NCBI GenBank assembly: GCA_029688905.1
Contig: JARULB010000007.1
Location: 62,001-126,000, forward strand
DNA: 64,000 bases
From: Balneolales bacterium ANBcel1
GTDB lineage: Bacteria; Bacteroidota; Rhodothermia; Balneolales; Natronogracilivirgulaceae
Reading direction: 5' to 3'
The notes under the pieces are model-generated. The model ran no database searches. It was not told the origin of the DNA and saw only the letters and a program-made list of their open reading frames with translations. Positions 1 through 64,000 of this stretch are shown here, in pieces; within the stretch, counting starts at the first letter, position 1, and every line of letters starts with the position of its first letter. Position numbers and translations under genes: made by a program.

Positions 1-615
1 GTTTCTGAGGACTCCGAAAGCGTCTTCCTTCGCGCCGACCGGCTGACGCTGGGCCTGCCCTCAGGGGGTGATGCGGTGTATCTGGGTTTCGGTGACCATC
101 CGCCGGTCGACTCCCTGGTATACCGGCCCCACTGGCATAATCCCAATCTCATCGACACTCGTGGAATAAGCCTTGAGCGGATACTTCCCGGGGGAATCTC
201 CGGAGACGATAGCAACTGGACCTCCAGCACACACCCGGATGGCGGCACACCGGGGTTCCGGAACTCGGTCAGTGTACTGGAAACGGAACCCGCTGCTTCG
301 GGAATCACCCTGTCACCGAACCCGTTTTCCCCCAATGGCGACGGACGCGATGACCATCTGATTATTCACTATGCACTCGATGATCCGGACTATCTGTTAC
401 GGGTCCGCATTTTTGACCGAAGCGGCAGGCTGGTTCGCACCCTGGCCGATGGCAGCAGTGCCGGCCGTGAAGGCCAACTGATCTGGGACGGGCGTACCGA
501 TGACGGGATCATGAATCGTGTGGGGCTTTATATCATCCATCTGAAAGCGCAAAACCGGTCGACAGGCAACTCTCTCATTTTCCGGGAGATTGCCGTACTG
601 GCACGGCCTCTTTAA
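1..615 (+). CDS. Secreted protein with lamin-tail and gliding-type C-terminal domain (5' truncated)
   Basis: The reading frame is open from base 1, so the gene begins outside the window; 204 C-terminal residues remain. The first part (SLVYRPHWHNP, then GISLERI and DGGTPGFRNS) matches the end of a lamin-tail domain (LTD), a beta-sandwich found in secreted FCB-group proteins. The last ~85 residues begin with LSPNPFSPNGDGRDD and contain RIFDRSGRLVRTL and a WDGRTDDG turn, which is the FlgD/gliding-motility type Ig-like module usual at the C-terminus of large exported proteins. The role is unknown; the protein is presumably at the cell surface or secreted. The stop at 613-615 is about 105 bases before murI. 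Confidence 0.75.
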   Translation, partial: VSEDSESVFLRADRLTLGLPSGGDAVYLGFGDHPPVDSLVYRPHWHNPNLIDTRGISLERILPGGISGDDSNWTSSTHPDGGTPGFRNSVSVLETEPAASGITLSPNPFSPNGDGRDDHLIIHYALDDPDYLLRVRIFDRSGRLVRTLADGSSAGREGQLIWDGRTDDGIMNRVGLYIIHLKAQNRSTGNSLIFREIAVLARPL

Positions 616-720
616 TCGAAAAAACGGCTTCAGAAACCAATATGGCAAAGTTTTGCTTTGCAAATTTACAGGAAGTTCCTATTCTGCTGTTTCATCACGA
701 ATACGGCTCCTGTTACCATT

Positions 721-1539
721 ATGACTCTCTCTAAAAACTCTCCTGTTGGAATATTTGACTCTGGAATTGGCGGACTGACGGTTGTGCAATCGGTGATGAA
801 TGCCCTTCCGGGAGAAGACATAATCTATTTCGGAGATACCGCACGCGTTCCGTACGGCATCAAATCCACGGATACCATCCGTAAATATGCACTGCAGATT
901 ACCCACTTTCTGCTCAAGAGAAATGTAAAGATTATACTTGTTGCTTGTAATTCCGTAGCGGCAGCGGCAAGAAATGAGATCAAGAAAGAGTGCGGGAGTA
1001 TTCCCGTTCTGGACGTGATTGAGGCGGGGACACAGGCGGCCATCCGTCAATCGGGTGAGAACCGGCATATCGGAGTAATCGGGACTCTGGCTACCATTGG
1101 CTCCGGCGCCTACGAAACGGCGTTGGCCAAACTGGACAAGGACATCCAGGTGTTTTCACGAGCCTGCCCCCTCCTGGTGCCGCTCGCCGAGGAGGGATGG
1201 CATGAAAATCACATTGCCGATGACGTTCTGCGCGAATATCTCTCCGATTTCAAAGACAAGAATCTTGGAGCCATGATCCTGGGTTGTACGCACTATCCGC
1301 TGTTTAAAAACGGGATTCAGCGGGTACTTGGGGATCAAATTGAGATCATTGACTCGGCGGAATCGATTGCCGACATGACCAAAAAGCATCTCGACAGCAC
1401 AGGCATGCGAAACCCCCAGAAAGAAGGGGGTTCCTTCGACTGCTTTGTGAGCGACAAGCCGCAACGTTTCAAGGTGCTGGCGGAACGATTTCTCGGTCAA
1501 AAGCTCAACCGGGTGGAGATCGTCAACCTGAAAAACTGA
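721..1539 (+). CDS. murI: Glutamate racemase
   Basis: Interconverts L- and D-glutamate in the cytoplasm to supply D-Glu for peptidoglycan. The 272-aa protein has the N-terminal FDSGIGGLTV motif, the first catalytic cysteine in VACNS (C76) and the second in ILGCTHYPL (C189), all in the family order; length is normal. The frame is open upstream to a TTG at 658, but the ATG at 721 is preferred because it places the DSG motif close to the N-terminus as in homologues. It runs convergently into the TrmH-family gene, with only 22 bases between the stops. Confidence 0.96.
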   Translation: MTLSKNSPVGIFDSGIGGLTVVQSVMNALPGEDIIYFGDTARVPYGIKSTDTIRKYALQITHFLLKRNVKIILVACNSVAAAARNEIKKECGSIPVLDVIEAGTQAAIRQSGENRHIGVIGTLATIGSGAYETALAKLDKDIQVFSRACPLLVPLAEEGWHENHIADDVLREYLSDFKDKNLGAMILGCTHYPLFKNGIQRVLGDQIEIIDSAESIADMTKKHLDSTGMRNPQKEGGSFDCFVSDKPQRFKVLAERFLGQKLNRVEIVNLKN

Positions 1540-1561
1540 TTGGCGATGCACGGGCATTACC

Positions 1562-2539
1562 CTAATCGGCGGCCAACCGGGCCATAACGATAGCAGCCGC
1601 CACCGAGGCGTTGAGGCTCTCAATCCCGTCTTCATTTCGGAACATCTCTTGCGGCTTTCCTTCGTTCCTGCGCCGAGCATCAGCTCCCTCGGTATCACCG
1701 TTCTGGTTACTGTCGCCATCAGGATCCCTGCTGACCTTCGGCTCATCTACCCGCTGTTCCGAGGCCGACATACTTCCCGGAACCCGGTCAATCCGGATTC
1801 GCCCGAAATCCTGTCGGAGAATAGCTTCATCAATTCCATTTGCCTCATTCCCGACGACAATCATTTGCCGCTTCCCTTTTTTTACCGACTGATACGACAC
1901 CGATCGGTCACCGGCGTCCAGCACAAGCACCTGCCAACCCATTTGGGCAGCATCCAACAAAAACGGGGGCAAGTCAGCCTCCACCCAATCCAGAATACCG
2001 GTAGCGCCGGCTGTACTGCGAACGACTTTGGGATGAAACAGGTCAACGGTACCGGGTGCCGTCACAACCCCTTTCAATCCGAACCAGACCGCTGTTCGAA
2101 TCATGGTTCCAAGGTTACCCGGATCCTGCACCCGGTCAGCTACCAGTACGATTCCCTCTCCATCAAGCATTTCGGAGTTTTTTTTCGGAGGCGGAATCCG
2201 GCAGACCGCCATCACACCCTGAGCTGTTTCCGTATCGGACAGCCGTCGCATTTCCTGTGCCGAAACCGAGCGTTTCGGTATAGCCTTGTGCAAAATTTCA
2301 GGAATATCGGCAAGCGGGTGGCCCTTTCGGGCGGATCCGGCCATCTTCTCCCCATCTTCCGAATTGAGTTGCAGCTCAACAATCAGCTGCTCGACCGAAA
2401 GAATCCCGTTCAGAAGTATCTGTCGCACTGTCCGCTCCCCTTCGGCGACAAACCGTCGCCGGCGGTGCCGTTCCGGGCGCTTGCGCAGCTGCCGCAGTTC
2501 GTTAATCTCCTTTTTGGAAAGCCGGTGATATCTGTCCAT
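1562..2539 (-). CDS. TrmH/SpoU-family RNA 2'-O-methyltransferase with internal insert
   Basis: Predicted to 2'-O-methylate a ribose in rRNA or tRNA using S-adenosylmethionine. The 325-aa protein has a basic N-terminal substrate-binding region (residues ~1-55) and a SPOUT domain: DRVQDPGNLGTMIRTA (~135-150), VVGNEANGI (~228-236) and the final knot motif ESLNASVAAA (~307-316). A polar, acidic stretch of about 50 residues (~256-305, rich in D, E, N, G and R) lies between the IDRVP strand and the SLN motif, where homologues usually have only a few residues. ATG at 2539 is chosen over an in-frame GTG at 2545. The exact target (RlmB-like or TsnR-like) cannot be told from sequence. Confidence 0.88.
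   Translation of the reverse strand: MDRYHRLSKKEINELRQLRKRPERHRRRRFVAEGERTVRQILLNGILSVEQLIVELQLNSEDGEKMAGSARKGHPLADIPEILHKAIPKRSVSAQEMRRLSDTETAQGVMAVCRIPPPKKNSEMLDGEGIVLVADRVQDPGNLGTMIRTAVWFGLKGVVTAPGTVDLFHPKVVRSTAGATGILDWVEADLPPFLLDAAQMGWQVLVLDAGDRSVSYQSVKKGKRQMIVVGNEANGIDEAILRQDFGRIRIDRVPGSMSASEQRVDEPKVSRDPDGDSNQNGDTEGADARRRNEGKPQEMFRNEDGIESLNASVAAAIVMARLAAD
1625..1774 (-). other. Low-complexity insert within the SPOUT domain
   Basis: Encodes residues ~256-305 of the TrmH-family protein. Composition is dominated by Asp, Glu, Asn, Gly and Arg, with no predicted hydrophobic core. The frame is intact on both sides and both flanking SPOUT motifs are conserved, so this is an in-frame insertion and not a frameshift. 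Confidence 0.7.
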
Positions 2540-2644
2540 GGACACAAGTATACCAATTTTTGAAGATCGTAATAATAGCTATTTTATCAGGATTGCAGCC
2601 TCTTCCGGCCATGCTGCGCCGGATGACACAACCAACCGAATCGC

Positions 2645-4660
2645 TTGAAACAACACATTCCAATACCGGAATTCAGGAGGAAGCTTGTTTTCGGCAGCGC
2701 AACGAAAGCACTGGCATGGGTGCCCGTTTCCCTGTTGCTGGTTCTGATGTGCATGCAGACGGCATATTCATCAGAACCCTTGCTGGCGGGAGAAACACGA
2801 TTCAGCCGGCAACTGGACGCGATGCGCTGGCACTACTTTGGCAACCTGGCCATATCGGAAGGCAATTTCAGGCTTCAGCTCGACAACACATTCACCTCCA
2901 GGCTTTTTCTCTCCGACGGCGAGGCACGGAACATTCAGGATGAAAACCGAATGAACCTGAATTTGCGCCAATGGATAAACGACGGCTGGGCCCTGGACGG
3001 GGAGGTCCGGTCATACAACTTTTCCACAACAGACCTGCGGCAGGATATGGGCCATATCGGTATCCTTTTCAACCCGCACGAAGAGATTGAATTATCGGCC
3101 ATGGGCGGTGTGATGAGTGATCAGCGGGGGGATCGGCTCGATCAGGGTTGGTCGGGGCTTTTCAGAGCGCGCAGCCGACCATTCACGGTCGGTGATTTTA
3201 CATTTCATCCCGGTGCAGAGGCTCATTATGCCCGGATCAGTCCCCGCGAGTACTCGGTTTTCAGGCTGCATTCCGACAACCGCTATCGTCTGGATAATTT
3301 CGTTATGCAGGCGGATGTGACATTGAGCAGCGGGAGGCGTGAAAGTTATCAACCCAGCAGTTTTTTCAACCGTGATCTGACCAACATCATCGAGTCTATC
3401 CGAAGTGATACGACCGCACTGGACCTTAATATCCGGGTTCCGATTACCGATGAAGCCGGCCTGACCATCAATCTGTACACATTGAGCAATACCAGGTATG
3501 TGGAAAGCCGGCCGATCGAGGATGAAGTTGAAGGCAATATCTTCGACACAAGGACGCAGCGACAGGAGGTAATGCTAAGATCGGCAATGGATTACCGTCT
3601 CGGGCGCAGCAGACTCTCCGCAGGGTTCAATTTCGGATATATCAACCGGGGTTCGCGGCTCATCAACACCGAATCGTTCCCGGAGGATCAGATCACACGG
3701 CGCAATGAGATTCTCAGAAACTCGAACTTTGACCAGAGCCGGCTGGAAGTCTTCACGCAGAACCGGTTCCGGTTATCCGACCGGAATGAAGTGACCATCC
3801 GCGCGCAGTCCGGCATCCTGCGGTACGACACTCCGGAAATCAACCAGGACGACCGGGACGAGCTGAGCCACCAGCTTCTCATAACGACACGACACCTTTT
3901 TTCGCCACATTTTGACCTCACCGTCAGAGCGGGAGGGGAAGCGACACACTATGTATATCTTTCCGCCGCAAGAAGCATGGAAAATAACTGGCGGAGATCC
4001 ATCCGCCTCGCGCCCTCCATCCGGTGGCAACCCTTCCGGCGACTGGAAATCCGGCAAAGCCTGCTGGTTCGGGCCAATTATACCGTCGAGGATTTTGAAA
4101 TTGAAGGGCGTCCCAAAAATGATCAGTCATCACGGGAACATGCCATGCAGACGGCCGTCGACCTTGCCCTGACCGACGGGTGGAGAGTGGAAATGAACGG
4201 GTCTCGAAGCGAACTGCGGGTCGGGCGCCTGTTTTGGGATACTTTTGAGGAGATGCCGACCGACACTCTCATCACCTATGATTCGAACCTGATGATAGTT
4301 CGTGAGACCGGAAGGCACCGAATCGGGGTTGGCGGACGCTTTTTCATGCGGCGCGATTATCTTCCCCAGGCGACTCTCACCACGGAGATTCCCAACCAGG
4401 ATGGAGTCATGATCCCCGTAAGCAGAACCTCGCCGGGGCTTCAGGTCAGTCGTCAACTGGGACCAAGCGTCGATATCGACCTGCATTTTTCTTCAGGGAA
4501 CCGGCTGGTCGTCCGGGGATGGCTGCAGCGGCAGCGTGTGCGTCGAACGCTTTATACCACGTATGACGAGGAAATCCGTGACGCGTTCCGCAGGGAAGAG
4601 CGCCGAACCACCGGCAGAACATACCCGAACCTTGAGATCAGGGCGATATTCGCGTTTTAG
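2645..4660 (+). CDS. Predicted outer-membrane beta-barrel protein
   Basis: I do not recognise a named family. The 671-aa product has a hydrophobic signal segment (VPVSLLLVLMCMQTAYSS, ~26-43) and then alternating aromatic/polar strands throughout (for example RSYNFSTTDL, LNFGYI-like segments, LSAGFNFGYI), ending in EIRAIFAF. A C-terminal phenylalanine after an alternating strand is typical of BAM-assembled barrels, so it is probably a large barrel in the outer membrane. The only long start is TTG at 2645; an in-frame GTG at 2720 would give a shorter, more usual signal peptide, and an AGGAGG lies between them at about 2676, so the start is uncertain. It is convergent with the decarboxylase gene. 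Confidence 0.7.
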   Translation: MKQHIPIPEFRRKLVFGSATKALAWVPVSLLLVLMCMQTAYSSEPLLAGETRFSRQLDAMRWHYFGNLAISEGNFRLQLDNTFTSRLFLSDGEARNIQDENRMNLNLRQWINDGWALDGEVRSYNFSTTDLRQDMGHIGILFNPHEEIELSAMGGVMSDQRGDRLDQGWSGLFRARSRPFTVGDFTFHPGAEAHYARISPREYSVFRLHSDNRYRLDNFVMQADVTLSSGRRESYQPSSFFNRDLTNIIESIRSDTTALDLNIRVPITDEAGLTINLYTLSNTRYVESRPIEDEVEGNIFDTRTQRQEVMLRSAMDYRLGRSRLSAGFNFGYINRGSRLINTESFPEDQITRRNEILRNSNFDQSRLEVFTQNRFRLSDRNEVTIRAQSGILRYDTPEINQDDRDELSHQLLITTRHLFSPHFDLTVRAGGEATHYVYLSAARSMENNWRRSIRLAPSIRWQPFRRLEIRQSLLVRANYTVEDFEIEGRPKNDQSSREHAMQTAVDLALTDGWRVEMNGSRSELRVGRLFWDTFEEMPTDTLITYDSNLMIVRETGRHRIGVGGRFFMRRDYLPQATLTTEIPNQDGVMIPVSRTSPGLQVSRQLGPSVDIDLHFSSGNRLVVRGWLQRQRVRRTLYTTYDEEIRDAFRREERRTTGRTYPNLEIRAIFAF

Positions 4661-4780
4661 ACGGCGGGACGAACGATTCTAACCACACGTCGGACCGGCA
4701 CTGCCAACGGTGTGCACATTTTCATCCGCCAAAATGCCAATTACGGAAAACCCGCTGCCGGCCAACAGCTAACGGCCCTG

Positions 4781-6304
4781 TCAGGATTCGCGGCGACTGG
4801 TTACTTCGTACAATCTGTGCAAGCGACGCACCATTTCGGGGATGAAGTCAAAATGTTCGGGTTTCATCAGCACAGTTCGCAGGACCGTTACCTTTTCACT
4901 GTCTGCAACAAGGCCGGGAATCAGGCGTTTCACCTCGTCAGCAGCCATCTCCAGCGTACTCAGGTACAAGCGGTGTTCGGGGTCGGCCTCCATGCCCGCC
5001 TTGAAAATCGCAACCGACCTGCTGCTTACCCCGGTGCAGTGCAAGTGCTCTGTAACCGGAACAAACACCACGATATCCAGCTCGGGCCGCATTACCGGCT
5101 GGAATACGGTGGAGCTGTCGAGCCGGGAATACAGCGACTGCGCCGCCCGAAGGCTCAGCGACAACCGGTGTGCAAACTCCGGCATCGGTCCGGTCTGTCC
5201 GGTGGCAGGCGATGCGGATCTATCATCTGCCGGTCCCGAAGACGTTACGGTCCGGAATTCGGAGTTGCTCTCTTCTGCTGTGCCGGGTGGCTGCATCCGA
5301 TCCGCCGCATCAGGCTTCGCCGCCGGAATCAGGGGCAAAAGCCGAAGTGTAAACCAAAGGGCAACGGCGGCTGATCCGGCCCGGGAGCATTCCAGGCTGA
5401 TTTCTCCGAGGTGCAGGTCATCCGAAGAAAAATAGGTGTAGGGGGAGTCGTGTTTATAAAAGCGTCCGACAGCCGGATCCCGGAACAGAACCGATCCGCA
5501 GCCATAGGGCTGGAGGCCATGTTTATGCGGATCGATAACCAGACTGTCTGCATCGGCAAGCGCCTGCCACGGATCGGGGTTCAGCAGGCCGCTGTCTCTC
5601 AGCAGATGAAAAAAACCGCCATAGGCAGCATCCACATGAACGCGCGCGTCATGGCGTCGAGCCCACTCCATGATACGGTGGAGCGGCTCCACCCTTCCGG
5701 TTCCGGTAGTTCCAAGGGTTACGACCACGGTTCCGGGCAGTGTGTCGGTTTCATTCAGCAGGCCGGGATCGGGCAGCCCGTCATCATCATCCGGGATAAT
5801 AACGACGGGGTGATTCAAAAGCCTGCACATGCGCTGGTGGGTATAATGCGCGTTTCCGGAGACGGCTACCGGCCGGTGGGGATGCAGCTCCCGGGCCACC
5901 CACAACGCTTCCAGGTTGGCAATGGTACCGCTGCTGGTCAGATGACCGATCGCATCATCCGGAAAGCCGGCAAACGATTTCAGTTGAGTGATGACCTCCT
6001 TTTCCATTTCAGACGACTCCGGTCCGCCGTCCAGCGCATGGTTATTCGGGTTGATGGTCATGGCCAGGGAATACGCCAGCCAGGCGGCAGGATGCGGCGG
6101 CTTCAGCATTTGTCCGGCGTATTCCGGGCGGTGGAACGGGTAGTGCGATGCAAGCCGGTCTATCAGCAGTTTCAGTTGCTCATCAAGCGCTTGATCGGGA
6201 ATCGGCAGTTCATTGAAGCCATCGGGGGTACGGCCATCCGGAAACGATGCTTTCAGCCGATCCAGCAATTCGGCAAGTCTGGAAGAATACTCATCGGGAA
6301 TCAT
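4781..6304 (-). CDS. PLP-dependent group II amino-acid decarboxylase
   Basis: A 507-aa fold-type I PLP enzyme of the aromatic/aspartate/diaminobutyrate decarboxylase superfamily, expected to remove CO2 from an amino acid in the cytoplasm. Landmarks are LTSSGTIANLEAL (~122-134, phosphate cup), VHVDAAYGGFF (~222-232, with the PLP-nitrogen aspartate D225) and VIDPHKHGLQPYG (PLP lysine K261). The C-terminal domain is interrupted by a polar Pro/Ser/Ala/Asp-rich insert (~328-376). ATG 6304 is preferred over the longer frame starting at 6385. Substrate cannot be assigned; candidates are aspartate, diaminobutyrate or aromatic amino acids. The gene stands alone between the barrel gene and DUF3078. Confidence 0.88.
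   Translation of the reverse strand: MIPDEYSSRLAELLDRLKASFPDGRTPDGFNELPIPDQALDEQLKLLIDRLASHYPFHRPEYAGQMLKPPHPAAWLAYSLAMTINPNNHALDGGPESSEMEKEVITQLKSFAGFPDDAIGHLTSSGTIANLEALWVARELHPHRPVAVSGNAHYTHQRMCRLLNHPVVIIPDDDDGLPDPGLLNETDTLPGTVVVTLGTTGTGRVEPLHRIMEWARRHDARVHVDAAYGGFFHLLRDSGLLNPDPWQALADADSLVIDPHKHGLQPYGCGSVLFRDPAVGRFYKHDSPYTYFSSDDLHLGEISLECSRAGSAAVALWFTLRLLPLIPAAKPDAADRMQPPGTAEESNSEFRTVTSSGPADDRSASPATGQTGPMPEFAHRLSLSLRAAQSLYSRLDSSTVFQPVMRPELDIVVFVPVTEHLHCTGVSSRSVAIFKAGMEADPEHRLYLSTLEMAADEVKRLIPGLVADSEKVTVLRTVLMKPEHFDFIPEMVRRLHRLYEVTSRRES
5177..5323 (-). other. Low-complexity insert within the decarboxylase
   Basis: Encodes residues ~328-376, a Pro/Ser/Thr/Ala/Asp-rich stretch between the large domain and the C-terminal small domain. 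Conserved-looking sequence resumes with EFAHRLSLSLRAAQ. In frame, no stop codons. Confidence 0.6.
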
Positions 6305-6437
6305 GCAAAAAACTTTGGGGGATACTGAGGTTCGGATTCGGTCAACGTCGCGCTTCGCAGCCGACTCACCCAACCTGGCCGGCATTTGCGTCCGTCAAAC
6401 CGGTGTGATACACATTTCGGCCAGATAACCGATGCAG

Positions 6438-7319
6438 CTACATGAACCGGTAATTGATGCCGACAGAGAGAATCTGTCGGATTTGGAGCGCTTTGGTGAT
6501 GTCGTCATTGTACTGGAGAGAAAACTCGAAATTGGTGGACAGGTAGTTGTTTATGCGGCCGACAAGCTCATTTGTAAGCACAAAATCGGTGTTCAGTAAA
6601 CTTTTCTGCAGGTTACTGAATGTTTCGAGGTGTCCGGAGTAGGATACATTTTCCCATATTTCGCGTTCATACTGGAAGATAAGCGTGAAGCCGGCTTCAT
6701 TACGGAACCAGTCACCTTTATCGAGGCCGTATCGTTCAGAGAGCGAGGTATCGCTCATGAATGTTTGCCGAAGCGAGATACCGACGGTTACTTCAAAATA
6801 GCTGTCGGGGTCAAAAGAGAGGCCCACGGTTTCCGTAAGCGTTCCGGGTGCCATAAAGCGGGACTGCACATTCTCGTAACTGCTATCGTACCCTTTATCG
6901 AACTGTGTTTCGAAATTCAGGTTGGCGGTCAGGCTGAAGCGATCGTCCCCAAAGCGTCGCTGAAACTGATTTCTGATGCGAATCAGGTCTTCGCTTTTTC
7001 GAAAATCACCCCGGTTCAGTCGGGTTTGACCGTACCTGAGGTTAACGCGAAACCCGTACTGGTAGACCCCTTCGGTATAGACTCCGGCAAAAACAGTATT
7101 TGCCACAACGGCGAGCCGGTCGACCCCGCCCTGGGCCCATGACCGGTAATAGGCTTGAGAACCGTCTAGTCCGGCCCGAAAGCGAAGATCCCAGGACCCC
7201 TCTTCTTCGGTTTCCGCCAGCAAATCATCGGTCGGCATCGGCAGTTTCTGTCCCTTCGCCGGAAAGACAGCGGCAAAAAAAAGAAACCCGATAAAAAAAA
7301 TAACATGCCAACTGCGCAT
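6438..7319 (-). CDS. DUF3078 family protein, copy 1
   Basis: A 293-aa exported protein with a clear signal peptide (IIFFIGFLFFAAVFPAKGQ type, ~1-23; cleavage after KGQ). The mature part begins with the DUF3078 hallmark (WDLRFRAGLDGSQAYYRSWA then QGGVD) and consists of alternating strands, ending in a final strand SVGINYRFM, consistent with a small outer-membrane barrel. DUF3078 is common in Bacteroidota and its function is not established. A paralogue lies 307 bases upstream on the same strand (7627-8544), with matching motif order (GGxDxL, LRYGQTR, IRIRNQF, FDKGYD, RFMAP, LTET, KQTF or RQTF, RYGL). Confidence 0.85.
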   Translation of the reverse strand: MRSWHVIFFIGFLFFAAVFPAKGQKLPMPTDDLLAETEEEGSWDLRFRAGLDGSQAYYRSWAQGGVDRLAVVANTVFAGVYTEGVYQYGFRVNLRYGQTRLNRGDFRKSEDLIRIRNQFQRRFGDDRFSLTANLNFETQFDKGYDSSYENVQSRFMAPGTLTETVGLSFDPDSYFEVTVGISLRQTFMSDTSLSERYGLDKGDWFRNEAGFTLIFQYEREIWENVSYSGHLETFSNLQKSLLNTDFVLTNELVGRINNYLSTNFEFSLQYNDDITKALQIRQILSVGINYRFM

Positions 7320-7626
7320 GGTCGGAAGAGCTCAATTCTTGTCGTAAAATGATGGTTGTGACGGGACGGGAAGCCCCGTGTCCGGGCTTCATCTCATCGC
7401 TTCACTTACCCTGAAAACAATATCTGATAACGACTTGGATAGAACGATCATCGGGATGGAAGACATCAGAAGCCGGGTGCGATAATATACTAATTCCACT
7501 GCCCAGTTGCGGAGATAACTTGCCGTCAAATGTCAAATTAATTGCGGGCGCCCGAACTTCCGGACACGCCTGGCGGCATCACCCCGGACAATGACCATTA
7601 TCATCCGGCAGAATCAAAAGAAAGAA
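7320..7626. other. Intergenic region between the two DUF3078 genes
   Basis: 307 bases with no credible gene. It holds a 7-bp inverted repeat GAAGCCC/GGGCTTC (7370-7376 with 7384-7390), about 50 bases upstream of the copy 1 start codon. On the minus strand this could lie in the 5' leader of copy 1 or end transcription from copy 2, but there is no T-tract. A run of A+T near 7480-7500 could hold a promoter. Confidence 0.4.
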
Positions 7627-8544
7627 TCAATCTCCGAAAAAGTTGTAACTGATTCCGACGGAGACAATTTGTTTAATCTGGAGCTCTTCGGTCACATCGT
7701 CATTATAGGCAAGTGAAAACTCCACATTGGCGCTGATATACCGGTTGATCTGGCCGGTGATTTCATTCACAAACAGCACATCGCTCGACAGCAGGCTTTT
7801 ATTGATATTGGTGAATGTTTCCACATATCCGGAATAATAGATGCTTTCCATGATCCGGCGATCATATCCGATCAGCAGTGAAAAACCGGCTTCATTCCTG
7901 AAGGAATCGCCGGGGTTGAGTCCGTATCTGGGTGACAGGTCCGTGTCCGTGACAAACGTCTGCTTCATGGCAAGGCCCGCTTCAAAACGGAGATTACGGT
8001 CCGGGTTATACCTTAAACCAAGAGTTTCCGTAAGATAGGCAGGTGCCATGAACCGGGAGACCATAGTTCGGGTTTCTCCCTCAGCGGGTACCGGATTGTC
8101 ATATCCCTTGTCGAATTGCGACTCAAAATTCACATTAAAAATGAAGCTGAACCGTTCGTCCCGAAAAAGCCTCCGAAACTGATTTCGGATTCGGATATGG
8201 TCATCGCTTTTCACAAAATCGCCGTCACCAATTCTGGTCTGCCCATAGCGCAGGTTGACTCCCAGCCGATACAGCAGGTTGTTTTTTTGGTATTCGCCGG
8301 AAAAAGCGACGGTTCCAAGCAACGAGAGATTATCCGTACCACCCTGGCTCCAGTTTCGGTAGGTGGCCTGAGAGCCGGTCAGCGATGTTCTCAGGGCGAT
8401 ATCCCAGTGACTGGTATCTGCCGGGGCGGCGGGTTTGGCCGGATTTCCTGTATCCGGATTTGGCACCGGCTCCACCTGGGCGTAAAGTGGTGACGTGCCC
8501 AACAGAAAAAAGCAGGCAATGGCAAAAAATGAAGAAAATTTCAT
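7627..8544 (-). CDS. DUF3078 family protein, copy 2
   Basis: A 305-aa paralogue of the 6438-7319 product with the same architecture: signal peptide (ATG at 8544; IACFFLLGTSPLYAQ), a short Pro-rich linker after cleavage, then the DUF3078 motif (WDIALRTSLTGSQATYRNWS and QGGTD) and alternating strands ending in GISYNFFGD. It has four extra residues within the FDKGYD...RFMAP segment compared with copy 1. Predicted outer-membrane protein of unknown function. The tandem arrangement suggests local gene duplication; the extent of divergence implies it is not recent. Confidence 0.85.
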   Translation of the reverse strand: MKFSSFFAIACFFLLGTSPLYAQVEPVPNPDTGNPAKPAAPADTSHWDIALRTSLTGSQATYRNWSQGGTDNLSLLGTVAFSGEYQKNNLLYRLGVNLRYGQTRIGDGDFVKSDDHIRIRNQFRRLFRDERFSFIFNVNFESQFDKGYDNPVPAEGETRTMVSRFMAPAYLTETLGLRYNPDRNLRFEAGLAMKQTFVTDTDLSPRYGLNPGDSFRNEAGFSLLIGYDRRIMESIYYSGYVETFTNINKSLLSSDVLFVNEITGQINRYISANVEFSLAYNDDVTEELQIKQIVSVGISYNFFGD

Positions 8545-8770
8545 AGTTCAGGTAATTTGACAGAGGTGGCGCCTATGCCGGGCAAGCTACAATGATCGAT
8601 GCGCTTGTGCAAACAGAATGCCCACCTGCAACTGCCCTAATCAAGGTAAAGCCCCGGGACGGTGCCCGCTTCAAAGTAGCGCTATGGGTGGAAAAGAGGC
8701 TTTCGCCGAACTTGTTGCGTTAGAAACTTAAGACCGCCGGCCGTTCAACGCCGGACGTTACCCGGACTGA

Positions 8771-9301
8771 TCACTGCTCATCGGCGGTTTCCAGCCAAAC
8801 CCCTTCGGGGACACCGGATTCTGAAAAGCTGCAATGCACGTGCTCCTGAAGCTTGGTGGGGCAGTACAATCCGACGTACTGAATGTTGAGGGGGTAGTGA
8901 CGGTGTCCGCGGTCGACCAGAGCTGCCAGCGTGATGTCCGCAGGATGCTCCCTGCCGGTAATTTCGAGCAGTGCGCGGTACATGGTCTTGCCGCTATACA
9001 TCACATCATCGACGATAACCACCCGTTTTCCGCTTACCGGCGGATTAGACACGTTATGGGATTCCTTGCCTGTGTGATCTTTGACATAGATGGGATGGGC
9101 GATAATTTCCGTGTCGTAAATTTCGGAGAGCTTCACGGCAAGCAGTTTCGACAGTTTGTAACCGCGGCTGTCGATCCCGAACACCACGAGCTGATCGGAT
9201 CCTCTTGTGTGCTCGTAAATCTGATAGGCAATCCGGGTGATGATCCGGTCAATCCGCGCCGGACTTATCAGCAAATGGCTTTTGTGTTCGGAATCGGACA
9301 C
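8771..9301 (-). CDS. pyrR: PyrR-type phosphoribosyltransferase
   Basis: A 176-aa type I phosphoribosyltransferase. The PRPP-binding loop VVIVDDVMYSGKT (~92-104) and the later ALVDRGHRHYP and PTKLQEHV segments match the PyrR family, whose members act as uracil phosphoribosyltransferases and, in Firmicutes, as pyr-operon attenuators. No pyr attenuator is visible nearby, so a salvage or another regulatory role is as likely; this is inference. The start is GTG at 9301. It is 6 bases downstream of the stop of the 9308-9757 gene, so the two are probably co-transcribed. Confidence 0.8.
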   Translation of the reverse strand: MSDSEHKSHLLISPARIDRIITRIAYQIYEHTRGSDQLVVFGIDSRGYKLSKLLAVKLSEIYDTEIIAHPIYVKDHTGKESHNVSNPPVSGKRVVIVDDVMYSGKTMYRALLEITGREHPADITLAALVDRGHRHYPLNIQYVGLYCPTKLQEHVHCSFSESGVPEGVWLETADEQ

Positions 9302-9307
9302 GATACC

Positions 9308-9757
9308 TTACTGGAACATGGATTTGATACTGCCCCATGTCTGACGGGCGGCATTGGTGGTATATTCCTGCATCTCCGTCTCGGCGGATATGACCCCGCC
9401 ATTTTTGAGGCCGGCATTGAGACGGTAAATCACCCCTTCGGTTGAAGCAGCCTGACTGCCTGAATCTTTGAACAAATCTTCATCGATACATTCAAAACGT
9501 CCGCCCCCGAGATCCCGGATACAGTCGTTGATCATCTGTGATTTGTTCCCGTTGCTGGTAATTCTTCGCTGAAGCGTGATGGAGGATTCGTCAACTGCCG
9601 AAACATCGGCAAACTCCCAACGCACCACCATGCGATAATCTCCCCCGGGTTCGGCATCAAATCGCACCAGATGCGGATTGGCAGCCTGGGTCATCGCAAG
9701 CATCAGAAAGGCAGCGATTGCAACAAAAGGGAAGTAAGTAATTTGTAAGGACTTCAT
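9308..9757 (-). CDS. Small exported protein of unknown function
   Basis: Not recognised. The 149-aa product has a signal peptide (FVAIAAFLMLAMTQAAN, ~11-27) and a mature part with strand-like segments (YRMVVRWEFADVS, SITLQRRITS) and two cysteines (in INDCIRD and FECIDED) that could form a disulphide. The layout resembles a single fibronectin-like or Ig-like fold but this is a guess. It is directly upstream of pyrR on the same strand with a 6-base gap. Confidence 0.6.
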   Translation of the reverse strand: MKSLQITYFPFVAIAAFLMLAMTQAANPHLVRFDAEPGGDYRMVVRWEFADVSAVDESSITLQRRITSNGNKSQMINDCIRDLGGGRFECIDEDLFKDSGSQAASTEGVIYRLNAGLKNGGVISAETEMQEYTTNAARQTWGSIKSMFQ

Positions 9758-9849
9758 CTGCGGAATATCCGGTATGAAACAGTGCCTGTTCTAATAGTTA
9801 TAGATGAATGTACGAAAATCAAATGCAAGATAGCAACAAACAGTGAATA

Positions 9850-11214
9850 ATGGACATCATCCGGGAAAACTTTTTCCACTTCTTGTGGAAAAACATTCAT
9901 TTCGGCCACACCGACCTGAAAACCACGATGGATGCCGGTATCCGGATCATTCATCCAGGCCATCAGAACAGCGGTGACGGCCCTGACTACCGCTTTGCCT
10001 GTATCAGAATGGGTGGCCTTCGTTTTCACGGGGATGTGGAGTTGCACAAAAAAGCATCCGAATGGTACCGGCATGGCCACCATCGCGATGAGCGTTACAA
10101 TCGCGTGATTCTTCATGTCGTGATACACAGCGACCTGAATGGCAGTGATGTGCACACAGCCGGCGGAGCCCCGGTTCCCACTCTGGAATTGCGCACCTCT
10201 CTGCCGCCGTCACTGTCCAGGCTGTGGAGAGCATTTCACAGGCCGGTTGCCCTGCCATGCAGCGGCCTGGTTCAGATCATACCCGATTCCAGGTTTCGCA
10301 AAATCACCGACGGTTGGGACCGGCGCTATTTCCGGCACCGGCAGGATCGGTTGCTGGATCTCTACCCGGCGGACAAGCCCATGACAAGGGCATGGACGGA
10401 GATGCTGATCAGGGCGGTATTCCAGGGCCTGGGTTATCACAAAAACCAGGATAACATGCTCAGACTGGCTGATTTCATCCTTGAGTGGATTCCGCAATTC
10501 CACAATACCGCAGATCTGACAGCATGGTTGTGCCGCACACCGGACCTGGCCTTGCCGGCGAAACCGGATCATCCCCAATCGGGTGAAAACAATTTGTTCG
10601 CGGGTTCCGGACAGAGCAAACAACCTCCGCACGAACAACATCCCGGAAGGTCCGACAGCGACCGTAATCACGCGGTGCAAACCCTGTCCCGCCTCCTGCT
10701 CCACAAGGCCGGGCTTGCCCATGGCGACAACAGCCAACGCGAACAGTCCATTCTAAAACGGCAGGAATGGGACTTCAGTGCAACCCGCCCGGCGAATCAG
10801 CCGCAGAATCGCATCCGCCAGGGGGCCGAGTTGTATTGTCGCATCCAAACGGTCAAGATGCAGAAATGGCTGACCGAATCGCCGGATGCGCTTTGGAATG
10901 AACTCTGCCGGCTGGAGCATGCCCCGGCTATCGGCAAAAACCGGCGGGACGTACTGCTGCACAATGTGGTACTTCCGGCAGTCCATCTGCTGAGCCGCTG
11001 GCTGGATCACCCCAAACAGGTCCGTGCTGTCGACAGCCTCTGGGAAAGCCAGCGCATCCCTCTTCCGTCCCATCCCCGGAAAATCTTCATTGAGAGCGGA
11101 TTTCCCCCAGGAAAACACTACTACAAACTTGCAACATTGCACCATTTCAAGTATACCTGTTCACAGAAGCGGTGCGACGAATGTGAGGTTCTGAAGTATT
11201 TGGCTCAAGCTTGA
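9850..11214 (+). CDS. DUF2851 family protein
   Basis: A 454-aa protein matching DUF2851, a conserved Bacteroidota family of unknown function. Seen motifs are the N-terminal HFLWKN, the GDGPDYRFACIRMGGLRFHG block (~42-61), the DVELHKKASEWYRHGH block (~62-77, with HxDxRYN following) and the C-terminal CSQKRCDECEVL (~438-449). The His/Asp/Glu-rich N-terminal blocks suggest a nuclease-like metal site, but this is inference. A polar insert of about 40 residues (~236-276) separates the two halves. Divergent from the pyrR unit; tRNA-Gln follows 54 bases downstream. Confidence 0.83.
   Translation: MDIIRENFFHFLWKNIHFGHTDLKTTMDAGIRIIHPGHQNSGDGPDYRFACIRMGGLRFHGDVELHKKASEWYRHGHHRDERYNRVILHVVIHSDLNGSDVHTAGGAPVPTLELRTSLPPSLSRLWRAFHRPVALPCSGLVQIIPDSRFRKITDGWDRRYFRHRQDRLLDLYPADKPMTRAWTEMLIRAVFQGLGYHKNQDNMLRLADFILEWIPQFHNTADLTAWLCRTPDLALPAKPDHPQSGENNLFAGSGQSKQPPHEQHPGRSDSDRNHAVQTLSRLLLHKAGLAHGDNSQREQSILKRQEWDFSATRPANQPQNRIRQGAELYCRIQTVKMQKWLTESPDALWNELCRLEHAPAIGKNRRDVLLHNVVLPAVHLLSRWLDHPKQVRAVDSLWESQRIPLPSHPRKIFIESGFPPGKHYYKLATLHHFKYTCSQKRCDECEVLKYLAQA
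10555..10677 (+). other. Low-complexity insert within DUF2851 protein
   Basis: Encodes residues ~236-276, rich in Pro, Gln, Gly, Ser, Asn and His, between the first conserved half and the leucine-rich second half. It is in frame and without homology to the flanking domains that I can see. Confidence 0.5.
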
Positions 11215-11241
11215 CTTGAGGCATAACATTTCCTAAATTTG
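11211..11241 (+). promoter_or_regulatory. Bacteroidota-type promoter of tRNA-Gln
   Basis: TTG (11211-11213), 20 bases, then TAAATTTG (11234-11241). This fits the Bacteroidota housekeeping sigma consensus TTG-N17-23-TAnnTTTG. Predicted start of transcription is near 11248, about 20 bases before the tRNA. It overlaps the end of the DUF2851 gene. Confidence 0.6.
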
Positions 11242-11268
11242 GCATCTGTTTCTGAAACAGAATGGATT

Positions 11269-11339
11269 TGCCCGGTCGTCTAAGGGTAGGACAGCTGGTT
11301 TTGGTCCAGTCAGTGGGGGTTCGAATCCTCCCCGGGCAA
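11269..11339 (+). tRNA. tRNA-Gln (UUG)
   Basis: A 71-base cloverleaf: acceptor TGCCCGG paired with CCGGGCA, anticodon stem GCTGG/CCAGT around loop TTTTGGT (anticodon TTG), and T-arm GGGGG-TTCGAAT-CCTCC. Discriminator base is A; CCA is not encoded. Confidence 0.96.
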
Positions 11340-11370
11340 CTTAAATTCCCGTTTTTTTAAACTCACGACC

Positions 11371-11405
11371 TAAAAGGATGACCCCTCCGGTTCCATCCTT
11401 TTTTA
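11371..11405 (+). terminator. Rho-independent terminator after tRNA-Gln
   Basis: Stem AAAAGGATG (11372-11380) with CATCCTTTT (11394-11402), followed by further T residues. It separates tRNA-Gln from the prs transcript. Confidence 0.75.
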
Positions 11406-11438
11406 GTATTCACCGACTAAAGGCGTTGCGAAAAAGTC

Positions 11439-12371
11439 TTGGACAAGCCACTAGCCATATTTGCTGGCAGGAGTAACCTGGCACTTGCCCGTGCCATTGC
11501 TGAAAAATACGGTACAAAGTTGGGAGCGGTTACAATAAAGTCTTTTTCTGACGGTGAGTTGTATATCAAGTATCAGCAAAGCATCCGGGGTGCCGATGTG
11601 TTTATCGTGCAATCCACACCTCCGCCCGGAGACAACATTATTGAGTTGCTGTTGCTGATCGATGCTGCCAAGCGAGCTTCCGCACACCGCGTCACTGCCG
11701 TGATCCCCTATTTCGGATATGCCCGGCAGGACCGAAAGGATCAGCCCCGGGTCTCCATTGCTTCCAAATTGTTTGCGAACCTGCTCTCGGAGACAGGTGC
11801 CGACCGGGTACTTACCATGGACCTGCACGCTCCCCAGATCCAGGGTTTTTTCGACATTCCCCTGGACCATCTCTATGCCAGTTCCATCTTTGTGGAGTAT
11901 TTGCATAGCAACCCCATAGAAGATCTGGTAGTTGTCGCCCCGGATGTTGGAAGCCTGAAAATGGCCCGTTCCTACTCCAAGCGCCTGAATGCCGGTCTGG
12001 CATTTGTCGACAAGCGTCGTCCGTCCCAGAATGTGGCGGAAGTCATGAACATCATCGGTGAGGTGGAAGGAAAAAACATTCTGCTCATTGATGATCTCAT
12101 CGATACGGCCGGCACCATCACCAATGCCGCAACCGCGTTGAAATCACGGGGTGCCAAAAAGATTATCGCTTCCAGCACCCACCCGATCCTTTCAGGGCCG
12201 GCCTATCAGCGAATTGAGGACTCTCCGATTGACAAGTTCCTTGTAACCGATACGGTTCCTCTCAAGAAGCCGTCGGACAAGATCCATGTTTTGAGTGTAG
12301 CAGGCCTGTTTGCAGAATCCATCCGTCGCATCTATACCGACGACTCGATTAGTACTTTATTTGATGATTAA
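11439..12371 (+). CDS. prs: Ribose-phosphate pyrophosphokinase
   Basis: Makes PRPP from ribose-5-phosphate and ATP in the cytoplasm, feeding purine, pyrimidine, His and Trp synthesis. The 310-aa protein has the N-terminal IFAGRSN, the flexible ATP-loop region YFGYARQDRKD (~94-104), the MDLHAPQIQGFF segment (~128-139) and the PRPP-binding loop ILLIDDLIDTAGT (~213-225), all as in class I enzymes; length is typical. The only possible start is TTG at 11439, because an in-frame stop lies at 11418-11420 and there is no ATG before the conserved core. It heads the prs-rplY-pth run, with 20 bases before rplY. Confidence 0.96.
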   Translation: MDKPLAIFAGRSNLALARAIAEKYGTKLGAVTIKSFSDGELYIKYQQSIRGADVFIVQSTPPPGDNIIELLLLIDAAKRASAHRVTAVIPYFGYARQDRKDQPRVSIASKLFANLLSETGADRVLTMDLHAPQIQGFFDIPLDHLYASSIFVEYLHSNPIEDLVVVAPDVGSLKMARSYSKRLNAGLAFVDKRRPSQNVAEVMNIIGEVEGKNILLIDDLIDTAGTITNAATALKSRGAKKIIASSTHPILSGPAYQRIEDSPIDKFLVTDTVPLKKPSDKIHVLSVAGLFAESIRRIYTDDSISTLFDD

Positions 12372-12391
12372 CCCTTAAGAGTTTCCGAATC

Positions 12392-13063
12392 ATGTTAAAA
12401 CCACAAGTCATAACCGTTGAAGCAAGCGACCGTCCCAAGGGCAAATCCGCACTGAAACAGATGCGTGCCGACAAGCTGGTGCCTGCCGTGGCCTATGGCC
12501 CCAAATTGAAAAAGAACCTGCATGTCACCATACCGGAACTGGAGCTTGAAAAAGTTCTTGCCGCCAACAAGAAAACCCTGATCAAGCTGGTGCACGGCAA
12601 AAAAGAGTATCATACGCTGGTACAAATGGTGGAATACCATCCGGTAACCGACCGGCCGCTGCATGTCGACCTGTTCGCCATGGAAGAGAAGACCCCGGTC
12701 ACCATTGAAATTCCGATCCGTCTTACCGGTACCCCTGCGGGTGTCACCGAGGGTGGACGGCTTTATCAGCCGCTGCGCCGGATTATGGTACAATGCCTGC
12801 CGAAAGACATTCCCGCCGAAATCGTACTGGATATTGCCGACCTGAAAATCGGTGATACCATCGATGTGGAAAGTATTGATGTCGAAGGAGTCGAACCGCT
12901 GCGGGCGTCCTTCCGGACCATCGCCGTTATTCGTCCGCCGAAGGGTGGTTTGGATGAGATCCTCGGTCTGGATGAAGAAGAGGATGAGAAAGACGAAGAG
13001 GGTGCAGAAGAGGCCGAAGGCGCAGAAGCGGAATCCGCATCTGAGGAAGAAAGCGATAGCTAA
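12392..13063 (+). CDS. rplY: 50S ribosomal protein L25 (CTC form)
   Basis: Binds 5S rRNA in the large subunit. The 223-aa protein is the long CTC type: an N-terminal L25 domain (~1-95; AYGPKL, YHPVTDRPLHVDLFAM) and a C-terminal beta domain (~96-185; GTPAGVTEGGRL, CLPKDIPAEI). It ends in an acidic Glu/Asp/Ala-rich tail (~190-223). The ATG at 12392 begins MLKPQVITVEA. It is placed between prs and pth, a conserved order in many bacteria; pth starts 12 bases downstream. Confidence 0.95.
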   Translation: MLKPQVITVEASDRPKGKSALKQMRADKLVPAVAYGPKLKKNLHVTIPELELEKVLAANKKTLIKLVHGKKEYHTLVQMVEYHPVTDRPLHVDLFAMEEKTPVTIEIPIRLTGTPAGVTEGGRLYQPLRRIMVQCLPKDIPAEIVLDIADLKIGDTIDVESIDVEGVEPLRASFRTIAVIRPPKGGLDEILGLDEEEDEKDEEGAEEAEGAEAESASEEESDS

Positions 13064-13074
13064 TCTGTACGATC

Positions 13075-13632
13075 ATGCCACTTATTGTGGGCCTTGGCAA
13101 TATTGGCGACGCGTATGAGGGTACGCGTCACAATATTGGTTTCTCTATTATCGACCGCCTTGCCGGAACGCTTTCCGCCGGAATGGAGCCTACCGACGGA
13201 CCCTTCATCCTGGGTGTCGGGCGGTTCAAGGGGGTCAAAACCATACTCATCAAGCCCACTACCCTGATGAACAACAGCGGCCTGGCGGTATTACGCGCCT
13301 GCCGGATGTACCATTATCTTCCCTCCGACATACTGGTCTGTTACGACGACATCAACCTGCCGACCGGCAAAATCCGGCTGCGCCCCGAGGGTGGTGCAGG
13401 CGGCCACAACGGCATCCAAAGTATTATTGACCATCTGAAGACCGAGAGCTTTCCCCGCCTGAGATTTGGAATCGGAAATGAATTCGATCGGGGGCAGCAA
13501 TCCGAGTATGTCCTGTCACGCTTCACTGAAGAACAGGCGTCCCCTGTTGCCGAAGGTGTGGAGAAAGCGCATGACGCCTGTCTTACATTTATTCGCGAAG
13601 GTATTGTCCACGCAATGAACGCTTACAATTGA
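13075..13632 (+). CDS. pth: Peptidyl-tRNA hydrolase
   Basis: Recycles peptidyl-tRNA released during translation by cleaving the ester bond. The 185-aa protein has GLGNIGDAYEGTRHNIGF (catalytic N9 and H19), the KPTTLMNNSG segment (~60-69), DDINLPTGKIRLR (~90-102, with the catalytic aspartate) and GGAGGHNGIQSI (~105-116). Length and motif order are normal. It is the third gene of the prs-rplY-pth run. Confidence 0.96.
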   Translation: MPLIVGLGNIGDAYEGTRHNIGFSIIDRLAGTLSAGMEPTDGPFILGVGRFKGVKTILIKPTTLMNNSGLAVLRACRMYHYLPSDILVCYDDINLPTGKIRLRPEGGAGGHNGIQSIIDHLKTESFPRLRFGIGNEFDRGQQSEYVLSRFTEEQASPVAEGVEKAHDACLTFIREGIVHAMNAYN

Positions 13633-13684
13633 TTGGATTTTCCAGTAAAATGTAACGCTACCGAAACCACAAATCATTAATGCC

Positions 13685-15901
13685 ATGCAAACAATTCTTT
13701 ATCTGATACCGCTTGCCGGTATCATCGCACTATTATTCACCTACCTCAAATCAAACTGGGTAACCAAACAGGATACCGGAACCGACAAAATGACCCGGAT
13801 CGCGGGCCACATCTATGACGGTGCCATGGCTTTTCTGAAAGCGGAGTACCGGGTTCTTGCAATATTTGTGGTCCTGGTCGCCATTCTGCTCGGTGTACAG
13901 GGGTACATTACTGAAGAGTCCCACTGGATGGTCTCCCTGTCGTTTGTGGCAGGCGCTCTCTGCTCCGGCCTTGCCGGCTTCATTGGAATGCGGGTCGCCA
14001 CCAAAGCCAACGTCAGAACCGCCCATGCCGCCCGAACCAGCCTTAACAAAGCCCTCGGCGTCGCTTTCTCCGGTGGCTCTGTCATGGGCATGGGTGTCGT
14101 CGGACTCGGCGTACTTGGTCTGGGTCTGCTTTTCTGGCTCTATACCAACGTATTCGGATTCATCCCCGCACACGAAACCGATGCAGACATGCAGATGGTT
14201 CTGGCACGGGTGGTAACCGTCATCACCGGGTTTTCTTTTGGCGCGTCATCGATAGCGCTTTTCGCTCGTGTCGGCGGCGGTATCTATACCAAAGCGGCTG
14301 ACGTAGGGGCCGATCTCGTTGGAAAGGTGGAAGCCGGCATTCCCGAAGATCACCACCTCAACCCGGCAACCATCGCCGATAATGTAGGCGACAACGTCGG
14401 TGACGTAGCCGGTATGGGCGCCGACCTGTTCGAGTCATTTGTCGGTTCGATTATCGCCGCAATGGTACTCGGCGTGGTATTCATGTCGTCGCAGGCATTT
14501 GTGGAAGAATCGGTATTCGGCAGCATGAGCGGGGTAATTCTGCCGCTGGCCATGGCCGGTTCGGGAATCATCATCTCAATCATCGGGACCTTTTTCGTGC
14601 GCGTCAAGGAAGGCGGCAACCCGCAAACCGCTCTTAACATCGGCGAAGTGGTGGCTGCCGGTATCCTGATCGTCACCTTCTACTTCCTGATCACCTGGAT
14701 ACTTCCCTCCAGCTGGACCTACACCGATGCACTTTACGGTGTAGAGCGCACCATTTCGGCTCATGGCGTCTTTTTCGCCTCCATCATCGGACTGATTGCC
14801 GGACTGCTCATCGGCTTTATCACCGAGTATTTCACCGGCGTCGGTAAAAAGCCGGTAATCAACATTGCACGGCAGTCTATTACCGGCCATGCCACCAATA
14901 TCATCGCCGGACTGGGTGTGGGTATGATGTCAACCGCCCTCCCGATTCTGATCATCGCAATCGCGATTATGACCGCCTTCCAGTTTGCCGGCCTTTACGG
15001 TATCGCCATTGCCGCTGTCGGTATGCTCTCCACCCTGGGCATCCAGCTTGCAGTGGACGCCTACGGTCCCATCGCCGACAACGCCGGCGGAATCGCCGAA
15101 ATGGCGGAGCTGCCTCCGGAGGTTCGTGAACGCACCGATCAGCTGGACGCGGTTGGAAACACCACCGCCGCTATCGGTAAAGGCTTTGCCATCGGCTCCG
15201 CCGCTCTCACCGCCCTGGCACTTTTCGGTGCCTACATGACGGCGGCCGATATCCAGGTCATCGATATTTCCCAGGCCGGAGTTATGGCCGGGCTTTTCGT
15301 CGGCGGAATGCTGGCCTTTGTCTTCTCGGCACTCTCCATGGGTGCGGTCGGCCGTGCCGCCATGTCCATGATCCAGGAGGTACGCCGCCAGTTCCAGGAT
15401 ATCCCTGCTTTGAAAGCGGCTCTGGATGTGATGCGCCGCAACGAAGGCAAGGACCAAAGCGAATGGTCGAGTGAGGACCTGGAAACCTTCAATAATGCCG
15501 AGACTTCCGCCGAATACGGCAAATGTGTTGAGATTTCCACCAAAGCCGCTCTCAAGGAGATGGTGCTGCCCGGCCTTATGGCGATCGCCGTGCCGGTCAT
15601 CGTCGGCTTCGTATTCGGCGCCGAGGCACTTGGCGGACTCCTTGCCGGTGTGACGGTTTCCGGTGTGCTGATGGCCCTGTTCCAGGCCAATGCCGGCGGC
15701 GCATGGGACAACGCAAAAAAGATGATCGAGGCCGGTATCAGCTTCGACGGCGTCACCTACAACAAAGGCTCGGACGCCCACAAAGCGGCCGTCACCGGCG
15801 ATACGGTCGGCGATCCGCTCAAGGATACATCCGGACCCTCACTGAATATTCTGATCAAGCTTATCTCGGTTGTAGCGCTGGTGATTGCCACCGCGTTATA
15901 G
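13685..15901 (+). CDS. hppA: Membrane-bound pyrophosphatase, K+-dependent type
   Basis: Integral membrane ion pump coupling hydrolysis of PPi to export of H+ or Na+. The 738-aa protein has about 16 membrane segments and the family signatures [20 protein letters not shown] (~199-218; DVGADLVGK binds PPi-Mg) and DNAGGIAEM (~461). The [18 protein letters not shown] stretch (~492-509) has Ala where K+-independent enzymes have Lys (GNTTKA), which marks the K+-dependent class. Whether it pumps Na+ or H+ depends on membrane-6 residues I cannot align by eye. It starts 52 bases after pth, and a clear terminator follows, so the unit ends here. Confidence 0.95.
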
Positions 15902-15970
15902 TCGTTGCCGAATCGCGAGTACCCATGCAGCGCCACTCGTGAACGCCTTTCAATCGGCGAGAAAACATGA

Positions 15971-16001
15971 AGCCCCGGGAATCTTTTCCGGGGCTTTATT
16001 T
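15971..16001 (+). terminator. Rho-independent terminator after hppA
   Basis: Perfect 8-bp stem AGCCCCGG (15971-15978) with CCGGGGCT (15988-15995), 9-base loop, then TTATTTGT. It lies 70 bases after the hppA stop and just before the next gene. Confidence 0.85.
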
Positions 16002-16012
16002 GTATTAGGGGC

Positions 16013-16906
16013 ATGGATATTCTCAAAATCATCTTTGAACACGACATGACGCTGGAGCATCTCTCCGGCAACAGCGACCCCCGCAACAGCAACCGGGAAG
16101 CGACCCTCGAATCCTTTTTTCATCCACAGCAAACCTATAACCGCTACTATTTTACCGGAACGCGTCTGCCGGAGCAGCGCTTCGGATTCAACGCGCTGCA
16201 CGCCTTCCCGGAACTGCTGGAGCGGCTGGACCAGCTCATCACTCCCAGGAAACCCCGCGATCCGGCACATTTTGGCAACATCACTCACGATACGGGGCGA
16301 ACGGCTCCCGGAGCCACTTCCGGGGACTCTGTAAAACCCGGTTCCATCCCGAACCCCAACGCTGTGCAGAATGCGGATAAATCTCCGGATATGTCCTCTA
16401 CCGCACAGCATGCCGCCGGATCCCCTGCAACCGGCACCTCCCCGGGCAGCGGCTCAGGATACACTCAAAACGACTGGTACTGGCATCACACCAATGGCAC
16501 CCGGTACTCCTCCCTCTCACAGGCGTTCCAAAATCTGAAACCGGCGGAGGTGCTGGTCGGTGGCACCCATCATCCCGACAAACAGGCGATGGCGGCAATG
16601 GAGGCCGATCCACAGACCGGCTTGCGTGAACGTTTCAAACCACTTACACACCTCCTGGACAACGACCATCCGGTATTCATCGCTGAAAAAGCCCACCATG
16701 GCACCGACCTTCATCTGTTCTCCCGCCATAATTTGTATGAGCCCATTTTCAACACCTTCCGTGACGCCACCGGCCCCGGCCTGCGTTACTTCAGCATCAA
16801 CGGCAAGAGGGTTTCCGGCGAACGCCATTTCTATTTCGAAACCTGGACGCTGAACCGCCCTCCCCATGGCTTTCAGGAAGTTACCAAAGAAGCTCGCCTG
16901 CGCTGA
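16013..16906 (+). CDS. Unrecognised 297-aa protein with a disordered middle
   Basis: I do not recognise a family. The N-terminal ~78 residues ([38 protein letters not shown]) and the C-terminal ~145 residues ([49 protein letters not shown]) look globular. They are separated by ~70 residues of Pro/Ser/Thr/Gly/Asn low complexity (~79-150). The C-terminal part has many His residues (THHPDK, KAHHGTD), which could form a metal site. No signal peptide or membrane segment, so probably cytoplasmic. It starts 11 bases after the hppA terminator; the next gene is 100 bases on. Confidence 0.6.
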
Positions 16907-17013
16907 CCTGCAATTTATGCTGTTATTTTAAACTTTATGAATGTATTATCGTAGGCATCAGCATGCAGACAACCACTTATCCGGCAAGCGGCCGATAAAC
17001 GGAGGGAATGATC

Positions 17014-17355
17014 ATGAACGAACAAAAAGTGGACATGTTCATCATGTCCAACAGCAAGTATTTCGAGCCTTATCACCTGGAAACCTTGCGGCAAAACCTG
17101 CTCAAGGCGGAGGAATCCAGGTTCAACCGAATTCAGGTCACCAGTTTCAAGGATCCCACACTCGCCCTGGTAGTCTCCCTGCTGGGCGGACCGCTCGGCA
17201 TCGACCGGTTTTATATTGGGGATGTCGGACTCGGAATCGCCAAACTGCTTACCTGCGGCGGTTTGGGCATATGGACCTTCGTGGATTACTTTCTGATTAT
17301 GGGCCGCACCCGCGAAGCCAACTTTGAGAAATATCAGGAGTTGATCTACTTTTAG
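17014..17355 (+). CDS. TM2 domain-containing membrane protein
   Basis: A 113-aa protein with an N-terminal cytoplasmic part (~1-45) and a TM2 domain (~48-100): ALVVSLLGGPLGIDRFYIGDVGL-type first hairpin with the hallmark G-x-DRFYIG, then KLLTCGGLGIWTFVDYFLIM. TM2 proteins are small double-spanning membrane proteins of poorly known role. Two in-frame ATGs exist; GGAGGG at 17001-17006 is 7 bases before the ATG at 17014 and almost touches the one at 17008, so 17014 is chosen. It begins a four-gene membrane cluster ending at 19000. Confidence 0.85.
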   Translation: MNEQKVDMFIMSNSKYFEPYHLETLRQNLLKAEESRFNRIQVTSFKDPTLALVVSLLGGPLGIDRFYIGDVGLGIAKLLTCGGLGIWTFVDYFLIMGRTREANFEKYQELIYF

Positions 17356-17369
17356 GCTCCGCTACGATC

Positions 17370-17783
17370 ATGCTGAAACGCAATCGGTTATATGGACTGA
17401 TTCTGACTCTCAGTGTCGCAGCGGGCGCGTTGCTGTTGTACACCGGCTTGTCAGCGGGCCAAGGTTCTGAAGTCATAATATGCCCGTTTAAACTCCTTAC
17501 CGGCATGCCCTGTCCCTCGTGCGGTACTGCAAGGGCCGTCCTTCTAATAACCGAAGGCGATCTTTTCACTTCCGTTATGATGAACCCGCTCGGCATTCCA
17601 GCCGCCATCGCCCTCCTGGTAACACCAGCCTGGGTAGCCGCTGACCTGCTGCGTAACAGCGACAGCCTCTTCCGGGCATTTCGCGAAACCGAACGGTTTA
17701 TTTCAAGCCACAAGTGGGCGGCCTTCCTGCTGGCAGCCCTCATATCCGCCAACTGGATATGGAACTTCACAAAAGGGCTGTAA
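17370..17783 (+). CDS. DUF2752 family membrane protein
   Basis: A 137-aa protein with three predicted membrane segments (LILTLSVAAGALLLYTGL, ~10-27; a central one ~73-90; and AAFLLAALISANWIWNF, ~117-133). The signature CPFKLLTGMPCPSCGTARA (~39-57) with three cysteines is the DUF2752 hallmark. The function of the family is unknown. It starts 14 bases after the TM2 gene and ends 21 bases before the next. Confidence 0.85.
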   Translation: MLKRNRLYGLILTLSVAAGALLLYTGLSAGQGSEVIICPFKLLTGMPCPSCGTARAVLLITEGDLFTSVMMNPLGIPAAIALLVTPAWVAADLLRNSDSLFRAFRETERFISSHKWAAFLLAALISANWIWNFTKGL

Positions 17784-17804
17784 CCACGCCATACTGTCAT
17801 CGCC

Positions 17805-18251
17805 ATGCTCTATCACACTGAATTCCCTTACTCCCCGGACGATACGGAGCGTGAAAAAGCATCCAACAGCTACCTGATATCGTTGATTGCCATCATTGCC
17901 GGCGCACCCATGCCGTTTGTCAATCTCCTGGCTACGCTCATTTTTTACCTTGGAAACAGAAAGGGGGCCTATTTCACAAGATGGCACTGCACCCAGGCCA
18001 TGATGTCACAAATCACGCTCTTTTTTGTCAATGCCGCTGCCGTCGGCTGGACGGTGCACATTTTCATCGGCGGCGGCACATTGACCAACGTCTATATCGC
18101 TTATCTGATCACCGCGCTGCTGGTCAATTTGATTGAATTTGTGATGACCATCTACACCGCCATCGCGACACGCAGGGGCCGCCATATTGAGTGGTGGTTT
18201 TGGGGGGCGCTGGCCAATACTATCTGCAAACCGGAACGGAGCACATCATGA
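17805..18251 (+). CDS. DUF4870-like membrane protein
   Basis: A 148-aa protein with three to four membrane segments. It begins with a soluble N-terminus (~1-20), followed by YLISLIAIIAGAPMPFVNLLA (~23-43), the YFTRWHCTQAMM segment after a charged turn (~56-67), and two more hydrophobic stretches. A His-Cys-Gln or similar block following a short loop is seen in DUF4870/Tic20-type proteins, so I place it there tentatively. The stop codon overlaps the ATG of the M48 gene (ATGA at 18248-18251), showing translational coupling. Confidence 0.6.
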   Translation: MLYHTEFPYSPDDTEREKASNSYLISLIAIIAGAPMPFVNLLATLIFYLGNRKGAYFTRWHCTQAMMSQITLFFVNAAAVGWTVHIFIGGGTLTNVYIAYLITALLVNLIEFVMTIYTAIATRRGRHIEWWFWGALANTICKPERSTS

Positions 18252-19000
18252 AAAAGGCAGCCCTTCAATTCCTGGTCGCGCTCGCCCTGTTTGCCGGTGT
18301 CTGGTTTGCCCTTAGCCACATCGACTTCACCGGCGGCCGGTCACTTGAGACTCCAGGAATCGAAGCCAGGGAAAAAATCGGGGCGATCCTGTTCCGGCAT
18401 CTGGAAGCGCAGTTTCCATCGTCACAAAATGACTCTCTGCTTGCACTGCTTGATGAAACCCATCACAACCTGTGCCACGCCAACGGCATAGACCCGGCAT
18501 CCATTGAGGTTCACCTGTTGGAAAATCCCGCTGTGAACGCAGTCGCTCTTCCCGGCAGGCGTATCGTGTTTTTCACAGGATTGACAGACATGTTCGATCA
18601 TCCCGGAGAGCTTGCCGGAGTCCTTGCGCACGAAATCGCGCACATCGAGGAAAATCATGTGCACGACCGGATGAATCGCGAAGTGGGGATTTCTGTCATG
18701 TTAACCATCAGCGGACTTGACGGGGCGCCGGAAGCCATTGCCAACCTCATGCGCATCATCAACTCATCGGCTTACAGCCGCTCGCAGGAACGCGAAGCCG
18801 ACAATATGGCCGTAACCTATCTTCGGGAAGCGGAAATCGACCCCGTCCACCTGGCCAACCTGCTGCTGCGTCTCTCCGCCGAACAGCGGCGCGATCAGGC
18901 ACGGGTGCCGGACTGGATCCGGTCGCACCCCGATCCGCGCCATCGGGCCGAAACCATCTTCAACCAGCTGGAGATCACTCCGGACGACGGGCAACCATAA
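18248..19000 (+). CDS. M48 family zinc metalloprotease
   Basis: A 250-aa membrane-anchored protease. One N-terminal hydrophobic segment (~6-24) is followed by the peptidase domain with the zinc motif HEIAH (H128, E129, H132) in LAHEIAHIEENHV, the third ligand region QEREADNMAV (~180-189) and the DPRH segment near the end (SHPDPRHRAE). By analogy with M48 proteases such as BepA or Oma1-like proteins it may act in envelope quality control; the substrate is unknown. ATG 18248 overlaps the upstream stop by four bases; a longer frame exists from 18191 but lacks support. The 3' end overlaps the convergent methyltransferase gene by 26 bases. Confidence 0.9.
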   Translation: MKKAALQFLVALALFAGVWFALSHIDFTGGRSLETPGIEAREKIGAILFRHLEAQFPSSQNDSLLALLDETHHNLCHANGIDPASIEVHLLENPAVNAVALPGRRIVFFTGLTDMFDHPGELAGVLAHEIAHIEENHVHDRMNREVGISVMLTISGLDGAPEAIANLMRIINSSAYSRSQEREADNMAVTYLREAEIDPVHLANLLLRLSAEQRRDQARVPDWIRSHPDPRHRAETIFNQLEITPDDGQP

Positions 19001-19727
19001 GCTGGCGCTGACTGGATCTCTCATCAAACTCCTGACCCTGGTACCCGCCGTAAAAACGGATATCCTCCAGTTTCAGCTCTCGAAAACGCTCCATAAACCA
19101 CTCCGGGCCGTACAGTTTTACACGCTCCTGATAGCGCTGCTCCTCATGGCCGTGTTCCCCGCTGAAGGCGATGGTCTTCACCACCATATCCCCCTCGATA
19201 CTTCTTGAGATATCACAGGCCAGTTCGCCAATCCCGGTCTGTTCCCGCGGCACCAGGTTGTCAACCGTGAACCGGGGATTGAGAAAATCCATCACCAGAA
19301 CGCCGCCGGGAGCGAGATTTGCCGCCATATTCCGCATCACGGAGAGGTTATCGGCATCATCATCAAAATATCCGAAACTGGTAAACAGGTTGCACACCAG
19401 CTGAAACGGCCCGTTGCGAAAAGTGCGCATGTCCCCTACCCGGAAGGTGAGGTTCTCGAGGCGGGCGGCATCTGCTTTCCGGCGGGCCTTGCTGATGGCC
19501 CTGGTGGAGAGGTCTACTCCGGTAACATGGTATCCGTGTCCGGCCAGCATCAGCGAGTGGCGCCCACGGCCACACCCTATGTCCAGGGCACGGAGATATT
19601 GATGGGGAGGAAACATACCGGCAATCCAGTTCACCAGGCGCGCGGCCTCTCTGTCATCGCGTGCGGCGTACAACTTCTCATACAACGGGCTGTCAAACCA
19701 CGATTCATACCAGGCTTTGGAACTCAT
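18975..19727 (-). CDS. Class I SAM-dependent methyltransferase
   Basis: A 250-aa protein with a Rossmann methyltransferase core: motif I ALDIGCGRGRHSLMLA (~49-64), acidic post-I strand HVTGVDLS (~70-77), FRVGDMRTF (~97-105) and LVCNLFTSFGYF (~111-122), then APGGVLVMDFLNP (~141-153). The substrate is not known; the C-terminal region suggests a small-molecule or lipid target and not RNA, but this is a guess. It reads convergently into the M48 gene and overlaps its 3' end by 26 bases. A divergent promoter region lies upstream, toward pyrF. Confidence 0.85.
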   Translation of the reverse strand: MSSKAWYESWFDSPLYEKLYAARDDREAARLVNWIAGMFPPHQYLRALDIGCGRGRHSLMLAGHGYHVTGVDLSTRAISKARRKADAARLENLTFRVGDMRTFRNGPFQLVCNLFTSFGYFDDDADNLSVMRNMAANLAPGGVLVMDFLNPRFTVDNLVPREQTGIGELACDISRSIEGDMVVKTIAFSGEHGHEEQRYQERVKLYGPEWFMERFRELKLEDIRFYGGYQGQEFDERSSQRQLMVARRPE

Positions 19728-20051
19728 AAAAGCAGCTTATTGCATAATGATTCATCCGGTGCTCCGGCACCGGCATCAGGGATCATGATCAGGCGGCCAG
19801 GCTTTTCTCATTTGCATCTCACCCGGTATGCACGCGCTTGCCACACATCATCATCCGACAAAGCATATGAAATCGTGTGCGGATTGCGGCTCCGGCCATC
19901 GGCACCTGAACAGCTTTCTGAAAGTGCGGCAGATCCAGTGCGTTACAAGATAGACCAATTGGCATAAAAAAAACGCCAATATTTGATTACTTTGCCCGCT
20001 TTTACCGGGATTGTCGTATTTTGCTGCGATAACCTTTGCAGACAAAGCAAC
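19728..20051. other. Divergent intergenic region before pyrF
   Basis: 324 bases with no credible gene. It should hold the promoters of the methyltransferase (leftwards) and of pyrF (rightwards). Two inverted repeats are seen: CCGGTG-CTCCGG-CACCGG (19756-19773), and ATTGGC/GCCAAT (19958-19963 with 19975-19980) around an A-run, which could also act as a weak terminator toward the right. The stretch 19960-20050 is AT-rich relative to its surroundings. Confidence 0.4.
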
Positions 20052-20912
20052 ATGACATACTCCGAAAAAATTCTGAACGCGGTACGAGGTTCCCGGTCTG
20101 TGCTATGCGCGGGCATCGATCCGGTGCCCGAACAATTTCCCCCGGTCATCCGAAACAGCGGGCAGCCGGAACGGGAGATGGCAGCCACGTTTTGCCGCAC
20201 GCTCATCACACAGACCAAGGCGCATGTTGCGGCGTACAAAATCAATACCGCTTACTTCGAGGCACTCGGTCCGGATGCATTTCATGTTTTGAATGATGTA
20301 CTGGACGCCATCCCTTCCGGAAAAATCATTATTGCGGATATCAAGCGGGGCGACGTACCGCACACCAATGCCCGGTACAAAACCGCCTTCTTCGACCGCT
20401 TCGGATTTGATGCGGTCACCCTGTCACCGTTTATGGGACTCGATACCATGCTCCCTTTTCTGCAGGACACGGAGCGGGCGGTCTATGCGCTGACGCTCAC
20501 TTCCAATCCCGGAGCCTCGGACTTCATGACACAGCCCTTTGGAGGCCGTCCGACGTTGAGCGAGTATGTCGCCGATCAGCTTCAAAAACTTTCGGAGACG
20601 TGTCCCGGCACACTGGGCATGGTAATCGGAGCAACCCAAAGCGATCTTTACAAACCGGTGATGAGGGCTTTTTCCGGGGCACCGCTTCTGATTCCTGGCG
20701 TGGGTGCCCAGGGGGGGTCGGTTGAAGAACTATCCGCGGCACTGCAGCGTCATCGCGGGGTTCCGCTTATCAATGTGAGCCGCAGCCTCTCCGCCTTCAA
20801 CGCCGATGCTCCGGAACCATGGGACCTTCAGATCGCACTCAATGCCGGACGGCTGAATGGCACGCTGGAAGCCATCGCCGCCCCCCATATCCATCCAGCC
20901 GACAACAGCTAA
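20052..20912 (+). CDS. pyrF: Orotidine 5'-phosphate decarboxylase, type 2
   Basis: Final step of UMP synthesis: decarboxylates OMP in the cytoplasm. The 286-aa protein is the long type-2 form found in Bacteroidota, actinobacteria and myxobacteria. Seen motifs are CAGIDPVPEQFP (~20-31), AAYKINTAYFEALG (~60-73), the catalytic loop IADIKRGDVPHTNARY (~97-112, with the K-x-x-D pair) and IPGVGAQGGS (~214-223). ATG at 20052 is chosen over an upstream in-frame start at 19983 because the family N-terminus (F/YxEKI) begins there. It is 12 bases upstream of rnhA and likely co-transcribed. Confidence 0.95.
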   Translation: MTYSEKILNAVRGSRSVLCAGIDPVPEQFPPVIRNSGQPEREMAATFCRTLITQTKAHVAAYKINTAYFEALGPDAFHVLNDVLDAIPSGKIIIADIKRGDVPHTNARYKTAFFDRFGFDAVTLSPFMGLDTMLPFLQDTERAVYALTLTSNPGASDFMTQPFGGRPTLSEYVADQLQKLSETCPGTLGMVIGATQSDLYKPVMRAFSGAPLLIPGVGAQGGSVEELSAALQRHRGVPLINVSRSLSAFNADAPEPWDLQIALNAGRLNGTLEAIAAPHIHPADNS

Positions 20913-20924
20913 TCTTAGGGGCCG

Positions 20925-21374
20925 ATGCCGTCAAAAAAACCACATATCACGATTTACACCGACGGTGCCTGCAGCGGAAATCCAGGGCCGGGGGGATGGG
21001 GCGCGCTGCTGGAGTGGAACGGGAAAGAAAAAACGCTGAGCGGCGGTGAACCCCATACCACCAACAACCGCATGGAGCTGATGGCGGTCATCCGGGCGCT
21101 TGAAGCGCTCAAAAAGCCGTGTCGTGTTTCCATACACAGCGACAGTGCGCTCATTGTGAATGCTTTTACCCAGGGCTGGGTGGACAACTGGCTGCGCAGG
21201 GGATGGAAAAAAGCCGACAAAAAGCCGGTGGAAAACCGTGACCTCTGGGAACAGCTGCTAACCGCCATGGAACCGCACGATGTGGAGTGGGTCAAGGTCA
21301 AAGGCCACTCCGACGATCAGCGCAACAACCGGGTAGATCGGCTTGCAGTGGAAGCGTGTAAAAAAATTCAGTAG
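20925..21374 (+). CDS. rnhA: Ribonuclease HI
   Basis: Cleaves the RNA strand of RNA-DNA hybrids, removing primers and R-loops. The 149-aa protein has the full catalytic set: D13 in [15 protein letters not shown]51 in NNRMEL, D73 in HSDSALIV and D138 in NNRVDRLA, with the assisting His at 128 (KVKGHSDD). The basic handle region ([15 protein letters not shown], ~88-102) is present. The stop (21372-21374) is followed at once by the 19-bp minisatellite. Preceded by pyrF by 12 bases. Confidence 0.96.
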
Positions 21375-21591
21375 TCCGGGAGCGGTGCGGCAATCCTGGA
21401 ACGATGCGAAAACTCAGGAATGGTGCGGCGATCCTGGAAGGATGCGAAAACTCAGGAGCAGTGTGGCAAACCGAGCGCGGTGCTAAAAACCAGAAATGGG
21501 CTAAAACCCGGGGAGGATGCGACAACTCGGGAGCGGTGCGACAACCCTGGTGCAGTGCGGCAATTCAGGAACGGTGCAGCAATCCGGGAAC
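21375..21591. repeat. 19-bp tandem repeat (minisatellite), 11 copies
   Basis: Eleven degenerate units of 19 bases (one of 18) run head to tail from 21384 to 21591, preceded by a 9-base partial unit (21375-21383) right after the rnhA stop. The consensus is about GRTGCGRCAAYYCRGGARC. Unit starts are 21384, 21403, 21422, 21441, 21460, 21479, 21498, 21516, 21535, 21554 and 21573; the 18-base unit is 21498-21515. Units 2 and 4 are most alike, and 1 resembles 3 and 10, so alternating GGTGCGG and GATGCGA subtypes may reflect an older 38-bp period. The array fills almost the whole gap between convergent rnhA and tsaD. The period is not a multiple of three, so it does not encode a peptide repeat. Confidence 0.9.
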
Positions 21592-21600
21592 CGGGTCCTG

Positions 21601-22614
21601 TCACGACACTTTTTCCCACTGATGCCGGGCATAGGGTTTCAGCGTCAGATCATCCAGCATACCCTCGCCGGCTTTGAACCAGCCGGTTACAGCGATCATT
21701 GCGGCGTTGTCGGTACAGTATTTTGGATGGGGGATGTGGAGGGAGACGCCCATATCGGCGGCCATTTTTCGGGCTTTCTCCCGCAGCATGGAGTTTGCGG
21801 AAACCCCGCCAGCAATGATGGCGGAGGATACACCGGTCTCGCGGATCGCCTTGCGCAGTTTATGAATCAGTACATCGGTGATGGCCGCGGAAATACTGGC
21901 ACATAAATCATTCAAATGGCGAATCAGGAAATCCTGCCGCCGGTTTTCGGGAATACTCTGGATATAGTAAAGCACCGATGTTTTGAGTCCGGAGAAGCTG
22001 AAATCCAGCCCCTTTTTCATCATGGCCCTCGGGAAATCAAAAAAGTCGGAGTCGCCGGATGCTGCCAACTGGTCGATTCGGGGTCCTGCGGGGTAGTCCA
22101 GCCCCAGCAGTTTTCCGATCTTGTCGAATGCTTCGCCGGCGGCATCGTCGCGTGTCTGTCCCATCAGGATGTGGTTCAGCGGTCGCCGGACATGAAAAAT
22201 CTGGGTGTGGCCACCCGAGACCACCAAGCTCACAAAAGGCAGCTCCGGTTTTTCGTCAATAAATGTGGCGTAGATATGGGCGTCAATGTGATTGACTCCA
22301 ATAACCGGTTTGTTCCACTGGATGGAGAGCCCTTTAGCGAAACAGAGTCCGACCAAAAGCGATCCCATGAGGCCGGGCCCTTCGGTGACCGCTATGGCAT
22401 CGATATCGTCCGGTGTCACTTCCGCCCTGGCCATCGCTTCCAAAACGGTATCCCAGATAACCCGTTCATGGGCCCGAGAGGCCAGTTCCGGAACGATGCC
22501 ACCGAAAGCGGCGTGATCTTTTTGGGAGGCAATGACACTGGAACGCAGCAGCCGCCCGTCATATACTGCGGCGGCCGTTTCATCGCAAGAAGACTCTATG
22601 CCCAGAATGGTCAT
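21601..22614 (-). CDS. tsaD: tRNA N6-adenosine threonylcarbamoyltransferase
   Basis: Transfers threonylcarbamoyl to A37 of ANN-decoding tRNAs, acting with TsaB and TsaE. The 337-aa protein has the N-terminal ILGIESSCDETAAA, the iron/metal motif VNHIDAHIYA (HxxxH, ~109-118), VSGGHTQ (~135-141), the GEAFDKIGKLLGLDYPAGP segment (~163-181), and AGGVSANSMLR (~268-278) with CTDNAAMIA near the end. ATG 22614 is used; the frame upstream overlaps the BNR gene. The start overlaps the stop of the BNR gene by one base (TAATG), so the two are translationally coupled. The 3' end borders the 19-bp repeat array. Confidence 0.96.
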   Translation of the reverse strand: MTILGIESSCDETAAAVYDGRLLRSSVIASQKDHAAFGGIVPELASRAHERVIWDTVLEAMARAEVTPDDIDAIAVTEGPGLMGSLLVGLCFAKGLSIQWNKPVIGVNHIDAHIYATFIDEKPELPFVSLVVSGGHTQIFHVRRPLNHILMGQTRDDAAGEAFDKIGKLLGLDYPAGPRIDQLAASGDSDFFDFPRAMMKKGLDFSFSGLKTSVLYYIQSIPENRRQDFLIRHLNDLCASISAAITDVLIHKLRKAIRETGVSSAIIAGGVSANSMLREKARKMAADMGVSLHIPHPKYCTDNAAMIAVTGWFKAGEGMLDDLTLKPYARHQWEKVS

Positions 22615-23537
22615 TACTGTCTGATAAATACACCGGGGTTGCCGCCTGCCACAAGCAAACCGGCGCTGCACCCTACAGCGTAAATCGGGTGCTCGGACAA
22701 GCCCAGCGAATCCCAGGTATCTCCGTTGTCAAGGGAACGGAAGACGCCTTCCCGCGTGGCGGCAACGAGCACATTCTCATGGGTGATGACCAGGTCGTAC
22801 AGTTCGAGTCCGGAGAGGCCGTTATCCGCTTCTTCCCAGTTCTCGCCACGGTCTGAAGAGCGGTAGATCCCGGTCTGGGTAGCTGCGAACAGGACGCCGT
22901 CGTCGTTGCTGATGATCGCCCGGGTTCTGACCGGTGGAAAATCCGACTCCGCTTCCGTCCAGGTCTCACCCCTGTCGTCGGAGCGGAAGATGCGGTTGGT
23001 CACTCCGGCATAAATTTCGCCGTCGGGGTGACTCCCAAGAGTATAGGCAAACTTGAGAGGAATCCCCTCATTGGCGGCTGTCCAGGACATGCCCTCATCA
23101 TCCGAAATATAAATACCACCGACAAGAGTAGCGGCGATCAGCCGGCCGGATTCATGAACCATAATCGACTGCACGCGCGTTTCATCCATGCCTCCGGATG
23201 TTCGGCGCCAGCTCCGCCCGTTATCCCTGGAGCGGTAGACCCCATCCTGTGTAGCGGCAAAAAATGTTTCCCCGACAGATTTGGCAAATCCGAATACTGA
23301 AACACCATCCAGGTTGGTTTGGAGCCAGTTCTCGCCCTGGTTAGAGGTAAAATAGACGCCGTGGCTCAGCGTCCCGGCCAGAATGAGACCGTCGGGGCCG
23401 ACATGAAGAGCCTGAACCGATCCGCCGTAGGGTCCGTCGGTATGGTTCCAGTCATCGCTGTTCATGGCCTGTGCACGGTGCGCAGATGCACCTGCAACAA
23501 TGACAATCAGTAGCAGTATGGTCATTAAACGTGGCAT
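22614..23537 (-). CDS. Exported BNR/Asp-box repeat beta-propeller protein
   Basis: A 307-aa protein with a signal peptide (LLLIVIVAGASAHRAQA, ~7-24) and about six BNR/Asp-box repeats of the form SxDxGxxW: SNQGENW, SRDNGRSW, SDDEGMSW, SDDRGETW, SSDRGENW and SLDNGDTW, spaced by about 40 residues. This predicts a six- or seven-bladed propeller of the sortilin/YCF48-like type in the periplasm or at the surface. The function is unknown; such proteins include photosystem assembly factors and sialidase-like hydrolases, but no catalytic set is seen. It is the first gene of a two-gene unit with tsaD, an odd pairing. Confidence 0.85.
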   Translation of the reverse strand: MPRLMTILLLIVIVAGASAHRAQAMNSDDWNHTDGPYGGSVQALHVGPDGLILAGTLSHGVYFTSNQGENWLQTNLDGVSVFGFAKSVGETFFAATQDGVYRSRDNGRSWRRTSGGMDETRVQSIMVHESGRLIAATLVGGIYISDDEGMSWTAANEGIPLKFAYTLGSHPDGEIYAGVTNRIFRSDDRGETWTEAESDFPPVRTRAIISNDDGVLFAATQTGIYRSSDRGENWEEADNGLSGLELYDLVITHENVLVAATREGVFRSLDNGDTWDSLGLSEHPIYAVGCSAGLLVAGGNPGVFIRQ

Positions 23538-23834
23538 GAGTTTCTCAATTTTTAGCTAATGGTTACCGGATGCATCACCGGGCCGGCCGGCCGTTTCGCA
23601 ATACGATAAGGCAGTCAGGTGATTCATCCGAAAGAAATGTTTCCCAGATTGGTCATGGAGAATAGTGGCCGGGTGCCGGGCCATCGAAACGTTTCTGGTC
23701 CCGCTTCACACCGATCATTTTCGAAAGATACAGATTACGCTCAAATAAACGAATGAAATCGCAACTGTTTCCGGTTTAAATATTGCCCGGAACATAATAC
23801 CTTATGTGGTTTAGCAGTGACATTTTCCCAATCT
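23538..23834. other. Divergent intergenic region between BNR gene and uvrA
   Basis: 297 bases with no credible gene. It should hold divergent promoters. A GGCCGGCCGGCC-type run is present at about 23581-23593, and the part close to uvrA (23740-23820) is AT-richer. I see no LexA-like palindrome that I would trust. Confidence 0.35.
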
Positions 23835-26690
23835 ATGGCCAAGGACGTAATAGTTATTCGCGGCGCTCGCGAACACAATCTCAAAAATATCGATCTGGAT
23901 ATTCCCCGTGACCGGTTTGTGGTCATTACCGGCATATCGGGATCCGGCAAAACCTCGCTTGCTTTCGACACCATCTACGCCGAGGGGCAGCGCCGCTTCA
24001 TGGAGTCGTTGTCGGCCTATGCCCGGCAGTTTCTGGGGATGATGGAGCGCCCGGATACCGATTTCATCGACGGGCTTTCGCCGGTGATCTCCATCGACCA
24101 GAAAACAACCAGCCGCAACCCCCGGTCGACTGTGGGAACCGTTACCGAAGTATACGATTACCTGCGGCTGCTGTTTGCCAGGGCGGGCACCCCCTATTCG
24201 TACCTGACCGGCAACCGGATGAAGAAGCAGACGCCCGAAGAGGTGGTGAACAGCATCCTGCAGCTGCCGCAGGGCACTCGGGCCTACTGCCTGGCTCCGG
24301 TCGTGCGTGGCCGCAAGGGCCACTATCGCGAACTGTTTGAACAGACACTCAAACAGGGTTTTATCCGTGTGCGGATTGACGGGGAGTTCCGGGAGCTTGA
24401 AAAAGGCATGCAGGCCGACCGCTACAAGACACACGACATTGAGGTGGTCGTGGACCGCTTCGTCGTCTCTGAAAACAGTCGTAACCGCATACAGCAGAGT
24501 GTGGATATCGCGCTTGACCTGGCCGACGGGAACCTGATTCTGGCCACGGAAGACCCTGAGCAGCCCTCCGGATTTCGCGACCATCTCTTCTCCCTGAACC
24601 TGTTTGATCCCGAAAGCGGACTCTCCTACGACGAGCCGGCGCCCAACATGTTCTCCTTCAACTCGCCTTACGGCGCATGCCCCGACTGCGACGGACTGGG
24701 TTACCGGTATGATGTCGATCCCGGGCTGATGATTCCCAATCCATCGCTCAGTATCGATGACGGCGCCCTCCGATATCTCGGGAAACCCCGCAACATATTT
24801 GTATTCAAACAACTGGAGGCGGTTTTTGATGCGTACAGCGCCTCTTTCGATACACCGGTGAACGAACTGCCTGCCGAACTGCGAGACATTATCGTTCGCG
24901 GCAGCGGCGAACGGACATTCGATGTCTCCTACGACTTTCGGGACAGCACCATCCGGTACAAACACGCCTTTCCCGGTCTGGTTTCCATAATCCGGGAGCA
25001 ATATGAGGATTCCAAATCACCCAAGCAGCGGGACAAGGCCAAGGCGTTCATGAATCGCGTGGCATGCGATGCATGCGGAGGAGGCCGGCTCAAGAAAGAG
25101 GCGCTTTCCTACCGAATTGGGAGCTATACTATCCATGACCTGGTGCAGATGGACATCCGCACGCTTCGCCGGACCATCGACCACCTTGAATTCACCGAGC
25201 GGGAGCGCATTATCGCATCGCAGATTGTTAAGGAGATACGGGACCGGCTGGACTTTCTCTTGAACGTGGGACTCAATTACCTCTCCCTGGATCGTGAGGC
25301 GCAAACCATCAGCGGAGGTGAGGCACAGCGCATCCGGCTGGCCACGCAGATCGGGACCCAGCTGGTTGGAGTGCTTTACATCCTGGATGAGCCCAGCATC
25401 GGTCTCCATCAGCGCGACAACATCAAGCTCATCAATTCGCTGAAAACACTGCGCGACCTGGGCAACAGCGTGCTCGTCGTGGAACATGATCGTGAAACCA
25501 TCGAAAGTGCCGATTATGTAGTGGACCTGGGTCCGGGTGCAGGCCGGTTCGGCGGACATGTCGTTACCAGCGGGCCTCCCGGGCAGCTTGATCCCGCCTC
25601 CATGACCGCCCGTTACCTGAACAGTCAGGAAGCAATCCGTATGCCGGAAAAGAGGCGCTCTGGAAACGGCCGGAGTTTCGTCATCAAGGGGGCGGGCGGA
25701 CACAACCTGAAAGAAGTGGACCTGAAACTTCCGCTGGGCCGTTTTATTTGCGTCACCGGTGTGAGCGGCAGCGGAAAAAGTTCTCTGATCAACCAGACGG
25801 TAGTACCGCTGCTCAGCAATCATTTTTACCAGTCCCGGACGGTTCCACTCCCCTACCAGAGCGTGGAAGGCCTCGAGCATTTAAATAAAATCATATCCAT
25901 CGATCAGAGTCCGATCGGCCGCACACCCCGTTCCAACCCGGGCACCTACACCAAGGTTTTCGACATGATCCGCACACTGTTCGCAGAACTGCCGGAAGCC
26001 AAAATCCGGGGCTACGGCCAGGGACGCTTCTCCTTCAACGTGAAAGGTGGCCGCTGTGAAGAGTGCAACGGCGACGGGGTCAAGAAAATCGAAATGAATT
26101 TCCTGCCCGATGTCTATGTGACCTGTGAATCGTGCAAGGGAAAACGCTACAACCGGGAGACCCTCGACATCCACTACAAGGGAAAAAACATCTCCGATAT
26201 TCTGGAAATGCAGATTGAGGAGGCGGCGCAGTTTTTCGACGCGGTGCCGCGCATCAAGCGAATTTTGGAAACCATGAATTCGGTTGGCCTTGGATACCTG
26301 ACCCTGGGCCAGTCCAGTACTACCATTTCCGGCGGAGAGGCTCAGCGCATCAAGCTGGCACGTGAACTTTCCAAGATCGGCACGGGCGACACCTTGTACG
26401 TGATGGACGAGCCGACAACCGGCCTGCATTTCCAGGATGTGAGCATGCTTGTGGACGTCATCCAGCAACTGGTTGAGAAAGGCAATACCGTTGTGGTGAT
26501 CGAGCACAACCTGGATCTGATCATCGCTTCGGATTACATCATTGACATGGGTCCGGAGGGCGGTGCCCAAGGGGGAGAGATCATCGCCGCGGGCACTCCG
26601 GAAGAGGTCGCCCGGTTCGAATCATCCCATACCGGAAGATATCTACGGCAGGAGCTTGAACGCTACAGGAAAATGTCCGAAGCAGGGTAA
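23835..26690 (+). CDS. uvrA: Excinuclease ABC subunit A
   Basis: DNA-damage recognition ATPase of nucleotide excision repair, acting with UvrB. The 951-aa protein has two ABC modules: Walker [13 protein letters not shown] (~31-42) and [13 protein letters not shown] (~640-652), and two signatures [14 protein letters not shown] and [14 protein letters not shown]. Zinc ligands are seen as CPDCDG with CDACGGG in the first half, and CEECNG with CESCKG in the second. The insertion domain after [20 protein letters not shown] is present. The length is normal. ATG 23835 gives [16 protein letters not shown], the family start; an in-frame GTG at 23817 is less likely. Confidence 0.97.
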
Positions 26691-26757
26691 AAACAGGCGG
26701 ATGAACCTTTGAAAATTCGATTGCCCGAAGCCGGTCATTTCTTTATATTTCCCGGTA

Positions 26758-27303
26758 ATGGAAATTTTCCGGGCACATATTATCAAACTTGCTGTACTGC
26801 TACTCTTTGTGGCGGGAACCGCTTTGTTCGTATGGCCATCCCAAAGCGACACACAGCCCGGCGAATCGGTTTCCAGCTGGTTGTTTGACCTCCGCACCAA
26901 CAAGGACAATCCCGTTGTTTACCAGAAAATATCGTCACTTCGCACCCAGGAAGGTGACATCCCGGGATTGTTGCGAAAAGCCTCTTCGATTGTAAGCGAG
27001 CATGCGGACGATTTCTCCCTGCCGGTGGATTCGACAGACTCTTCGGATGATGACATTTACAATACCCTTTTGCTCAAATGGACCATCCATCAGCAGGAAA
27101 CGATGACCCGTACGGTGACCATCGCCGACCGGCAGACACAGGTACCACCGGCTAACGAAGAAGACGATCAAAACGCCTGGAATCAGCTTACCCAGTCGAT
27201 CGATTTCGTCATTGGTGCGTATGGACGCATCAGCGAAGCCTGGGAGTATATTCGCATCATTCTGAGACCGCTGGCCAGCGGCATTGCGATCGGAGCCCCA
27301 TAG
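26758..27303 (+). CDS. Hypothetical membrane-anchored protein
   Basis: Not recognised. The 181-aa product begins with one hydrophobic segment (LAVLLLFVAGTALFVW, ~11-26), then a soluble part with a Ser/Asp-rich stretch (DSTDSSDDDIYN, ~92-102) and a Glu/Asp-rich one (ANEEDDQN), and an amphipathic C-terminal region (ISEAWEYIRIILRPLASG). It could be an inner-membrane-anchored periplasmic protein. It starts 67 bases after uvrA and ends 154 bases before secD. Confidence 0.55.
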   Translation: MEIFRAHIIKLAVLLLFVAGTALFVWPSQSDTQPGESVSSWLFDLRTNKDNPVVYQKISSLRTQEGDIPGLLRKASSIVSEHADDFSLPVDSTDSSDDDIYNTLLLKWTIHQQETMTRTVTIADRQTQVPPANEEDDQNAWNQLTQSIDFVIGAYGRISEAWEYIRIILRPLASGIAIGAP

Positions 27304-27457
27304 GACATCACGTGAAAAATGCGGGCGGGCAACCGCTAACCGCATGTTTTCCATAGCCCATCTCTCCCGATAAAGAACTACCGGCACGGCCACGGGACCG
27401 TGTCCATTGATGTGCAACTCACACTTTATTTAATCACACAGAACCGGATTAGTATTT

Positions 27458-29290
27458 ATGAAAGGTAATGGAACCAAACTGGCTTTTATCGTCGCTTTTC
27501 TTGTCATGACGATCTACTATTTGTTCCCCTCATTCCAGTATTGGCTGGAAATGCGGAACATCGACAGAATGCCTGAAGAAGAGCGTGTGGAGTATCTTCA
27601 GGACAACGAGACCCGCATCGACAACATGCGGCAAAAGATTCTGACCCTCGGCCTCGATCTTCAGGGCGGAATGCACGTTACGCTCGAACTGGCCACACAT
27701 CAGCTCATCGGCGAGCTCTCCGGTGAATACCGTGACGAGTTTTTTGACGAGGTGCTGAGTGCAGCATGGCAGCAGGCACAGGCCGAAAACACGGATGTCA
27801 TTCAGGAATTTGTGACCGCATTCGAAGAGCGGGATGCCGATGCGCGCCTGAGCCGCTATTTCCGTTCGGACGCCGACAACATCACCCGGCGGTCTACCAA
27901 TGCCGAAATTCAGGAATGGCTGCAGAACCAGCGCGACGCCGCGGTTGACCGTGCGATTGAGATTGTCCGCAACCGGGTGGATCGCTTCGGTGTGACCGAA
28001 CCCTCTATCGTGCGTCAGGGTAACAACCGCCTGGTGGTTGAGCTGCCGGGCGTTACCGACGAAGAGCGGGTCCGTGACCTGCTCCGCGGAACGGCGCGGC
28101 TGGAATTTCGCCTCACGGCCGATCCGGAAGACCTTCGCCATTCTCTGGAGCGTATTATCGCTTTTTATGATGCCGACGACGATGCGGATGACATCGATCT
28201 GGAAGACGAATGGCAGGACTTTGAACAGGATGATCAGGACAATCCGCTGATGCGTGTTCTCATACCGCAGGGGCAGGGGGTAACGTTTGGATCAGCCGCC
28301 GGCGCCGACACTTCGGAGGTTAACCGGCTGCTGGGCTCCGAAGAGGTTCGCCGCCTGCTCCCCCGCGACATTGAGCTGATGTGGACAGCCAACCCGCAGT
28401 TCCAGGCTGAAGGAAGAGGGTATTACTCCCTGATCGGTGTGCGGCGTCAGATTGAACTGACCGGTGACGTGATTACGGAAGCGCGGCCGACATTCGACCA
28501 ACACACCAACCGCCCGGAGGTCTCCATGACCATGGACCGCCAGGGTGCACGCACCTGGGCGCGTGTCACAGGGGCCAACATCGGCCGGCCTGTCGCGATT
28601 GTCCTCGATGGTGTGATCTACTCCTATCCGGTCGTCCAGGGCCAAATCACCGGCGGAAGGTCTTCCATCACCGGACTGGCCAGCAGTGCGGAAGCGGAAG
28701 ACCTGGTGAACATTCTGATGTCGGGCGCCCTGCCCGCGCCGCTGGATATCGTCCAGGAACGGACCGTGGGTCCCAGCCTGGGTGAAGCCTCCATCCGTGC
28801 CGGTTTCAATTCGGCTCTGTTCGGTTTGGCGCTGGTCATCATCTTCATGATCATCTATTACCGCACCGGAGGGGCCATCGCCAATATCGCCCTGATTCTC
28901 AACATCATCTTCATCATGGGTATTCTGGCGGCCTTTAATGCTACCCTGACCCTTCCCGGTATCGCGGGTATCGTATTGACCATCGGTATGGCGGTCGATG
29001 CCAACGTACTTATTTTTGACCGGATTCGCGAGGAGTTACGCGCAGGCAAGAGTCTCATTGCCGCTATCGACAGCGGATACTCCAACTCCATGAGCGCGAT
29101 TCTGGATGCCAACATCACCACATTCCTGACGGCGGTAATTCTGTTCAGCTTCGGAGTCGGCCCCATCAAGGGTTTTGCAATCACTCTGATGGCCGGTATC
29201 GCGGCTTCGCTGTTCAGCGCCATAATCATCACCCGAGTGATCGTTGACTGGATGACCAAGGATAAAAAGTGGATCGTCAGTTACGGCTGA
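27458..29290 (+). CDS. secD: Protein translocase subunit SecD
   Basis: Inner-membrane subunit that uses the ion gradient to pull exported proteins across after SecYEG-SecA. The 610-aa protein has one N-terminal membrane segment (~7-25), the D1 motif GLDLQGGMHVTLEL (~65-78), a periplasmic P1 domain, and five C-terminal membrane segments. The later D-motifs are seen as GPSLGEASIRAGFNSAL (~437-453), and GMAVDANVLIFDRIREE (~510-526). A strongly acidic stretch (~228-255: DADDDADDIDLEDEW and on) lies within P1. It pairs with secF, 52 bases downstream. Confidence 0.96.
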   Translation: MKGNGTKLAFIVAFLVMTIYYLFPSFQYWLEMRNIDRMPEEERVEYLQDNETRIDNMRQKILTLGLDLQGGMHVTLELATHQLIGELSGEYRDEFFDEVLSAAWQQAQAENTDVIQEFVTAFEERDADARLSRYFRSDADNITRRSTNAEIQEWLQNQRDAAVDRAIEIVRNRVDRFGVTEPSIVRQGNNRLVVELPGVTDEERVRDLLRGTARLEFRLTADPEDLRHSLERIIAFYDADDDADDIDLEDEWQDFEQDDQDNPLMRVLIPQGQGVTFGSAAGADTSEVNRLLGSEEVRRLLPRDIELMWTANPQFQAEGRGYYSLIGVRRQIELTGDVITEARPTFDQHTNRPEVSMTMDRQGARTWARVTGANIGRPVAIVLDGVIYSYPVVQGQITGGRSSITGLASSAEAEDLVNILMSGALPAPLDIVQERTVGPSLGEASIRAGFNSALFGLALVIIFMIIYYRTGGAIANIALILNIIFIMGILAAFNATLTLPGIAGIVLTIGMAVDANVLIFDRIREELRAGKSLIAAIDSGYSNSMSAILDANITTFLTAVILFSFGVGPIKGFAITLMAGIAASLFSAIIITRVIVDWMTKDKKWIVSYG

Positions 29291-29342
29291 TCCCTTCCGT
29301 CCCAAATCACCACCATTTTTAAAATCATAATTTATTACCGAT

Positions 29343-30260
29343 ATGAGACTCTTTGAAACCGCCAACTACACCATTATCCCGCATCGAAAGATCGGATATG
29401 CCATTTCCCTGACGCTGGTCGTCATATCCCTTGTTGCCATTTTCGGCCGCGGACTCCAGTACGGCATCGATTTCCGCGGGGGAATTGAAATCGTCATCGC
29501 GTTTGAACAGCCGGCCCAGGTGGAAGAACTGCGCTCCGCACTTACCGAGCCCCTGGGTGCCATGCCTGAAATCAGGCGATTTGGTGCCGGTCAGGATCTG
29601 CTGATTCGCGTCGACACCGACCGCTCGACCTCGGAGGTCCAGCAAGCCGTACTTGCGGCGGCGGCATCCGTCTATCCCGACAACCCTTCCAGTGTTATTC
29701 AGACTGAGAATGTGGGTCCCAGCTTCGCGGACGACCTCCGAAACGCCGCGCTGATGTCCATTGTCTTCGCGCTGATCGTGATCTTCCTCTACATCCTGAT
29801 CCGGTTCAAAAAATGGTCGTACTCGGCCGGAGCCGTTGCAGCCCTGGCGCATGATGTGATCATCACCCTGGGAATTTTCACCATCCTGCACGGAGTCGTG
29901 CCGTTCAGTCTGGATATCAACCAGGCGCTGATCGCCGCCTTTTTGACCATTGTGGGATACTCCCTGAACGATACGGTGGTTGTATTCGACCGGATCCGTG
30001 AAAACTCTCTGATTTTCAAGACGGAAAGCTTCGACAAGATGGTCAACCGGAGCGTGAACAACACCCTGAGCCGCACCGTTGTAACTTCGATAACCACCTT
30101 GTTTGTAGTTACAATACTGTTTATTTTCGGAGGAGATGTGCTTAAGGGACTTTCCTTTGCACTCATAATAGGTGTGCTGCTTGGAACATACAGCTCCATT
30201 TTTGTTGCCAGCTCGCTGTTGGTTGACCTGCAGCTGAAGACCCGGAAAAACGTCGCGTAA
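29343..30260 (+). CDS. secF: Protein translocase subunit SecF
   Basis: Partner of SecD in the inner membrane. The 305-aa protein has the first membrane segment (AISLTLVVISLVAIF, ~19-33), GIDFRGGIEIVIAF (~41-54), ENVGPSFADDLRNAAL (~121-136) and the conserved VGYSLNDTVVVFDRIRE region (~205-221), as well as RTVVTSITTLFVV (~243-255). Length is normal. Separate secD and secF genes, as here, are usual; some Bacteroidota have a fused protein. Confidence 0.96.
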   Translation: MRLFETANYTIIPHRKIGYAISLTLVVISLVAIFGRGLQYGIDFRGGIEIVIAFEQPAQVEELRSALTEPLGAMPEIRRFGAGQDLLIRVDTDRSTSEVQQAVLAAAASVYPDNPSSVIQTENVGPSFADDLRNAALMSIVFALIVIFLYILIRFKKWSYSAGAVAALAHDVIITLGIFTILHGVVPFSLDINQALIAAFLTIVGYSLNDTVVVFDRIRENSLIFKTESFDKMVNRSVNNTLSRTVVTSITTLFVVTILFIFGGDVLKGLSFALIIGVLLGTYSSIFVASSLLVDLQLKTRKNVA

Positions 30261-30298
30261 ATCAATCAACGGTTTTTAAACCATTTAATTTACTGCTT

Positions 30299-30646
30299 AT
30301 GAGCTTCAACGTGTCTGAGCGATACAATTGTGTCGTTATCGAATTCAAGGGTAATGTGATGGGAGGGCCTGATGCGCTCACCCTGAATGAAAAGCTTCAC
30401 GAGCTGATTGACCAGGGCAAAAAGAATGCCGTCGTGGATCTGAGCCGTGTCAAGTTCATGAACTCTTCGGGCCTGGGAATGCTCATCGGCGCGCTGACGA
30501 CCATGAGGAACGCCGGAGGTGATCTGCGAATTGCCAATGCCACAGACAAAATTGAAAGCCTGCTGATGATCACCAAACTCATCACGGTTTTCAAACACTT
30601 CCGGTCACTGGATGAAGCTGTAGATTCCTATTCAACACAGGAATAA
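30299..30646 (+). CDS. STAS-domain anti-sigma factor antagonist-like protein
   Basis: A 115-aa single-domain STAS protein of the SpoIIAA/RsbV type. The phosphorylatable serine region is seen in VKFMNSSGLGMLIGAL (~51-66), preceded by the AVVDLS strand. Such proteins bind an anti-sigma kinase (RsbW/SpoIIAB) or form part of other partner-switch systems; no kinase or sigma gene is close, so the partner must be elsewhere. It lies 38 bases after secF and is followed by a terminator. Confidence 0.85.
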   Translation: MSFNVSERYNCVVIEFKGNVMGGPDALTLNEKLHELIDQGKKNAVVDLSRVKFMNSSGLGMLIGALTTMRNAGGDLRIANATDKIESLLMITKLITVFKHFRSLDEAVDSYSTQE

Positions 30647-30683
30647 ACCGCAGTTTAATTTATCAATTTCTACCGAATCGGGG

Positions 30684-30711
30684 AAAGAGGTGCTTCGGCA
30701 CCTCTTTTTTT
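30684..30711 (+). terminator. Rho-independent terminator after STAS gene
   Basis: Perfect 10-bp stem AAAGAGGTGC (30684-30693) with GCACCTCTTT (30698-30707) around a TTCG tetraloop, followed by T residues. One of the strongest terminators in the window; it closes the secD-secF-STAS unit. Confidence 0.93.
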
Positions 30712-30735
30712 GTGAGGTACTTATCTATCTATTAA

Positions 30736-32019
<1,284 letters not shown>

Positions 32020-32220
32020 CCACACCTTCCCGGCACGACAGACAGTTTTTCCTGTTCCTGTCATATTCGGAATTAGATGGTTTGCGCACGTCAGCTACGC
32101 GAACGGCGTACTGCGACCGTATGTCTCCGTCACGGTGCATGATGGATGAACGGCGCCTTTTTGAATCATTTGGAACCGTATTGTCATTTTACACACCTTC
32201 TTGCTAAACCGACCAGATCA

Positions 32221-33396
32221 ATGGCTGATTCGTTTCAAGTCACCTACTTGCTGAGTTTGGCCGACGGAGAGAATGTAAATGACCGTGTTCTGGCCCTGCA
32301 ACTGGAGCAAAGTGCCGAGCTGCCGGAATCGGTTGTAGCTTCCATGGGGGTTTCAGGCGTCAAAGGCCGGATTGTGCAACAGTCCCGCCCATCCCCCCGG
32401 CAGGTTCTTGTAACCATTGCGTGGCCGGGTCAAAATCACGCCGGCGAAATCACCCAGTTTCTCAATATTCTGTTCGGTAACATCTCTCTGAAACGGGGCA
32501 TTGCAATTTTGGACATACAGTGGGATGCGTTGACTCCGGACCTGTTTAAAGGTCCCGCGTGGGGCATTGACCGTTTTCGCCAGGACTGGGATATCCCTCA
32601 CAGGGCACTCAGCTGTACAGCCCTCAAACCCATGGGATATCCAACCGGCAAACTGGCTGCCATCGCACATCAGTTTGCTGAAGGCGGGATCGACATTATC
32701 AAGGACGATCACGGCCTCACCAATCAGGAGCCGGCACCCTTCCGGAAGCGCGTTGCCGCTTGTGTTCAGGCAATGGATAAAGCCGCTCAAAACACCGGCC
32801 GGCGTTCCCGGTACTTCCCCAACATTACAACAGAACCGCACCTTCTCCGGGAACGTTATGAAATGGCGGCGGAACTTGGAGCCGACGGCGTGCTGCTGGC
32901 ACCCATGCTGACGGGGCTCGCTTCCATGCACTATCTGGCTCAGCTCCCGGTGGACCTCCCGATTATGGCACATCCGGCATTCAGCGGACCATTTGTGGCG
33001 CATCATCCATCAGTCCATGCATTGAAAAACAACGGAGCAGCATCCGAAGAGGCTTCCGGCATCCCGGGAGAGAGCCTTCACGGCTTTGAGCCCGGCCTGT
33101 TTTTCGGTGCATTGTGGCGAGCTCTCGGGGCCGATTTTGTGATTTATCCCAATGCCGGCGGCCGTTTTTCATTTTCACCTGACACCTGCTTGTCAATCAA
33201 TAAAGAAGCACTGAGGCAGGATATCCCTTTCCCCCGCACTTTTCCCACACCAGGCGGAGGAGTTCGGGCAGACCGTATGCCATACTGGCTGCAGCAATAT
33301 GGAAAAGAGATCACCTTTCTGATCGGAGGAAACCTTTACGAGGATCCCGCAGGTATTTATCATGCATCCCGTGCGTTTTCGGAAAGCCTTCGTTAG
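32221..33396 (+). CDS. RuBisCO-like protein (form IV)
   Basis: A 391-aa member of the RuBisCO large-subunit superfamily. The N-terminal ferredoxin-like domain (~1-125) is followed by a TIM barrel. The barrel has CTALKPMGYPTGKLA (~132-146; K136 matches RuBisCO K175, but K177 is Met) and GGIDIIKDDHGLTNQ (~155-169; KDDH replaces KNDE, so the Lys and Asp ligands are kept and Glu is His). It also has IMAHPAFSG (H251) and PNAGGRFSFS (~310-319), and the phosphate-binding TPGGGVRAD and IGGNL segments. True carboxylase activity is excluded by these changes. The adjacent cupin suggests a role as 5-methylthioribulose-1-phosphate isomerase, as in Rhodospirillum rubrum; this is inference. ATG 32221 is chosen; an in-frame start at 32146 adds residues outside the fold. 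Confidence 0.9.
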   Translation: MADSFQVTYLLSLADGENVNDRVLALQLEQSAELPESVVASMGVSGVKGRIVQQSRPSPRQVLVTIAWPGQNHAGEITQFLNILFGNISLKRGIAILDIQWDALTPDLFKGPAWGIDRFRQDWDIPHRALSCTALKPMGYPTGKLAAIAHQFAEGGIDIIKDDHGLTNQEPAPFRKRVAACVQAMDKAAQNTGRRSRYFPNITTEPHLLRERYEMAAELGADGVLLAPMLTGLASMHYLAQLPVDLPIMAHPAFSGPFVAHHPSVHALKNNGAASEEASGIPGESLHGFEPGLFFGALWRALGADFVIYPNAGGRFSFSPDTCLSINKEALRQDIPFPRTFPTPGGGVRADRMPYWLQQYGKEITFLIGGNLYEDPAGIYHASRAFSESLR

Positions 33397-33477
33397 TTTT
33401 CGTCAATACCTTGCGGCCAACACCAGACACACCGCCTGTAACATGATCCGGCGACTCCTGAAAACCCGGCACGTTTA

Positions 33478-33523
33478 GATCATCCGAGATAATAAAGCCG
33501 GGTATCGTTTCGGATTCATGATC
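33478..33523. repeat. Inverted repeat between RLP and cupin genes
   Basis: GATCAT (33478-33483) pairs with ATGATC (33518-33523), and CCGA (33484-33487) with TCGG (33510-33513), giving an imperfect stem with a ~22-base loop. No T-tract. It lies in the 164-base gap between the two genes and could modulate expression of the cupin or be a binding site. Confidence 0.35.
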
Positions 33524-33560
33524 ATCCACAGGCAGCAATTGAAAAATCAAACCGCTAACC

Positions 33561-34022
33561 ATGTCCGATCAATCAAAAATCATACGGTCTGAAAACTTCA
33601 CCTGGCCGGAAATTAAAAAAAAAGAGTACAAGTCAGATCAGCCCGGTTTTCAAGGCATTTCGAGATTTGTTCTGCTGGGTGAAAAGGAGGACGAGCAGGG
33701 GCTGAATATGCAAACCCGCTACTTTGAAATTGAGCGTGGCGGTTACTCGTCTCTTGAAAGACATCGCCACCCGCACACGGTGGTTATTGTCAAAGGACAA
33801 GGTTCAATGATACTCGGCAACTCCTGTCATAACCTGGAGCACATGGACACGGTTTACATCTCTCCCGGAACCGTACACCAGTTTCATGCCGACCTTGGCG
33901 AGCCTCTGGGGTTCATTTGCGTCGTTGACCGTTACCGGGACCGGCCGGAAACACCTGTGAGCAGGCAACAGCTCGAGACATGGATCTCCAATCCCGAGGC
34001 GCGAGATAAAGCCCGCATATAG
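33561..34022 (+). CDS. Cupin protein, probable 1-methylthioxylulose-5-phosphate sulfurylase family
   Basis: A 153-aa single-domain cupin. Metal-binding motif 1 is LERHRHPHTVVIVKGQG (H68, H70, H72; ~66-81), lacking the usual Glu, and motif 2 is ISPGTVHQFHADLGEP (H106; ~100-115). The C-terminal GFICVVDRYRDRP (~118-130, with Cys120) resembles the cupins associated with RuBisCO-like proteins. In Rhodospirillum rubrum such a cupin turns 1-methylthioxylulose-5-phosphate into DXP with release of methanethiol. Placement right after the RuBisCO-like gene supports the same reaction here; this is inference. The N-terminal ~20 residues are charged. A strong terminator follows. Confidence 0.8.
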   Translation: MSDQSKIIRSENFTWPEIKKKEYKSDQPGFQGISRFVLLGEKEDEQGLNMQTRYFEIERGGYSSLERHRHPHTVVIVKGQGSMILGNSCHNLEHMDTVYISPGTVHQFHADLGEPLGFICVVDRYRDRPETPVSRQQLETWISNPEARDKARI

Positions 34023-34058
34023 ATGAAACTCAGAAACCTTACGGCTTGCTGCCGATTC

Positions 34059-34087
34059 CGGCCATTCAAATGGCCGCGCTTTTTTTG
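34059..34087 (+). terminator. Rho-independent terminator after the cupin gene
   Basis: Perfect 7-bp stem CGGCCAT (34059-34065) with ATGGCCG (34070-34076), loop TCAA, then CGC and a run of seven T. It closes the RuBisCO-like protein/cupin unit. Confidence 0.9.
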
Positions 34088-34096
34088 ACAAACCCC

Positions 34097-34128
34097 TTGT
34101 ATGATAGGGAGTTTTATTAGTATATTTG
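34097..34128 (+). promoter_or_regulatory. Bacteroidota-type promoter of tRNA-Gly
   Basis: TTG (34097-34099), 21 bases, then TATATTTG (34121-34128), matching TTG-N17-23-TAnnTTTG. Predicted transcription start is ~34135, just before the tRNA at 34139. Confidence 0.65.
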
Positions 34129-34138
34129 TGCCTCTAAA

Positions 34139-34211
34139 GCGAGAATAGCTCAGCTGGTAGAGCACAACCTTGCCAAGGTTGGGGTCGCGGGTTCGAGTCC
34201 CGTTTCTCGCT
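34139..34211 (+). tRNA. tRNA-Gly (GCC)
   Basis: A 73-base cloverleaf: acceptor GCGAGAA with TTCTCGC, anticodon stem CAACC/GGTTG around TTGCCAA (anticodon GCC), T-arm GCGGG-TTCGAGT-CCCGT. Discriminator base T; CCA not encoded. Confidence 0.96.
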
Positions 34212-34220
34212 CAAGACATC

Positions 34221-34266
34221 AAACGGCGATTTTCAGTATAAAAGACTGGGATTCGCCGTTTTTTAT
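34221..34266 (+). terminator. Rho-independent terminator after tRNA-Gly
   Basis: AACGGCGA (34222-34229) pairs with TCGCCGTT (34253-34260) around a 23-base loop, followed by TTTTTATTTA. Ends the single-gene tRNA transcript. Confidence 0.75.
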
Positions 34267-34417
34267 TTATAAAACGTGGCACAAAAGCGCCACCTGCAGG
34301 CCCCCTGAGAGACACCAATCCGCTTATCTAGAGTTCGCCTGCACACCTGCAGGACTCCCGAGTCCAGTTCGTATTTCGCCGTACATATCCCCCACACGCC
34401 GGCTTCTGGATAAAAGA

Positions 34418-34448
34418 AACCCCGAGCGACTCGCTGCCGCCCGGGGTG
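34418..34448 (-). terminator. Terminator of the DASS transporter gene
   Basis: On the minus strand, ACCCCG pairs with CGGGGT across a GCG/CGC-containing inner region, followed by TTCTTTTA. It lies just past the transporter's stop. Confidence 0.6.
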
Positions 34449-34479
34449 ATATTCCTTCGATTGTCACGAGGACCTATGC

Positions 34480-35952
34480 TCAGAGCATGACTCCAAAGAC
34501 ACGACCGATGAGCAGGTACATCATACCGGTAATAACAAACACCATGAGTATGTTAAAGACAAAACCGGCACGGGCCATTTGAGGAATGCTGACCAGTCCG
34601 CTGCCATATACAATGGCATTGGGCGGGGTGGCAACCGGAAGCATGAACGCACAGCTTGCACCGATGGCCGCGGGAACCACCAGCAAGAGCGGATCTTGCC
34701 CCATGGCAATGGCAACTGATGCCAGAATCGGCAGAAAAGCTGCCGCCGTGGCCGTGTTACTGGTAACTTCCGTCAGGAATATGATCACAAATAAAGCGGC
34801 AATCAACAGTACAATAATCGGCACCCAGTCAAGTACGCCCAATCCACCACCAATCCATTCTGCAAGGCCGGTATTGGTAATGGCTGCGGCAAGACTCAGT
34901 CCACCGCCGAACAGGATCAATACTTCCCATGGAAGCTTTTTGGCATCATCCCAGTTAAGCACAAATTCACCTTTTTTGAAATTAATGGGCAGCAGGAACA
35001 TCAAAACAGCACCAAATATGGCAATTCCGGTGTCGGAGATATTCGGAACAAACCGGTCCAGCACATGAGCCCGGATAATCCACAGAATGGCTGTCATGGT
35101 AAAAACAACCGCAACCATTTTTTCCGCACGTGACATGGGTCCGGCATCTTCCAACTCTTTGCGGATTACATCTCTTCCTCCGGGAATCTGTTTCAGTTTT
35201 ACAGGGAATACGACGTAGGTCAGCATAAGAAATACCAGTGGCAGTGAAACTATCACCAGTGGCACACCTATGCCCATCCACTGGGCAAATCCGATATCGA
35301 CATTATAATTATCCAGCATATACCCGGCCATCAATGCGTTGGGCGGGGTTCCGATCAAGGTTCCAATTCCACCGATATTGCAGGCATAGGCAAGGCACAG
35401 CAGCATAACCAGGGCAAAATTGGTTCTGAATTCGCCGGTTTCCATCGCTTTTTCACTTTCCACGAGACCGATGATGGAGAGGGCGATGGGCAGCATCATC
35501 ATGGCCGTAGCCGTGTTGCTGACCCACATGCTCAGGAATGCAGCGGCCATCATAAAACCGATAATAATGGACGTAGGGCGGGTTCCAACAAAGTTTACAA
35601 CATTGAGTGCGATTCTGCGATGAAGATTGGTGCGCTCCATGGCCAGAGCGATAATAAAGCCTCCCATGAACAGATATATCAAGGGGTTGGCAAAAGGTTC
35701 CGTGGCCTGGGAAACGGGTCCGACACGAAGAATCGGAAACAGAATAATCGGCAACAGAGCCGTTGCCGGGATGGGGATGGCTTCCGAAACCCACCAAATT
35801 GCCATCAGCAAACCGACCCCCGCTACTGCCCATGCTTCGGACTCAAGCCCTTCCGGAGTCGGAATTATAAGAAAGAGGATAAAAACAGCGGGACCCAGAA
35901 ATAAACCTATTCTTTGCCTTAGACCATAGGTACTGCCTGATTCGTTTGACAT
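34480..35952 (-). CDS. DASS (SLC13) family sodium-coupled anion symporter
   Basis: A 490-aa inner-membrane transporter with about 11-12 hydrophobic segments. The two Na+/substrate SNT motifs, one per inverted repeat, are seen as WVSNTATAMMMLPIALSI (~143-160) and TSNTATAAAFLPILAS (~404-419). Each is followed by a GTPPNA (~206-211) or ATPPNAIVYG (~440-449) helical hairpin. The family carries dicarboxylates or sulfate with Na+; which one cannot be told here, although the PPNA pattern is common in the dicarboxylate-type members. The gene is isolated, with a long AT-rich upstream region and its own terminator. Confidence 0.93.
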   Translation of the reverse strand: MSNESGSTYGLRQRIGLFLGPAVFILFLIIPTPEGLESEAWAVAGVGLLMAIWWVSEAIPIPATALLPIILFPILRVGPVSQATEPFANPLIYLFMGGFIIALAMERTNLHRRIALNVVNFVGTRPTSIIIGFMMAAAFLSMWVSNTATAMMMLPIALSIIGLVESEKAMETGEFRTNFALVMLLCLAYACNIGGIGTLIGTPPNALMAGYMLDNYNVDIGFAQWMGIGVPLVIVSLPLVFLMLTYVVFPVKLKQIPGGRDVIRKELEDAGPMSRAEKMVAVVFTMTAILWIIRAHVLDRFVPNISDTGIAIFGAVLMFLLPINFKKGEFVLNWDDAKKLPWEVLILFGGGLSLAAAITNTGLAEWIGGGLGVLDWVPIIVLLIAALFVIIFLTEVTSNTATAAAFLPILASVAIAMGQDPLLLVVPAAIGASCAFMLPVATPPNAIVYGSGLVSIPQMARAGFVFNILMVFVITGMMYLLIGRVFGVML

Positions 35953-36567
35953 TGCTTAACCTCCCATTGGTTTTGGTCAATAATTTAAATGTCTTAACTA
36001 CATAATGATCCCAACATTTATCTGAAATAAATACCTGTTGCTACTTTTATACAAAATTGAATAGTATGATTATAGACACAACTATTACAATTACCATATG
36101 TACATTATTACTAATTTCACATAAAGATTTAATGAATTTATCTTAACACATTTCCGACTGCGAGGTGAATGAACGAGTATCCTGCTGATGATTCATTTTG
36201 CGATGATGTAGAAAATAAGAACTGTTCGCGTATGAGGGATATCAAACTATTCATTGCATTCAGCTGCCACTTTCAGCAAAATGAGGCAAACTAACAGCCG
36301 GAGGCGGCATGCAGAAAATGAGTGTTTGGTTTTCCGCATGAGATGCGTGATCTCTGGTCAGGGTAAAAGCAGTGTTGCTCGATTTGGAAGAACCGGCGCA
36401 GGCTGGCTTCTCAGCGGCGCGTCAAACAGAAAGTTCCTGGTCGCTGAAGGAGCGGGGATAGCGATTGGGGATCTTTCGAGAGCCGGAACCGGTTGCGGTG
36501 ACACGGGGGGTTTTTGGCAGAAAAAGATCGGCAGACAATGAGTCTGCATGATTTTTGGGAAAGCCGC
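35953..36567. other. Long AT-rich intergenic region upstream of the transporter
   Basis: 615 bases. The segment ~35980-36160 is markedly AT-rich compared with the GC-rich window and must hold the promoter of the leftward transporter gene. A plus-strand frame at 36254-36541 (95 codons, Arg/Gly/Ser-rich, unlike any family I know) is probably not a gene. A 6-bp inverted repeat GCAGAC/GTCTGC (36531-36536 with 36542-36547) followed by ATGATTTTT could be a terminator on the plus strand. I see nothing else. Confidence 0.4.
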
Positions 36568-36608
36568 AAAAAAAAACCGGTGCTCTGTGGTTACAGAACA
36601 CCGGTTGA
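36568..36608 (-). terminator. Rho-independent terminator after tRNA-Pro
   Basis: Read on the minus strand, AACCGGTGTTCTGT pairs with ACAGAGCACCGGTT (14 bp, one G-T pair) around a short AACC loop, followed by a run of T. Directly downstream of the tRNA-Pro 3' end. Confidence 0.88.
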
Positions 36609-36611
36609 AGG

Positions 36612-36685
36612 TCGGGATGACAGGATTTGAACCTGCGACCTCCTCGTCCCGAACGAGGCGCGCTACCGGGCTGCGCTACATCCCG
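36612..36685 (-). tRNA. tRNA-Pro (CGG)
   Basis: On the minus strand a 74-base cloverleaf: acceptor CGGGATG with CATCCCG, anticodon stem CCTCG/CGAGG around TTCGGGA (anticodon CGG), T-arm GCAGG-TTCAAAT-CCTGT. Discriminator A; CCA not encoded. It lies downstream of gap on the same strand, so it may be transcribed with it. Confidence 0.96.
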
Positions 36686-36690
36686 AATGT

Positions 36691-36716
36691 CCGGTGCTCC
36701 GGAAGAGGAGCACCGG
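36691..36716. repeat. Perfect 10-bp inverted repeat between gap and tRNA-Pro
   Basis: CCGGTGCTCC (36691-36700) and GGAGCACCGG (36707-36716) with a 6-base loop, 5 bases from the 5' end of tRNA-Pro. There is no T-tract in either direction, so it is more likely a processing or stability hairpin at the 3' end of the gap mRNA than a simple terminator. It shares CCGGTGCTC with the terminator on the other side of the tRNA. Confidence 0.75.
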
Positions 36717-36783
36717 GGCGATACAGGCAAATACCGTTCTGACTCCTTTTTGGGGATTCAAATCGGTATTCAAGCAAAGATCA

Positions 36784-37860
<1,077 letters not shown>

Positions 37861-37913
37861 TTATTTCGATAGTTTCAGAACGATTAAAGGTACCATTATA
37901 TCTGCTCGATTTC

Positions 37914-37991
37914 AAGTCCGGGCCACGTAAAGAAAAAGGCGAAACCACGTCGGTGATCCCGCCTTTTACATCGAAATCCGATTCCGGACTT
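37914..37991 (-). ncRNA. Nested inverted repeats, possible structured RNA or terminator
   Basis: Outer arms AAGTCCGG (37914-37921) and CCGGACTT (37984-37991) enclose an inner stem AAAAGGCG/CGCCTTTT (37934-37941 with 37960-37967). Read on the minus strand, the inner stem is followed by TTTCTTT, so it resembles a terminator within a longer hairpin. It lies just upstream of the TATAAT of gap, so it may end a short upstream transcript or be a separate small RNA. No known RNA family is recognised. Confidence 0.4.
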
Positions 37992-38235
37992 CGTCTTGGG
38001 AAAAAGAAAAAAAACGAATAAACTCCAAAGTTTACTTCGGCAATTAAAATCCGAAAAGCGTGATAATGCTCGTGCAAACTAACTCGCCATGCAACTGATT
38101 ATCCTTTTGATGATTGATCGATAAGTGTATCTTTGGAGAATAGCCTTAACCGGCTCAATATACCGTTTTCAGCCGGGATAGCGGTGGAGCAACAGAAAAA
38201 CGCCACTTGTAGCATTCAAAAGAATGCGGCTTGGT

Positions 38236-38253
38236 TGTATAGTGAATAATACA
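38236..38253. promoter_or_regulatory. Candidate operator upstream of the HTH gene
   Basis: TGTAT and ATACA arms separated by 8 bases, ~15 bases before the TTG start of the CI-like protein. A repressor often binds its own promoter, so this is a guess from position and symmetry only. Confidence 0.25.
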
Positions 38254-38267
38254 CACACTCGTTTATA

Positions 38268-38690
38268 TTGTCAAGCAAAAAATCACATTTTGATGCAATC
38301 ATTCTCGACCGACTAAAACAAGCCCTCAACCTTCAAACCGACAGCCAACTGGCTGATTATCTGGAAGTAAGACCGACGGTCATTGCAAACTGGAGAAGAA
38401 GGGACAGAGTAAACACATCAAGCATACTATCAAAATGTGAATCGCTGAATGTCCACTGGATATTATACGGTACCGGCTACAATCGTTATAAAAGCAGTAT
38501 TGGACGTAGCTACGCCGACCCGGAGGAGATCGTGGAAAAGCGGCGATCGAAAGGGATTTCTGTCCAGGACACTATGGATCAGCTTGAGGATGAAAAAAAC
38601 AAGCTGGAAGCCGAAAACCGGCATTTGAACAGCAAACTGGAGGCGCTGGAAAACCTGTTGATGCGCTTCAGGGAAAAAAACAACGATTAG
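38268..38690 (+). CDS. CI-repressor-like helix-turn-helix protein with coiled coil
   Basis: A 140-aa putative DNA-binding protein. The N-terminal HTH (~10-60: ILDRLKQALNLQTDSQLADY then RPTVIANWRRRDRV, followed by WILYGTG) is of the Bac_CI_repr type. The phrase NVHWILYGTG near residue 61-70 is typical of these phage-repressor-like domains. The C-terminal part (~108-138) is a Leu/Lys/Glu-rich coiled coil in place of the S24 peptidase domain of true CI proteins. The start is TTG at 38268, because an in-frame stop lies at 38247-38249 and no ATG precedes the HTH. There are no other phage genes around. It ends 10 bases from the convergent ankyrin gene. Confidence 0.75.
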   Translation: MSSKKSHFDAIILDRLKQALNLQTDSQLADYLEVRPTVIANWRRRDRVNTSSILSKCESLNVHWILYGTGYNRYKSSIGRSYADPEEIVEKRRSKGISVQDTMDQLEDEKNKLEAENRHLNSKLEALENLLMRFREKNND

Positions 38691-38699
38691 GAGTCTACC

Positions 38700-39392
38700 T
38701 CAATCCTCGGAATCAGGATCTGGTCCGGGCGCTTCTTCATCGATCTCCAGATCATCGGTATCGTTGTCATCATCGTCATCGTCTTCGCTCTCGGCCTTGC
38801 GCGCCGCTTCCAGTTTTTTCCGGGCCTTTGTTTCTGTGGCACCGGCACTTCTGAGGATAACCGCCAGGTCGGAGTGTTCATTCTCAACCGCAAAATTGAG
38901 TGCCGTATATCCGTTTTTGTCCTTGTGCTTAACATTGGCACCCTGCGAAATCAAAAAACGAACCACTTCCATATGACCCTCTCGCGCGGCAAACATGAGG
39001 GCTGTCTGACCCCAATGCTGGGTACCGTTAATATCAGCTCCCTTTTCCAGCAACAGCTTTACCGCCTCCAGCTGACCCTCTCTTGCGGCAATGATCAATG
39101 CAAGCGGACCGATTTCCGCACCATTTTCAAACAGCAGATGCATCATCTCCAGGTTACCGTTTTCAGCCGCCCGGTTCAGAGCCGTACCACCGATCTTGTT
39201 TCTGATATTAACTTCCGCCCCCTTCTGCAGCAACAGCCTGACCGCCTCCATCTGGTTGTTCTGAGCGGCATAAATGAGGGGCGTCGATCCTGTAGCAGAG
39301 ACCGCATTGATGTCAACTCCTTCCTTGAGGGCGGCTTTTAAAGCTTCAAGATCACCTGCCTTGCTTGCTTCAATGAGAGGCGAAGATTCCAT
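38700..39392 (-). CDS. Ankyrin repeat protein with acidic tail
   Basis: A 230-aa protein of about six ankyrin repeats (e.g. GSTPLIYAAQNNQMEAVRLL, GQTALMFAAREGHMEVVRFL, GYTALNFAVENEHSDLAVIL), each ~30-33 residues, with one shortened at ~95-102 where the usual loop is missing. After the repeats comes a Lys/Ala-rich helix and an Asp/Glu tail (~203-230). No signal peptide, so it is probably a cytoplasmic protein-protein interaction module; the partner is unknown. It lies on the same strand as, and 109 bases downstream of, fmt. Confidence 0.9.
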   Translation of the reverse strand: MESSPLIEASKAGDLEALKAALKEGVDINAVSATGSTPLIYAAQNNQMEAVRLLLQKGAEVNIRNKIGGTALNRAAENGNLEMMHLLFENGAEIGPLALIIAAREGQLEAVKLLLEKGADINGTQHWGQTALMFAAREGHMEVVRFLISQGANVKHKDKNGYTALNFAVENEHSDLAVILRSAGATETKARKKLEAARKAESEDDDDDDNDTDDLEIDEEAPGPDPDSED

Positions 39393-39501
39393 AAAAGGCG
39401 TAAGCTTTTCTTCCTGTTTTTGATTTCATGCAATGATCCGGACTTGTCTCAAATCTTGCAACTTTTTTTTTCAATGGACGGACGCTGTTTCGCACATGCC
39501 C

Positions 39502-40458
39502 TCAGGCATCGCTGAAGCCATCCTCTTCTGAGGAAAAAACGGCCGATCCGCCCAGGCTGTTCAGAAAATCAACACCATCGACCCGTTTCTTTCCTTCGGG
39601 CTGAACTTCGTGCAGAATCACCGACCCGGAACCGCATCCGGCCAGCGCCACTCCATCAACAAGCAATGCATGTCCGGGTTCCAGCCGCTGTCCGGGCTTC
39701 GGTGCAGAGCGCAGAATCTTCACTTTTCTCCCGCCTGCACGGGTCCAGCTTCCGGGAAACGGACTCATGCCCCGTATCAGATTATGCACTGTGTCAGCGT
39801 CTTTGGAGAAGTCAATACGTGCGTCTTCCGCATTTATTTTCGGCGCTTTTGAAGAATATCGCTCATCCTGCTCGCGCGGTTCGTGGCTGCCTTCGGAAAG
39901 CTGATCCACAGTTGCAGCCAAAAGCCTTGCACCCGTCACCTTAAGGCGGTCATACACATCGCCCGTGGTCTCAAGCAGCCCGATTTCAGTTGCTTCCTGG
40001 TTCAGAATCATCCCCGTATCCATCCCCTGATCCAGCAGAAAAACAGTGCAACCGGTCTCCTTTTCCCCGTTGATCAGCGCATGATGAATAGGCGCAGCTC
40101 CCCGGTATCGCGGCAGCAGTGAAGCATGCAGATTCAGGGAGCCCAGTTCCGGAATAGCCAATACCTGGGGAGGCAACAATTTATAGGCTACAACAACAAG
40201 CAGATCGGGTCGGAGCTGCTGCAATTTTTCAGCAAACTCCGGTGAACGCATATTGTCCGCTTCGATTACCGGAATACCGAGATTCAGGGCGCATGTTTTC
40301 ACCGGCGACGGACTCTTTTTTCCACCGCGTCCACGCCGCTTGTCGGTTCCTGTGACTACCGCGTCTATCACATGCCCGCTTTCGGACATCATCTCCAGGC
40401 TGGGAACCGCAAAGTCCGGATTTCCCATAAATACAATATGCAGCGGTTTACGGAACAT
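39502..40458 (-). CDS. fmt: Methionyl-tRNA formyltransferase
   Basis: Formylates initiator Met-tRNA using 10-formyl-THF. The 318-aa protein has VFMGNPDFAVPSLE (~9-22), the catalytic/substrate loop region LHASLLPRYRGAAPIHHALI (~107-126; Asn, His and the SLLP motif), and DQGMDTGMIL (~139-148). The C-terminal OB-fold tRNA-binding domain runs from about residue 205. ATG 40458 is preferred to the TTG at 40473. It overlaps the 3' end of def by 11 bases, so the two are coupled: def removes the formyl group that fmt adds. Confidence 0.95.
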   Translation of the reverse strand: MFRKPLHIVFMGNPDFAVPSLEMMSESGHVIDAVVTGTDKRRGRGGKKSPSPVKTCALNLGIPVIEADNMRSPEFAEKLQQLRPDLLVVVAYKLLPPQVLAIPELGSLNLHASLLPRYRGAAPIHHALINGEKETGCTVFLLDQGMDTGMILNQEATEIGLLETTGDVYDRLKVTGARLLAATVDQLSEGSHEPREQDERYSSKAPKINAEDARIDFSKDADTVHNLIRGMSPFPGSWTRAGGRKVKILRSAPKPGQRLEPGHALLVDGVALAGCGSGSVILHEVQPEGKKRVDGVDFLNSLGGSAVFSSEEDGFSDA

Positions 40459-41014
40459 GCTTTTTCGGAGCAAGGGGATACTCTGTTTCGATCCGGCCGA
40501 GCCTGATATCCTCCAGTTTTCCCTTTATCAGTCTTTTGCGGAAAGCTCCCAGATAATCTATAAACAGAACGCCTTTCAAATGGTCGTTCTCATGCTGAAG
40601 AACCCTTGAGAACCAGCCATCGAAAACCTCCTCCTGCAGCTGAAACTCACGATCGTGATAACGGATCCGGATGCGGTCGGGCCGGGTCACCTTCTCCCGC
40701 AAGTCCGGCAGGCTGAGGCACCCTTCCTCGGCATCCCAATGATCATCCTCCATCGGTTCAATTTCCGGATTGATGAACACACGCGGCCCAAAGGCCTTGT
40801 TCTCCTCTTCTTCGGTGATAACATCCGCATCCACCACAAACACGCGAATCGACTCTCCTACCTGGGGTGCAGCCAGTCCGACGCCATTGGCTTCATACAT
40901 GGTATCAAAAAGGTCATCGATAAAATCCTGCAACCCGGGGTGATCCGGGTGTACGGGATCGGCTCGCCGGAGCAGAACAGGGTCGTCGTACGTTACAATG
41001 GGCAGAATGGGCAT
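40448..41014 (-). CDS. def: Peptide deformylase
   Basis: Removes the N-formyl group from nascent proteins; metal hydrolase, usually Fe2+. The 188-aa protein has all three motifs: GVGLAAPQVG (~44-53), EGCLSLP (C99) and HENDHLKG (H141, E142, H145). Length is normal. It overlaps fmt by 11 bases and starts 12 bases after ruvX. Confidence 0.96.
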   Translation of the reverse strand: MPILPIVTYDDPVLLRRADPVHPDHPGLQDFIDDLFDTMYEANGVGLAAPQVGESIRVFVVDADVITEEEENKAFGPRVFINPEIEPMEDDHWDAEEGCLSLPDLREKVTRPDRIRIRYHDREFQLQEEVFDGWFSRVLQHENDHLKGVLFIDYLGAFRKRLIKGKLEDIRLGRIETEYPLAPKKHVP

Positions 41015-41026
41015 AAGGTATCAGAA

Positions 41027-41446
41027 TTACTGTGCATCAAGGTAGTTTTGAAGCAGGATGGCGGCCGCCGTGGAATCAACGCGGCCCTTGTCGCGGCGCT
41101 TCTTTCTTCCGGCCCCGGAGTCGCGGATGGATTGATGGGCTATGGTGGAGGTAAAGCGTTCATCCAGCGTAATTATGGGTACGTCTCCGGTTTGTTTCTC
41201 CAGCCTGGCGATAAACGATTTGACCATGCGGACAGACTCCCCCTCCTCTCCGCGTAGTGTGAGCGGCCAGCCGACCACAATACTGCGCACATCTCCCCTG
41301 TCACACATTCCTGAGATAAGGGTCAAGGCCTCCCCGGACGCAAAAGTGCCCAGTGGACTGGCCAGGGTACCGGTCACGTCCGACTGGGCAATTCCAATTC
41401 GCTTCAGGCCGACATCGACACCAAGTGTTCTTTGCAAATGTGTCAA
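41027..41446 (-). CDS. ruvX: Holliday junction resolvase-like / pre-16S rRNA nuclease (RuvX/YqgF)
   Basis: A 139-aa RNase H-fold nuclease. Seen motifs are LGVDVGLKRIGIAQSD (~8-23, first catalytic Asp), VVGWPLTLRGEEG (~57-69), LDERFTS (~98-104, second acid) and DSTAAAILLQ (~127-136, third Asp). YqgF proteins mature 16S rRNA 5' ends in E. coli, and some members cleave Holliday junctions. Part of the HU-ruvX-def-fmt run. Confidence 0.92.
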   Translation of the reverse strand: MTHLQRTLGVDVGLKRIGIAQSDVTGTLASPLGTFASGEALTLISGMCDRGDVRSIVVGWPLTLRGEEGESVRMVKSFIARLEKQTGDVPIITLDERFTSTIAHQSIRDSGAGRKKRRDKGRVDSTAAAILLQNYLDAQ

Positions 41447-41461
41447 CCTGTCACCTGATTT

Positions 41462-41785
41462 TTACGCTTCCTCGAGCTGTTCTGTTTCCAGTGGTTGCCG
41501 CAGGAATTCTTTGAGCAGCTTGCTGGGCTTGAAGTGGGTCTTCCGGTGCTCCGGAACATAAATAACTTCGTTGGTCTTGGGGTTTCTTGCCTTTGGTTTG
41601 GCTTTGGTTACTTTCACCTCAAATACGCCGAAGTCGCGGATTTCGATCCGACAAGCGGGATTGGCTTCCATCATGGTATCGCGCATGGCTTCAATGACGG
41701 CATCCACCCAGGGCTCAACCTGAACCATCGGTACATTTTTCTTTTCCGATATACGACGAACGATATCTCTTTTAGTGTAGGTCAT
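41462..41785 (-). CDS. HU/IHF family DNA-binding protein
   Basis: A 107-aa nucleoid protein. The N-terminal helices (TYTKRDIVRRISEKKNV, ~2-18) are followed by the beta-arm region with the RNPKTNEVIYVPEHRKTHF motif (~68-86), whose RNP tip intercalates into DNA. It is longer than the ~90-aa typical form by a C-terminal Leu/Glu extension (~95-107). It is 15 bases upstream of ruvX and is the first gene of the unit HU-ruvX-def-fmt. Confidence 0.92.
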   Translation of the reverse strand: MTYTKRDIVRRISEKKNVPMVQVEPWVDAVIEAMRDTMMEANPACRIEIRDFGVFEVKVTKAKPKARNPKTNEVIYVPEHRKTHFKPSKLLKEFLRQPLETEQLEEA

Positions 41786-42004
41786 TTCAATAAGTGATTA
41801 GATGTAATCGGTTAATAATAAGGATCTAAGCGGAATACACAGGAAAAAACTGAAAATAAATAATATCTCAGATCGGCCTCCCTGCGCTCATCCGGCTTTG
41901 TTGCTGATATTCAATAAATGCAACAGGAGTAATACGCTGTTATTTATCTGCTTAATATAGAAACAACGAAAATTAAATTAAATACGTGTAGTCTTTTTTT
42001 TCTT

Positions 42005-44251
42005 TTATTCATAGCGGTAAACCTCTTTCAGACCGTCAATTCGCTTCAAGCGTGTAATAATCTTGTCAAGATGGCTGATATCCTCAACCATAATAATTAT
42101 GGTTCCCTCGAACATACCGCTGTCACTGGTAACGTTGATGCTTTTCATATTGGTATTCAGGGATTTGGATATAAGGCTTGATATATCGCTGACCAGACCG
42201 ACACGATCTTCGCCGACAACCCGTACCGCACCCATGAACTGAGCGCCGGTTTTACGGGCCCACGAAACATCCACTATACGCTCTCCGTCTGTTTTTATCA
42301 GATGGCGGGTATTCTTGCAACTGACGCGATGGATTTTGATATCACCTTCGCGACTGATGAATCCCACAACATCGTCTCCCGGAATGGGATTGCAACAGCG
42401 GGCAAACGAGTACCGCACGTCGGTGAGCTCCCCGTTCAGAATCAGGCCCTGGCCGGCTCCGGCGGTGTTGTGAATGTCATAGGCGATTTTGTAGTGATCC
42501 GTGGCCGGCACCTGTTCCTGTTCTTCCGGCCCGGCGTCCTCTTCAATTCGTCCTTTGCTGACATAGCTTTTCACGGCCTTCATCAGCTTCGAAACATCAA
42601 ATACCCCCGACCCGATGTCCACAAACAGTTTCTGTAGAGAAGAGTATCGCAGGCGGGTGGCCACCCTGGCCAGTTCCTGGTCGGAGATTTCCACACCGGC
42701 TCTTTCCGCTTTTTTATCCCAGATCAGCCGGCCCTCATCGGCCACCTTGCGCTCCTTCTGCTTGATAAACTGGCGTAAACGGGCCCGCGCCTTGTGCGTA
42801 GCCACATCGTTGATCCAGTCCGGATTCAGGTTGATCTGCTTTCCGGTGATCACTTCAACCTGATCACCGCTTTTCAGCTTCTGGCGCAGCGGCACAATTT
42901 TTCCGTTCACTTTGGCGGCCAGTGCCCGTTCGCCGATCTCGCTGTGAATTTCAAACGCGAAGTCGATGGGAGTGGAGCCTTTGGGAAGGGTAATCAGTTC
43001 GCCCTTCGGGGAAAAAACATAGATTTCGTCGGTGTACAGGTTGAGCTGAAAATCCTCAACAAACTCGGTGGCGGCATCGGGCCGCGGGTTATCCAGCACA
43101 TCGCGCACCCAGTCGACAAACCGGTTGATGTCACCGCGCTTGCCGGAGCCTTCCTTGTAGCGCCAGTGCGCGGCAAATCCTTTTTCAGCAATTTCATCCA
43201 TTTTCTCCGTGCGGATTTGCACTTCCACCTTTTGTCCGGTGTTTGTAATGACGGTGGTATGCAACGACTGATAGCCGTTGGCCTTGGGCACCGATATAAA
43301 ATCACGGAACCGTTCCGGAATGGGGGTGTAGGAGTCGGTGATAAAAGAGTACACCCGCCAGCAGTCCTCTTTGGTATGGGGATCCAGCAGGATGATCCGG
43401 ATGGCAAACAGATCGTAGATCTCCTCGAAGGGTTTCTGCTGGATGGTCATTTTCCGGTAAATCGAGTAGATATGCTTGGGGCGGCCCTTGATTTTAAAGC
43501 TGAAACCCGACTGCTTCAACTGCACTTCAATCGGCTCGAGGAACTTTCGGATGAACGACTCTCTGGCGTCCTTTTTTTCACGAAGCTTGCGGGCGATGAA
43601 CTTGAATCCGGTGGGATCGAGCGTCTTGAAGCTCAGGTCTTCCAGTTCGCTTTTGATATTGTACAGGCCAAAGCGGTGGGCAAGCGGAGCGAACAGCTCC
43701 ATGGTCTCGGTTGCTATGCTCAGCTGCTTTTTGCGGGGCAGATGCTGGATGGTCCGCATGTTGTGCAGGCGATCGGCAAACTTGATAAGTACCACCCGCA
43801 GGTCTTCGGCCATGGAAAGCAGGAGCTTCATGAACGTTTCCGCCTGCTTGACCCCCTTGTTCTTGAACACTCCGGAGATTTTTGTCATGCCGTCGATCAG
43901 ATGTGCCACTACCGGGCCAAATTCTGACCGGATGTCCTCCAGCGCCACTTCGGTATCTTCCACCGTATCATGCAACAGCGCGGCGGCCACGGACACATCA
44001 TCCATCCCGATCTCCCTGACCACAATCCGGGCCACCTCCAGGGGATGCAGATAATAGGGCTCGCCGGAAGCCCGTGTAATGCCTTTATGCGACACAAAAG
44101 AGAGCGTAAACGCCTTGATAATGAGCTCGTCATCGCAACCCGGAAGATACTCATGGCACTCGTTGAGCAGATTGTTCAGCTCCACCTGCTGGGCGGGTTC
44201 CAGAGGAATTGATCCAAGATCTTCAGAAATATTGAGTTTTTGAGTCGGCAT
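42005..44251 (-). CDS. Bifunctional (p)ppGpp synthetase/hydrolase (Rel/SpoT)
   Basis: A 748-aa stringent-response enzyme. The N-terminal HD hydrolase has AALLHDTVEDT (~90-100) and PLAHRFGLYNIKSEL (~186-200). The synthetase domain has KGRPKHIYSIYRKM (~252-265), the FAIRIILLD segment (~277-285) and QSLHTTV (~329-335). Then a TGS domain (DEIYVFSPKGELITLPKG, ~402-419), a helical region, and a C-terminal ACT domain (~670-748, ending in LKRIDGLKEVYRYE). The intact HDxxED indicates active hydrolase. ATG 44251 is preferred over a TTG at 44278. Stand-alone gene. Confidence 0.95.
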   Translation of the reverse strand: MPTQKLNISEDLGSIPLEPAQQVELNNLLNECHEYLPGCDDELIIKAFTLSFVSHKGITRASGEPYYLHPLEVARIVVREIGMDDVSVAAALLHDTVEDTEVALEDIRSEFGPVVAHLIDGMTKISGVFKNKGVKQAETFMKLLLSMAEDLRVVLIKFADRLHNMRTIQHLPRKKQLSIATETMELFAPLAHRFGLYNIKSELEDLSFKTLDPTGFKFIARKLREKKDARESFIRKFLEPIEVQLKQSGFSFKIKGRPKHIYSIYRKMTIQQKPFEEIYDLFAIRIILLDPHTKEDCWRVYSFITDSYTPIPERFRDFISVPKANGYQSLHTTVITNTGQKVEVQIRTEKMDEIAEKGFAAHWRYKEGSGKRGDINRFVDWVRDVLDNPRPDAATEFVEDFQLNLYTDEIYVFSPKGELITLPKGSTPIDFAFEIHSEIGERALAAKVNGKIVPLRQKLKSGDQVEVITGKQINLNPDWINDVATHKARARLRQFIKQKERKVADEGRLIWDKKAERAGVEISDQELARVATRLRYSSLQKLFVDIGSGVFDVSKLMKAVKSYVSKGRIEEDAGPEEQEQVPATDHYKIAYDIHNTAGAGQGLILNGELTDVRYSFARCCNPIPGDDVVGFISREGDIKIHRVSCKNTRHLIKTDGERIVDVSWARKTGAQFMGAVRVVGEDRVGLVSDISSLISKSLNTNMKSINVTSDSGMFEGTIIIMVEDISHLDKIITRLKRIDGLKEVYRYE

Positions 44252-44420
44252 AGGGAGCGTTAATGGTAAGGGTGACAACTTTTTTCCCTACAAAAAAAGT
44301 GCATCAAAAAGCGTTCCATCTGCATAACGGATACATCAAAATCGCAGGTATCCCGCAGAATGACAAACCGCAAGTTGTACAAAAATTACTATCTATTTGT
44401 AAACGTTTGATGTGGCGGGA

Positions 44421-45887
44421 TCATTTCCGCCCCAAACCGCCGCTAGCAGGGCTCCCGTTCACGGCATGGAATCGAAGGGTAAAATGGCAGCCGCTTTCTG
44501 CCGACTCCAGCCGGCAGGTCCCCTTTATTTGGCGGGAAAGCGTCCGGATAATGTGCATCCCAAGGCTCCCGTTCCGATGCATGCAGAAATCATCCGGCAG
44601 GCCGATACCATCATCTTTAATACTCACCCGGATCTCTCCGTTATCGTTGGCCAGTGACAGGGACAGCTCTCCCTCGTGACGCCCCGGGAACGCGTGCTTG
44701 ATGGTATTGGTAGCGACCTCATTGACAATCAGCGAACAGGGTATCGCCTGATTGACATTCAGATAGACCGGATCACAATCATATTTCAGGCGGATATCAG
44801 CTTCCGGCTCAAACATGTCGACAAGATTCTCCGTAAGAAACCTTAGGCTTTCGGCAAAATTGATGCGAACAAAGTTGTCCGTCTTGTAAATGTGTTCATG
44901 GACGTTTGAGATCGTCTTGATGCGCGAGACACTATCCATCAGTTTGAGCCGGAGGCGCCGATCGGTTTCTTCCTCGGCCTGAAGCTGCAGCATTCCCGAA
45001 ATAACTGCCAGATTGTTTTTCACCCGGTGATGAACTTCGGACAGCAGGATATCCTTCTCGCCAAGTGATTCCCTGATACGCTGCTGTTGCATTCGCCTTT
45101 CGGTCACATCCCGTTCAATGGAGACCCAGTGCGTGTAGTTGCCAGTGTTGTCGGTAACAGGTACGACCGAGATGTGCATCCAGAATTTTTCCCCACTCTT
45201 CTTGTAGTAGAGAAGTTCGGCTTTGGCGGGTCGCCACGCTTTCATTTCCGAAAGCAGACGCCCAAGTTCCTCCTTGTCGGTTTCCTCGCCCTGAAGCAGA
45301 TCGGCCGGTTTGCCGATGACTTCGTCCCGCGAATATCCGGTTGTTTCACAATAGGCATCATTGACATAGATAATCCGCCGATCGGCATATACCGTCGGTT
45401 TTGCTTCAACAATAACCACCCCCTCACGCGTATGGGTTATGGCGGATTCCAGCAGTTCCAACTCCCGATCGCTCTTCGTTCTCGGGGAAATATCCGAAAG
45501 TGTCTGCAGGATAAACGCGACGCGGCCGGTGTCATCATGAATCGGAACGTGTTCCACCTTCCAGCATGTGTAGTGCGTCAGGAAACCGGCTTCGCCCGGC
45601 ATCACTTCGCAGCTGCAGGTGAGGGTATCGCTGTTACCCGTGCGTACGACCTTTTGCAACGAAGCGTTAAACTGCACCCTGCAGGTTTCCGGCAAGCGCT
45701 CGTGCAGTAATGAAAAGAGTTCGGCCGCCTGCAGCCGGTCCGGTATGCTCCGGTCACCGTGAATCTGATCCAGATACGAATCATTCACCACCGAGACCTC
45801 AAACCCGGCGGAGTCAGGCAGGATAATCGCCGCAGGACACGGCAGGTTCCTGAACATTGTCAATAAATGTTCACGCTTGAGCATGAT
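44421..45887 (-). CDS. PAS sensor histidine kinase, HisKA_2 type
   Basis: A 488-aa soluble kinase. The N-terminal ~125 residues form a degenerate PAS-like domain. A second PAS (~135-255) has VNDAYCETTGYSRDEVIGKP and ends in the PAC motif WVSIERDVTERR; it looks like a LOV domain but has Pro-Ala-Asp where the photo-active cysteine would be. The kinase core is HisKA_2 (SEVHHRVKNNLAVISGMLQL, phospho-His ~282), with N-box NEVATNTIKHAFPG and DDGIGLP. It has no membrane segment. ATG 45887 is chosen over a TTG at 45923. Unusually for this family it stands alone, with tRNA-Leu (opposite strand) between it and the kinase cluster. Confidence 0.85.
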   Translation of the reverse strand: MMLKREHLLTMFRNLPCPAAIILPDSAGFEVSVVNDSYLDQIHGDRSIPDRLQAAELFSLLHERLPETCRVQFNASLQKVVRTGNSDTLTCSCEVMPGEAGFLTHYTCWKVEHVPIHDDTGRVAFILQTLSDISPRTKSDRELELLESAITHTREGVVIVEAKPTVYADRRIIYVNDAYCETTGYSRDEVIGKPADLLQGEETDKEELGRLLSEMKAWRPAKAELLYYKKSGEKFWMHISVVPVTDNTGNYTHWVSIERDVTERRMQQQRIRESLGEKDILLSEVHHRVKNNLAVISGMLQLQAEEETDRRLRLKLMDSVSRIKTISNVHEHIYKTDNFVRINFAESLRFLTENLVDMFEPEADIRLKYDCDPVYLNVNQAIPCSLIVNEVATNTIKHAFPGRHEGELSLSLANDNGEIRVSIKDDGIGLPDDFCMHRNGSLGMHIIRTLSRQIKGTCRLESAESGCHFTLRFHAVNGSPASGGLGRK

Positions 45888-46348
45888 TGTCTCTTCGCAG
45901 ACAGCCCCGGCCGGTCCGGACAACTATGAAATCCGGTTTTACCCTCAATTCAATTATTTTCTGACAGATAATGAATTATTTGCACCCTGCATCAGTCAGA
46001 ATGGTTGTGGCGAGAGCCGGTGGCAGTCAAAAATGGTTGAAAAAAATGGCAATGTTAAAAATATGGAATCATCGTCAGCGTACATGCGCAAAATGGGTCT
46101 TCATACAGCGCGATGATTTGGACAAATATGACCTGAAATATGTGGTAATTTTGCCTGACGCCAATATACTGCTTTCTATAAGCGTCTGCAAAACACTCTG
46201 TGATTTCCGACTGGCACAGGTAAGTGCCTAATTGTGCCTGGGAACCTCACTGACCACTTTCCGAATTCAGTGACAAAGGATGCGTGAATGCGGCATTGTA
46301 CAATAGCATCCTGTACTTTATCTTATGTTGATGTCAGGTTACGCACGT
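45888..46348. other. Intergenic region upstream of tRNA-Leu
   Basis: ~460 bases with no credible gene; the frames there are short and without family features. It should hold the leftward promoter of the kinase gene and the rightward one of tRNA-Leu. A weak TAnnTTTG-like box (TATGTTG, 46324-46330) lies ~18 bases before the tRNA, with a TTG 25 bases upstream of it (46296-46298), slightly out of the preferred spacing. Confidence 0.35.
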
Positions 46349-46435
46349 GCCGCCGTGGTGGAATTGGTAGACACGATGGACTTAAAATCCATTGGAGCTT
46401 AAAACTCCGTGCCGGTTCGAGTCCGGCCGGCGGTA
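46349..46435 (+). tRNA. tRNA-Leu (UAA)
   Basis: An 87-base class II tRNA: acceptor GCCGCCG with CGGCGGT (one G-T pair), anticodon stem ATGGA/TCCAT around CTTAAAA (anticodon TAA), a long variable arm, and T-arm GCCGG-TTCGAGT-CCGGC. Discriminator A; CCA not encoded. Confidence 0.96.
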
Positions 46436-46655
46436 CTCACAAACCCTAGTTCTGAAGCGTTTTTTCAGATCAAGGTTTCTTCCTCACTCTTCTGTTCAAC
46501 ACAAGGTAGTGGAAGGCACGGCTGGTTCGGTACGGCAATAGTACCTGGTTTCGTTTAGTTTTTTCGTGTCCCAAGGACTACGTAGTCGGCCTCTGCTGCC
46601 GGTATCCGGGCACCCAACCGGTAGTCCAGGCATATCCGCTGGAGCTCTGAAGCAC

Positions 46656-48455
46656 CTAGAGATTACCGGGGAAGCGGGCCTCTACCCTGAGCCCTTTGCC
46701 GGGAGCAGATTCAAATTCCAAATCGCCTCGCAGCTGCCGGACCAACCCCTGGATAATTGTATAGCTGAAGCTGTTGGAACCGGTCAGAGCAGCTGTATCC
46801 GGCACGCCTGCGCCATCATCCTGCACAACAATTCGGAAGCCCTCCTCTTCTCCTTTCAGTATTACCCGTATACTCCCCGAGCTGCGCTTGATAAAAGCGT
46901 GTTTGTAAGCATTGGTAATGACTTCACTAATGAAGAGTGTCAATGGAACCGAAATATTCATATTAAGCATGATTCGATCACACTGTGCATCAATAGAAAT
47001 GTCCTTTTCTTCCGGTCGGCAGGTATCGTGCAAATAGCCCACCAGACGGTTTATCAGCTTTCCGGCATCAATCTCGGAAAAATTCTTGGTCTCATAGACA
47101 AGCTCATGAACCAGGCTCATCGACATGATGCGCCGCTGCAGGTCACTGAACATTTTATCCGGATCCGTATTGTCCGTTTCGGAGGAGACAGACTGCAGTT
47201 CCAGCAGGCTTGAAATAACCGCCATGTTGTTCTTTACCCGGTGATGTATCTCCGAAAGCAATACATTTTTTTCTTCAAGGTTTTTTTGAATGATTTCCCT
47301 TGTGATGATTTGCTCGGTGACATCCTCCTTAACCGCCAGGTAGTGAGTAACATTGCCTTTTTCATCCTTGATGGGCGAGATGGAAGCCGACTCCCAAAAC
47401 ATGGTGCCGTCCTTTTTCTTGTTCTTCAACTCCCCTCTCCACACATCCCCTCTGGTAATGGTATCCCAAAGCTCCTGATAAAAACTCTTTGAATGCTCGC
47501 CCGATTTTAGAATATTCGGATTCATCCCCAAAACCTCATCCAGCCGGTAGCCGGTAACTTCCAGGAACTTGGGGTTGACATATTCGATGCGCCCGTTACG
47601 GTCGGTGATCACGACGCTCGCCGGACTCTGTTCCACCGCCCTGGATAATTTCCGAAGCTGGCGCTCTGTCCTGATTTTCTCCGTAACATCGTGAATGACG
47701 GAATGCAGGTACCCTTTGCCCCCGATGGTAATGAGGCTGCTGAAAACTTCCACATCCACAATGGTTCCGTCGGCTCTGCGATGGCGAAAGTGAAAATGGA
47801 TTTTTTTTCGCTTTCGTGCCCGTTCCATCTCCATTTTTATGGCTTTGACAGAGAGCGTATTGATCTGCGACATATTCATCCCGACCAGTTCATCCGGAGC
47901 ATATCCGTAAAACCGGGAAGCCGCATCATTGGCCTCGATAATGGTGCCATCCTCCGGATCGATGATCAACTTAACCGCCGAATGATGCTGGAACATATTT
48001 CGAAACTTTTCCTCGCTCTCTTTCAGTGCTTCCTGGGCACGTTTTCTCGAAGAACGCTCCGCGGCCTCATCCAGCGCCCGCTTTACCGAGAAGGGAAGGC
48101 GATCGGGCCGGTCCTTAAGTACATAGTCTACAGCTCCCTGTTTGAGAAGGTCAATCGCCGTTTCTTCACCTATTGATCCGGAAATACAGATGAACGGCAC
48201 ATCCGGACACAATTTGCTGCTGATTCGCAATGCCGCGAAGGCATCAAAGGCCGGAAGGGAAAAATCGGACAGAATTACATCAAAAGTATTCTCACTCAGA
48301 TAACTGGTAAATTCCCGCTCGTTTTGCGCATGGGCAGCATCCAGAACATAACCGGCTCCGATCAGCTGCTCGCTGATGAGTTCATAATCCGGAAAGGAGT
48401 CCTCAAGTATCAGCACTTTCAACGGGACCCCTTTTATGTCCTTATGGATTGCCAT
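46656..48455 (-). CDS. Receiver-PAS-PAS-HisKA_2 hybrid sensor kinase
   Basis: A 599-aa cytoplasmic protein with an N-terminal receiver domain (~12-130; LEDS, phospho-acceptor region VILSDFSLP, and a late lysine in YVLKDRP). It is followed by PAS 1 (~147-265: GYAPDELVGMNMSQI and PAC VIHDVTEK) and PAS 2 (~275-395: VTGYRLDEVLGMNPNIL, LAVKEDVTEQ). The HisKA_2 core has SEIHHRVKNNMAVISSLLEL (phospho-His ~411), then EVITNAYKHAFI and DDGAGVP. The upstream gene's TAG is 3 bases away (TAG-GTG-ATG), so the two are coupled. The upstream receiver and kinase may feed this protein by phosphotransfer; this is inference from order. Confidence 0.88.
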   Translation of the reverse strand: MAIHKDIKGVPLKVLILEDSFPDYELISEQLIGAGYVLDAAHAQNEREFTSYLSENTFDVILSDFSLPAFDAFAALRISSKLCPDVPFICISGSIGEETAIDLLKQGAVDYVLKDRPDRLPFSVKRALDEAAERSSRKRAQEALKESEEKFRNMFQHHSAVKLIIDPEDGTIIEANDAASRFYGYAPDELVGMNMSQINTLSVKAIKMEMERARKRKKIHFHFRHRRADGTIVDVEVFSSLITIGGKGYLHSVIHDVTEKIRTERQLRKLSRAVEQSPASVVITDRNGRIEYVNPKFLEVTGYRLDEVLGMNPNILKSGEHSKSFYQELWDTITRGDVWRGELKNKKKDGTMFWESASISPIKDEKGNVTHYLAVKEDVTEQIITREIIQKNLEEKNVLLSEIHHRVKNNMAVISSLLELQSVSSETDNTDPDKMFSDLQRRIMSMSLVHELVYETKNFSEIDAGKLINRLVGYLHDTCRPEEKDISIDAQCDRIMLNMNISVPLTLFISEVITNAYKHAFIKRSSGSIRVILKGEEEGFRIVVQDDGAGVPDTAALTGSNSFSYTIIQGLVRQLRGDLEFESAPGKGLRVEARFPGNL

Positions 48456-48458
48456 CAC

Positions 48459-48899
48459 CTACAATTCAGGAGGTTGCTCATTTAACATCGCCCAGAAAAA
48501 GCCAATCTCTTTCACGGCGTCAACAAATTCTTTAAAGGAAACCGGTTTCACCACGTATGCGTTCACGCCCAGCTCATAACATGTTTTCAGATCAGGATCT
48601 TCGCGCGATGAACTGAGTATAACGACCGGAATCATCCTCAGCTTTTCGTCACCGCGAATGGCTCTCAGAACTTCAATGCCATCCATTCGGGGCATTTTAA
48701 TATCGAGAAGGATAACGGCCGGATTTCCGCGGTTTCGATCTTTAAACTCACCCTCATACTGCAAATACTCCATTGCTTCGACACCATCCCTCACGGCGAC
48801 AACACGATTTACCAGATTGTGTTCCGACATCGCCTCAAGAGTCAGTTCCACATCCTGGGGGTTGTCTTCCACAAGCAGGATCGTATCAAGTTTGACCAT
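48459..48899 (-). CDS. Single-domain response regulator (Rcp1-like)
   Basis: A 146-aa receiver with no output domain. Acidic pocket LVEDNPQD (~9-16), phospho-acceptor in VILLDIKMPRMDG (~63-75; Asp ~67), Ser/Thr in VVILSSSRED and the lysine in YVVKPVSF are present. The extended beta4-5 region and the ~145-aa length resemble Rcp1, the regulator of phytochrome-like kinases, which matches its partner. It overlaps the kinase gene by 14 bases; ATG 48899 is chosen over a much longer open frame. Confidence 0.9.
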   Translation of the reverse strand: MVKLDTILLVEDNPQDVELTLEAMSEHNLVNRVVAVRDGVEAMEYLQYEGEFKDRNRGNPAVILLDIKMPRMDGIEVLRAIRGDEKLRMIPVVILSSSREDPDLKTCYELGVNAYVVKPVSFKEFVDAVKEIGFFWAMLNEQPPEL

Positions 48900-50649
48900 G
48901 TGTTTCCTCACTGTTAACGGGTATGGAAAAATAGAATGTAGCGCCGTGATCCGGCTGCCCTTCCGCCCAGGCCTCGCCGCCATGCTTCCGGACGATCCGC
49001 TGCACGTTGGCCAGTCCGATGCCCGTGCCTTCAAATTCCGACTGGTTATGGAGTCTCTGGAAAACTCCGAAGAGTTTGTGGACATATTTCATGTCGAAAC
49101 CGGCTCCGTTGTCTCTTACGAAATAAACCATTTTATCCGGCTCTTCCCGGAAACCAACACTAATCACGGCCTGATCTACCCTTCCGGTATATTTGACGGC
49201 GTTTTGCAACAGATTAATCCATACCAGTTTCAGCAAACCCGCATCCCCGAACACACCGGGCAGATCCGAAACATCCCAGGAGATGGACCTGTCCCCCATA
49301 TCCTCTTTCAGATTCTCAATCATATCCCGGACCATTGTGTTCATATCCACCATCGCGTACCGCAACTCCTTCCTGCCGGTCCGGGAAAAGTTGAGCAGTT
49401 CCTCGATGAGCGTACCCATCTGCTGGGAAGAGCGGGTTACCATGTCTAAATAGTGACGGGCTTTCTCTGAAAGGTCATCGTTGTATCGGCTCTTCAGCAG
49501 GTCCACATAGCCGCTTACATGCCTGAGCGGTGCCCGCAAGTCATGGGAAACCGAATAACCGAACGCCTCCAGTTCACGGTTGGAAGCTTCCAGCTGGGCC
49601 GTTCGTTCACTGACCTGCTCCTCAAGCTCCATATTCAGTTGCCGGAGTTTCTCTTCATACTCTTTTCGAATGGTGATGTCGTTGGCCAGCGCAAGCCGCG
49701 CCGGCCGGTTTCTGTAGGTGATACTGTGTGAAATAATCTCCACCGGAAACACCTTCCCGCATTTGGTTCGGTGCCTCCATTCACCGGAATGGGTGAAATC
49801 ACCCGAGGATTCTCTAACATTGTCCATCAGGCGCTCCAAATCCTCAGACGGACGTATTTCGGTGATGTCCATCTTCAAAAACTCCTCCCTGTTGTACCCG
49901 TATTTGGCAACCGCGGCCCGGTTCACATCCAGAAAACGGAGGGATTCCAGGTCGTATAAAAGCATCGGCAGCGGGTTGTTGTGAAACAGAAGCCGATATT
50001 TCTCTTCGCTCAGGCGTAACGCCTCTTCCGCCAGTTTTCGCTCGGTGATGTCGATATGTGTGCCGACCGTCAGCTCCGCCAGCGTACCGTCCGACTTTTT
50101 CAGTGTCTGCCCGCGTGACCATATCCAGACGATCGAGCCGTTCTGATGCGGCATTCTGAAAATCTGTTCGTACATGCCGACCGATCCCTTTTCCAGATAC
50201 TCGAGAAAAGTACGGAGCGCACGATCCCGATCTTCCGGATGAACCAGATTGAGCCATGACTCCCGGATGTTATCTTCATTTTCCGCCCTGAAGTCCGACG
50301 AGTCGTACCCAAGCATGGAATAATACTCCGGGCTGCACCACAAATAGCCGGTCCGGTGATGATACTCCCACGCTCCGGTGTTGGATACGGATACAATGGA
50401 CCGATACCGCTGTTCTTTGTCTTCCAGATCCTTCTCGATCTGCGCACGTTCGGCCATACTCTTTTTGAGCTGCCTGTTCTGGAAATATAAGGCCAGAAGC
50501 AAAAGCAGTAATCCGGCCATCCCAATGACCACCACAATCCACGCCGTTCTGTAATCCAAAACCATCCACGATGCCCCGGCCGATGTGACATACACGTCCG
50601 GAACAACCGGGAGAAAACCCGAGCAAATATGGTAAGTAGCGGAGTGCAT
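48886..50649 (-). CDS. Membrane PAS-PAS histidine kinase
   Basis: A 587-aa sensor with one membrane segment (AWIVVVIGMAGLLLLLLALYF, ~36-56), two PAS domains (~80-205 and ~215-330, each ending in a DITxRK-type motif) and a coiled-coil before the kinase core. The core is of the phytochrome-like HisKA type: SVSHDLRAPLRHVSGYVDLL (phospho-His ~368), N-box WINLLQNAVKYTG, then FVRDNGAGFD and GTGIGLANVQRIV. Upstream gene of a three-gene run (kinase, Rcp1-like regulator, hybrid kinase) read leftwards with overlaps. The signal sensed is unknown. Confidence 0.9.
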   Translation of the reverse strand: MHSATYHICSGFLPVVPDVYVTSAGASWMVLDYRTAWIVVVIGMAGLLLLLLALYFQNRQLKKSMAERAQIEKDLEDKEQRYRSIVSVSNTGAWEYHHRTGYLWCSPEYYSMLGYDSSDFRAENEDNIRESWLNLVHPEDRDRALRTFLEYLEKGSVGMYEQIFRMPHQNGSIVWIWSRGQTLKKSDGTLAELTVGTHIDITERKLAEEALRLSEEKYRLLFHNNPLPMLLYDLESLRFLDVNRAAVAKYGYNREEFLKMDITEIRPSEDLERLMDNVRESSGDFTHSGEWRHRTKCGKVFPVEIISHSITYRNRPARLALANDITIRKEYEEKLRQLNMELEEQVSERTAQLEASNRELEAFGYSVSHDLRAPLRHVSGYVDLLKSRYNDDLSEKARHYLDMVTRSSQQMGTLIEELLNFSRTGRKELRYAMVDMNTMVRDMIENLKEDMGDRSISWDVSDLPGVFGDAGLLKLVWINLLQNAVKYTGRVDQAVISVGFREEPDKMVYFVRDNGAGFDMKYVHKLFGVFQRLHNQSEFEGTGIGLANVQRIVRKHGGEAWAEGQPDHGATFYFSIPVNSEETHGQT

Positions 50650-51008
50650 GGTTGACCTGCTATGGGTGGATAAAGGGCCTCACATAACAAAATCTCAAAA
50701 AGAATCTTCGGAACCAACCCTGCCGGAAGCATTTGGACTCGATTTGCAGGTTATCGCAAACGGGAGCTACGCCCCGGCAGGACGACAGGTGGATTGTAGT
50801 CATCCGGCAGATGTCTGAAAGACTCAAGTCCGTCATGTTTATGTAGATACCCGTCTCCCTGTTTTCTATATTGATGATGGGTTGTTTTCCATCCGGCGTC
50901 ACTTTGTTCTGCAATATATTCTGTGCTTTAATACTGATAACGCTATCCGGTTCAAGCGATAACCGGCTTCCTGCAAACATGATATAAATAAATTTCGGGG
51001 GTTTCAGT
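50650..51008. other. Divergent region between kinase unit and peroxidase gene
   Basis: 359 bases. Apart from the doubtful frame at 50660-50980, no other feature stands out. It should carry divergent promoters for the kinase unit and for the peroxidase; a TTTATATC stretch just left of 51000 (minus strand) could be a -10 type element. Confidence 0.3.
50660..50980 (-). CDS. Possible small Cys-containing ORF
   Basis: A 106-codon frame (ATG at 50980) upstream of the kinase gene. The central part (PIINIENRETGIYINMTDLS) looks protein-like and the rest has four cysteines, but I recognise no family and there is no clear ribosome site. It abuts the kinase start (50649) by 10 bases. It could equally be a leader region; low confidence. 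Confidence 0.2.
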   Translation of the reverse strand: MFAGSRLSLEPDSVISIKAQNILQNKVTPDGKQPIINIENRETGIYINMTDLSLSDICRMTTIHLSSCRGVAPVCDNLQIESKCFRQGWFRRFFLRFCYVRPFIHP

Positions 51009-52022
51009 ATGTCGTCACATTTCCGTTTTTCCCTGCTTTGTATGATTATTGTCACCACCGCAGGCTTTTTTCTTGTCACCAGTTGCGGCAGTGATGAACC
51101 CGCACTTCGGGCTGACGTATCTCCATTGTTTGAACCCATTCCACCGGAAGCGCCCGTACCGGAAGACAACCCCATGACTCCGGAGAAAGTCGACCTGGGC
51201 CACAAGCTTTTTTTCGAACCCCTGCTTTCAAGGTCCGGGATCATTTCATGTAACAGCTGCCATGTTGTCGGAGCGGCGGGAGTCGACCATCGTGACGTGG
51301 CGATTGGCGAACAGGGCCGGCTTGGTCCGCGCAACACACCGACCGTCTATAACGCGGCTTTTCTGAAAGCGCAATTTCTGGACGGCAGAGCGGAAACCCT
51401 TGAGGAACAGGCAAAAGGCCCGATTCAGGCGCATGTCGAAATGGACCTCACACCGGAAGAGGCCATAGCTCGGCTCGAAAGAACCGGCTACCGTCCCTAT
51501 TTCGAGCAGGCATTTCCCGAAGACGAAGATGCGCTTACCTTTGAAAATCTTGCCAAAGCCATCGCTTCTTTCGAACGGACTCTCATCACGCACGGGTCAC
51601 CTTTTGACGATTACCTGGAAGGAGACGATCAGGCACTTACTGAAATGGAGCTGGCAGGATTGCGCATTTTCGAACAGAGCGGATGTCTGGGATGCCATCA
51701 CGGCCCATTGCTTGGCGGACGATCATTTACCCGTTTTACCCACGCAGCCAACAAGCAGGGAGAGGATATGGGTCGCTATAATGTAACAGGGGATCCTTCC
51801 GACCGGTACGTTTTTCGTGTTGCGCCACTCAGAAATGTGGAGCTGACCTACCCGTACTTCCATGACGGATCGGCTGAAACTCTTGAAGAGGCTATCATCA
51901 TTATGGGCGAAAGTCAGACCAACCTCTCATTCAACGATGAAGAGGTGGAACAGCTGGTGGCCTTTCTGAAAACACTCACCGGTGAATTCCCGATTATCGC
52001 ACATCCGTCGCTTCCGAGATAA
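51009..52022 (+). CDS. Di-haem cytochrome c peroxidase family lipoprotein
   Basis: A 337-aa exported protein with a lipobox (FFLVTSCGS, Cys26), hence an envelope lipoprotein. It has two haem-c sites: CNSCH (C81-H85) with the downstream VVGAAGVDHRDVAIG, and CLGCH (~225-229). The segment GRLGPRNTPTVYNAAF (~99-114) and FLDGRAETLEEQA (~118-130) are typical of the MauG/CcpA family; RVAPLRNVELTYPYFHDGSAETL is the C-terminal match. Expected to reduce H2O2 with cytochrome c electrons. A monocistronic gene with a hairpin (52042-52083) after it. Confidence 0.9.
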   Translation: MSSHFRFSLLCMIIVTTAGFFLVTSCGSDEPALRADVSPLFEPIPPEAPVPEDNPMTPEKVDLGHKLFFEPLLSRSGIISCNSCHVVGAAGVDHRDVAIGEQGRLGPRNTPTVYNAAFLKAQFLDGRAETLEEQAKGPIQAHVEMDLTPEEAIARLERTGYRPYFEQAFPEDEDALTFENLAKAIASFERTLITHGSPFDDYLEGDDQALTEMELAGLRIFEQSGCLGCHHGPLLGGRSFTRFTHAANKQGEDMGRYNVTGDPSDRYVFRVAPLRNVELTYPYFHDGSAETLEEAIIIMGESQTNLSFNDEEVEQLVAFLKTLTGEFPIIAHPSLPR

Positions 52023-52041
52023 CGACCCACTCACATCAGCT

Positions 52042-52083
52042 GCGGTGCATTGTGTAATGACATATCATGCAATGCACACCGCA
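52042..52083. repeat. Inverted repeat between convergent genes
   Basis: GTGCATTG (52045-52052) and CAATGCAC (52070-52077) with outer GCGG/CCGC flanks (one base offset), 17-base loop. Without T-tract; lies 3' of both the peroxidase and the acyl-CoA ligase genes, so it may stabilise or end both transcripts. Confidence 0.5.
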
Positions 52084-52146
52084 CTCATGTTTACAAAGCG
52101 CCTCCTTTTCGCACAAAACCGGCAAGGCACAAGTGCTGCCACCTTA

Positions 52147-53934
52147 TCAACCATCACTCACGTAGAGATAGCGTTTGATTTTGTGCGTCGGTGTTTTTTC
52201 GAATGGTTCGGTCTGCTCAATGATCTCGCTGATTTTTGAAAACGAAGCCAGGTTAGCGTTGGCTTCATCACGAATTGAAACCAGCAGTTTTTTGATAAAC
52301 TGGCCAATTTCCGTTTCGGTCATTCCTCTTGCCGACAGGTCCTCATCCAGTTTCTCATAATTCAGATGGACCCGTGCAACCAGTTTTCGGTTCTGCATGA
52401 ACACCAGCGACTCCAGAACATAGTCCGAGCGCATCAGCACCGACTCAATGGCCTCCGGATAGATATTCTCACCGCTCGCACCGAGAATCATGTTTTTCAA
52501 CCGGCCGCGGATGTAGAGGAATCCGTCCTTGTCGAAAGATCCAAGATCGCCGGTACGGAACCATCCGTCATCGGTAAATGACCCGGCCGTGCGTTCGGGA
52601 TCCTTGTAGTACTCTTTCATCACCCCGGTTCCCCTCACCTGTATTTCGCCGACTTCACCCATGAAGGATCCGGTTTCCCGGATGGCCGGTTCCCCACCCA
52701 TCTCCTCGTTTCTGATATTCGGATCGATCCGAACTTCCACGCCCTCCAGGGGTTTTCCAACCGAGTAGAGCCGTGTCTCTGTTTCGTTGCTGCCGGTCAA
52801 AATAGGCGCGGTCTCGGTCAGGCCATAGCCAACCGCATAGGGGAATCCCGCTTCCCGCATGAAGCGTTCGACTTCAGGCGCGATGGAAGCCCCGCCGATC
52901 GGAAACATGCGCAGCTCCCCGCCGAACACGTCCATCAGTTTTCGGCCGGCTTTGCGGTGAATCAATTTCCGGAATGCTGCAACCTTGTAAGTGGCACGCA
53001 CCAACCTTTTTTTACGGATTTCCGGCAGAATCCTGTTTTTGTACATTTTTTCGATGATGAGCGGCACCGACAACATCACGGTCGGCCGGACCTGCTGCAG
53101 TGCCGGCAAAAGGACCGGCGGCGTGGGCGGCTTTTCAACATAATACACCGAGGCGCCGATCATCATGGGCATGGCCAGCCCGACCGTGCATTCATAGACA
53201 TGCGCCAACGGCAAAATGGACAGAAGCCTGTCTGTATATCCGACATCGACGATCTTGTCCAGGCCGATGGCATTTTTTACAATGTTGCCATGGGTGAGAA
53301 CAACCCCTTTGGAGTGGCCGGTCGTCCCCGAAGTGTAAATAATTGATGCCGGCGCGTCTTCCGGCACATCCTGGGAAGCCAGTCCCACTTTTTGCAGCGC
53401 CATATGCTTGATGCGCTTCAGCTCTCTGCTCCCCTCCGCGTACAATCGTCTGAGCCGATCTTTGCTCCACTCAGGGGAAATGACCGACAGGTTGTCCATC
53501 AGAATGACGGCATTCAGGCCGCCCAGGTCGAACTCTTCTACCTTATGATAGAGTCGTTCAGAAACAAAGAGCGCCGAACTATCGGAGTGCCGCAGTATGT
53601 GATGAATTTCCGTGGGATGGAAATCATTCAGCACCGGCACCGCAATCGCCTTGATGGAAGTGATGCCGAAATAGGCTGCAACCCAGTTCGGACTGTTTTC
53701 GCTGAGGATGGCTACGCGGTCACCTTCCTCAATACCATTTTCCTTCAGGAAAGAGGCTACTTTGGAGATTTTTGCTTCCAGTTCGCTGTAAGTGGTGGCT
53801 TCCCGGCCGGCATATCCAACAGCGGGGCGGTCGCCAAACCGGGTGACGGAGCGCTGCAGCAACTCCGGCAATGTTTTTTCTTTTAGCTCTTCCCTGTGCC
53901 CTTTCAAGGGCGTACGTTTCTTATTAGCCGGCAT
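52147..53934 (-). CDS. Long-chain acyl-CoA synthetase (AMP-forming)
   Basis: A 595-aa member of the adenylate-forming superfamily, activating a fatty acid to its CoA thioester via an acyl-adenylate. The AMP-binding P-loop SIIYTSGTTGHSKGV (~192-206), VGYGLTETAPILTGS (~371-385), the GWFRTGDLGSFDKDGFLYIRG-type A7-A8 segment (~445-465) and the lysine region at the C-terminus (HKIKRYLY) are present. The fold resembles the FadD15-type long-chain ligases of Bacteroidota. Substrate is not resolved. It is a single gene; the cold-shock gene lies upstream. Confidence 0.92.
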   Translation of the reverse strand: MPANKKRTPLKGHREELKEKTLPELLQRSVTRFGDRPAVGYAGREATTYSELEAKISKVASFLKENGIEEGDRVAILSENSPNWVAAYFGITSIKAIAVPVLNDFHPTEIHHILRHSDSSALFVSERLYHKVEEFDLGGLNAVILMDNLSVISPEWSKDRLRRLYAEGSRELKRIKHMALQKVGLASQDVPEDAPASIIYTSGTTGHSKGVVLTHGNIVKNAIGLDKIVDVGYTDRLLSILPLAHVYECTVGLAMPMMIGASVYYVEKPPTPPVLLPALQQVRPTVMLSVPLIIEKMYKNRILPEIRKKRLVRATYKVAAFRKLIHRKAGRKLMDVFGGELRMFPIGGASIAPEVERFMREAGFPYAVGYGLTETAPILTGSNETETRLYSVGKPLEGVEVRIDPNIRNEEMGGEPAIRETGSFMGEVGEIQVRGTGVMKEYYKDPERTAGSFTDDGWFRTGDLGSFDKDGFLYIRGRLKNMILGASGENIYPEAIESVLMRSDYVLESLVFMQNRKLVARVHLNYEKLDEDLSARGMTETEIGQFIKKLLVSIRDEANANLASFSKISEIIEQTEPFEKTPTHKIKRYLYVSDG

Positions 53935-54365
53935 AGTGCTTACTTAATAGGTTCCCCAACAAGCTATTGAAACACCCTTGTATCAAACCGAATTTGGTTC
54001 GGCCGAACACACCGCTACCTGGACTGACAAAGCGTCAAACGCTTCAATCCCGCTCAGTGAACAAAAATTATTATCACAATCATTACATGACGTACGTCCG
54101 GATAAGGACACGTTGCAAAATCCAGAGCACCCGGCCTTTTTCATCAATCAGAATAAAGAAAACGCGGGAGATACAGGACCTGCCGTTCATCATGAAAAGC
54201 ATCAGGAGGACAAGCAACCATGGCCTGTCCTCCTGTTTCATCAATAATATTGAAGAAAAAAACCGGCAGACTCCGGAAGCGTCAACGCGTATATGTACCG
54301 CACTTCGCTTCGTTTCCTGTCAGTTTCATACTGTTGTGACAATTAGTCCGATAGGCTATATCACA
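53935..54365. other. Intergenic region between acyl-CoA ligase and cspA
   Basis: 431 bases. It holds the 10-bp inverted repeat listed at 54203-54235 and a smaller one, AGCGT-CAA-ACGCT (~54032-54044), close to the acyl-CoA ligase. No coding frame is convincing. Confidence 0.4.
54203..54235. repeat. 10-bp perfect inverted repeat between cspA and ligase
   Basis: CAGGAGGACA (54203-54212) with TGTCCTCCTG (54226-54235), 13-base loop, and a further ATGAAA/TTTCAT pair outside a 5-base bulge. AGGAGG, the ribosome-binding core, sits inside the stem. No T-tract; possible regulatory or stability hairpin at the end of the cspA message or start of the ligase message. Confidence 0.65.
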
Positions 54366-54578
54366 TTAAATTTTGGATACTTCCTTGGCCTGCAATCCTT
54401 TTTCACCTTCGGCAACGGTAAACTCTACATTGTCGCCTTCGTCCAAAGTCTTGTAACCATCCCCCTGGATTTCACTGAAATGGACAAATACATCGTCACC
54501 ACTGTTGCGGCTGATAAATCCGAAACCTTTCGTCCCGTTAAACCACTTTACAACACCAGTTTCTCGTTCTTCTGACAT
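54366..54578 (-). CDS. Cold-shock protein (CspA family)
   Basis: A 70-aa single cold-shock domain that binds single-stranded RNA/DNA. RNP1 is KGFGFISR (~17-24), RNP2 is VFVHFSE (~30-36), and [12 protein letters not shown] gives the usual aromatic face. Length is typical. It is likely an RNA chaperone. The 131-base upstream gap would allow the long 5' leader usual for such genes. Confidence 0.96.
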
Positions 54579-54691
54579 AATCTTATTCTTGTTCTTATTG
54601 GAAATTTAAACGTAAACGATCCATTTCAATACATTCAGATTGTAAAAATGAATTTACCAAAATGGAATCTCCCGTAGAGTAGTGAATTTCT

Positions 54692-54705
54692 ATTGCATGT
54701 GCAAT
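54692..54705. repeat. 14-bp palindrome between lipid-related gene and cspA
   Basis: ATTGCA-TG-TGCAAT, 4 bases after the stop of the 54710-55552 gene and 114 bases upstream of cspA. Could be a binding site; short and possibly chance. Confidence 0.35.
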
Positions 54706-54709
54706 TTAA

Positions 54710-55552
54710 TTAAAAATCATCCATACCGGTATTGACCTTGACCTCCTCGACCTTCTGTATAATCTCCATACGGTCATCTGCAAGCATTTCGCGGTATCTT
54801 TCGATCTGATCTCCCATCATTTGCTCAACCATTTCCCGTTGCTGGGCGGGCATGTTTTCCAGTTCACTTTCAAACTGCTGCATCGCCTCTTCAGCCTGCT
54901 TTCTCTGCTCATCGCTTATCATGTCACTGAATCCGGTGATGACTATCACGGTTTCAAAGGGAATCATCATACCCTCGATATTCCGGTAATCACTGAAAGT
55001 GGTGACGCTTTCCACTTCACGGGCAGGCCCGCCTTCAACGGCAACATCCGCACGGAAGGTAAGCTGCCTGGTCACCCAATTCGAGGCATCCACATAAATA
55101 CGGACATCCCTGAGGGCTCCTGAAACCTCCTCTTCTTCAATAAGTCCCTCCAGTTCATCCATCAGCAGGACATGCACGATATTGCCATTGTGCTCCTCTT
55201 CGCCTCCATACCTTGCCTGCTCCTTAAGTGACTGAAATACTTCCGGGGATAGCAGTGAAAAGTCGGATACCTCACCCGCAGAATAGATCCCGTCCATCCG
55301 GTCGGCCTCCAGCCTTGACCGGAAATACGGTCGGCCATCCGCATCATGTGCTTTCTGGTAGTACATGGTGTGATCCTGCATCACCATCACATAGTTATCG
55401 ACACCCTCAATGGATTGCTCGTAGTGCTGCTGCATACGTTCCACGATGGAGACCGCATCTGGGTCTGCATGCTGTCCGCCCGACACACCGGCCGGCACAA
55501 GTGCAATTGAAAAAAGTAAAAAAACAACCGTAGTACTGATTAGCTTATTCAT
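54710..55552 (-). CDS. Exported LolA-like/DUF4292-like protein
   Basis: A 280-aa exported protein with a signal peptide (LISTTVVFLLFSIALVPAG, ~4-22). The mature part resembles outer-membrane lipoprotein-sorting (LolA) folds: VERMQQHYEQSIEGVDNYVMVMQDHTMYYQKA, a strand-rich middle, and RIYVDASNWVTRQLTF. A long, charged, Gln/Glu/Met-rich helix (~210-270) is appended at the C-terminus. Lipid or lipoprotein binding is plausible but not shown. It ends close to cspA on the same strand. Confidence 0.55.
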   Translation of the reverse strand: MNKLISTTVVFLLFSIALVPAGVSGGQHADPDAVSIVERMQQHYEQSIEGVDNYVMVMQDHTMYYQKAHDADGRPYFRSRLEADRMDGIYSAGEVSDFSLLSPEVFQSLKEQARYGGEEEHNGNIVHVLLMDELEGLIEEEEVSGALRDVRIYVDASNWVTRQLTFRADVAVEGGPAREVESVTTFSDYRNIEGMMIPFETVIVITGFSDMISDEQRKQAEEAMQQFESELENMPAQQREMVEQMMGDQIERYREMLADDRMEIIQKVEEVKVNTGMDDF

Positions 55553-55710
55553 AGATTACCCCTTTGCCTGTTAACATTTGCCAACATACCGGCAACATAA
55601 ATAATCCGGGCCATAACCAAAAGGAGACACTTGTGCCATCTTCCGGTATTGAATACCTTACCACCTTTTGATATTGGCAGCAATGCTGCTACTTGCACCA
55701 ACCGAGGTCA

Positions 55711-57144
55711 ATGTCCACATCCATTAATCAAAACGACCCTCGCAGCCGGACCGAACCGGCGCACAACAATCACGGAACAAGCGCCGGGGACCATGCGAAA
55801 CAGCAACCCTTCTCGCGAAGGGCCCTGCTGACATTCCTGCTGCCCTCTTTGATCGGTATCGGCATGTTCCTCATACCCATTGCCATCGACGGGTCGATTA
55901 ACGTGGGCATGGGATTTCTGGCATACGGTCTGATGGATCTTCTGGGTGAAATGCTGCCTGTCGTTGCCGTTGCCATCTTCTGGATATCAGTACTGGTTAC
56001 CCTGTATGTCAAATCGGCCGAACCGGCCTGGTCGCGTACCGGACCCATGCACGAAATTTTTCAGATCAGCGCCCTGTGGCTGTCCCTGAGGGTGGCCGGA
56101 GCCCTGCTTGCTACACTGACCCTGTTGCAGATCGGTCCCGATTTTATCATCTCCGACGATACGGGCGGACTGATGCTTGGCGAGCTGATCCCCGTCCTCT
56201 TCGCTTTTTTTCTGTTCGCCGCCATTTTCCTCCCCTTTCTGGTCGACTACGGGTTCATGGAATTCATCGGCAGCCTGGTCCGGAAACCGTTCCGATGGAT
56301 CTTCAATCTGCCCGGCCGAAGCGCTATCGACGCAACCGCCTCCTGGTTTGGATCCGGTACTGTCGGAGTTCTCATCACCATGCAGCAATATGAAAACGGG
56401 TTCTACAGTCGCCGGGAATCTGCCGTCATTGCCACCAACTTTTCCATCGTATCCATAGCCTTCAGTCTGGTAGTCATCAATTTTGTGGGGCTCAACCACA
56501 TGTTTCTCCAGTACTATGCCACTGTTGTGGTTTCGGGGATCATCGCTGCCATCGTCATCCCCCGGCTCTATCCATTGTCGCGAAAACCGGACAGCTACTA
56601 CGAGCCGGTTGGGCAACAAATAATTGAAGAACAGCAGTACCCGGGAGGATTATTTCGGGATTCTCTGCACAAAGCCATGGCCCGGGCCAGCAAAGCTCCG
56701 GGAATCCGGGAGCTGGCCGGCAAATCCTCAACCAATGTAGCCGACATCTTTTTCTCCCTGCTGCCGCTGGTGTTTGCCATCGGTATCGCGGCACTCATTC
56801 TGGCCGAGCATACCCCGCTTTTTACATGGCTCTCCTACCCCATGATTCCACTTCTCCAGGTGCTGCAGATTCCGGATGCCCACGCTGCCGCTCCCGCCAC
56901 CCTCATAGGATTTGCCGACATGTTCCTCCCCGCCGTGCTCGCAGCCGGTATCGAAAGCGAACTGACCCGGTTCGTGGTTGCTGCTTTGTCCGTCAGCCAG
57001 CTTATTTATATGTCGGAGGTCGGCGCGCTGATCATCAAATCCAAGATCCCGCTAAATCTCCGGGAGCTGATCATCATATTTCTGCTGAGAACCCTGGTGA
57101 CACTTCCCGTCATCACCCTGATGGCACACCTGCTGTTTTTCTGA
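55711..57144 (+). CDS. YjiH family nucleoside-recognition (Gate) membrane protein
   Basis: A 477-aa multi-pass membrane protein with about 10-11 segments. It has two Gate-domain halves: FFLFAAIFLPFLVDYGFMEFIG (~167-188, here split) with the ASWFGSGTVGVLITMQQY region (~213-230), and the second half NVADIFFSLLPLVFAIGIAAL (~343-363) with AATLIG-like FADMFLPAVLAAG. The family is uncharacterised; Gate proteins are thought to be transporters of nucleosides or ions. N-terminal ~35 residues are Asn/Gln/His-rich and unlike the rest. ATG 55711 is chosen over TTG 55693. Confidence 0.8.
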   Translation: MSTSINQNDPRSRTEPAHNNHGTSAGDHAKQQPFSRRALLTFLLPSLIGIGMFLIPIAIDGSINVGMGFLAYGLMDLLGEMLPVVAVAIFWISVLVTLYVKSAEPAWSRTGPMHEIFQISALWLSLRVAGALLATLTLLQIGPDFIISDDTGGLMLGELIPVLFAFFLFAAIFLPFLVDYGFMEFIGSLVRKPFRWIFNLPGRSAIDATASWFGSGTVGVLITMQQYENGFYSRRESAVIATNFSIVSIAFSLVVINFVGLNHMFLQYYATVVVSGIIAAIVIPRLYPLSRKPDSYYEPVGQQIIEEQQYPGGLFRDSLHKAMARASKAPGIRELAGKSSTNVADIFFSLLPLVFAIGIAALILAEHTPLFTWLSYPMIPLLQVLQIPDAHAAAPATLIGFADMFLPAVLAAGIESELTRFVVAALSVSQLIYMSEVGALIIKSKIPLNLRELIIIFLLRTLVTLPVITLMAHLLFF

Positions 57145-57473
57145 AACTCCGGCCCAGAGGCCCAGACACCAGGCTATCCGAATTACGCCCGGCCCAGAGT
57201 AGTGATTTCCAACTACCGGCCAGTGCCTTTCGGCAGGCATACCTGGATTACGCGCCGGCACAAACAGCAACCGGAAATTCATGTAAACGATGTCGGCCTA
57301 ACCTATGTTTACATTGTATACCGCGACCGTAAGGCACAGATTAAGAATGCCTTACCCGCAATTCGTAAATTCCTTGTCGTTTGTTGATAATCCATATGAT
57401 TATCAACATATTTGACACCTTCTTCCATATATGAATTGCGAAACCTGTTAATTACGAATAAAACCCCTCTTCT
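57145..57473. other. Intergenic region with a 10-bp palindrome upstream of a lipoprotein gene
   Basis: 329 bases. It contains GGCCCAGAG twice (~57152 and ~57190), the palindrome at 57383-57407, and an AT-rich tract leading to the lipoprotein start. No coding frame is convincing. Confidence 0.4.
57383..57407. promoter_or_regulatory. Candidate operator (10-bp perfect inverted repeat)
   Basis: GTTGATAATC (57383-57392), loop CATAT, GATTATCAAC (57398-57407). It is 67 bases upstream of the lipoprotein ATG and directly before TTGACA (57412-57417). AT-rich and symmetrical, it fits a repressor or activator site; there is no T-tract for a terminator. Confidence 0.5.
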
Positions 57474-58316
57474 ATGTTACGAAAATCATATATCCTGCTG
57501 GTTTCATCCATACTTGCGTTTACAGTCTGGAGTTGTGACGATGACAGCCCAACAGGCCCTGACCTCTCGGACGCACCCGAGTCACCTTCCATGGACCATG
57601 TGGAAATGGATCTGTCGGTTTTTGAAAACGCAGAAAACTACGGAGCATTCAAAGCCATGGATCCGGAATCCTTCCTCAAGGAGCTCCCGACTCTTGCGGA
57701 CCACCATGAACTCAGCGCCTATGAGCAGGCCGCTTTTTTCGCTGCGGCTGCAGAGATGTATTTCCAGATCATGGGACAATTTCCCAACATCTTTTTTGCG
57801 CATCAGGATTGGGGTGATCCCTCCCTTGACGGAAACACCTGGGTTTGGGAATGGAGCTTTGCCGCGGAAGGTGAATCCATGACCATGACGGTAACAGCCG
57901 AGTCAGTTGACGATGAACGTCACTGGGAACTACGGTACACCACACAGGGAATGGATGGCCAGGACGACCTGGATAACGAGTTGCTCATAGCCTCGCAGGT
58001 CAGGCTCGACGGCTCCGGAGGATCCTGGCAACTGTATGACTTCTTCGAAGACGACCCGGTTTTTCTCGTTGATTATGCACTGGAAGATGAGATAACCACC
58101 ATGGTCGACATGCACTTCTTCGAGGAAGAGGACGGTCGATTCTATTATGAGCGCGACGGAAGCCAGAGCATACTTGAGCTCTGGGATGTGGTTTACGGTG
58201 GAAACACCACCATAGAGTGGAACAACGAGACGCACACCGGATCCATTCAAAGTCCCGAATATCACGGAGGCGACCGGGTTTGCTGGGATGAAAATTACAC
58301 CCGGACCGAATGCTGA
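57474..58316 (+). CDS. Hypothetical lipoprotein
   Basis: Not recognised. The 280-aa protein has a signal peptide and lipobox (LAFTVWSC, Cys at ~21) followed by a short Asp/Ser/Pro-rich linker. The rest is acidic with many aromatic residues (WVWEWSFAAEG, WDVVYGGNTTIEWNNETH) and strand-like pattern, suggesting a beta-rich lipocalin-like or jelly-roll domain; this is a guess. Cysteines near the end (VCWDEN, TEC) may pair. It lies behind a candidate operator and ends in a strong terminator. Confidence 0.6.
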   Translation: MLRKSYILLVSSILAFTVWSCDDDSPTGPDLSDAPESPSMDHVEMDLSVFENAENYGAFKAMDPESFLKELPTLADHHELSAYEQAAFFAAAAEMYFQIMGQFPNIFFAHQDWGDPSLDGNTWVWEWSFAAEGESMTMTVTAESVDDERHWELRYTTQGMDGQDDLDNELLIASQVRLDGSGGSWQLYDFFEDDPVFLVDYALEDEITTMVDMHFFEEEDGRFYYERDGSQSILELWDVVYGGNTTIEWNNETHTGSIQSPEYHGGDRVCWDENYTRTEC

Positions 58317-58641
58317 CCCTTTGTCTTTACAGCCTGTCCGGAGTACCAAAAGGCTGCTGAAATACTGATATCTCAATAATTCCGTTTTGAACTGAATTAT
58401 CGACATGAGCAAACGCTTCCCCGAGGCGTTTGCTCTTTTTTTATTCATGCACCGGAACCTCTTTCATTCCGGATTTGTGACACGGTTTGTCGACATACTG
58501 TTTTTCGTCACCCATCACCGGCATATCCCGATTCCCGAAACCATTGATGCCTATAGTTTTTTTGCAAATTGCCGATAACTAATAGTGATCAATTAAAAAA
58601 GCACAAACAGATCATCAAATCGGTAGAAAAAGGAATCCGAA
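58317..58641. other. Intergenic region upstream of the orphan receiver
   Basis: 325 bases. Apart from the terminator at 58407-58442, it holds an AT-rich stretch (58560-58640) that should carry the promoter of the response-regulator gene. No further feature is seen. Confidence 0.4.
58407..58442 (+). terminator. Rho-independent terminator after the lipoprotein gene
   Basis: Perfect 10-bp stem GAGCAAACGC (58407-58416) with GCGTTTGCTC (58426-58435), 9-base loop, then seven T. Strong. Confidence 0.93.
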
Positions 58642-59013
58642 ATGTTAAAAATTCTCAGTGTGGAAGATGATTATATCGCTTCCTTCATGCTCAATGAGCA
58701 GATCGAACGAATGGGGTACTTTATGGTGGATACCGTTGAAACCGGGGAGGATGCCGTTGAACTCTGCCAGTGGATGAAACCCGATTTGATTCTCATGGAT
58801 ATCACTCTCAATGGTGACATGGACGGCATTGAAGCATCTGAAAAAATCACGGAAGAGGCCGGCAGCGTTCCCATCATTTTCATCACCGGCATTACGGATC
58901 CGGAGATACACAAAAAAGCCAGGGTGCTAAATCCGCACGGCTTTTTTACCAAGCCTGTCAACGTCAAGGCGCTTCAGCAGTCCATTGAGGAAGTGTTCAA
59001 AAAACATCGGTGA
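58642..59013 (+). CDS. Orphan single-domain response regulator
   Basis: A 123-aa receiver with no output domain. SVEDDY (~5-10), phospho-acceptor in LILMDITLNGDMDG (~49-62; Asp ~53), FITGITD with Thr, and the conserved lysine in FFTKPVN (~105). No kinase is adjacent; the hybrid kinases at 46-50 kb may be partners. A ribosome site AAAGGA is 9 bases upstream. It is separated from the leftward cbb3 unit by 57 bases. Confidence 0.9.
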   Translation: MLKILSVEDDYIASFMLNEQIERMGYFMVDTVETGEDAVELCQWMKPDLILMDITLNGDMDGIEASEKITEEAGSVPIIFITGITDPEIHKKARVLNPHGFFTKPVNVKALQQSIEEVFKKHR

Positions 59014-59070
59014 CGTCGGCGCATTGCGTCTGACGCCAGGCATCTTAATGCCGGATTACTGAACATGTCG

Positions 59071-59763
59071 CTAGTGGCAACTTCCCTGCCCCGATGACAA
59101 ATCCGGACTGATAAACGGTATGCCCAGTGACAGGCCCCGCAGTATCAGCAACAGTCCCACAAGTACCGCCAGCCAGGGAATGGCCTTCTGCAGCCGCAGT
59201 TGCCAGGTGCCGGTGAGCAACCCGGGAGAAACGGCCATCATAAACATGACCGGTGCCGTGCCAATCCCGAACAGTGCCATATATATCATCCCGTTCAAAA
59301 CTCCTCCGGTAGTAAGGGCCGCCGCCAGGGCGACATACACCAGACCGCATGGCAGGAAACCATTCACAATCCCGATCAAAAACATAGACTGGCCCGTGCC
59401 AGCACGCATCAGCGGCTGCATGACGCGATGAAAAAAAGCGCTGATGCCGGAAAACCATCCTTTTTCCAGAGTCCATGAGCGATTCCACACCACCAGGGTC
59501 ACAAGCACGATTCCCGCACCGGTGATAACCGACAATGCCTGCTGATACCCCACGAGCCAGGCGCCAAGCCCCAGCAGTCCCAGTACCGCTCCCATCATAG
59601 TGTACGTTACCGCTCGGCCGGCGTTATAGAGCACCCTGCCCGAAACATACCTTGCCCATGCATCCGTTTTGCCCGGCAATGCCACGGCAATGGGGCCGCA
59701 CATGCCGATACAGTGTGCCGAACCGGCAAAACCCAGCAGAAATGCTGTCCAGAAAAAGTCCAT
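59071..59763 (-). CDS. SafE/DsbD-like membrane protein of the cbb3 operon
   Basis: A 230-aa membrane protein with about six segments. The N-terminal AGSAHCIGMCGPIAVALPGK block (~14-33; two Cys) is the hallmark of the TauE/SafE-DsbD_2-type proteins that follow ccoI in many cbb3 clusters (often called CcoH/RdxS-like), and a second GIVNGFLPCGLVYVAL block (~131-146) mirrors it. Likely needed for copper or thiol handling during oxidase assembly; this is inferred from neighbours. It is downstream of ccoI by 125 bases on the same strand. Confidence 0.8.
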   Translation of the reverse strand: MDFFWTAFLLGFAGSAHCIGMCGPIAVALPGKTDAWARYVSGRVLYNAGRAVTYTMMGAVLGLLGLGAWLVGYQQALSVITGAGIVLVTLVVWNRSWTLEKGWFSGISAFFHRVMQPLMRAGTGQSMFLIGIVNGFLPCGLVYVALAAALTTGGVLNGMIYMALFGIGTAPVMFMMAVSPGLLTGTWQLRLQKAIPWLAVLVGLLLILRGLSLGIPFISPDLSSGQGSCH

Positions 59764-59888
59764 TTTAATCGCTTTTATGAGTTGTCAAGTAGCCTGGTTG
59801 CTATCGTTTACCGATTGCGGTTATCATGCGCCCGCATACTCGGTAAAAATGTTTTAATATTGTGTGCGGTAGTACCGGTTTTCTGTGC

Positions 59889-62294
59889 CTATGTGCCGGC
59901 AACGCCCGCCCTGAGCAAATCGCTCTCCACATGCCGGTTTACATCTTGCTCGAGCCGTCCCAGCGAAGGCTGGCTCTTACGAAGCGAAAGCGCATGCATC
60001 GTTACAAAAAAGGAGCTCAGCATCATTGCGAGGATCGCGAAAAACGGGTGCAGAAGTCCCGTGAGCGCCACACCGATTCCAATAATGTTATATATAATCG
60101 CCCAGAAAAAGTTGCCGCGGATGGTCCGTCGGATTCGGCCGGAAAAGGTGAGCATCTCGGATATACTCAACAAGCTCGGGTGAAATAGAACAAAATCGGC
60201 ATTATTCCGGATACTCAGAGAGCCGGTATAGACACCCACGCCGAGATCGGCCTTGTTGATGGCCATCAGGTCGTTGGTGCCGTCACCTACAAAAAGTATC
60301 CCCCCATGGCTTTCCCGGTACCGATCCACCAGCTCCGCCTTCTCCTCGGGAGAACATCCTCCATGGTAGTGAACCTTTGCGGTCACTTCCGGCGGCAGAG
60401 CCGTTTCCGCCGGGGCCGGATCGCCGGTTACCACCGCCACTTCCATCCCGTTCCGTTCATGAAGCTGCATAATCGACTCCTCCAGATGAGCGCGGGGCGG
60501 TTGATAGACCCTCAGGCGCATCATCAGCCGGCCGTCCAGAAACAGGCCGAAATCGCCGTCTGCCAAAGACTCTTGCCCGGCAGCATGGCGATTGTTGACC
60601 AGGAGCAGGGAATGGACTTTCGCACCGTTGTCCGCAGCCTGCCACTCCGCCCTGACACCCTGACCGGGTATCAGCCCGGTATTGCACACAGGCAGGGGTA
60701 CCAGTTCGTGCTGAGCCAGATAGCGCCGGATGGCCCGGGCAAACGGATGGGTCTGCTCCAACTCCATGGCACCGGCCAGGCGCATCAGCCGTTCGACCGG
60801 CCAGGCGGGATCGTCGGTTACCCGGTTGAGTTCCCGCAATGCAACACCCTCGGTCAGTGTTCCCGTTTTGTCAAACATCACGAGTTTGATGTCGGAGAGC
60901 CGCTCCAGTGCGCTGCTCCCCCCCATCGCGACAATACCGGTTCGGTGCAGGCGCTGATGGGCCACCCAAAGAGCCGACGGAGTCGATATGGCGAATGCGC
61001 ACGGACAGCCAATCAGCAATACGGCCAGAAACACTTCCAGGGCCTGGGCGGCGGTATGATGATACAGATGCCATGCGAGTCCGGCGAATGCCGTAACGAT
61101 CACCGCCGAAAGCAAGATACTGGCGCCGCGGGATGCCACGCGCTCATAGTACCCCGGACGCGAACGCATCGCCCTGGCCCGGTTCATGTAGGACGAAAGC
61201 GTTGACTCGCGAAATGGCTTTATGACGCGCAGTAAAACCTCACCATCAATGCTGATACTTCCGGCCGATACGCGGTCTCCACGCTCCTTTCTGATGGCAT
61301 CGGGCTCACCGGTCAGGTGCGACTCATCCATAAACCCGCCACCCTGCTCAACAACCGCGTCAAAAAGAACCGGCTGACCGGCCTCGGTGAGGGTGAGGTC
61401 GCCCGGCCCCAGTCGTTGGACCGGCACGCGCTCCGACGGTTGAACTCCATTCGCACCAGCCGCCTCTCCGGTGCTTTCGACCGAAACCTTCAACACTTCC
61501 GGCAGGGAACCCGGCTCCCAGATCCTCGCATAGCCGGACAGGCTCTTCTTGATTCTGGTATCGATCAAAAGACTTCCGACATAAAAGGTGAGGATCATGG
61601 CTGAAGTCTCGAAGTAGGTGTTTCCGGACAGCGTATCATAGCCTGAGATGCCGGCGATTCCGGCAATTCCGCTGCCTGCCAGCGTATTCCAGGCCGAAAG
61701 GATGTACGCCGCCCCGGAGCCTGTAAAAATGAGCGAAGCCAGGCTGAGCCTGCGGTCGCGGACCTCCCGCTTTAGGTTGTCGAGAAACGGGCCGGCCAGC
61801 AGAAACATGACCACGGTTGCCAGCCCGAGACTGATGTATCTCAGAAAAACCGGAGCCTGTTCCGCCTCGAAATGGAGGGTCAGGCTGATGAATATCAGGA
61901 AAATGGAGGAGATCAGAGCGAGGGCAAACCGAAGATAGAGCAGGTTTAACGGGGACAGGCGATCCGAACCTGTGGAAGCGTCCTGTCCGGTACCGGTATG
62001 TGCGCCCGGGCGACGCTTTGTTCCATCGGCTGCACCGGAACCGTTAGTATCACTGCCGGTTTGGGACGGACCTCTACCGGCGGATGTCCCGGCAGACGGG
62101 GTCGGTTCCAGAGTCCCGGACTTGCCGGCCGCCTCCGCCTCTGAGTAATAGTGTTCGTGCTGCTCCATCTCCCAGACCATCCGGCACCCGAAGCAGCAAA
62201 ACAGGGGTGAGTGTTGCGGGGCCCGATGGGTGGATCTGACCGGCAGACCGCAGTGGGTGCAAACCGAAGTATGTTCAGTTTTCGATAAAGGCAT
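59889..62294 (-). CDS. ccoI: Copper-type P-type ATPase CcoI/FixI
   Basis: Inner-membrane P1B ATPase exporting copper for cbb3 oxidase assembly. The 801-aa protein has an N-terminal metal site CTHCG (~12-16) and CCFGC (~33-37), the CPC motif LIGCPCAFAIS, the phosphorylated Asp in VMFDKTGTLTEG, HP in QTHPFARAI, and the GDGTNDLMAI hinge. About 65 residues of Gly/Ser/Thr/Pro/Ala-rich sequence (~52-116) separate the metal site from the first membrane helix. Start ATG 62294; it overlaps the 3' end of ccoP by 20 bases. Longer open frame to 62390 is unsupported. Confidence 0.93.
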   Translation of the reverse strand: MPLSKTEHTSVCTHCGLPVRSTHRAPQHSPLFCCFGCRMVWEMEQHEHYYSEAEAAGKSGTLEPTPSAGTSAGRGPSQTGSDTNGSGAADGTKRRPGAHTGTGQDASTGSDRLSPLNLLYLRFALALISSIFLIFISLTLHFEAEQAPVFLRYISLGLATVVMFLLAGPFLDNLKREVRDRRLSLASLIFTGSGAAYILSAWNTLAGSGIAGIAGISGYDTLSGNTYFETSAMILTFYVGSLLIDTRIKKSLSGYARIWEPGSLPEVLKVSVESTGEAAGANGVQPSERVPVQRLGPGDLTLTEAGQPVLFDAVVEQGGGFMDESHLTGEPDAIRKERGDRVSAGSISIDGEVLLRVIKPFRESTLSSYMNRARAMRSRPGYYERVASRGASILLSAVIVTAFAGLAWHLYHHTAAQALEVFLAVLLIGCPCAFAISTPSALWVAHQRLHRTGIVAMGGSSALERLSDIKLVMFDKTGTLTEGVALRELNRVTDDPAWPVERLMRLAGAMELEQTHPFARAIRRYLAQHELVPLPVCNTGLIPGQGVRAEWQAADNGAKVHSLLLVNNRHAAGQESLADGDFGLFLDGRLMMRLRVYQPPRAHLEESIMQLHERNGMEVAVVTGDPAPAETALPPEVTAKVHYHGGCSPEEKAELVDRYRESHGGILFVGDGTNDLMAINKADLGVGVYTGSLSIRNNADFVLFHPSLLSISEMLTFSGRIRRTIRGNFFWAIIYNIIGIGVALTGLLHPFFAILAMMLSSFFVTMHALSLRKSQPSLGRLEQDVNRHVESDLLRAGVAGT
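61950..62141 (-). other. Low-complexity linker within CcoI
   Basis: Encodes residues ~52-115, rich in Gly, Ser, Thr, Ala and Pro. It lies between the N-terminal Cys-rich metal-binding domain and the first membrane segment. In frame, without repeats that I can see; homologues usually have a shorter linker here. Confidence 0.5.
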
Positions 62295-62916
62295 CGAGCT
62301 GGCCTTCCGTCCATGCAGCGGTGCGGTCTTCCGAGGCGTTTCGCATTTCGGCCACTTCCTCCGGAGTAACCTCCGGAGCCTCATTTCCAAAAGCGTTCCG
62401 GATGTAGGTAACTACCGAGGCAACCTCGTCATCCGAAAGCAATCTTGCGAACCCCGGCATGGCGGCGTTATAGGTGACACCATTCCGGACAATTTGCCCT
62501 TCAAAGCCTCTCAGAACAATTTGTACGGGCCGCTCCGGGACTCCAATCACCCAGTCGGATCCGGTCAGCGGCGGGAAAGCTCCCTCAACACCGGAACCAT
62601 CCTGCTGATGGCACGCCTGGCAGACCCGCGTATATACCTGGCGGCCGGTCACCATCATATCCAACTCTTCCGGGGCATCTGATACGGCCTGCGGTTCAGT
62701 AAAAAGCACATGAGGGCGGTCAGATATCTCCCCGAGGTATCGTCCCATATAGAAAAAGCCGAATGCGAGGGTGAGAATGATAACTGCGTACATCCACAAG
62801 GGGCCGCGCTCGTTTCCCTCTTCGGGAATTTCTTCTTCGCGCTCCATAGCGGCCCGGTGCAGCTCCTCAATGCTGCGATCGTCGTCGAGGTCGCCGAAAT
62901 ACTTTTCATCCGCCAT
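62275..62916 (-). CDS. ccoP: cbb3 oxidase subunit CcoP-like, mono-haem
   Basis: A 213-aa membrane-anchored cytochrome c, subunit of cbb3 oxidase. N-terminal ~38 acidic cytoplasmic residues, one membrane segment (LWMYAVIILTLAFGFFYMG, ~40-58), then a single cytochrome-c domain with VCQACH (C99-H103) and the methionine in NAAMPGF (~153). Standard CcoP has two CxxCH sites; only one is seen here. It overlaps the start of ccoO by one base (TGATG) and the start of ccoI by 20 bases, so the unit is tightly coupled. Confidence 0.88.
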   Translation of the reverse strand: MADEKYFGDLDDDRSIEELHRAAMEREEEIPEEGNERGPLWMYAVIILTLAFGFFYMGRYLGEISDRPHVLFTEPQAVSDAPEELDMMVTGRQVYTRVCQACHQQDGSGVEGAFPPLTGSDWVIGVPERPVQIVLRGFEGQIVRNGVTYNAAMPGFARLLSDDEVASVVTYIRNAFGNEAPEVTPEEVAEMRNASEDRTAAWTEGQLDAFIEN

Positions 62917-63491
62917 CAGTCCACTCCGGTAATTTGCTGATCCAGTGAAATCAGATACGCCACCAGGTAGCGCGCTTCGTCGGTCGGCAGCACTTTACTG
63001 CCTTCGATACGATATTTTTGCGGCAGGCTGATCCCTTCCCTTCCCGGCCGGGCATCCTCGCTCACAACTTCAAAAAGCCAGGGGAACGGTGGCATGATGC
63101 TCTCATCGTTGATCGCCCTTGGCTGATACAGATTCAGATAGTGCCAGTCGCGGCTGGGCTGACGCGCGCCGATATTGGCGAGATCCGGTCCGGTGCGCAT
63201 CGTTCCCAAATTGTGCGGCAGCAGATTGCGATAATCGGTCGCCAGGCTTGCCCTGCCCCATCCCCTTTCAAAATCCGCACCAAACCCTTCCGGGCGCACC
63301 TGTTTGGAGTGACAGTAGATACATCCTTCCCTGACAAAAATGCGGTGGCCTTCGGTCACTTCGAACGGTGTGAAATACGCCGGCTCTTTCACCCCTTCAT
63401 CAATAAACAGTTTGGGGAGGATGGTGAGGCCGAACATGGCGATCAGGAACGTGGCCAAAATCCCGAAAAGCAAAATGGAATAACGTATCAT
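62916..63491 (-). CDS. ccoO: cbb3 oxidase subunit CcoO (FixO)
   Basis: A 191-aa mono-haem cytochrome c subunit with an N-terminal membrane anchor (ILLFGILATFLIAMFGLTILP, ~6-26). The haem site is GCIYCHSKQ (C57-H61), with VRPEGFGADFERGWGRAS and IGARQPSRDWHYLNLYQPRA, and the axial Met in SIMPPFPWLF. Typical for CcoO, though short relative to proteobacterial forms. Overlaps ccoN by 4 bases (ATGA at 63488-63491). Separate ccoN and ccoO are noted because some Bacteroidota have them fused. Confidence 0.95.
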   Translation of the reverse strand: MIRYSILLFGILATFLIAMFGLTILPKLFIDEGVKEPAYFTPFEVTEGHRIFVREGCIYCHSKQVRPEGFGADFERGWGRASLATDYRNLLPHNLGTMRTGPDLANIGARQPSRDWHYLNLYQPRAINDESIMPPFPWLFEVVSEDARPGREGISLPQKYRIEGSKVLPTDEARYLVAYLISLDQQITGVD

Positions 63492-64000
63492 ACGGCAAAC
63501 TCCTTCCGGATTTTTTCCCAGAGCTGGGGGGTGGCGGGTCGTTCGCCCGGAGCAAGGACCATTTTAATTACGAGCCAGGCAAAGATGATGTGACCGGAAG
63601 CCATGAGCAATCCGGATACCGACCGTGCGATCAGGTATGGGATGGTCATGGTGACGGTTTCGGTGAAAGGCACATCGGGGTTGTTCATGTCCCAGCCCTG
63701 GAACAGACCGATGTACTGGAGGGCGACGGCATAGATGATAATTCCAATGGCTGTCAGCCAGAAGTGCCATTTGATGAGCGCCTTTGAGTGCCACTCCCGC
63801 AGGGTAATTCTGGGGATGATATAGTAACAGGCACCGAACAGCATCATGGTCACAAAAGCGTACATGCCGATATGGGCGTGAGCTACCACGAAGTGGGTGA
63901 AATGGATGACTTCGTTGACCGACCGCAGCGCCTGCATGCTGCCCTGGAGGCTTACAAACGTGTAACTCATGGCGGCAAAAACCACAAACCTGAGTGTCGG
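63488..64000 (-). CDS. ccoN: cbb3 oxidase catalytic subunit CcoN (3' part; starts outside the window)
   Basis: The C-terminal ~170 residues of the haem-copper oxidase subunit I. The frame is open to the last base of the window. The haem ligands are in IHFTHFVVAHAHIGMYAF, followed by FGACYYIIPRI, and further membrane segments. It contains the low-spin/high-spin haem histidines but not the copper histidines, which lie upstream of the window. First visible gene of the ccoN-ccoO-ccoP-ccoI-SafE-like run. Confidence 0.93.
   Translation of the reverse strand, partial: PTLRFVVFAAMSYTFVSLQGSMQALRSVNEVIHFTHFVVAHAHIGMYAFVTMMLFGACYYIIPRITLREWHSKALIKWHFWLTAIGIIIYAVALQYIGLFQGWDMNNPDVPFTETVTMTIPYLIARSVSGLLMASGHIIFAWLVIKMVLAPGERPATPQLWEKIRKEFAV

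Follow-up and report, generated by a model that had tools for sequence, protein, structure and literature searches.

A predicted MTA-isoprenoid shunt encoded by a conserved RuBisCO-like protein and cupin gene pair in Balneolales

Background

The MTA-isoprenoid shunt joins methionine salvage to isoprenoid synthesis through a RuBisCO-like protein (RLP) and a cupin. In the literature searched, experimental descriptions of the shunt were found only for Rhodospirillum rubrum (RLP Rru_A1998, cupin Rru_A2000) and Rhodopseudomonas palustris (RPA2169, RPA2170). RLP1 of R. palustris isomerises 5-methylthioribulose-1-phosphate in vivo and in vitro, and rates of 1.2-1.3 per second were reported with this substrate in R. 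rubrum and R. palustris (PMC5893883). The methylsulfurylases of the shunt are the cupins Rru_A2000 and RPA2170 (PMC4958253, PMC5893883). Meiothermus, Nitrococcus and Halorhodospira have been named as likely carriers (PMC4958253), and a survey recorded the RLP-cupin pair in five Dxs-less species (PMC10663253).

A comparable locus lies in a 64,000-nucleotide stretch of DNA (the window) from Balneolales bacterium ANBcel1, a salt-lake-type bacterium whose order lies within the phylum Balneolota of the FCB group. It resembles the R. rubrum and R. palustris systems in both protein families, in the adjoining position of their genes and in the catalytic residues, as well as in the presence of mtnA and dxr and the lack of mtnB and mtnD. 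It differs from them in its phylum, in having no recognised MtnP, in its separate branch in both protein trees, in a variable insert in the RLP and in the purA gene upstream. Pairs in Halorhodospira and other Ectothiorhodospiraceae, known from sequence, share the gene order RLP-cupin but belong to another phylum and have other upstream neighbours. Their RLPs form the sister group of the Balneolales RLPs (support 81/81), and their cupins are the nearest outside Balneolales in a weakly resolved cupin tree.

The initial annotation knew of no description of the shunt in this lineage. Balneolota are indeed unnamed in the shunt literature found, which is weak evidence of novelty because subscription journals lay mostly outside the search, but earlier work had recorded the pair beyond the alphaproteobacteria (PMC4958253). 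The finding extends a known pathway to a new taxonomic group and does not amount to a new kind of system.

Architecture of the locus

The form IV RLP gene and the small cupin gene on the same strand, both proposed earlier, are confirmed, the former by PF00016 and a match to the solved structure 3qfw, the latter by PF07883 and matches to 3ibm, 3kgz and 3jzv (Table 1). The open frame of the RLP extends over 32146-33396; homologues begin at the ATG at 32221 in the alignment, their matches starting at about residues 24-27 of that frame, so the start assigned in the initial annotation is correct. A gap of 164 bases separates the RLP from the cupin. What had been called a strong terminator is present as a hairpin (stem 34059-34076) followed by a T-rich tail, but 5 such patterns were found where shuffled sequence gives an expected 3.3, a similar frequency, and the pattern alone is not above chance.

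Upstream of the RLP, the window encodes secD, secF, a STAS protein and purA, while an SLC13-type transporter lies 3' of the unit on the opposite strand. An Rfam scan for riboswitch control returned only four tRNAs in the window. Elsewhere in the window, an ankyrin-repeat protein (38703-39392, minus strand) adjoins a small plus-strand HTH protein resembling phage repressors (38268-38690).

Table 1. Coordinates of the features discussed. Rows with an L number give positions within that locus; all others refer to the window.
Feature	Position	Strand	Remarks
purA, adenylosuccinate synthetase	30739..32019	+	PF00709, 612.8 bits; conserved upstream context, outside the pathway
RLP gene	32221..33396	+	391 aa; form IV, DeepYkr clade; predicted 5-methylthioribulose-1-phosphate 1,3-isomerase
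Variable insert of RLP	32989..33084 (approximate)	+	residues about 257-288, after the HPAFSG strand
Cupin gene	33561..34022	+	153 aa, single-domain; predicted 1-methylthioxylulose-5-phosphate methylsulfurylase
Hairpin and T run, intrinsic-terminator-like	34059..34086	+	pattern scan, 7 pairs; closes the RLP-cupin unit
tRNA-Gly	34139-34212		3' of the hairpin
PNP-superfamily loci of the host genome	L050 1411-2247; L051 1408-2232; L052 1015-2187		two PNPs and an AMP nucleosidase
Split-transketolase RLP loci	L182 2062-5119; L183 562-3619; L155 4908-9107; L147 4771-9113; L162 2904-6089		

The RLP belongs to the DeepYkr clade

The window RLP matches PF00016 with 65.5 bits (cut-off 30.1), and its nearest solved relative is 3qfw (E 2.5e-56), with 37% identity to R. 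palustris RLP1. This structure is identified as RLP1 (RPA2169) because its title names an RLP of R. palustris and RLP2 is a separate entry, 2qyg. The AlphaFold model (pLDDT 92.7) likewise has 3qfw as its top Foldseek match. Photo-clade proteins match the RLP more weakly by sequence and by fold. The best NCBIfam matches are MtnW models, at 175 and 155 bits, far under their cut-offs of 409 and 514.

A tree of 74 proteins, which included R. palustris RLP1, four MtnW proteins, OiaX-type proteins and form I RuBisCO and contained no Photo-clade anchors, placed the window RLP in a Balneolales clade (22 rows, 100/100) inside DeepYkr (64 rows, 99/98). The four MtnW proteins formed their own clade (100/99), and the OiaX-type proteins and form I RuBisCO fell outside DeepYkr. 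The window RLP therefore groups with R. palustris RLP1 and not with MtnW, as the earlier reading anticipated.

Residues K136, KDDH 161-164, H251, R315, G346-G347 and G369 are invariant in an alignment that includes 3qfw, the glycines of the G346-G347 and G369 region belonging to the phosphate site. KDDH and the other catalytic positions are unchanged over 37 RLPs, and Lys136, KDDH, His251 and the phosphate-site glycines are the same in R. palustris and Balneolales. The metal-site motif is spelled KNDE in form II enzymes. The alignment bears out both the KDDH motif and the loss of the second KPK lysine reported earlier: the window RLP has KPM in place of KPK, while R. palustris RLP1, the nearest functional enzyme, combines KPQ with KDDH. 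Assignment to form I-III RuBisCO was rejected on these two features. The insert following the HPAFSG strand varies in length; among the Balneolales RLPs aligned it is long only in the window's own family and short or absent in the others, and it is modelled with low confidence (pLDDT 54-75).

The cupin matches the methylsulfurylases of the shunt

The three solved relatives of the cupin are 3ibm (E 4e-32), 3kgz (2e-25) and 3jzv (4e-22), corresponding to Hhal_0468, RPA2170 and Rru_A2000. We infer the identity of 3kgz as RPA2170 from species and similarity. The next solved cupin, at E 4e-7, is about fifteen orders of magnitude away. The structural model (pLDDT 94.2) has the same entries as its best Foldseek matches (3kgz, 3jzv and 3ibm, ranks 1-4). 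His68, His70, His72, His106, Glu66 and Cys120 are invariant over 30 cupins and also occur in Rru_A2000 and RPA2170. The cupin tree mirrors the main split of the RLP tree, with Balneolales beside Ectothiorhodospiraceae and the alphaproteobacterial cupins on another branch. By E-value gap, Foldseek rank and tree position, the window cupin falls with the RLP-linked cupins.

Distribution and gene order across Balneolales

Among 129 Balneolales genomes, 74 from five families carry the RLP and 70 the cupin; 69 have both, five the RLP only and one the cupin only (Fisher p 3e-29, a value that ignores shared ancestry). Each of the five RLP genomes lacking the cupin is split into hundreds of contigs, and two of them have an RLP truncated at a contig end. 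The gene mtnA occurs in 95 of the 129 genomes and in 72 of the 74 with RLP, the two exceptions being 73% and 86% complete, and SpeD occurs in 66 of the RLP genomes. The RLP, the cupin and mtnA show matching patterns of presence across genera. Neither mtnB nor acireductone dioxygenase was found in any of the 129 genomes. Separately, 23 genomes have mtnA and no RLP, and 17 of these also lack SpeD.

A scan of named genomes yielded more than 500 RLP relatives, with named Balneolales carriers including Fodinibius halophilus, F. roseus, F. sediminis and F. salsisoli. The gene order purA-RLP-cupin is conserved: of 40 named Balneolales loci, 37 have purA directly 5' of the RLP and 38 have the cupin within 200 bp 3' of it. 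Taken with the finding that both proteins are monophyletic, this arrangement suggests that the pair has been inherited vertically within the order. In three relatives the RLP and cupin lie 6-12 kb apart, and no pathway gene that would extend the operon was seen among the intervening genes listed. Two proteins of one such region were scanned, revealing an amidophosphoribosyltransferase-like protein between the RLP and the cupin and a helicase beside the cupin.

Pathway genes and the entry step

Profile searches of the host genome (3.3 Mb, 98% complete) recovered the expected mtnA (444 bits, cut-off 279) and dxr (466 bits, cut-off 316), together with SpeD (136 bits). They detected no mtnB, acireductone dioxygenase or MtnN, and the PF00016 search returned a single protein and hence no second RLP. 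The predicted lack of mtnB and acireductone dioxygenase thus holds in the host and across the order. No pathway gene was recognised on reading the ORFs neighbouring the host mtnA. The sole PF00596 (class II aldolase) protein of the genome is most likely AraD, because its gene lies directly 3' of one that reads as ribulokinase. A route through MtnB was rejected, given its lack in the order; one through an Ald2 aldolase appears less likely in view of this position of the only class II aldolase.

The initial annotation had also proposed a check for mtnP or mtnN: no MtnP exceeded the curated cut-off in any of the 129 genomes, and MtnN was missing from the host. The only PNP-superfamily proteins found in the host genome were two trimeric-type PNPs and an AMP nucleosidase. 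By elimination, MTA itself or its deamination product methylthioinosine may be a substrate of one of the two phosphorylases. One host PNP has Asp at the position expected for Asn243 of human PNP, which we took to be MTAP-like. Solved bacterial PNPs also carry Asp at the equivalent position, so this residue does not settle the first step. Balneolales have MtnA but no recognised enzyme to supply its substrate, a testable gap.

Proposed pathway and alternatives

We propose that MTA from polyamine synthesis would be converted to 5-methylthioribose-1-phosphate, which MtnA would isomerise to 5-methylthioribulose-1-phosphate. The RLP is predicted to turn this into 1-methylthioxylulose-5-phosphate. 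The metal-binding cupin, with a thiol, would then remove the methylthio group, yielding 1-deoxyxylulose-5-phosphate and methanethiol. Dxr would take the former into isoprenoid synthesis, and the latter could be reassimilated to methionine. The sequence data establish the gene identities, the clade, the conserved active sites, the co-occurrence and gene order, and the lack of the competing downstream enzymes; the substrates, products and flux of this scheme, and the thiol used by the cupin, we infer.

That the pair constitutes an MTA-isoprenoid shunt is our main reading, with a probability of roughly 0.84 and a predicted activity. The link between methionine salvage and isoprenoid synthesis that was suggested at the outset is supported by clade, cupin affinity, the presence of mtnA, dxr and SpeD, and the lack of mtnB and acireductone dioxygenase; none of the observations that could have spoken against it, namely an RLP placed with MtnW, a cupin apart from the RLP-linked cupins, or a classical pathway or second RLP, was made. 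In its favour, the RLP matches the tested R. palustris RLP1 in both sequence and fold, as the cupin does RPA2170 and Rru_A2000. Against it, the tested alphaproteobacterial enzymes sit on branches separate from Balneolales and Ectothiorhodospiraceae in both trees, so that the assignment of function spans about 31-42% identity; MtnP is lacking in the 129 genomes and MtnN in the host, and 23 genomes carry mtnA without RLP.

A related proposal, which we consider unlikely, is that the Balneolales RLP also or mainly acts on 5-deoxyribulose-1-phosphate, converting it directly into DXP. This substrate would derive from 5'-deoxyadenosine, a by-product of radical-SAM enzymes, and a repurposed purine nucleoside phosphorylase would take the place of MtnP at the entry step. 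If true, two SAM wastes would feed isoprenoid synthesis. The stricter version, in which the RLP mainly salvages 5'-deoxyadenosine, with MtnA forming 5-deoxyribulose-1-phosphate and RLP 1,3-isomerisation giving 1-deoxyxylulose-5-phosphate with no need for a cupin, appears very unlikely. The chemistry would be parallel, and the DHAP shunt is known to handle both MTA and 5'-deoxyadenosine (PMC10986504, PMC12632272); yet 69 of the 74 RLP genomes also carry the cupin, which fits a methylthio substrate, and 66 carry SpeD, from which MTA arises.

It is just as improbable that the pair works as some other isomerase and cupin on a different sugar phosphate, its co-occurrence with mtnA reflecting shared ancestry only. 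The Balneolales branch is known from sequence alone and its RLP shares 37% identity with R. palustris RLP1, which leaves room for such a change, but the active-site residues are invariant from one to the other and RLP, cupin and mtnA coincide across genera. An MtnW-type diketo-methylthiopentyl-1-phosphate enolase of classical methionine salvage, which the top NCBIfam matches and a similar fold might suggest, is rejected as almost certainly wrong, given the sub-cut-off scores, the position outside the MtnW clade, KDDH in place of KDDE, and the order-wide lack of MtnB and acireductone dioxygenase.

RLP loci with a split transketolase

In 14 of 80 named loci, a split transketolase stands beside the RLP, and no cupin was found in the stretch examined around them. 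These loci occur in Clostridium, Chloroflexota, Lokiarchaeota and Rhizobiaceae plasmids, and most fall in the second half of the DeepYkr tree (23 rows, 99/91). An mtnA gene also lies at the locus in Clostridium drakei, C. ljungdahlii and a Lokiarchaeota bin, and the Rhizobiaceae plasmids show the order mtnA-transketolase halves-RLP, one with mtnK in front. Like the Balneolales loci, they encode a DeepYkr RLP with identical invariant residues, often with mtnA nearby; unlike them, they have transketolase halves instead of the cupin and sometimes mtnK. This arrangement may point to a different fate for 1-methylthioxylulose-5-phosphate or 1-deoxyxylulose-5-phosphate, and the loci may represent a second, undescribed RLP-based salvage variant.

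Significance

If the shunt is a conserved, apparently inherited trait of this FCB-group order, as its occurrence in 74 of 129 genomes and five families would imply, then the bacteria of the order, which are abundant in salt and soda lakes, probably recycle MTA independently of oxygen and release methanethiol.
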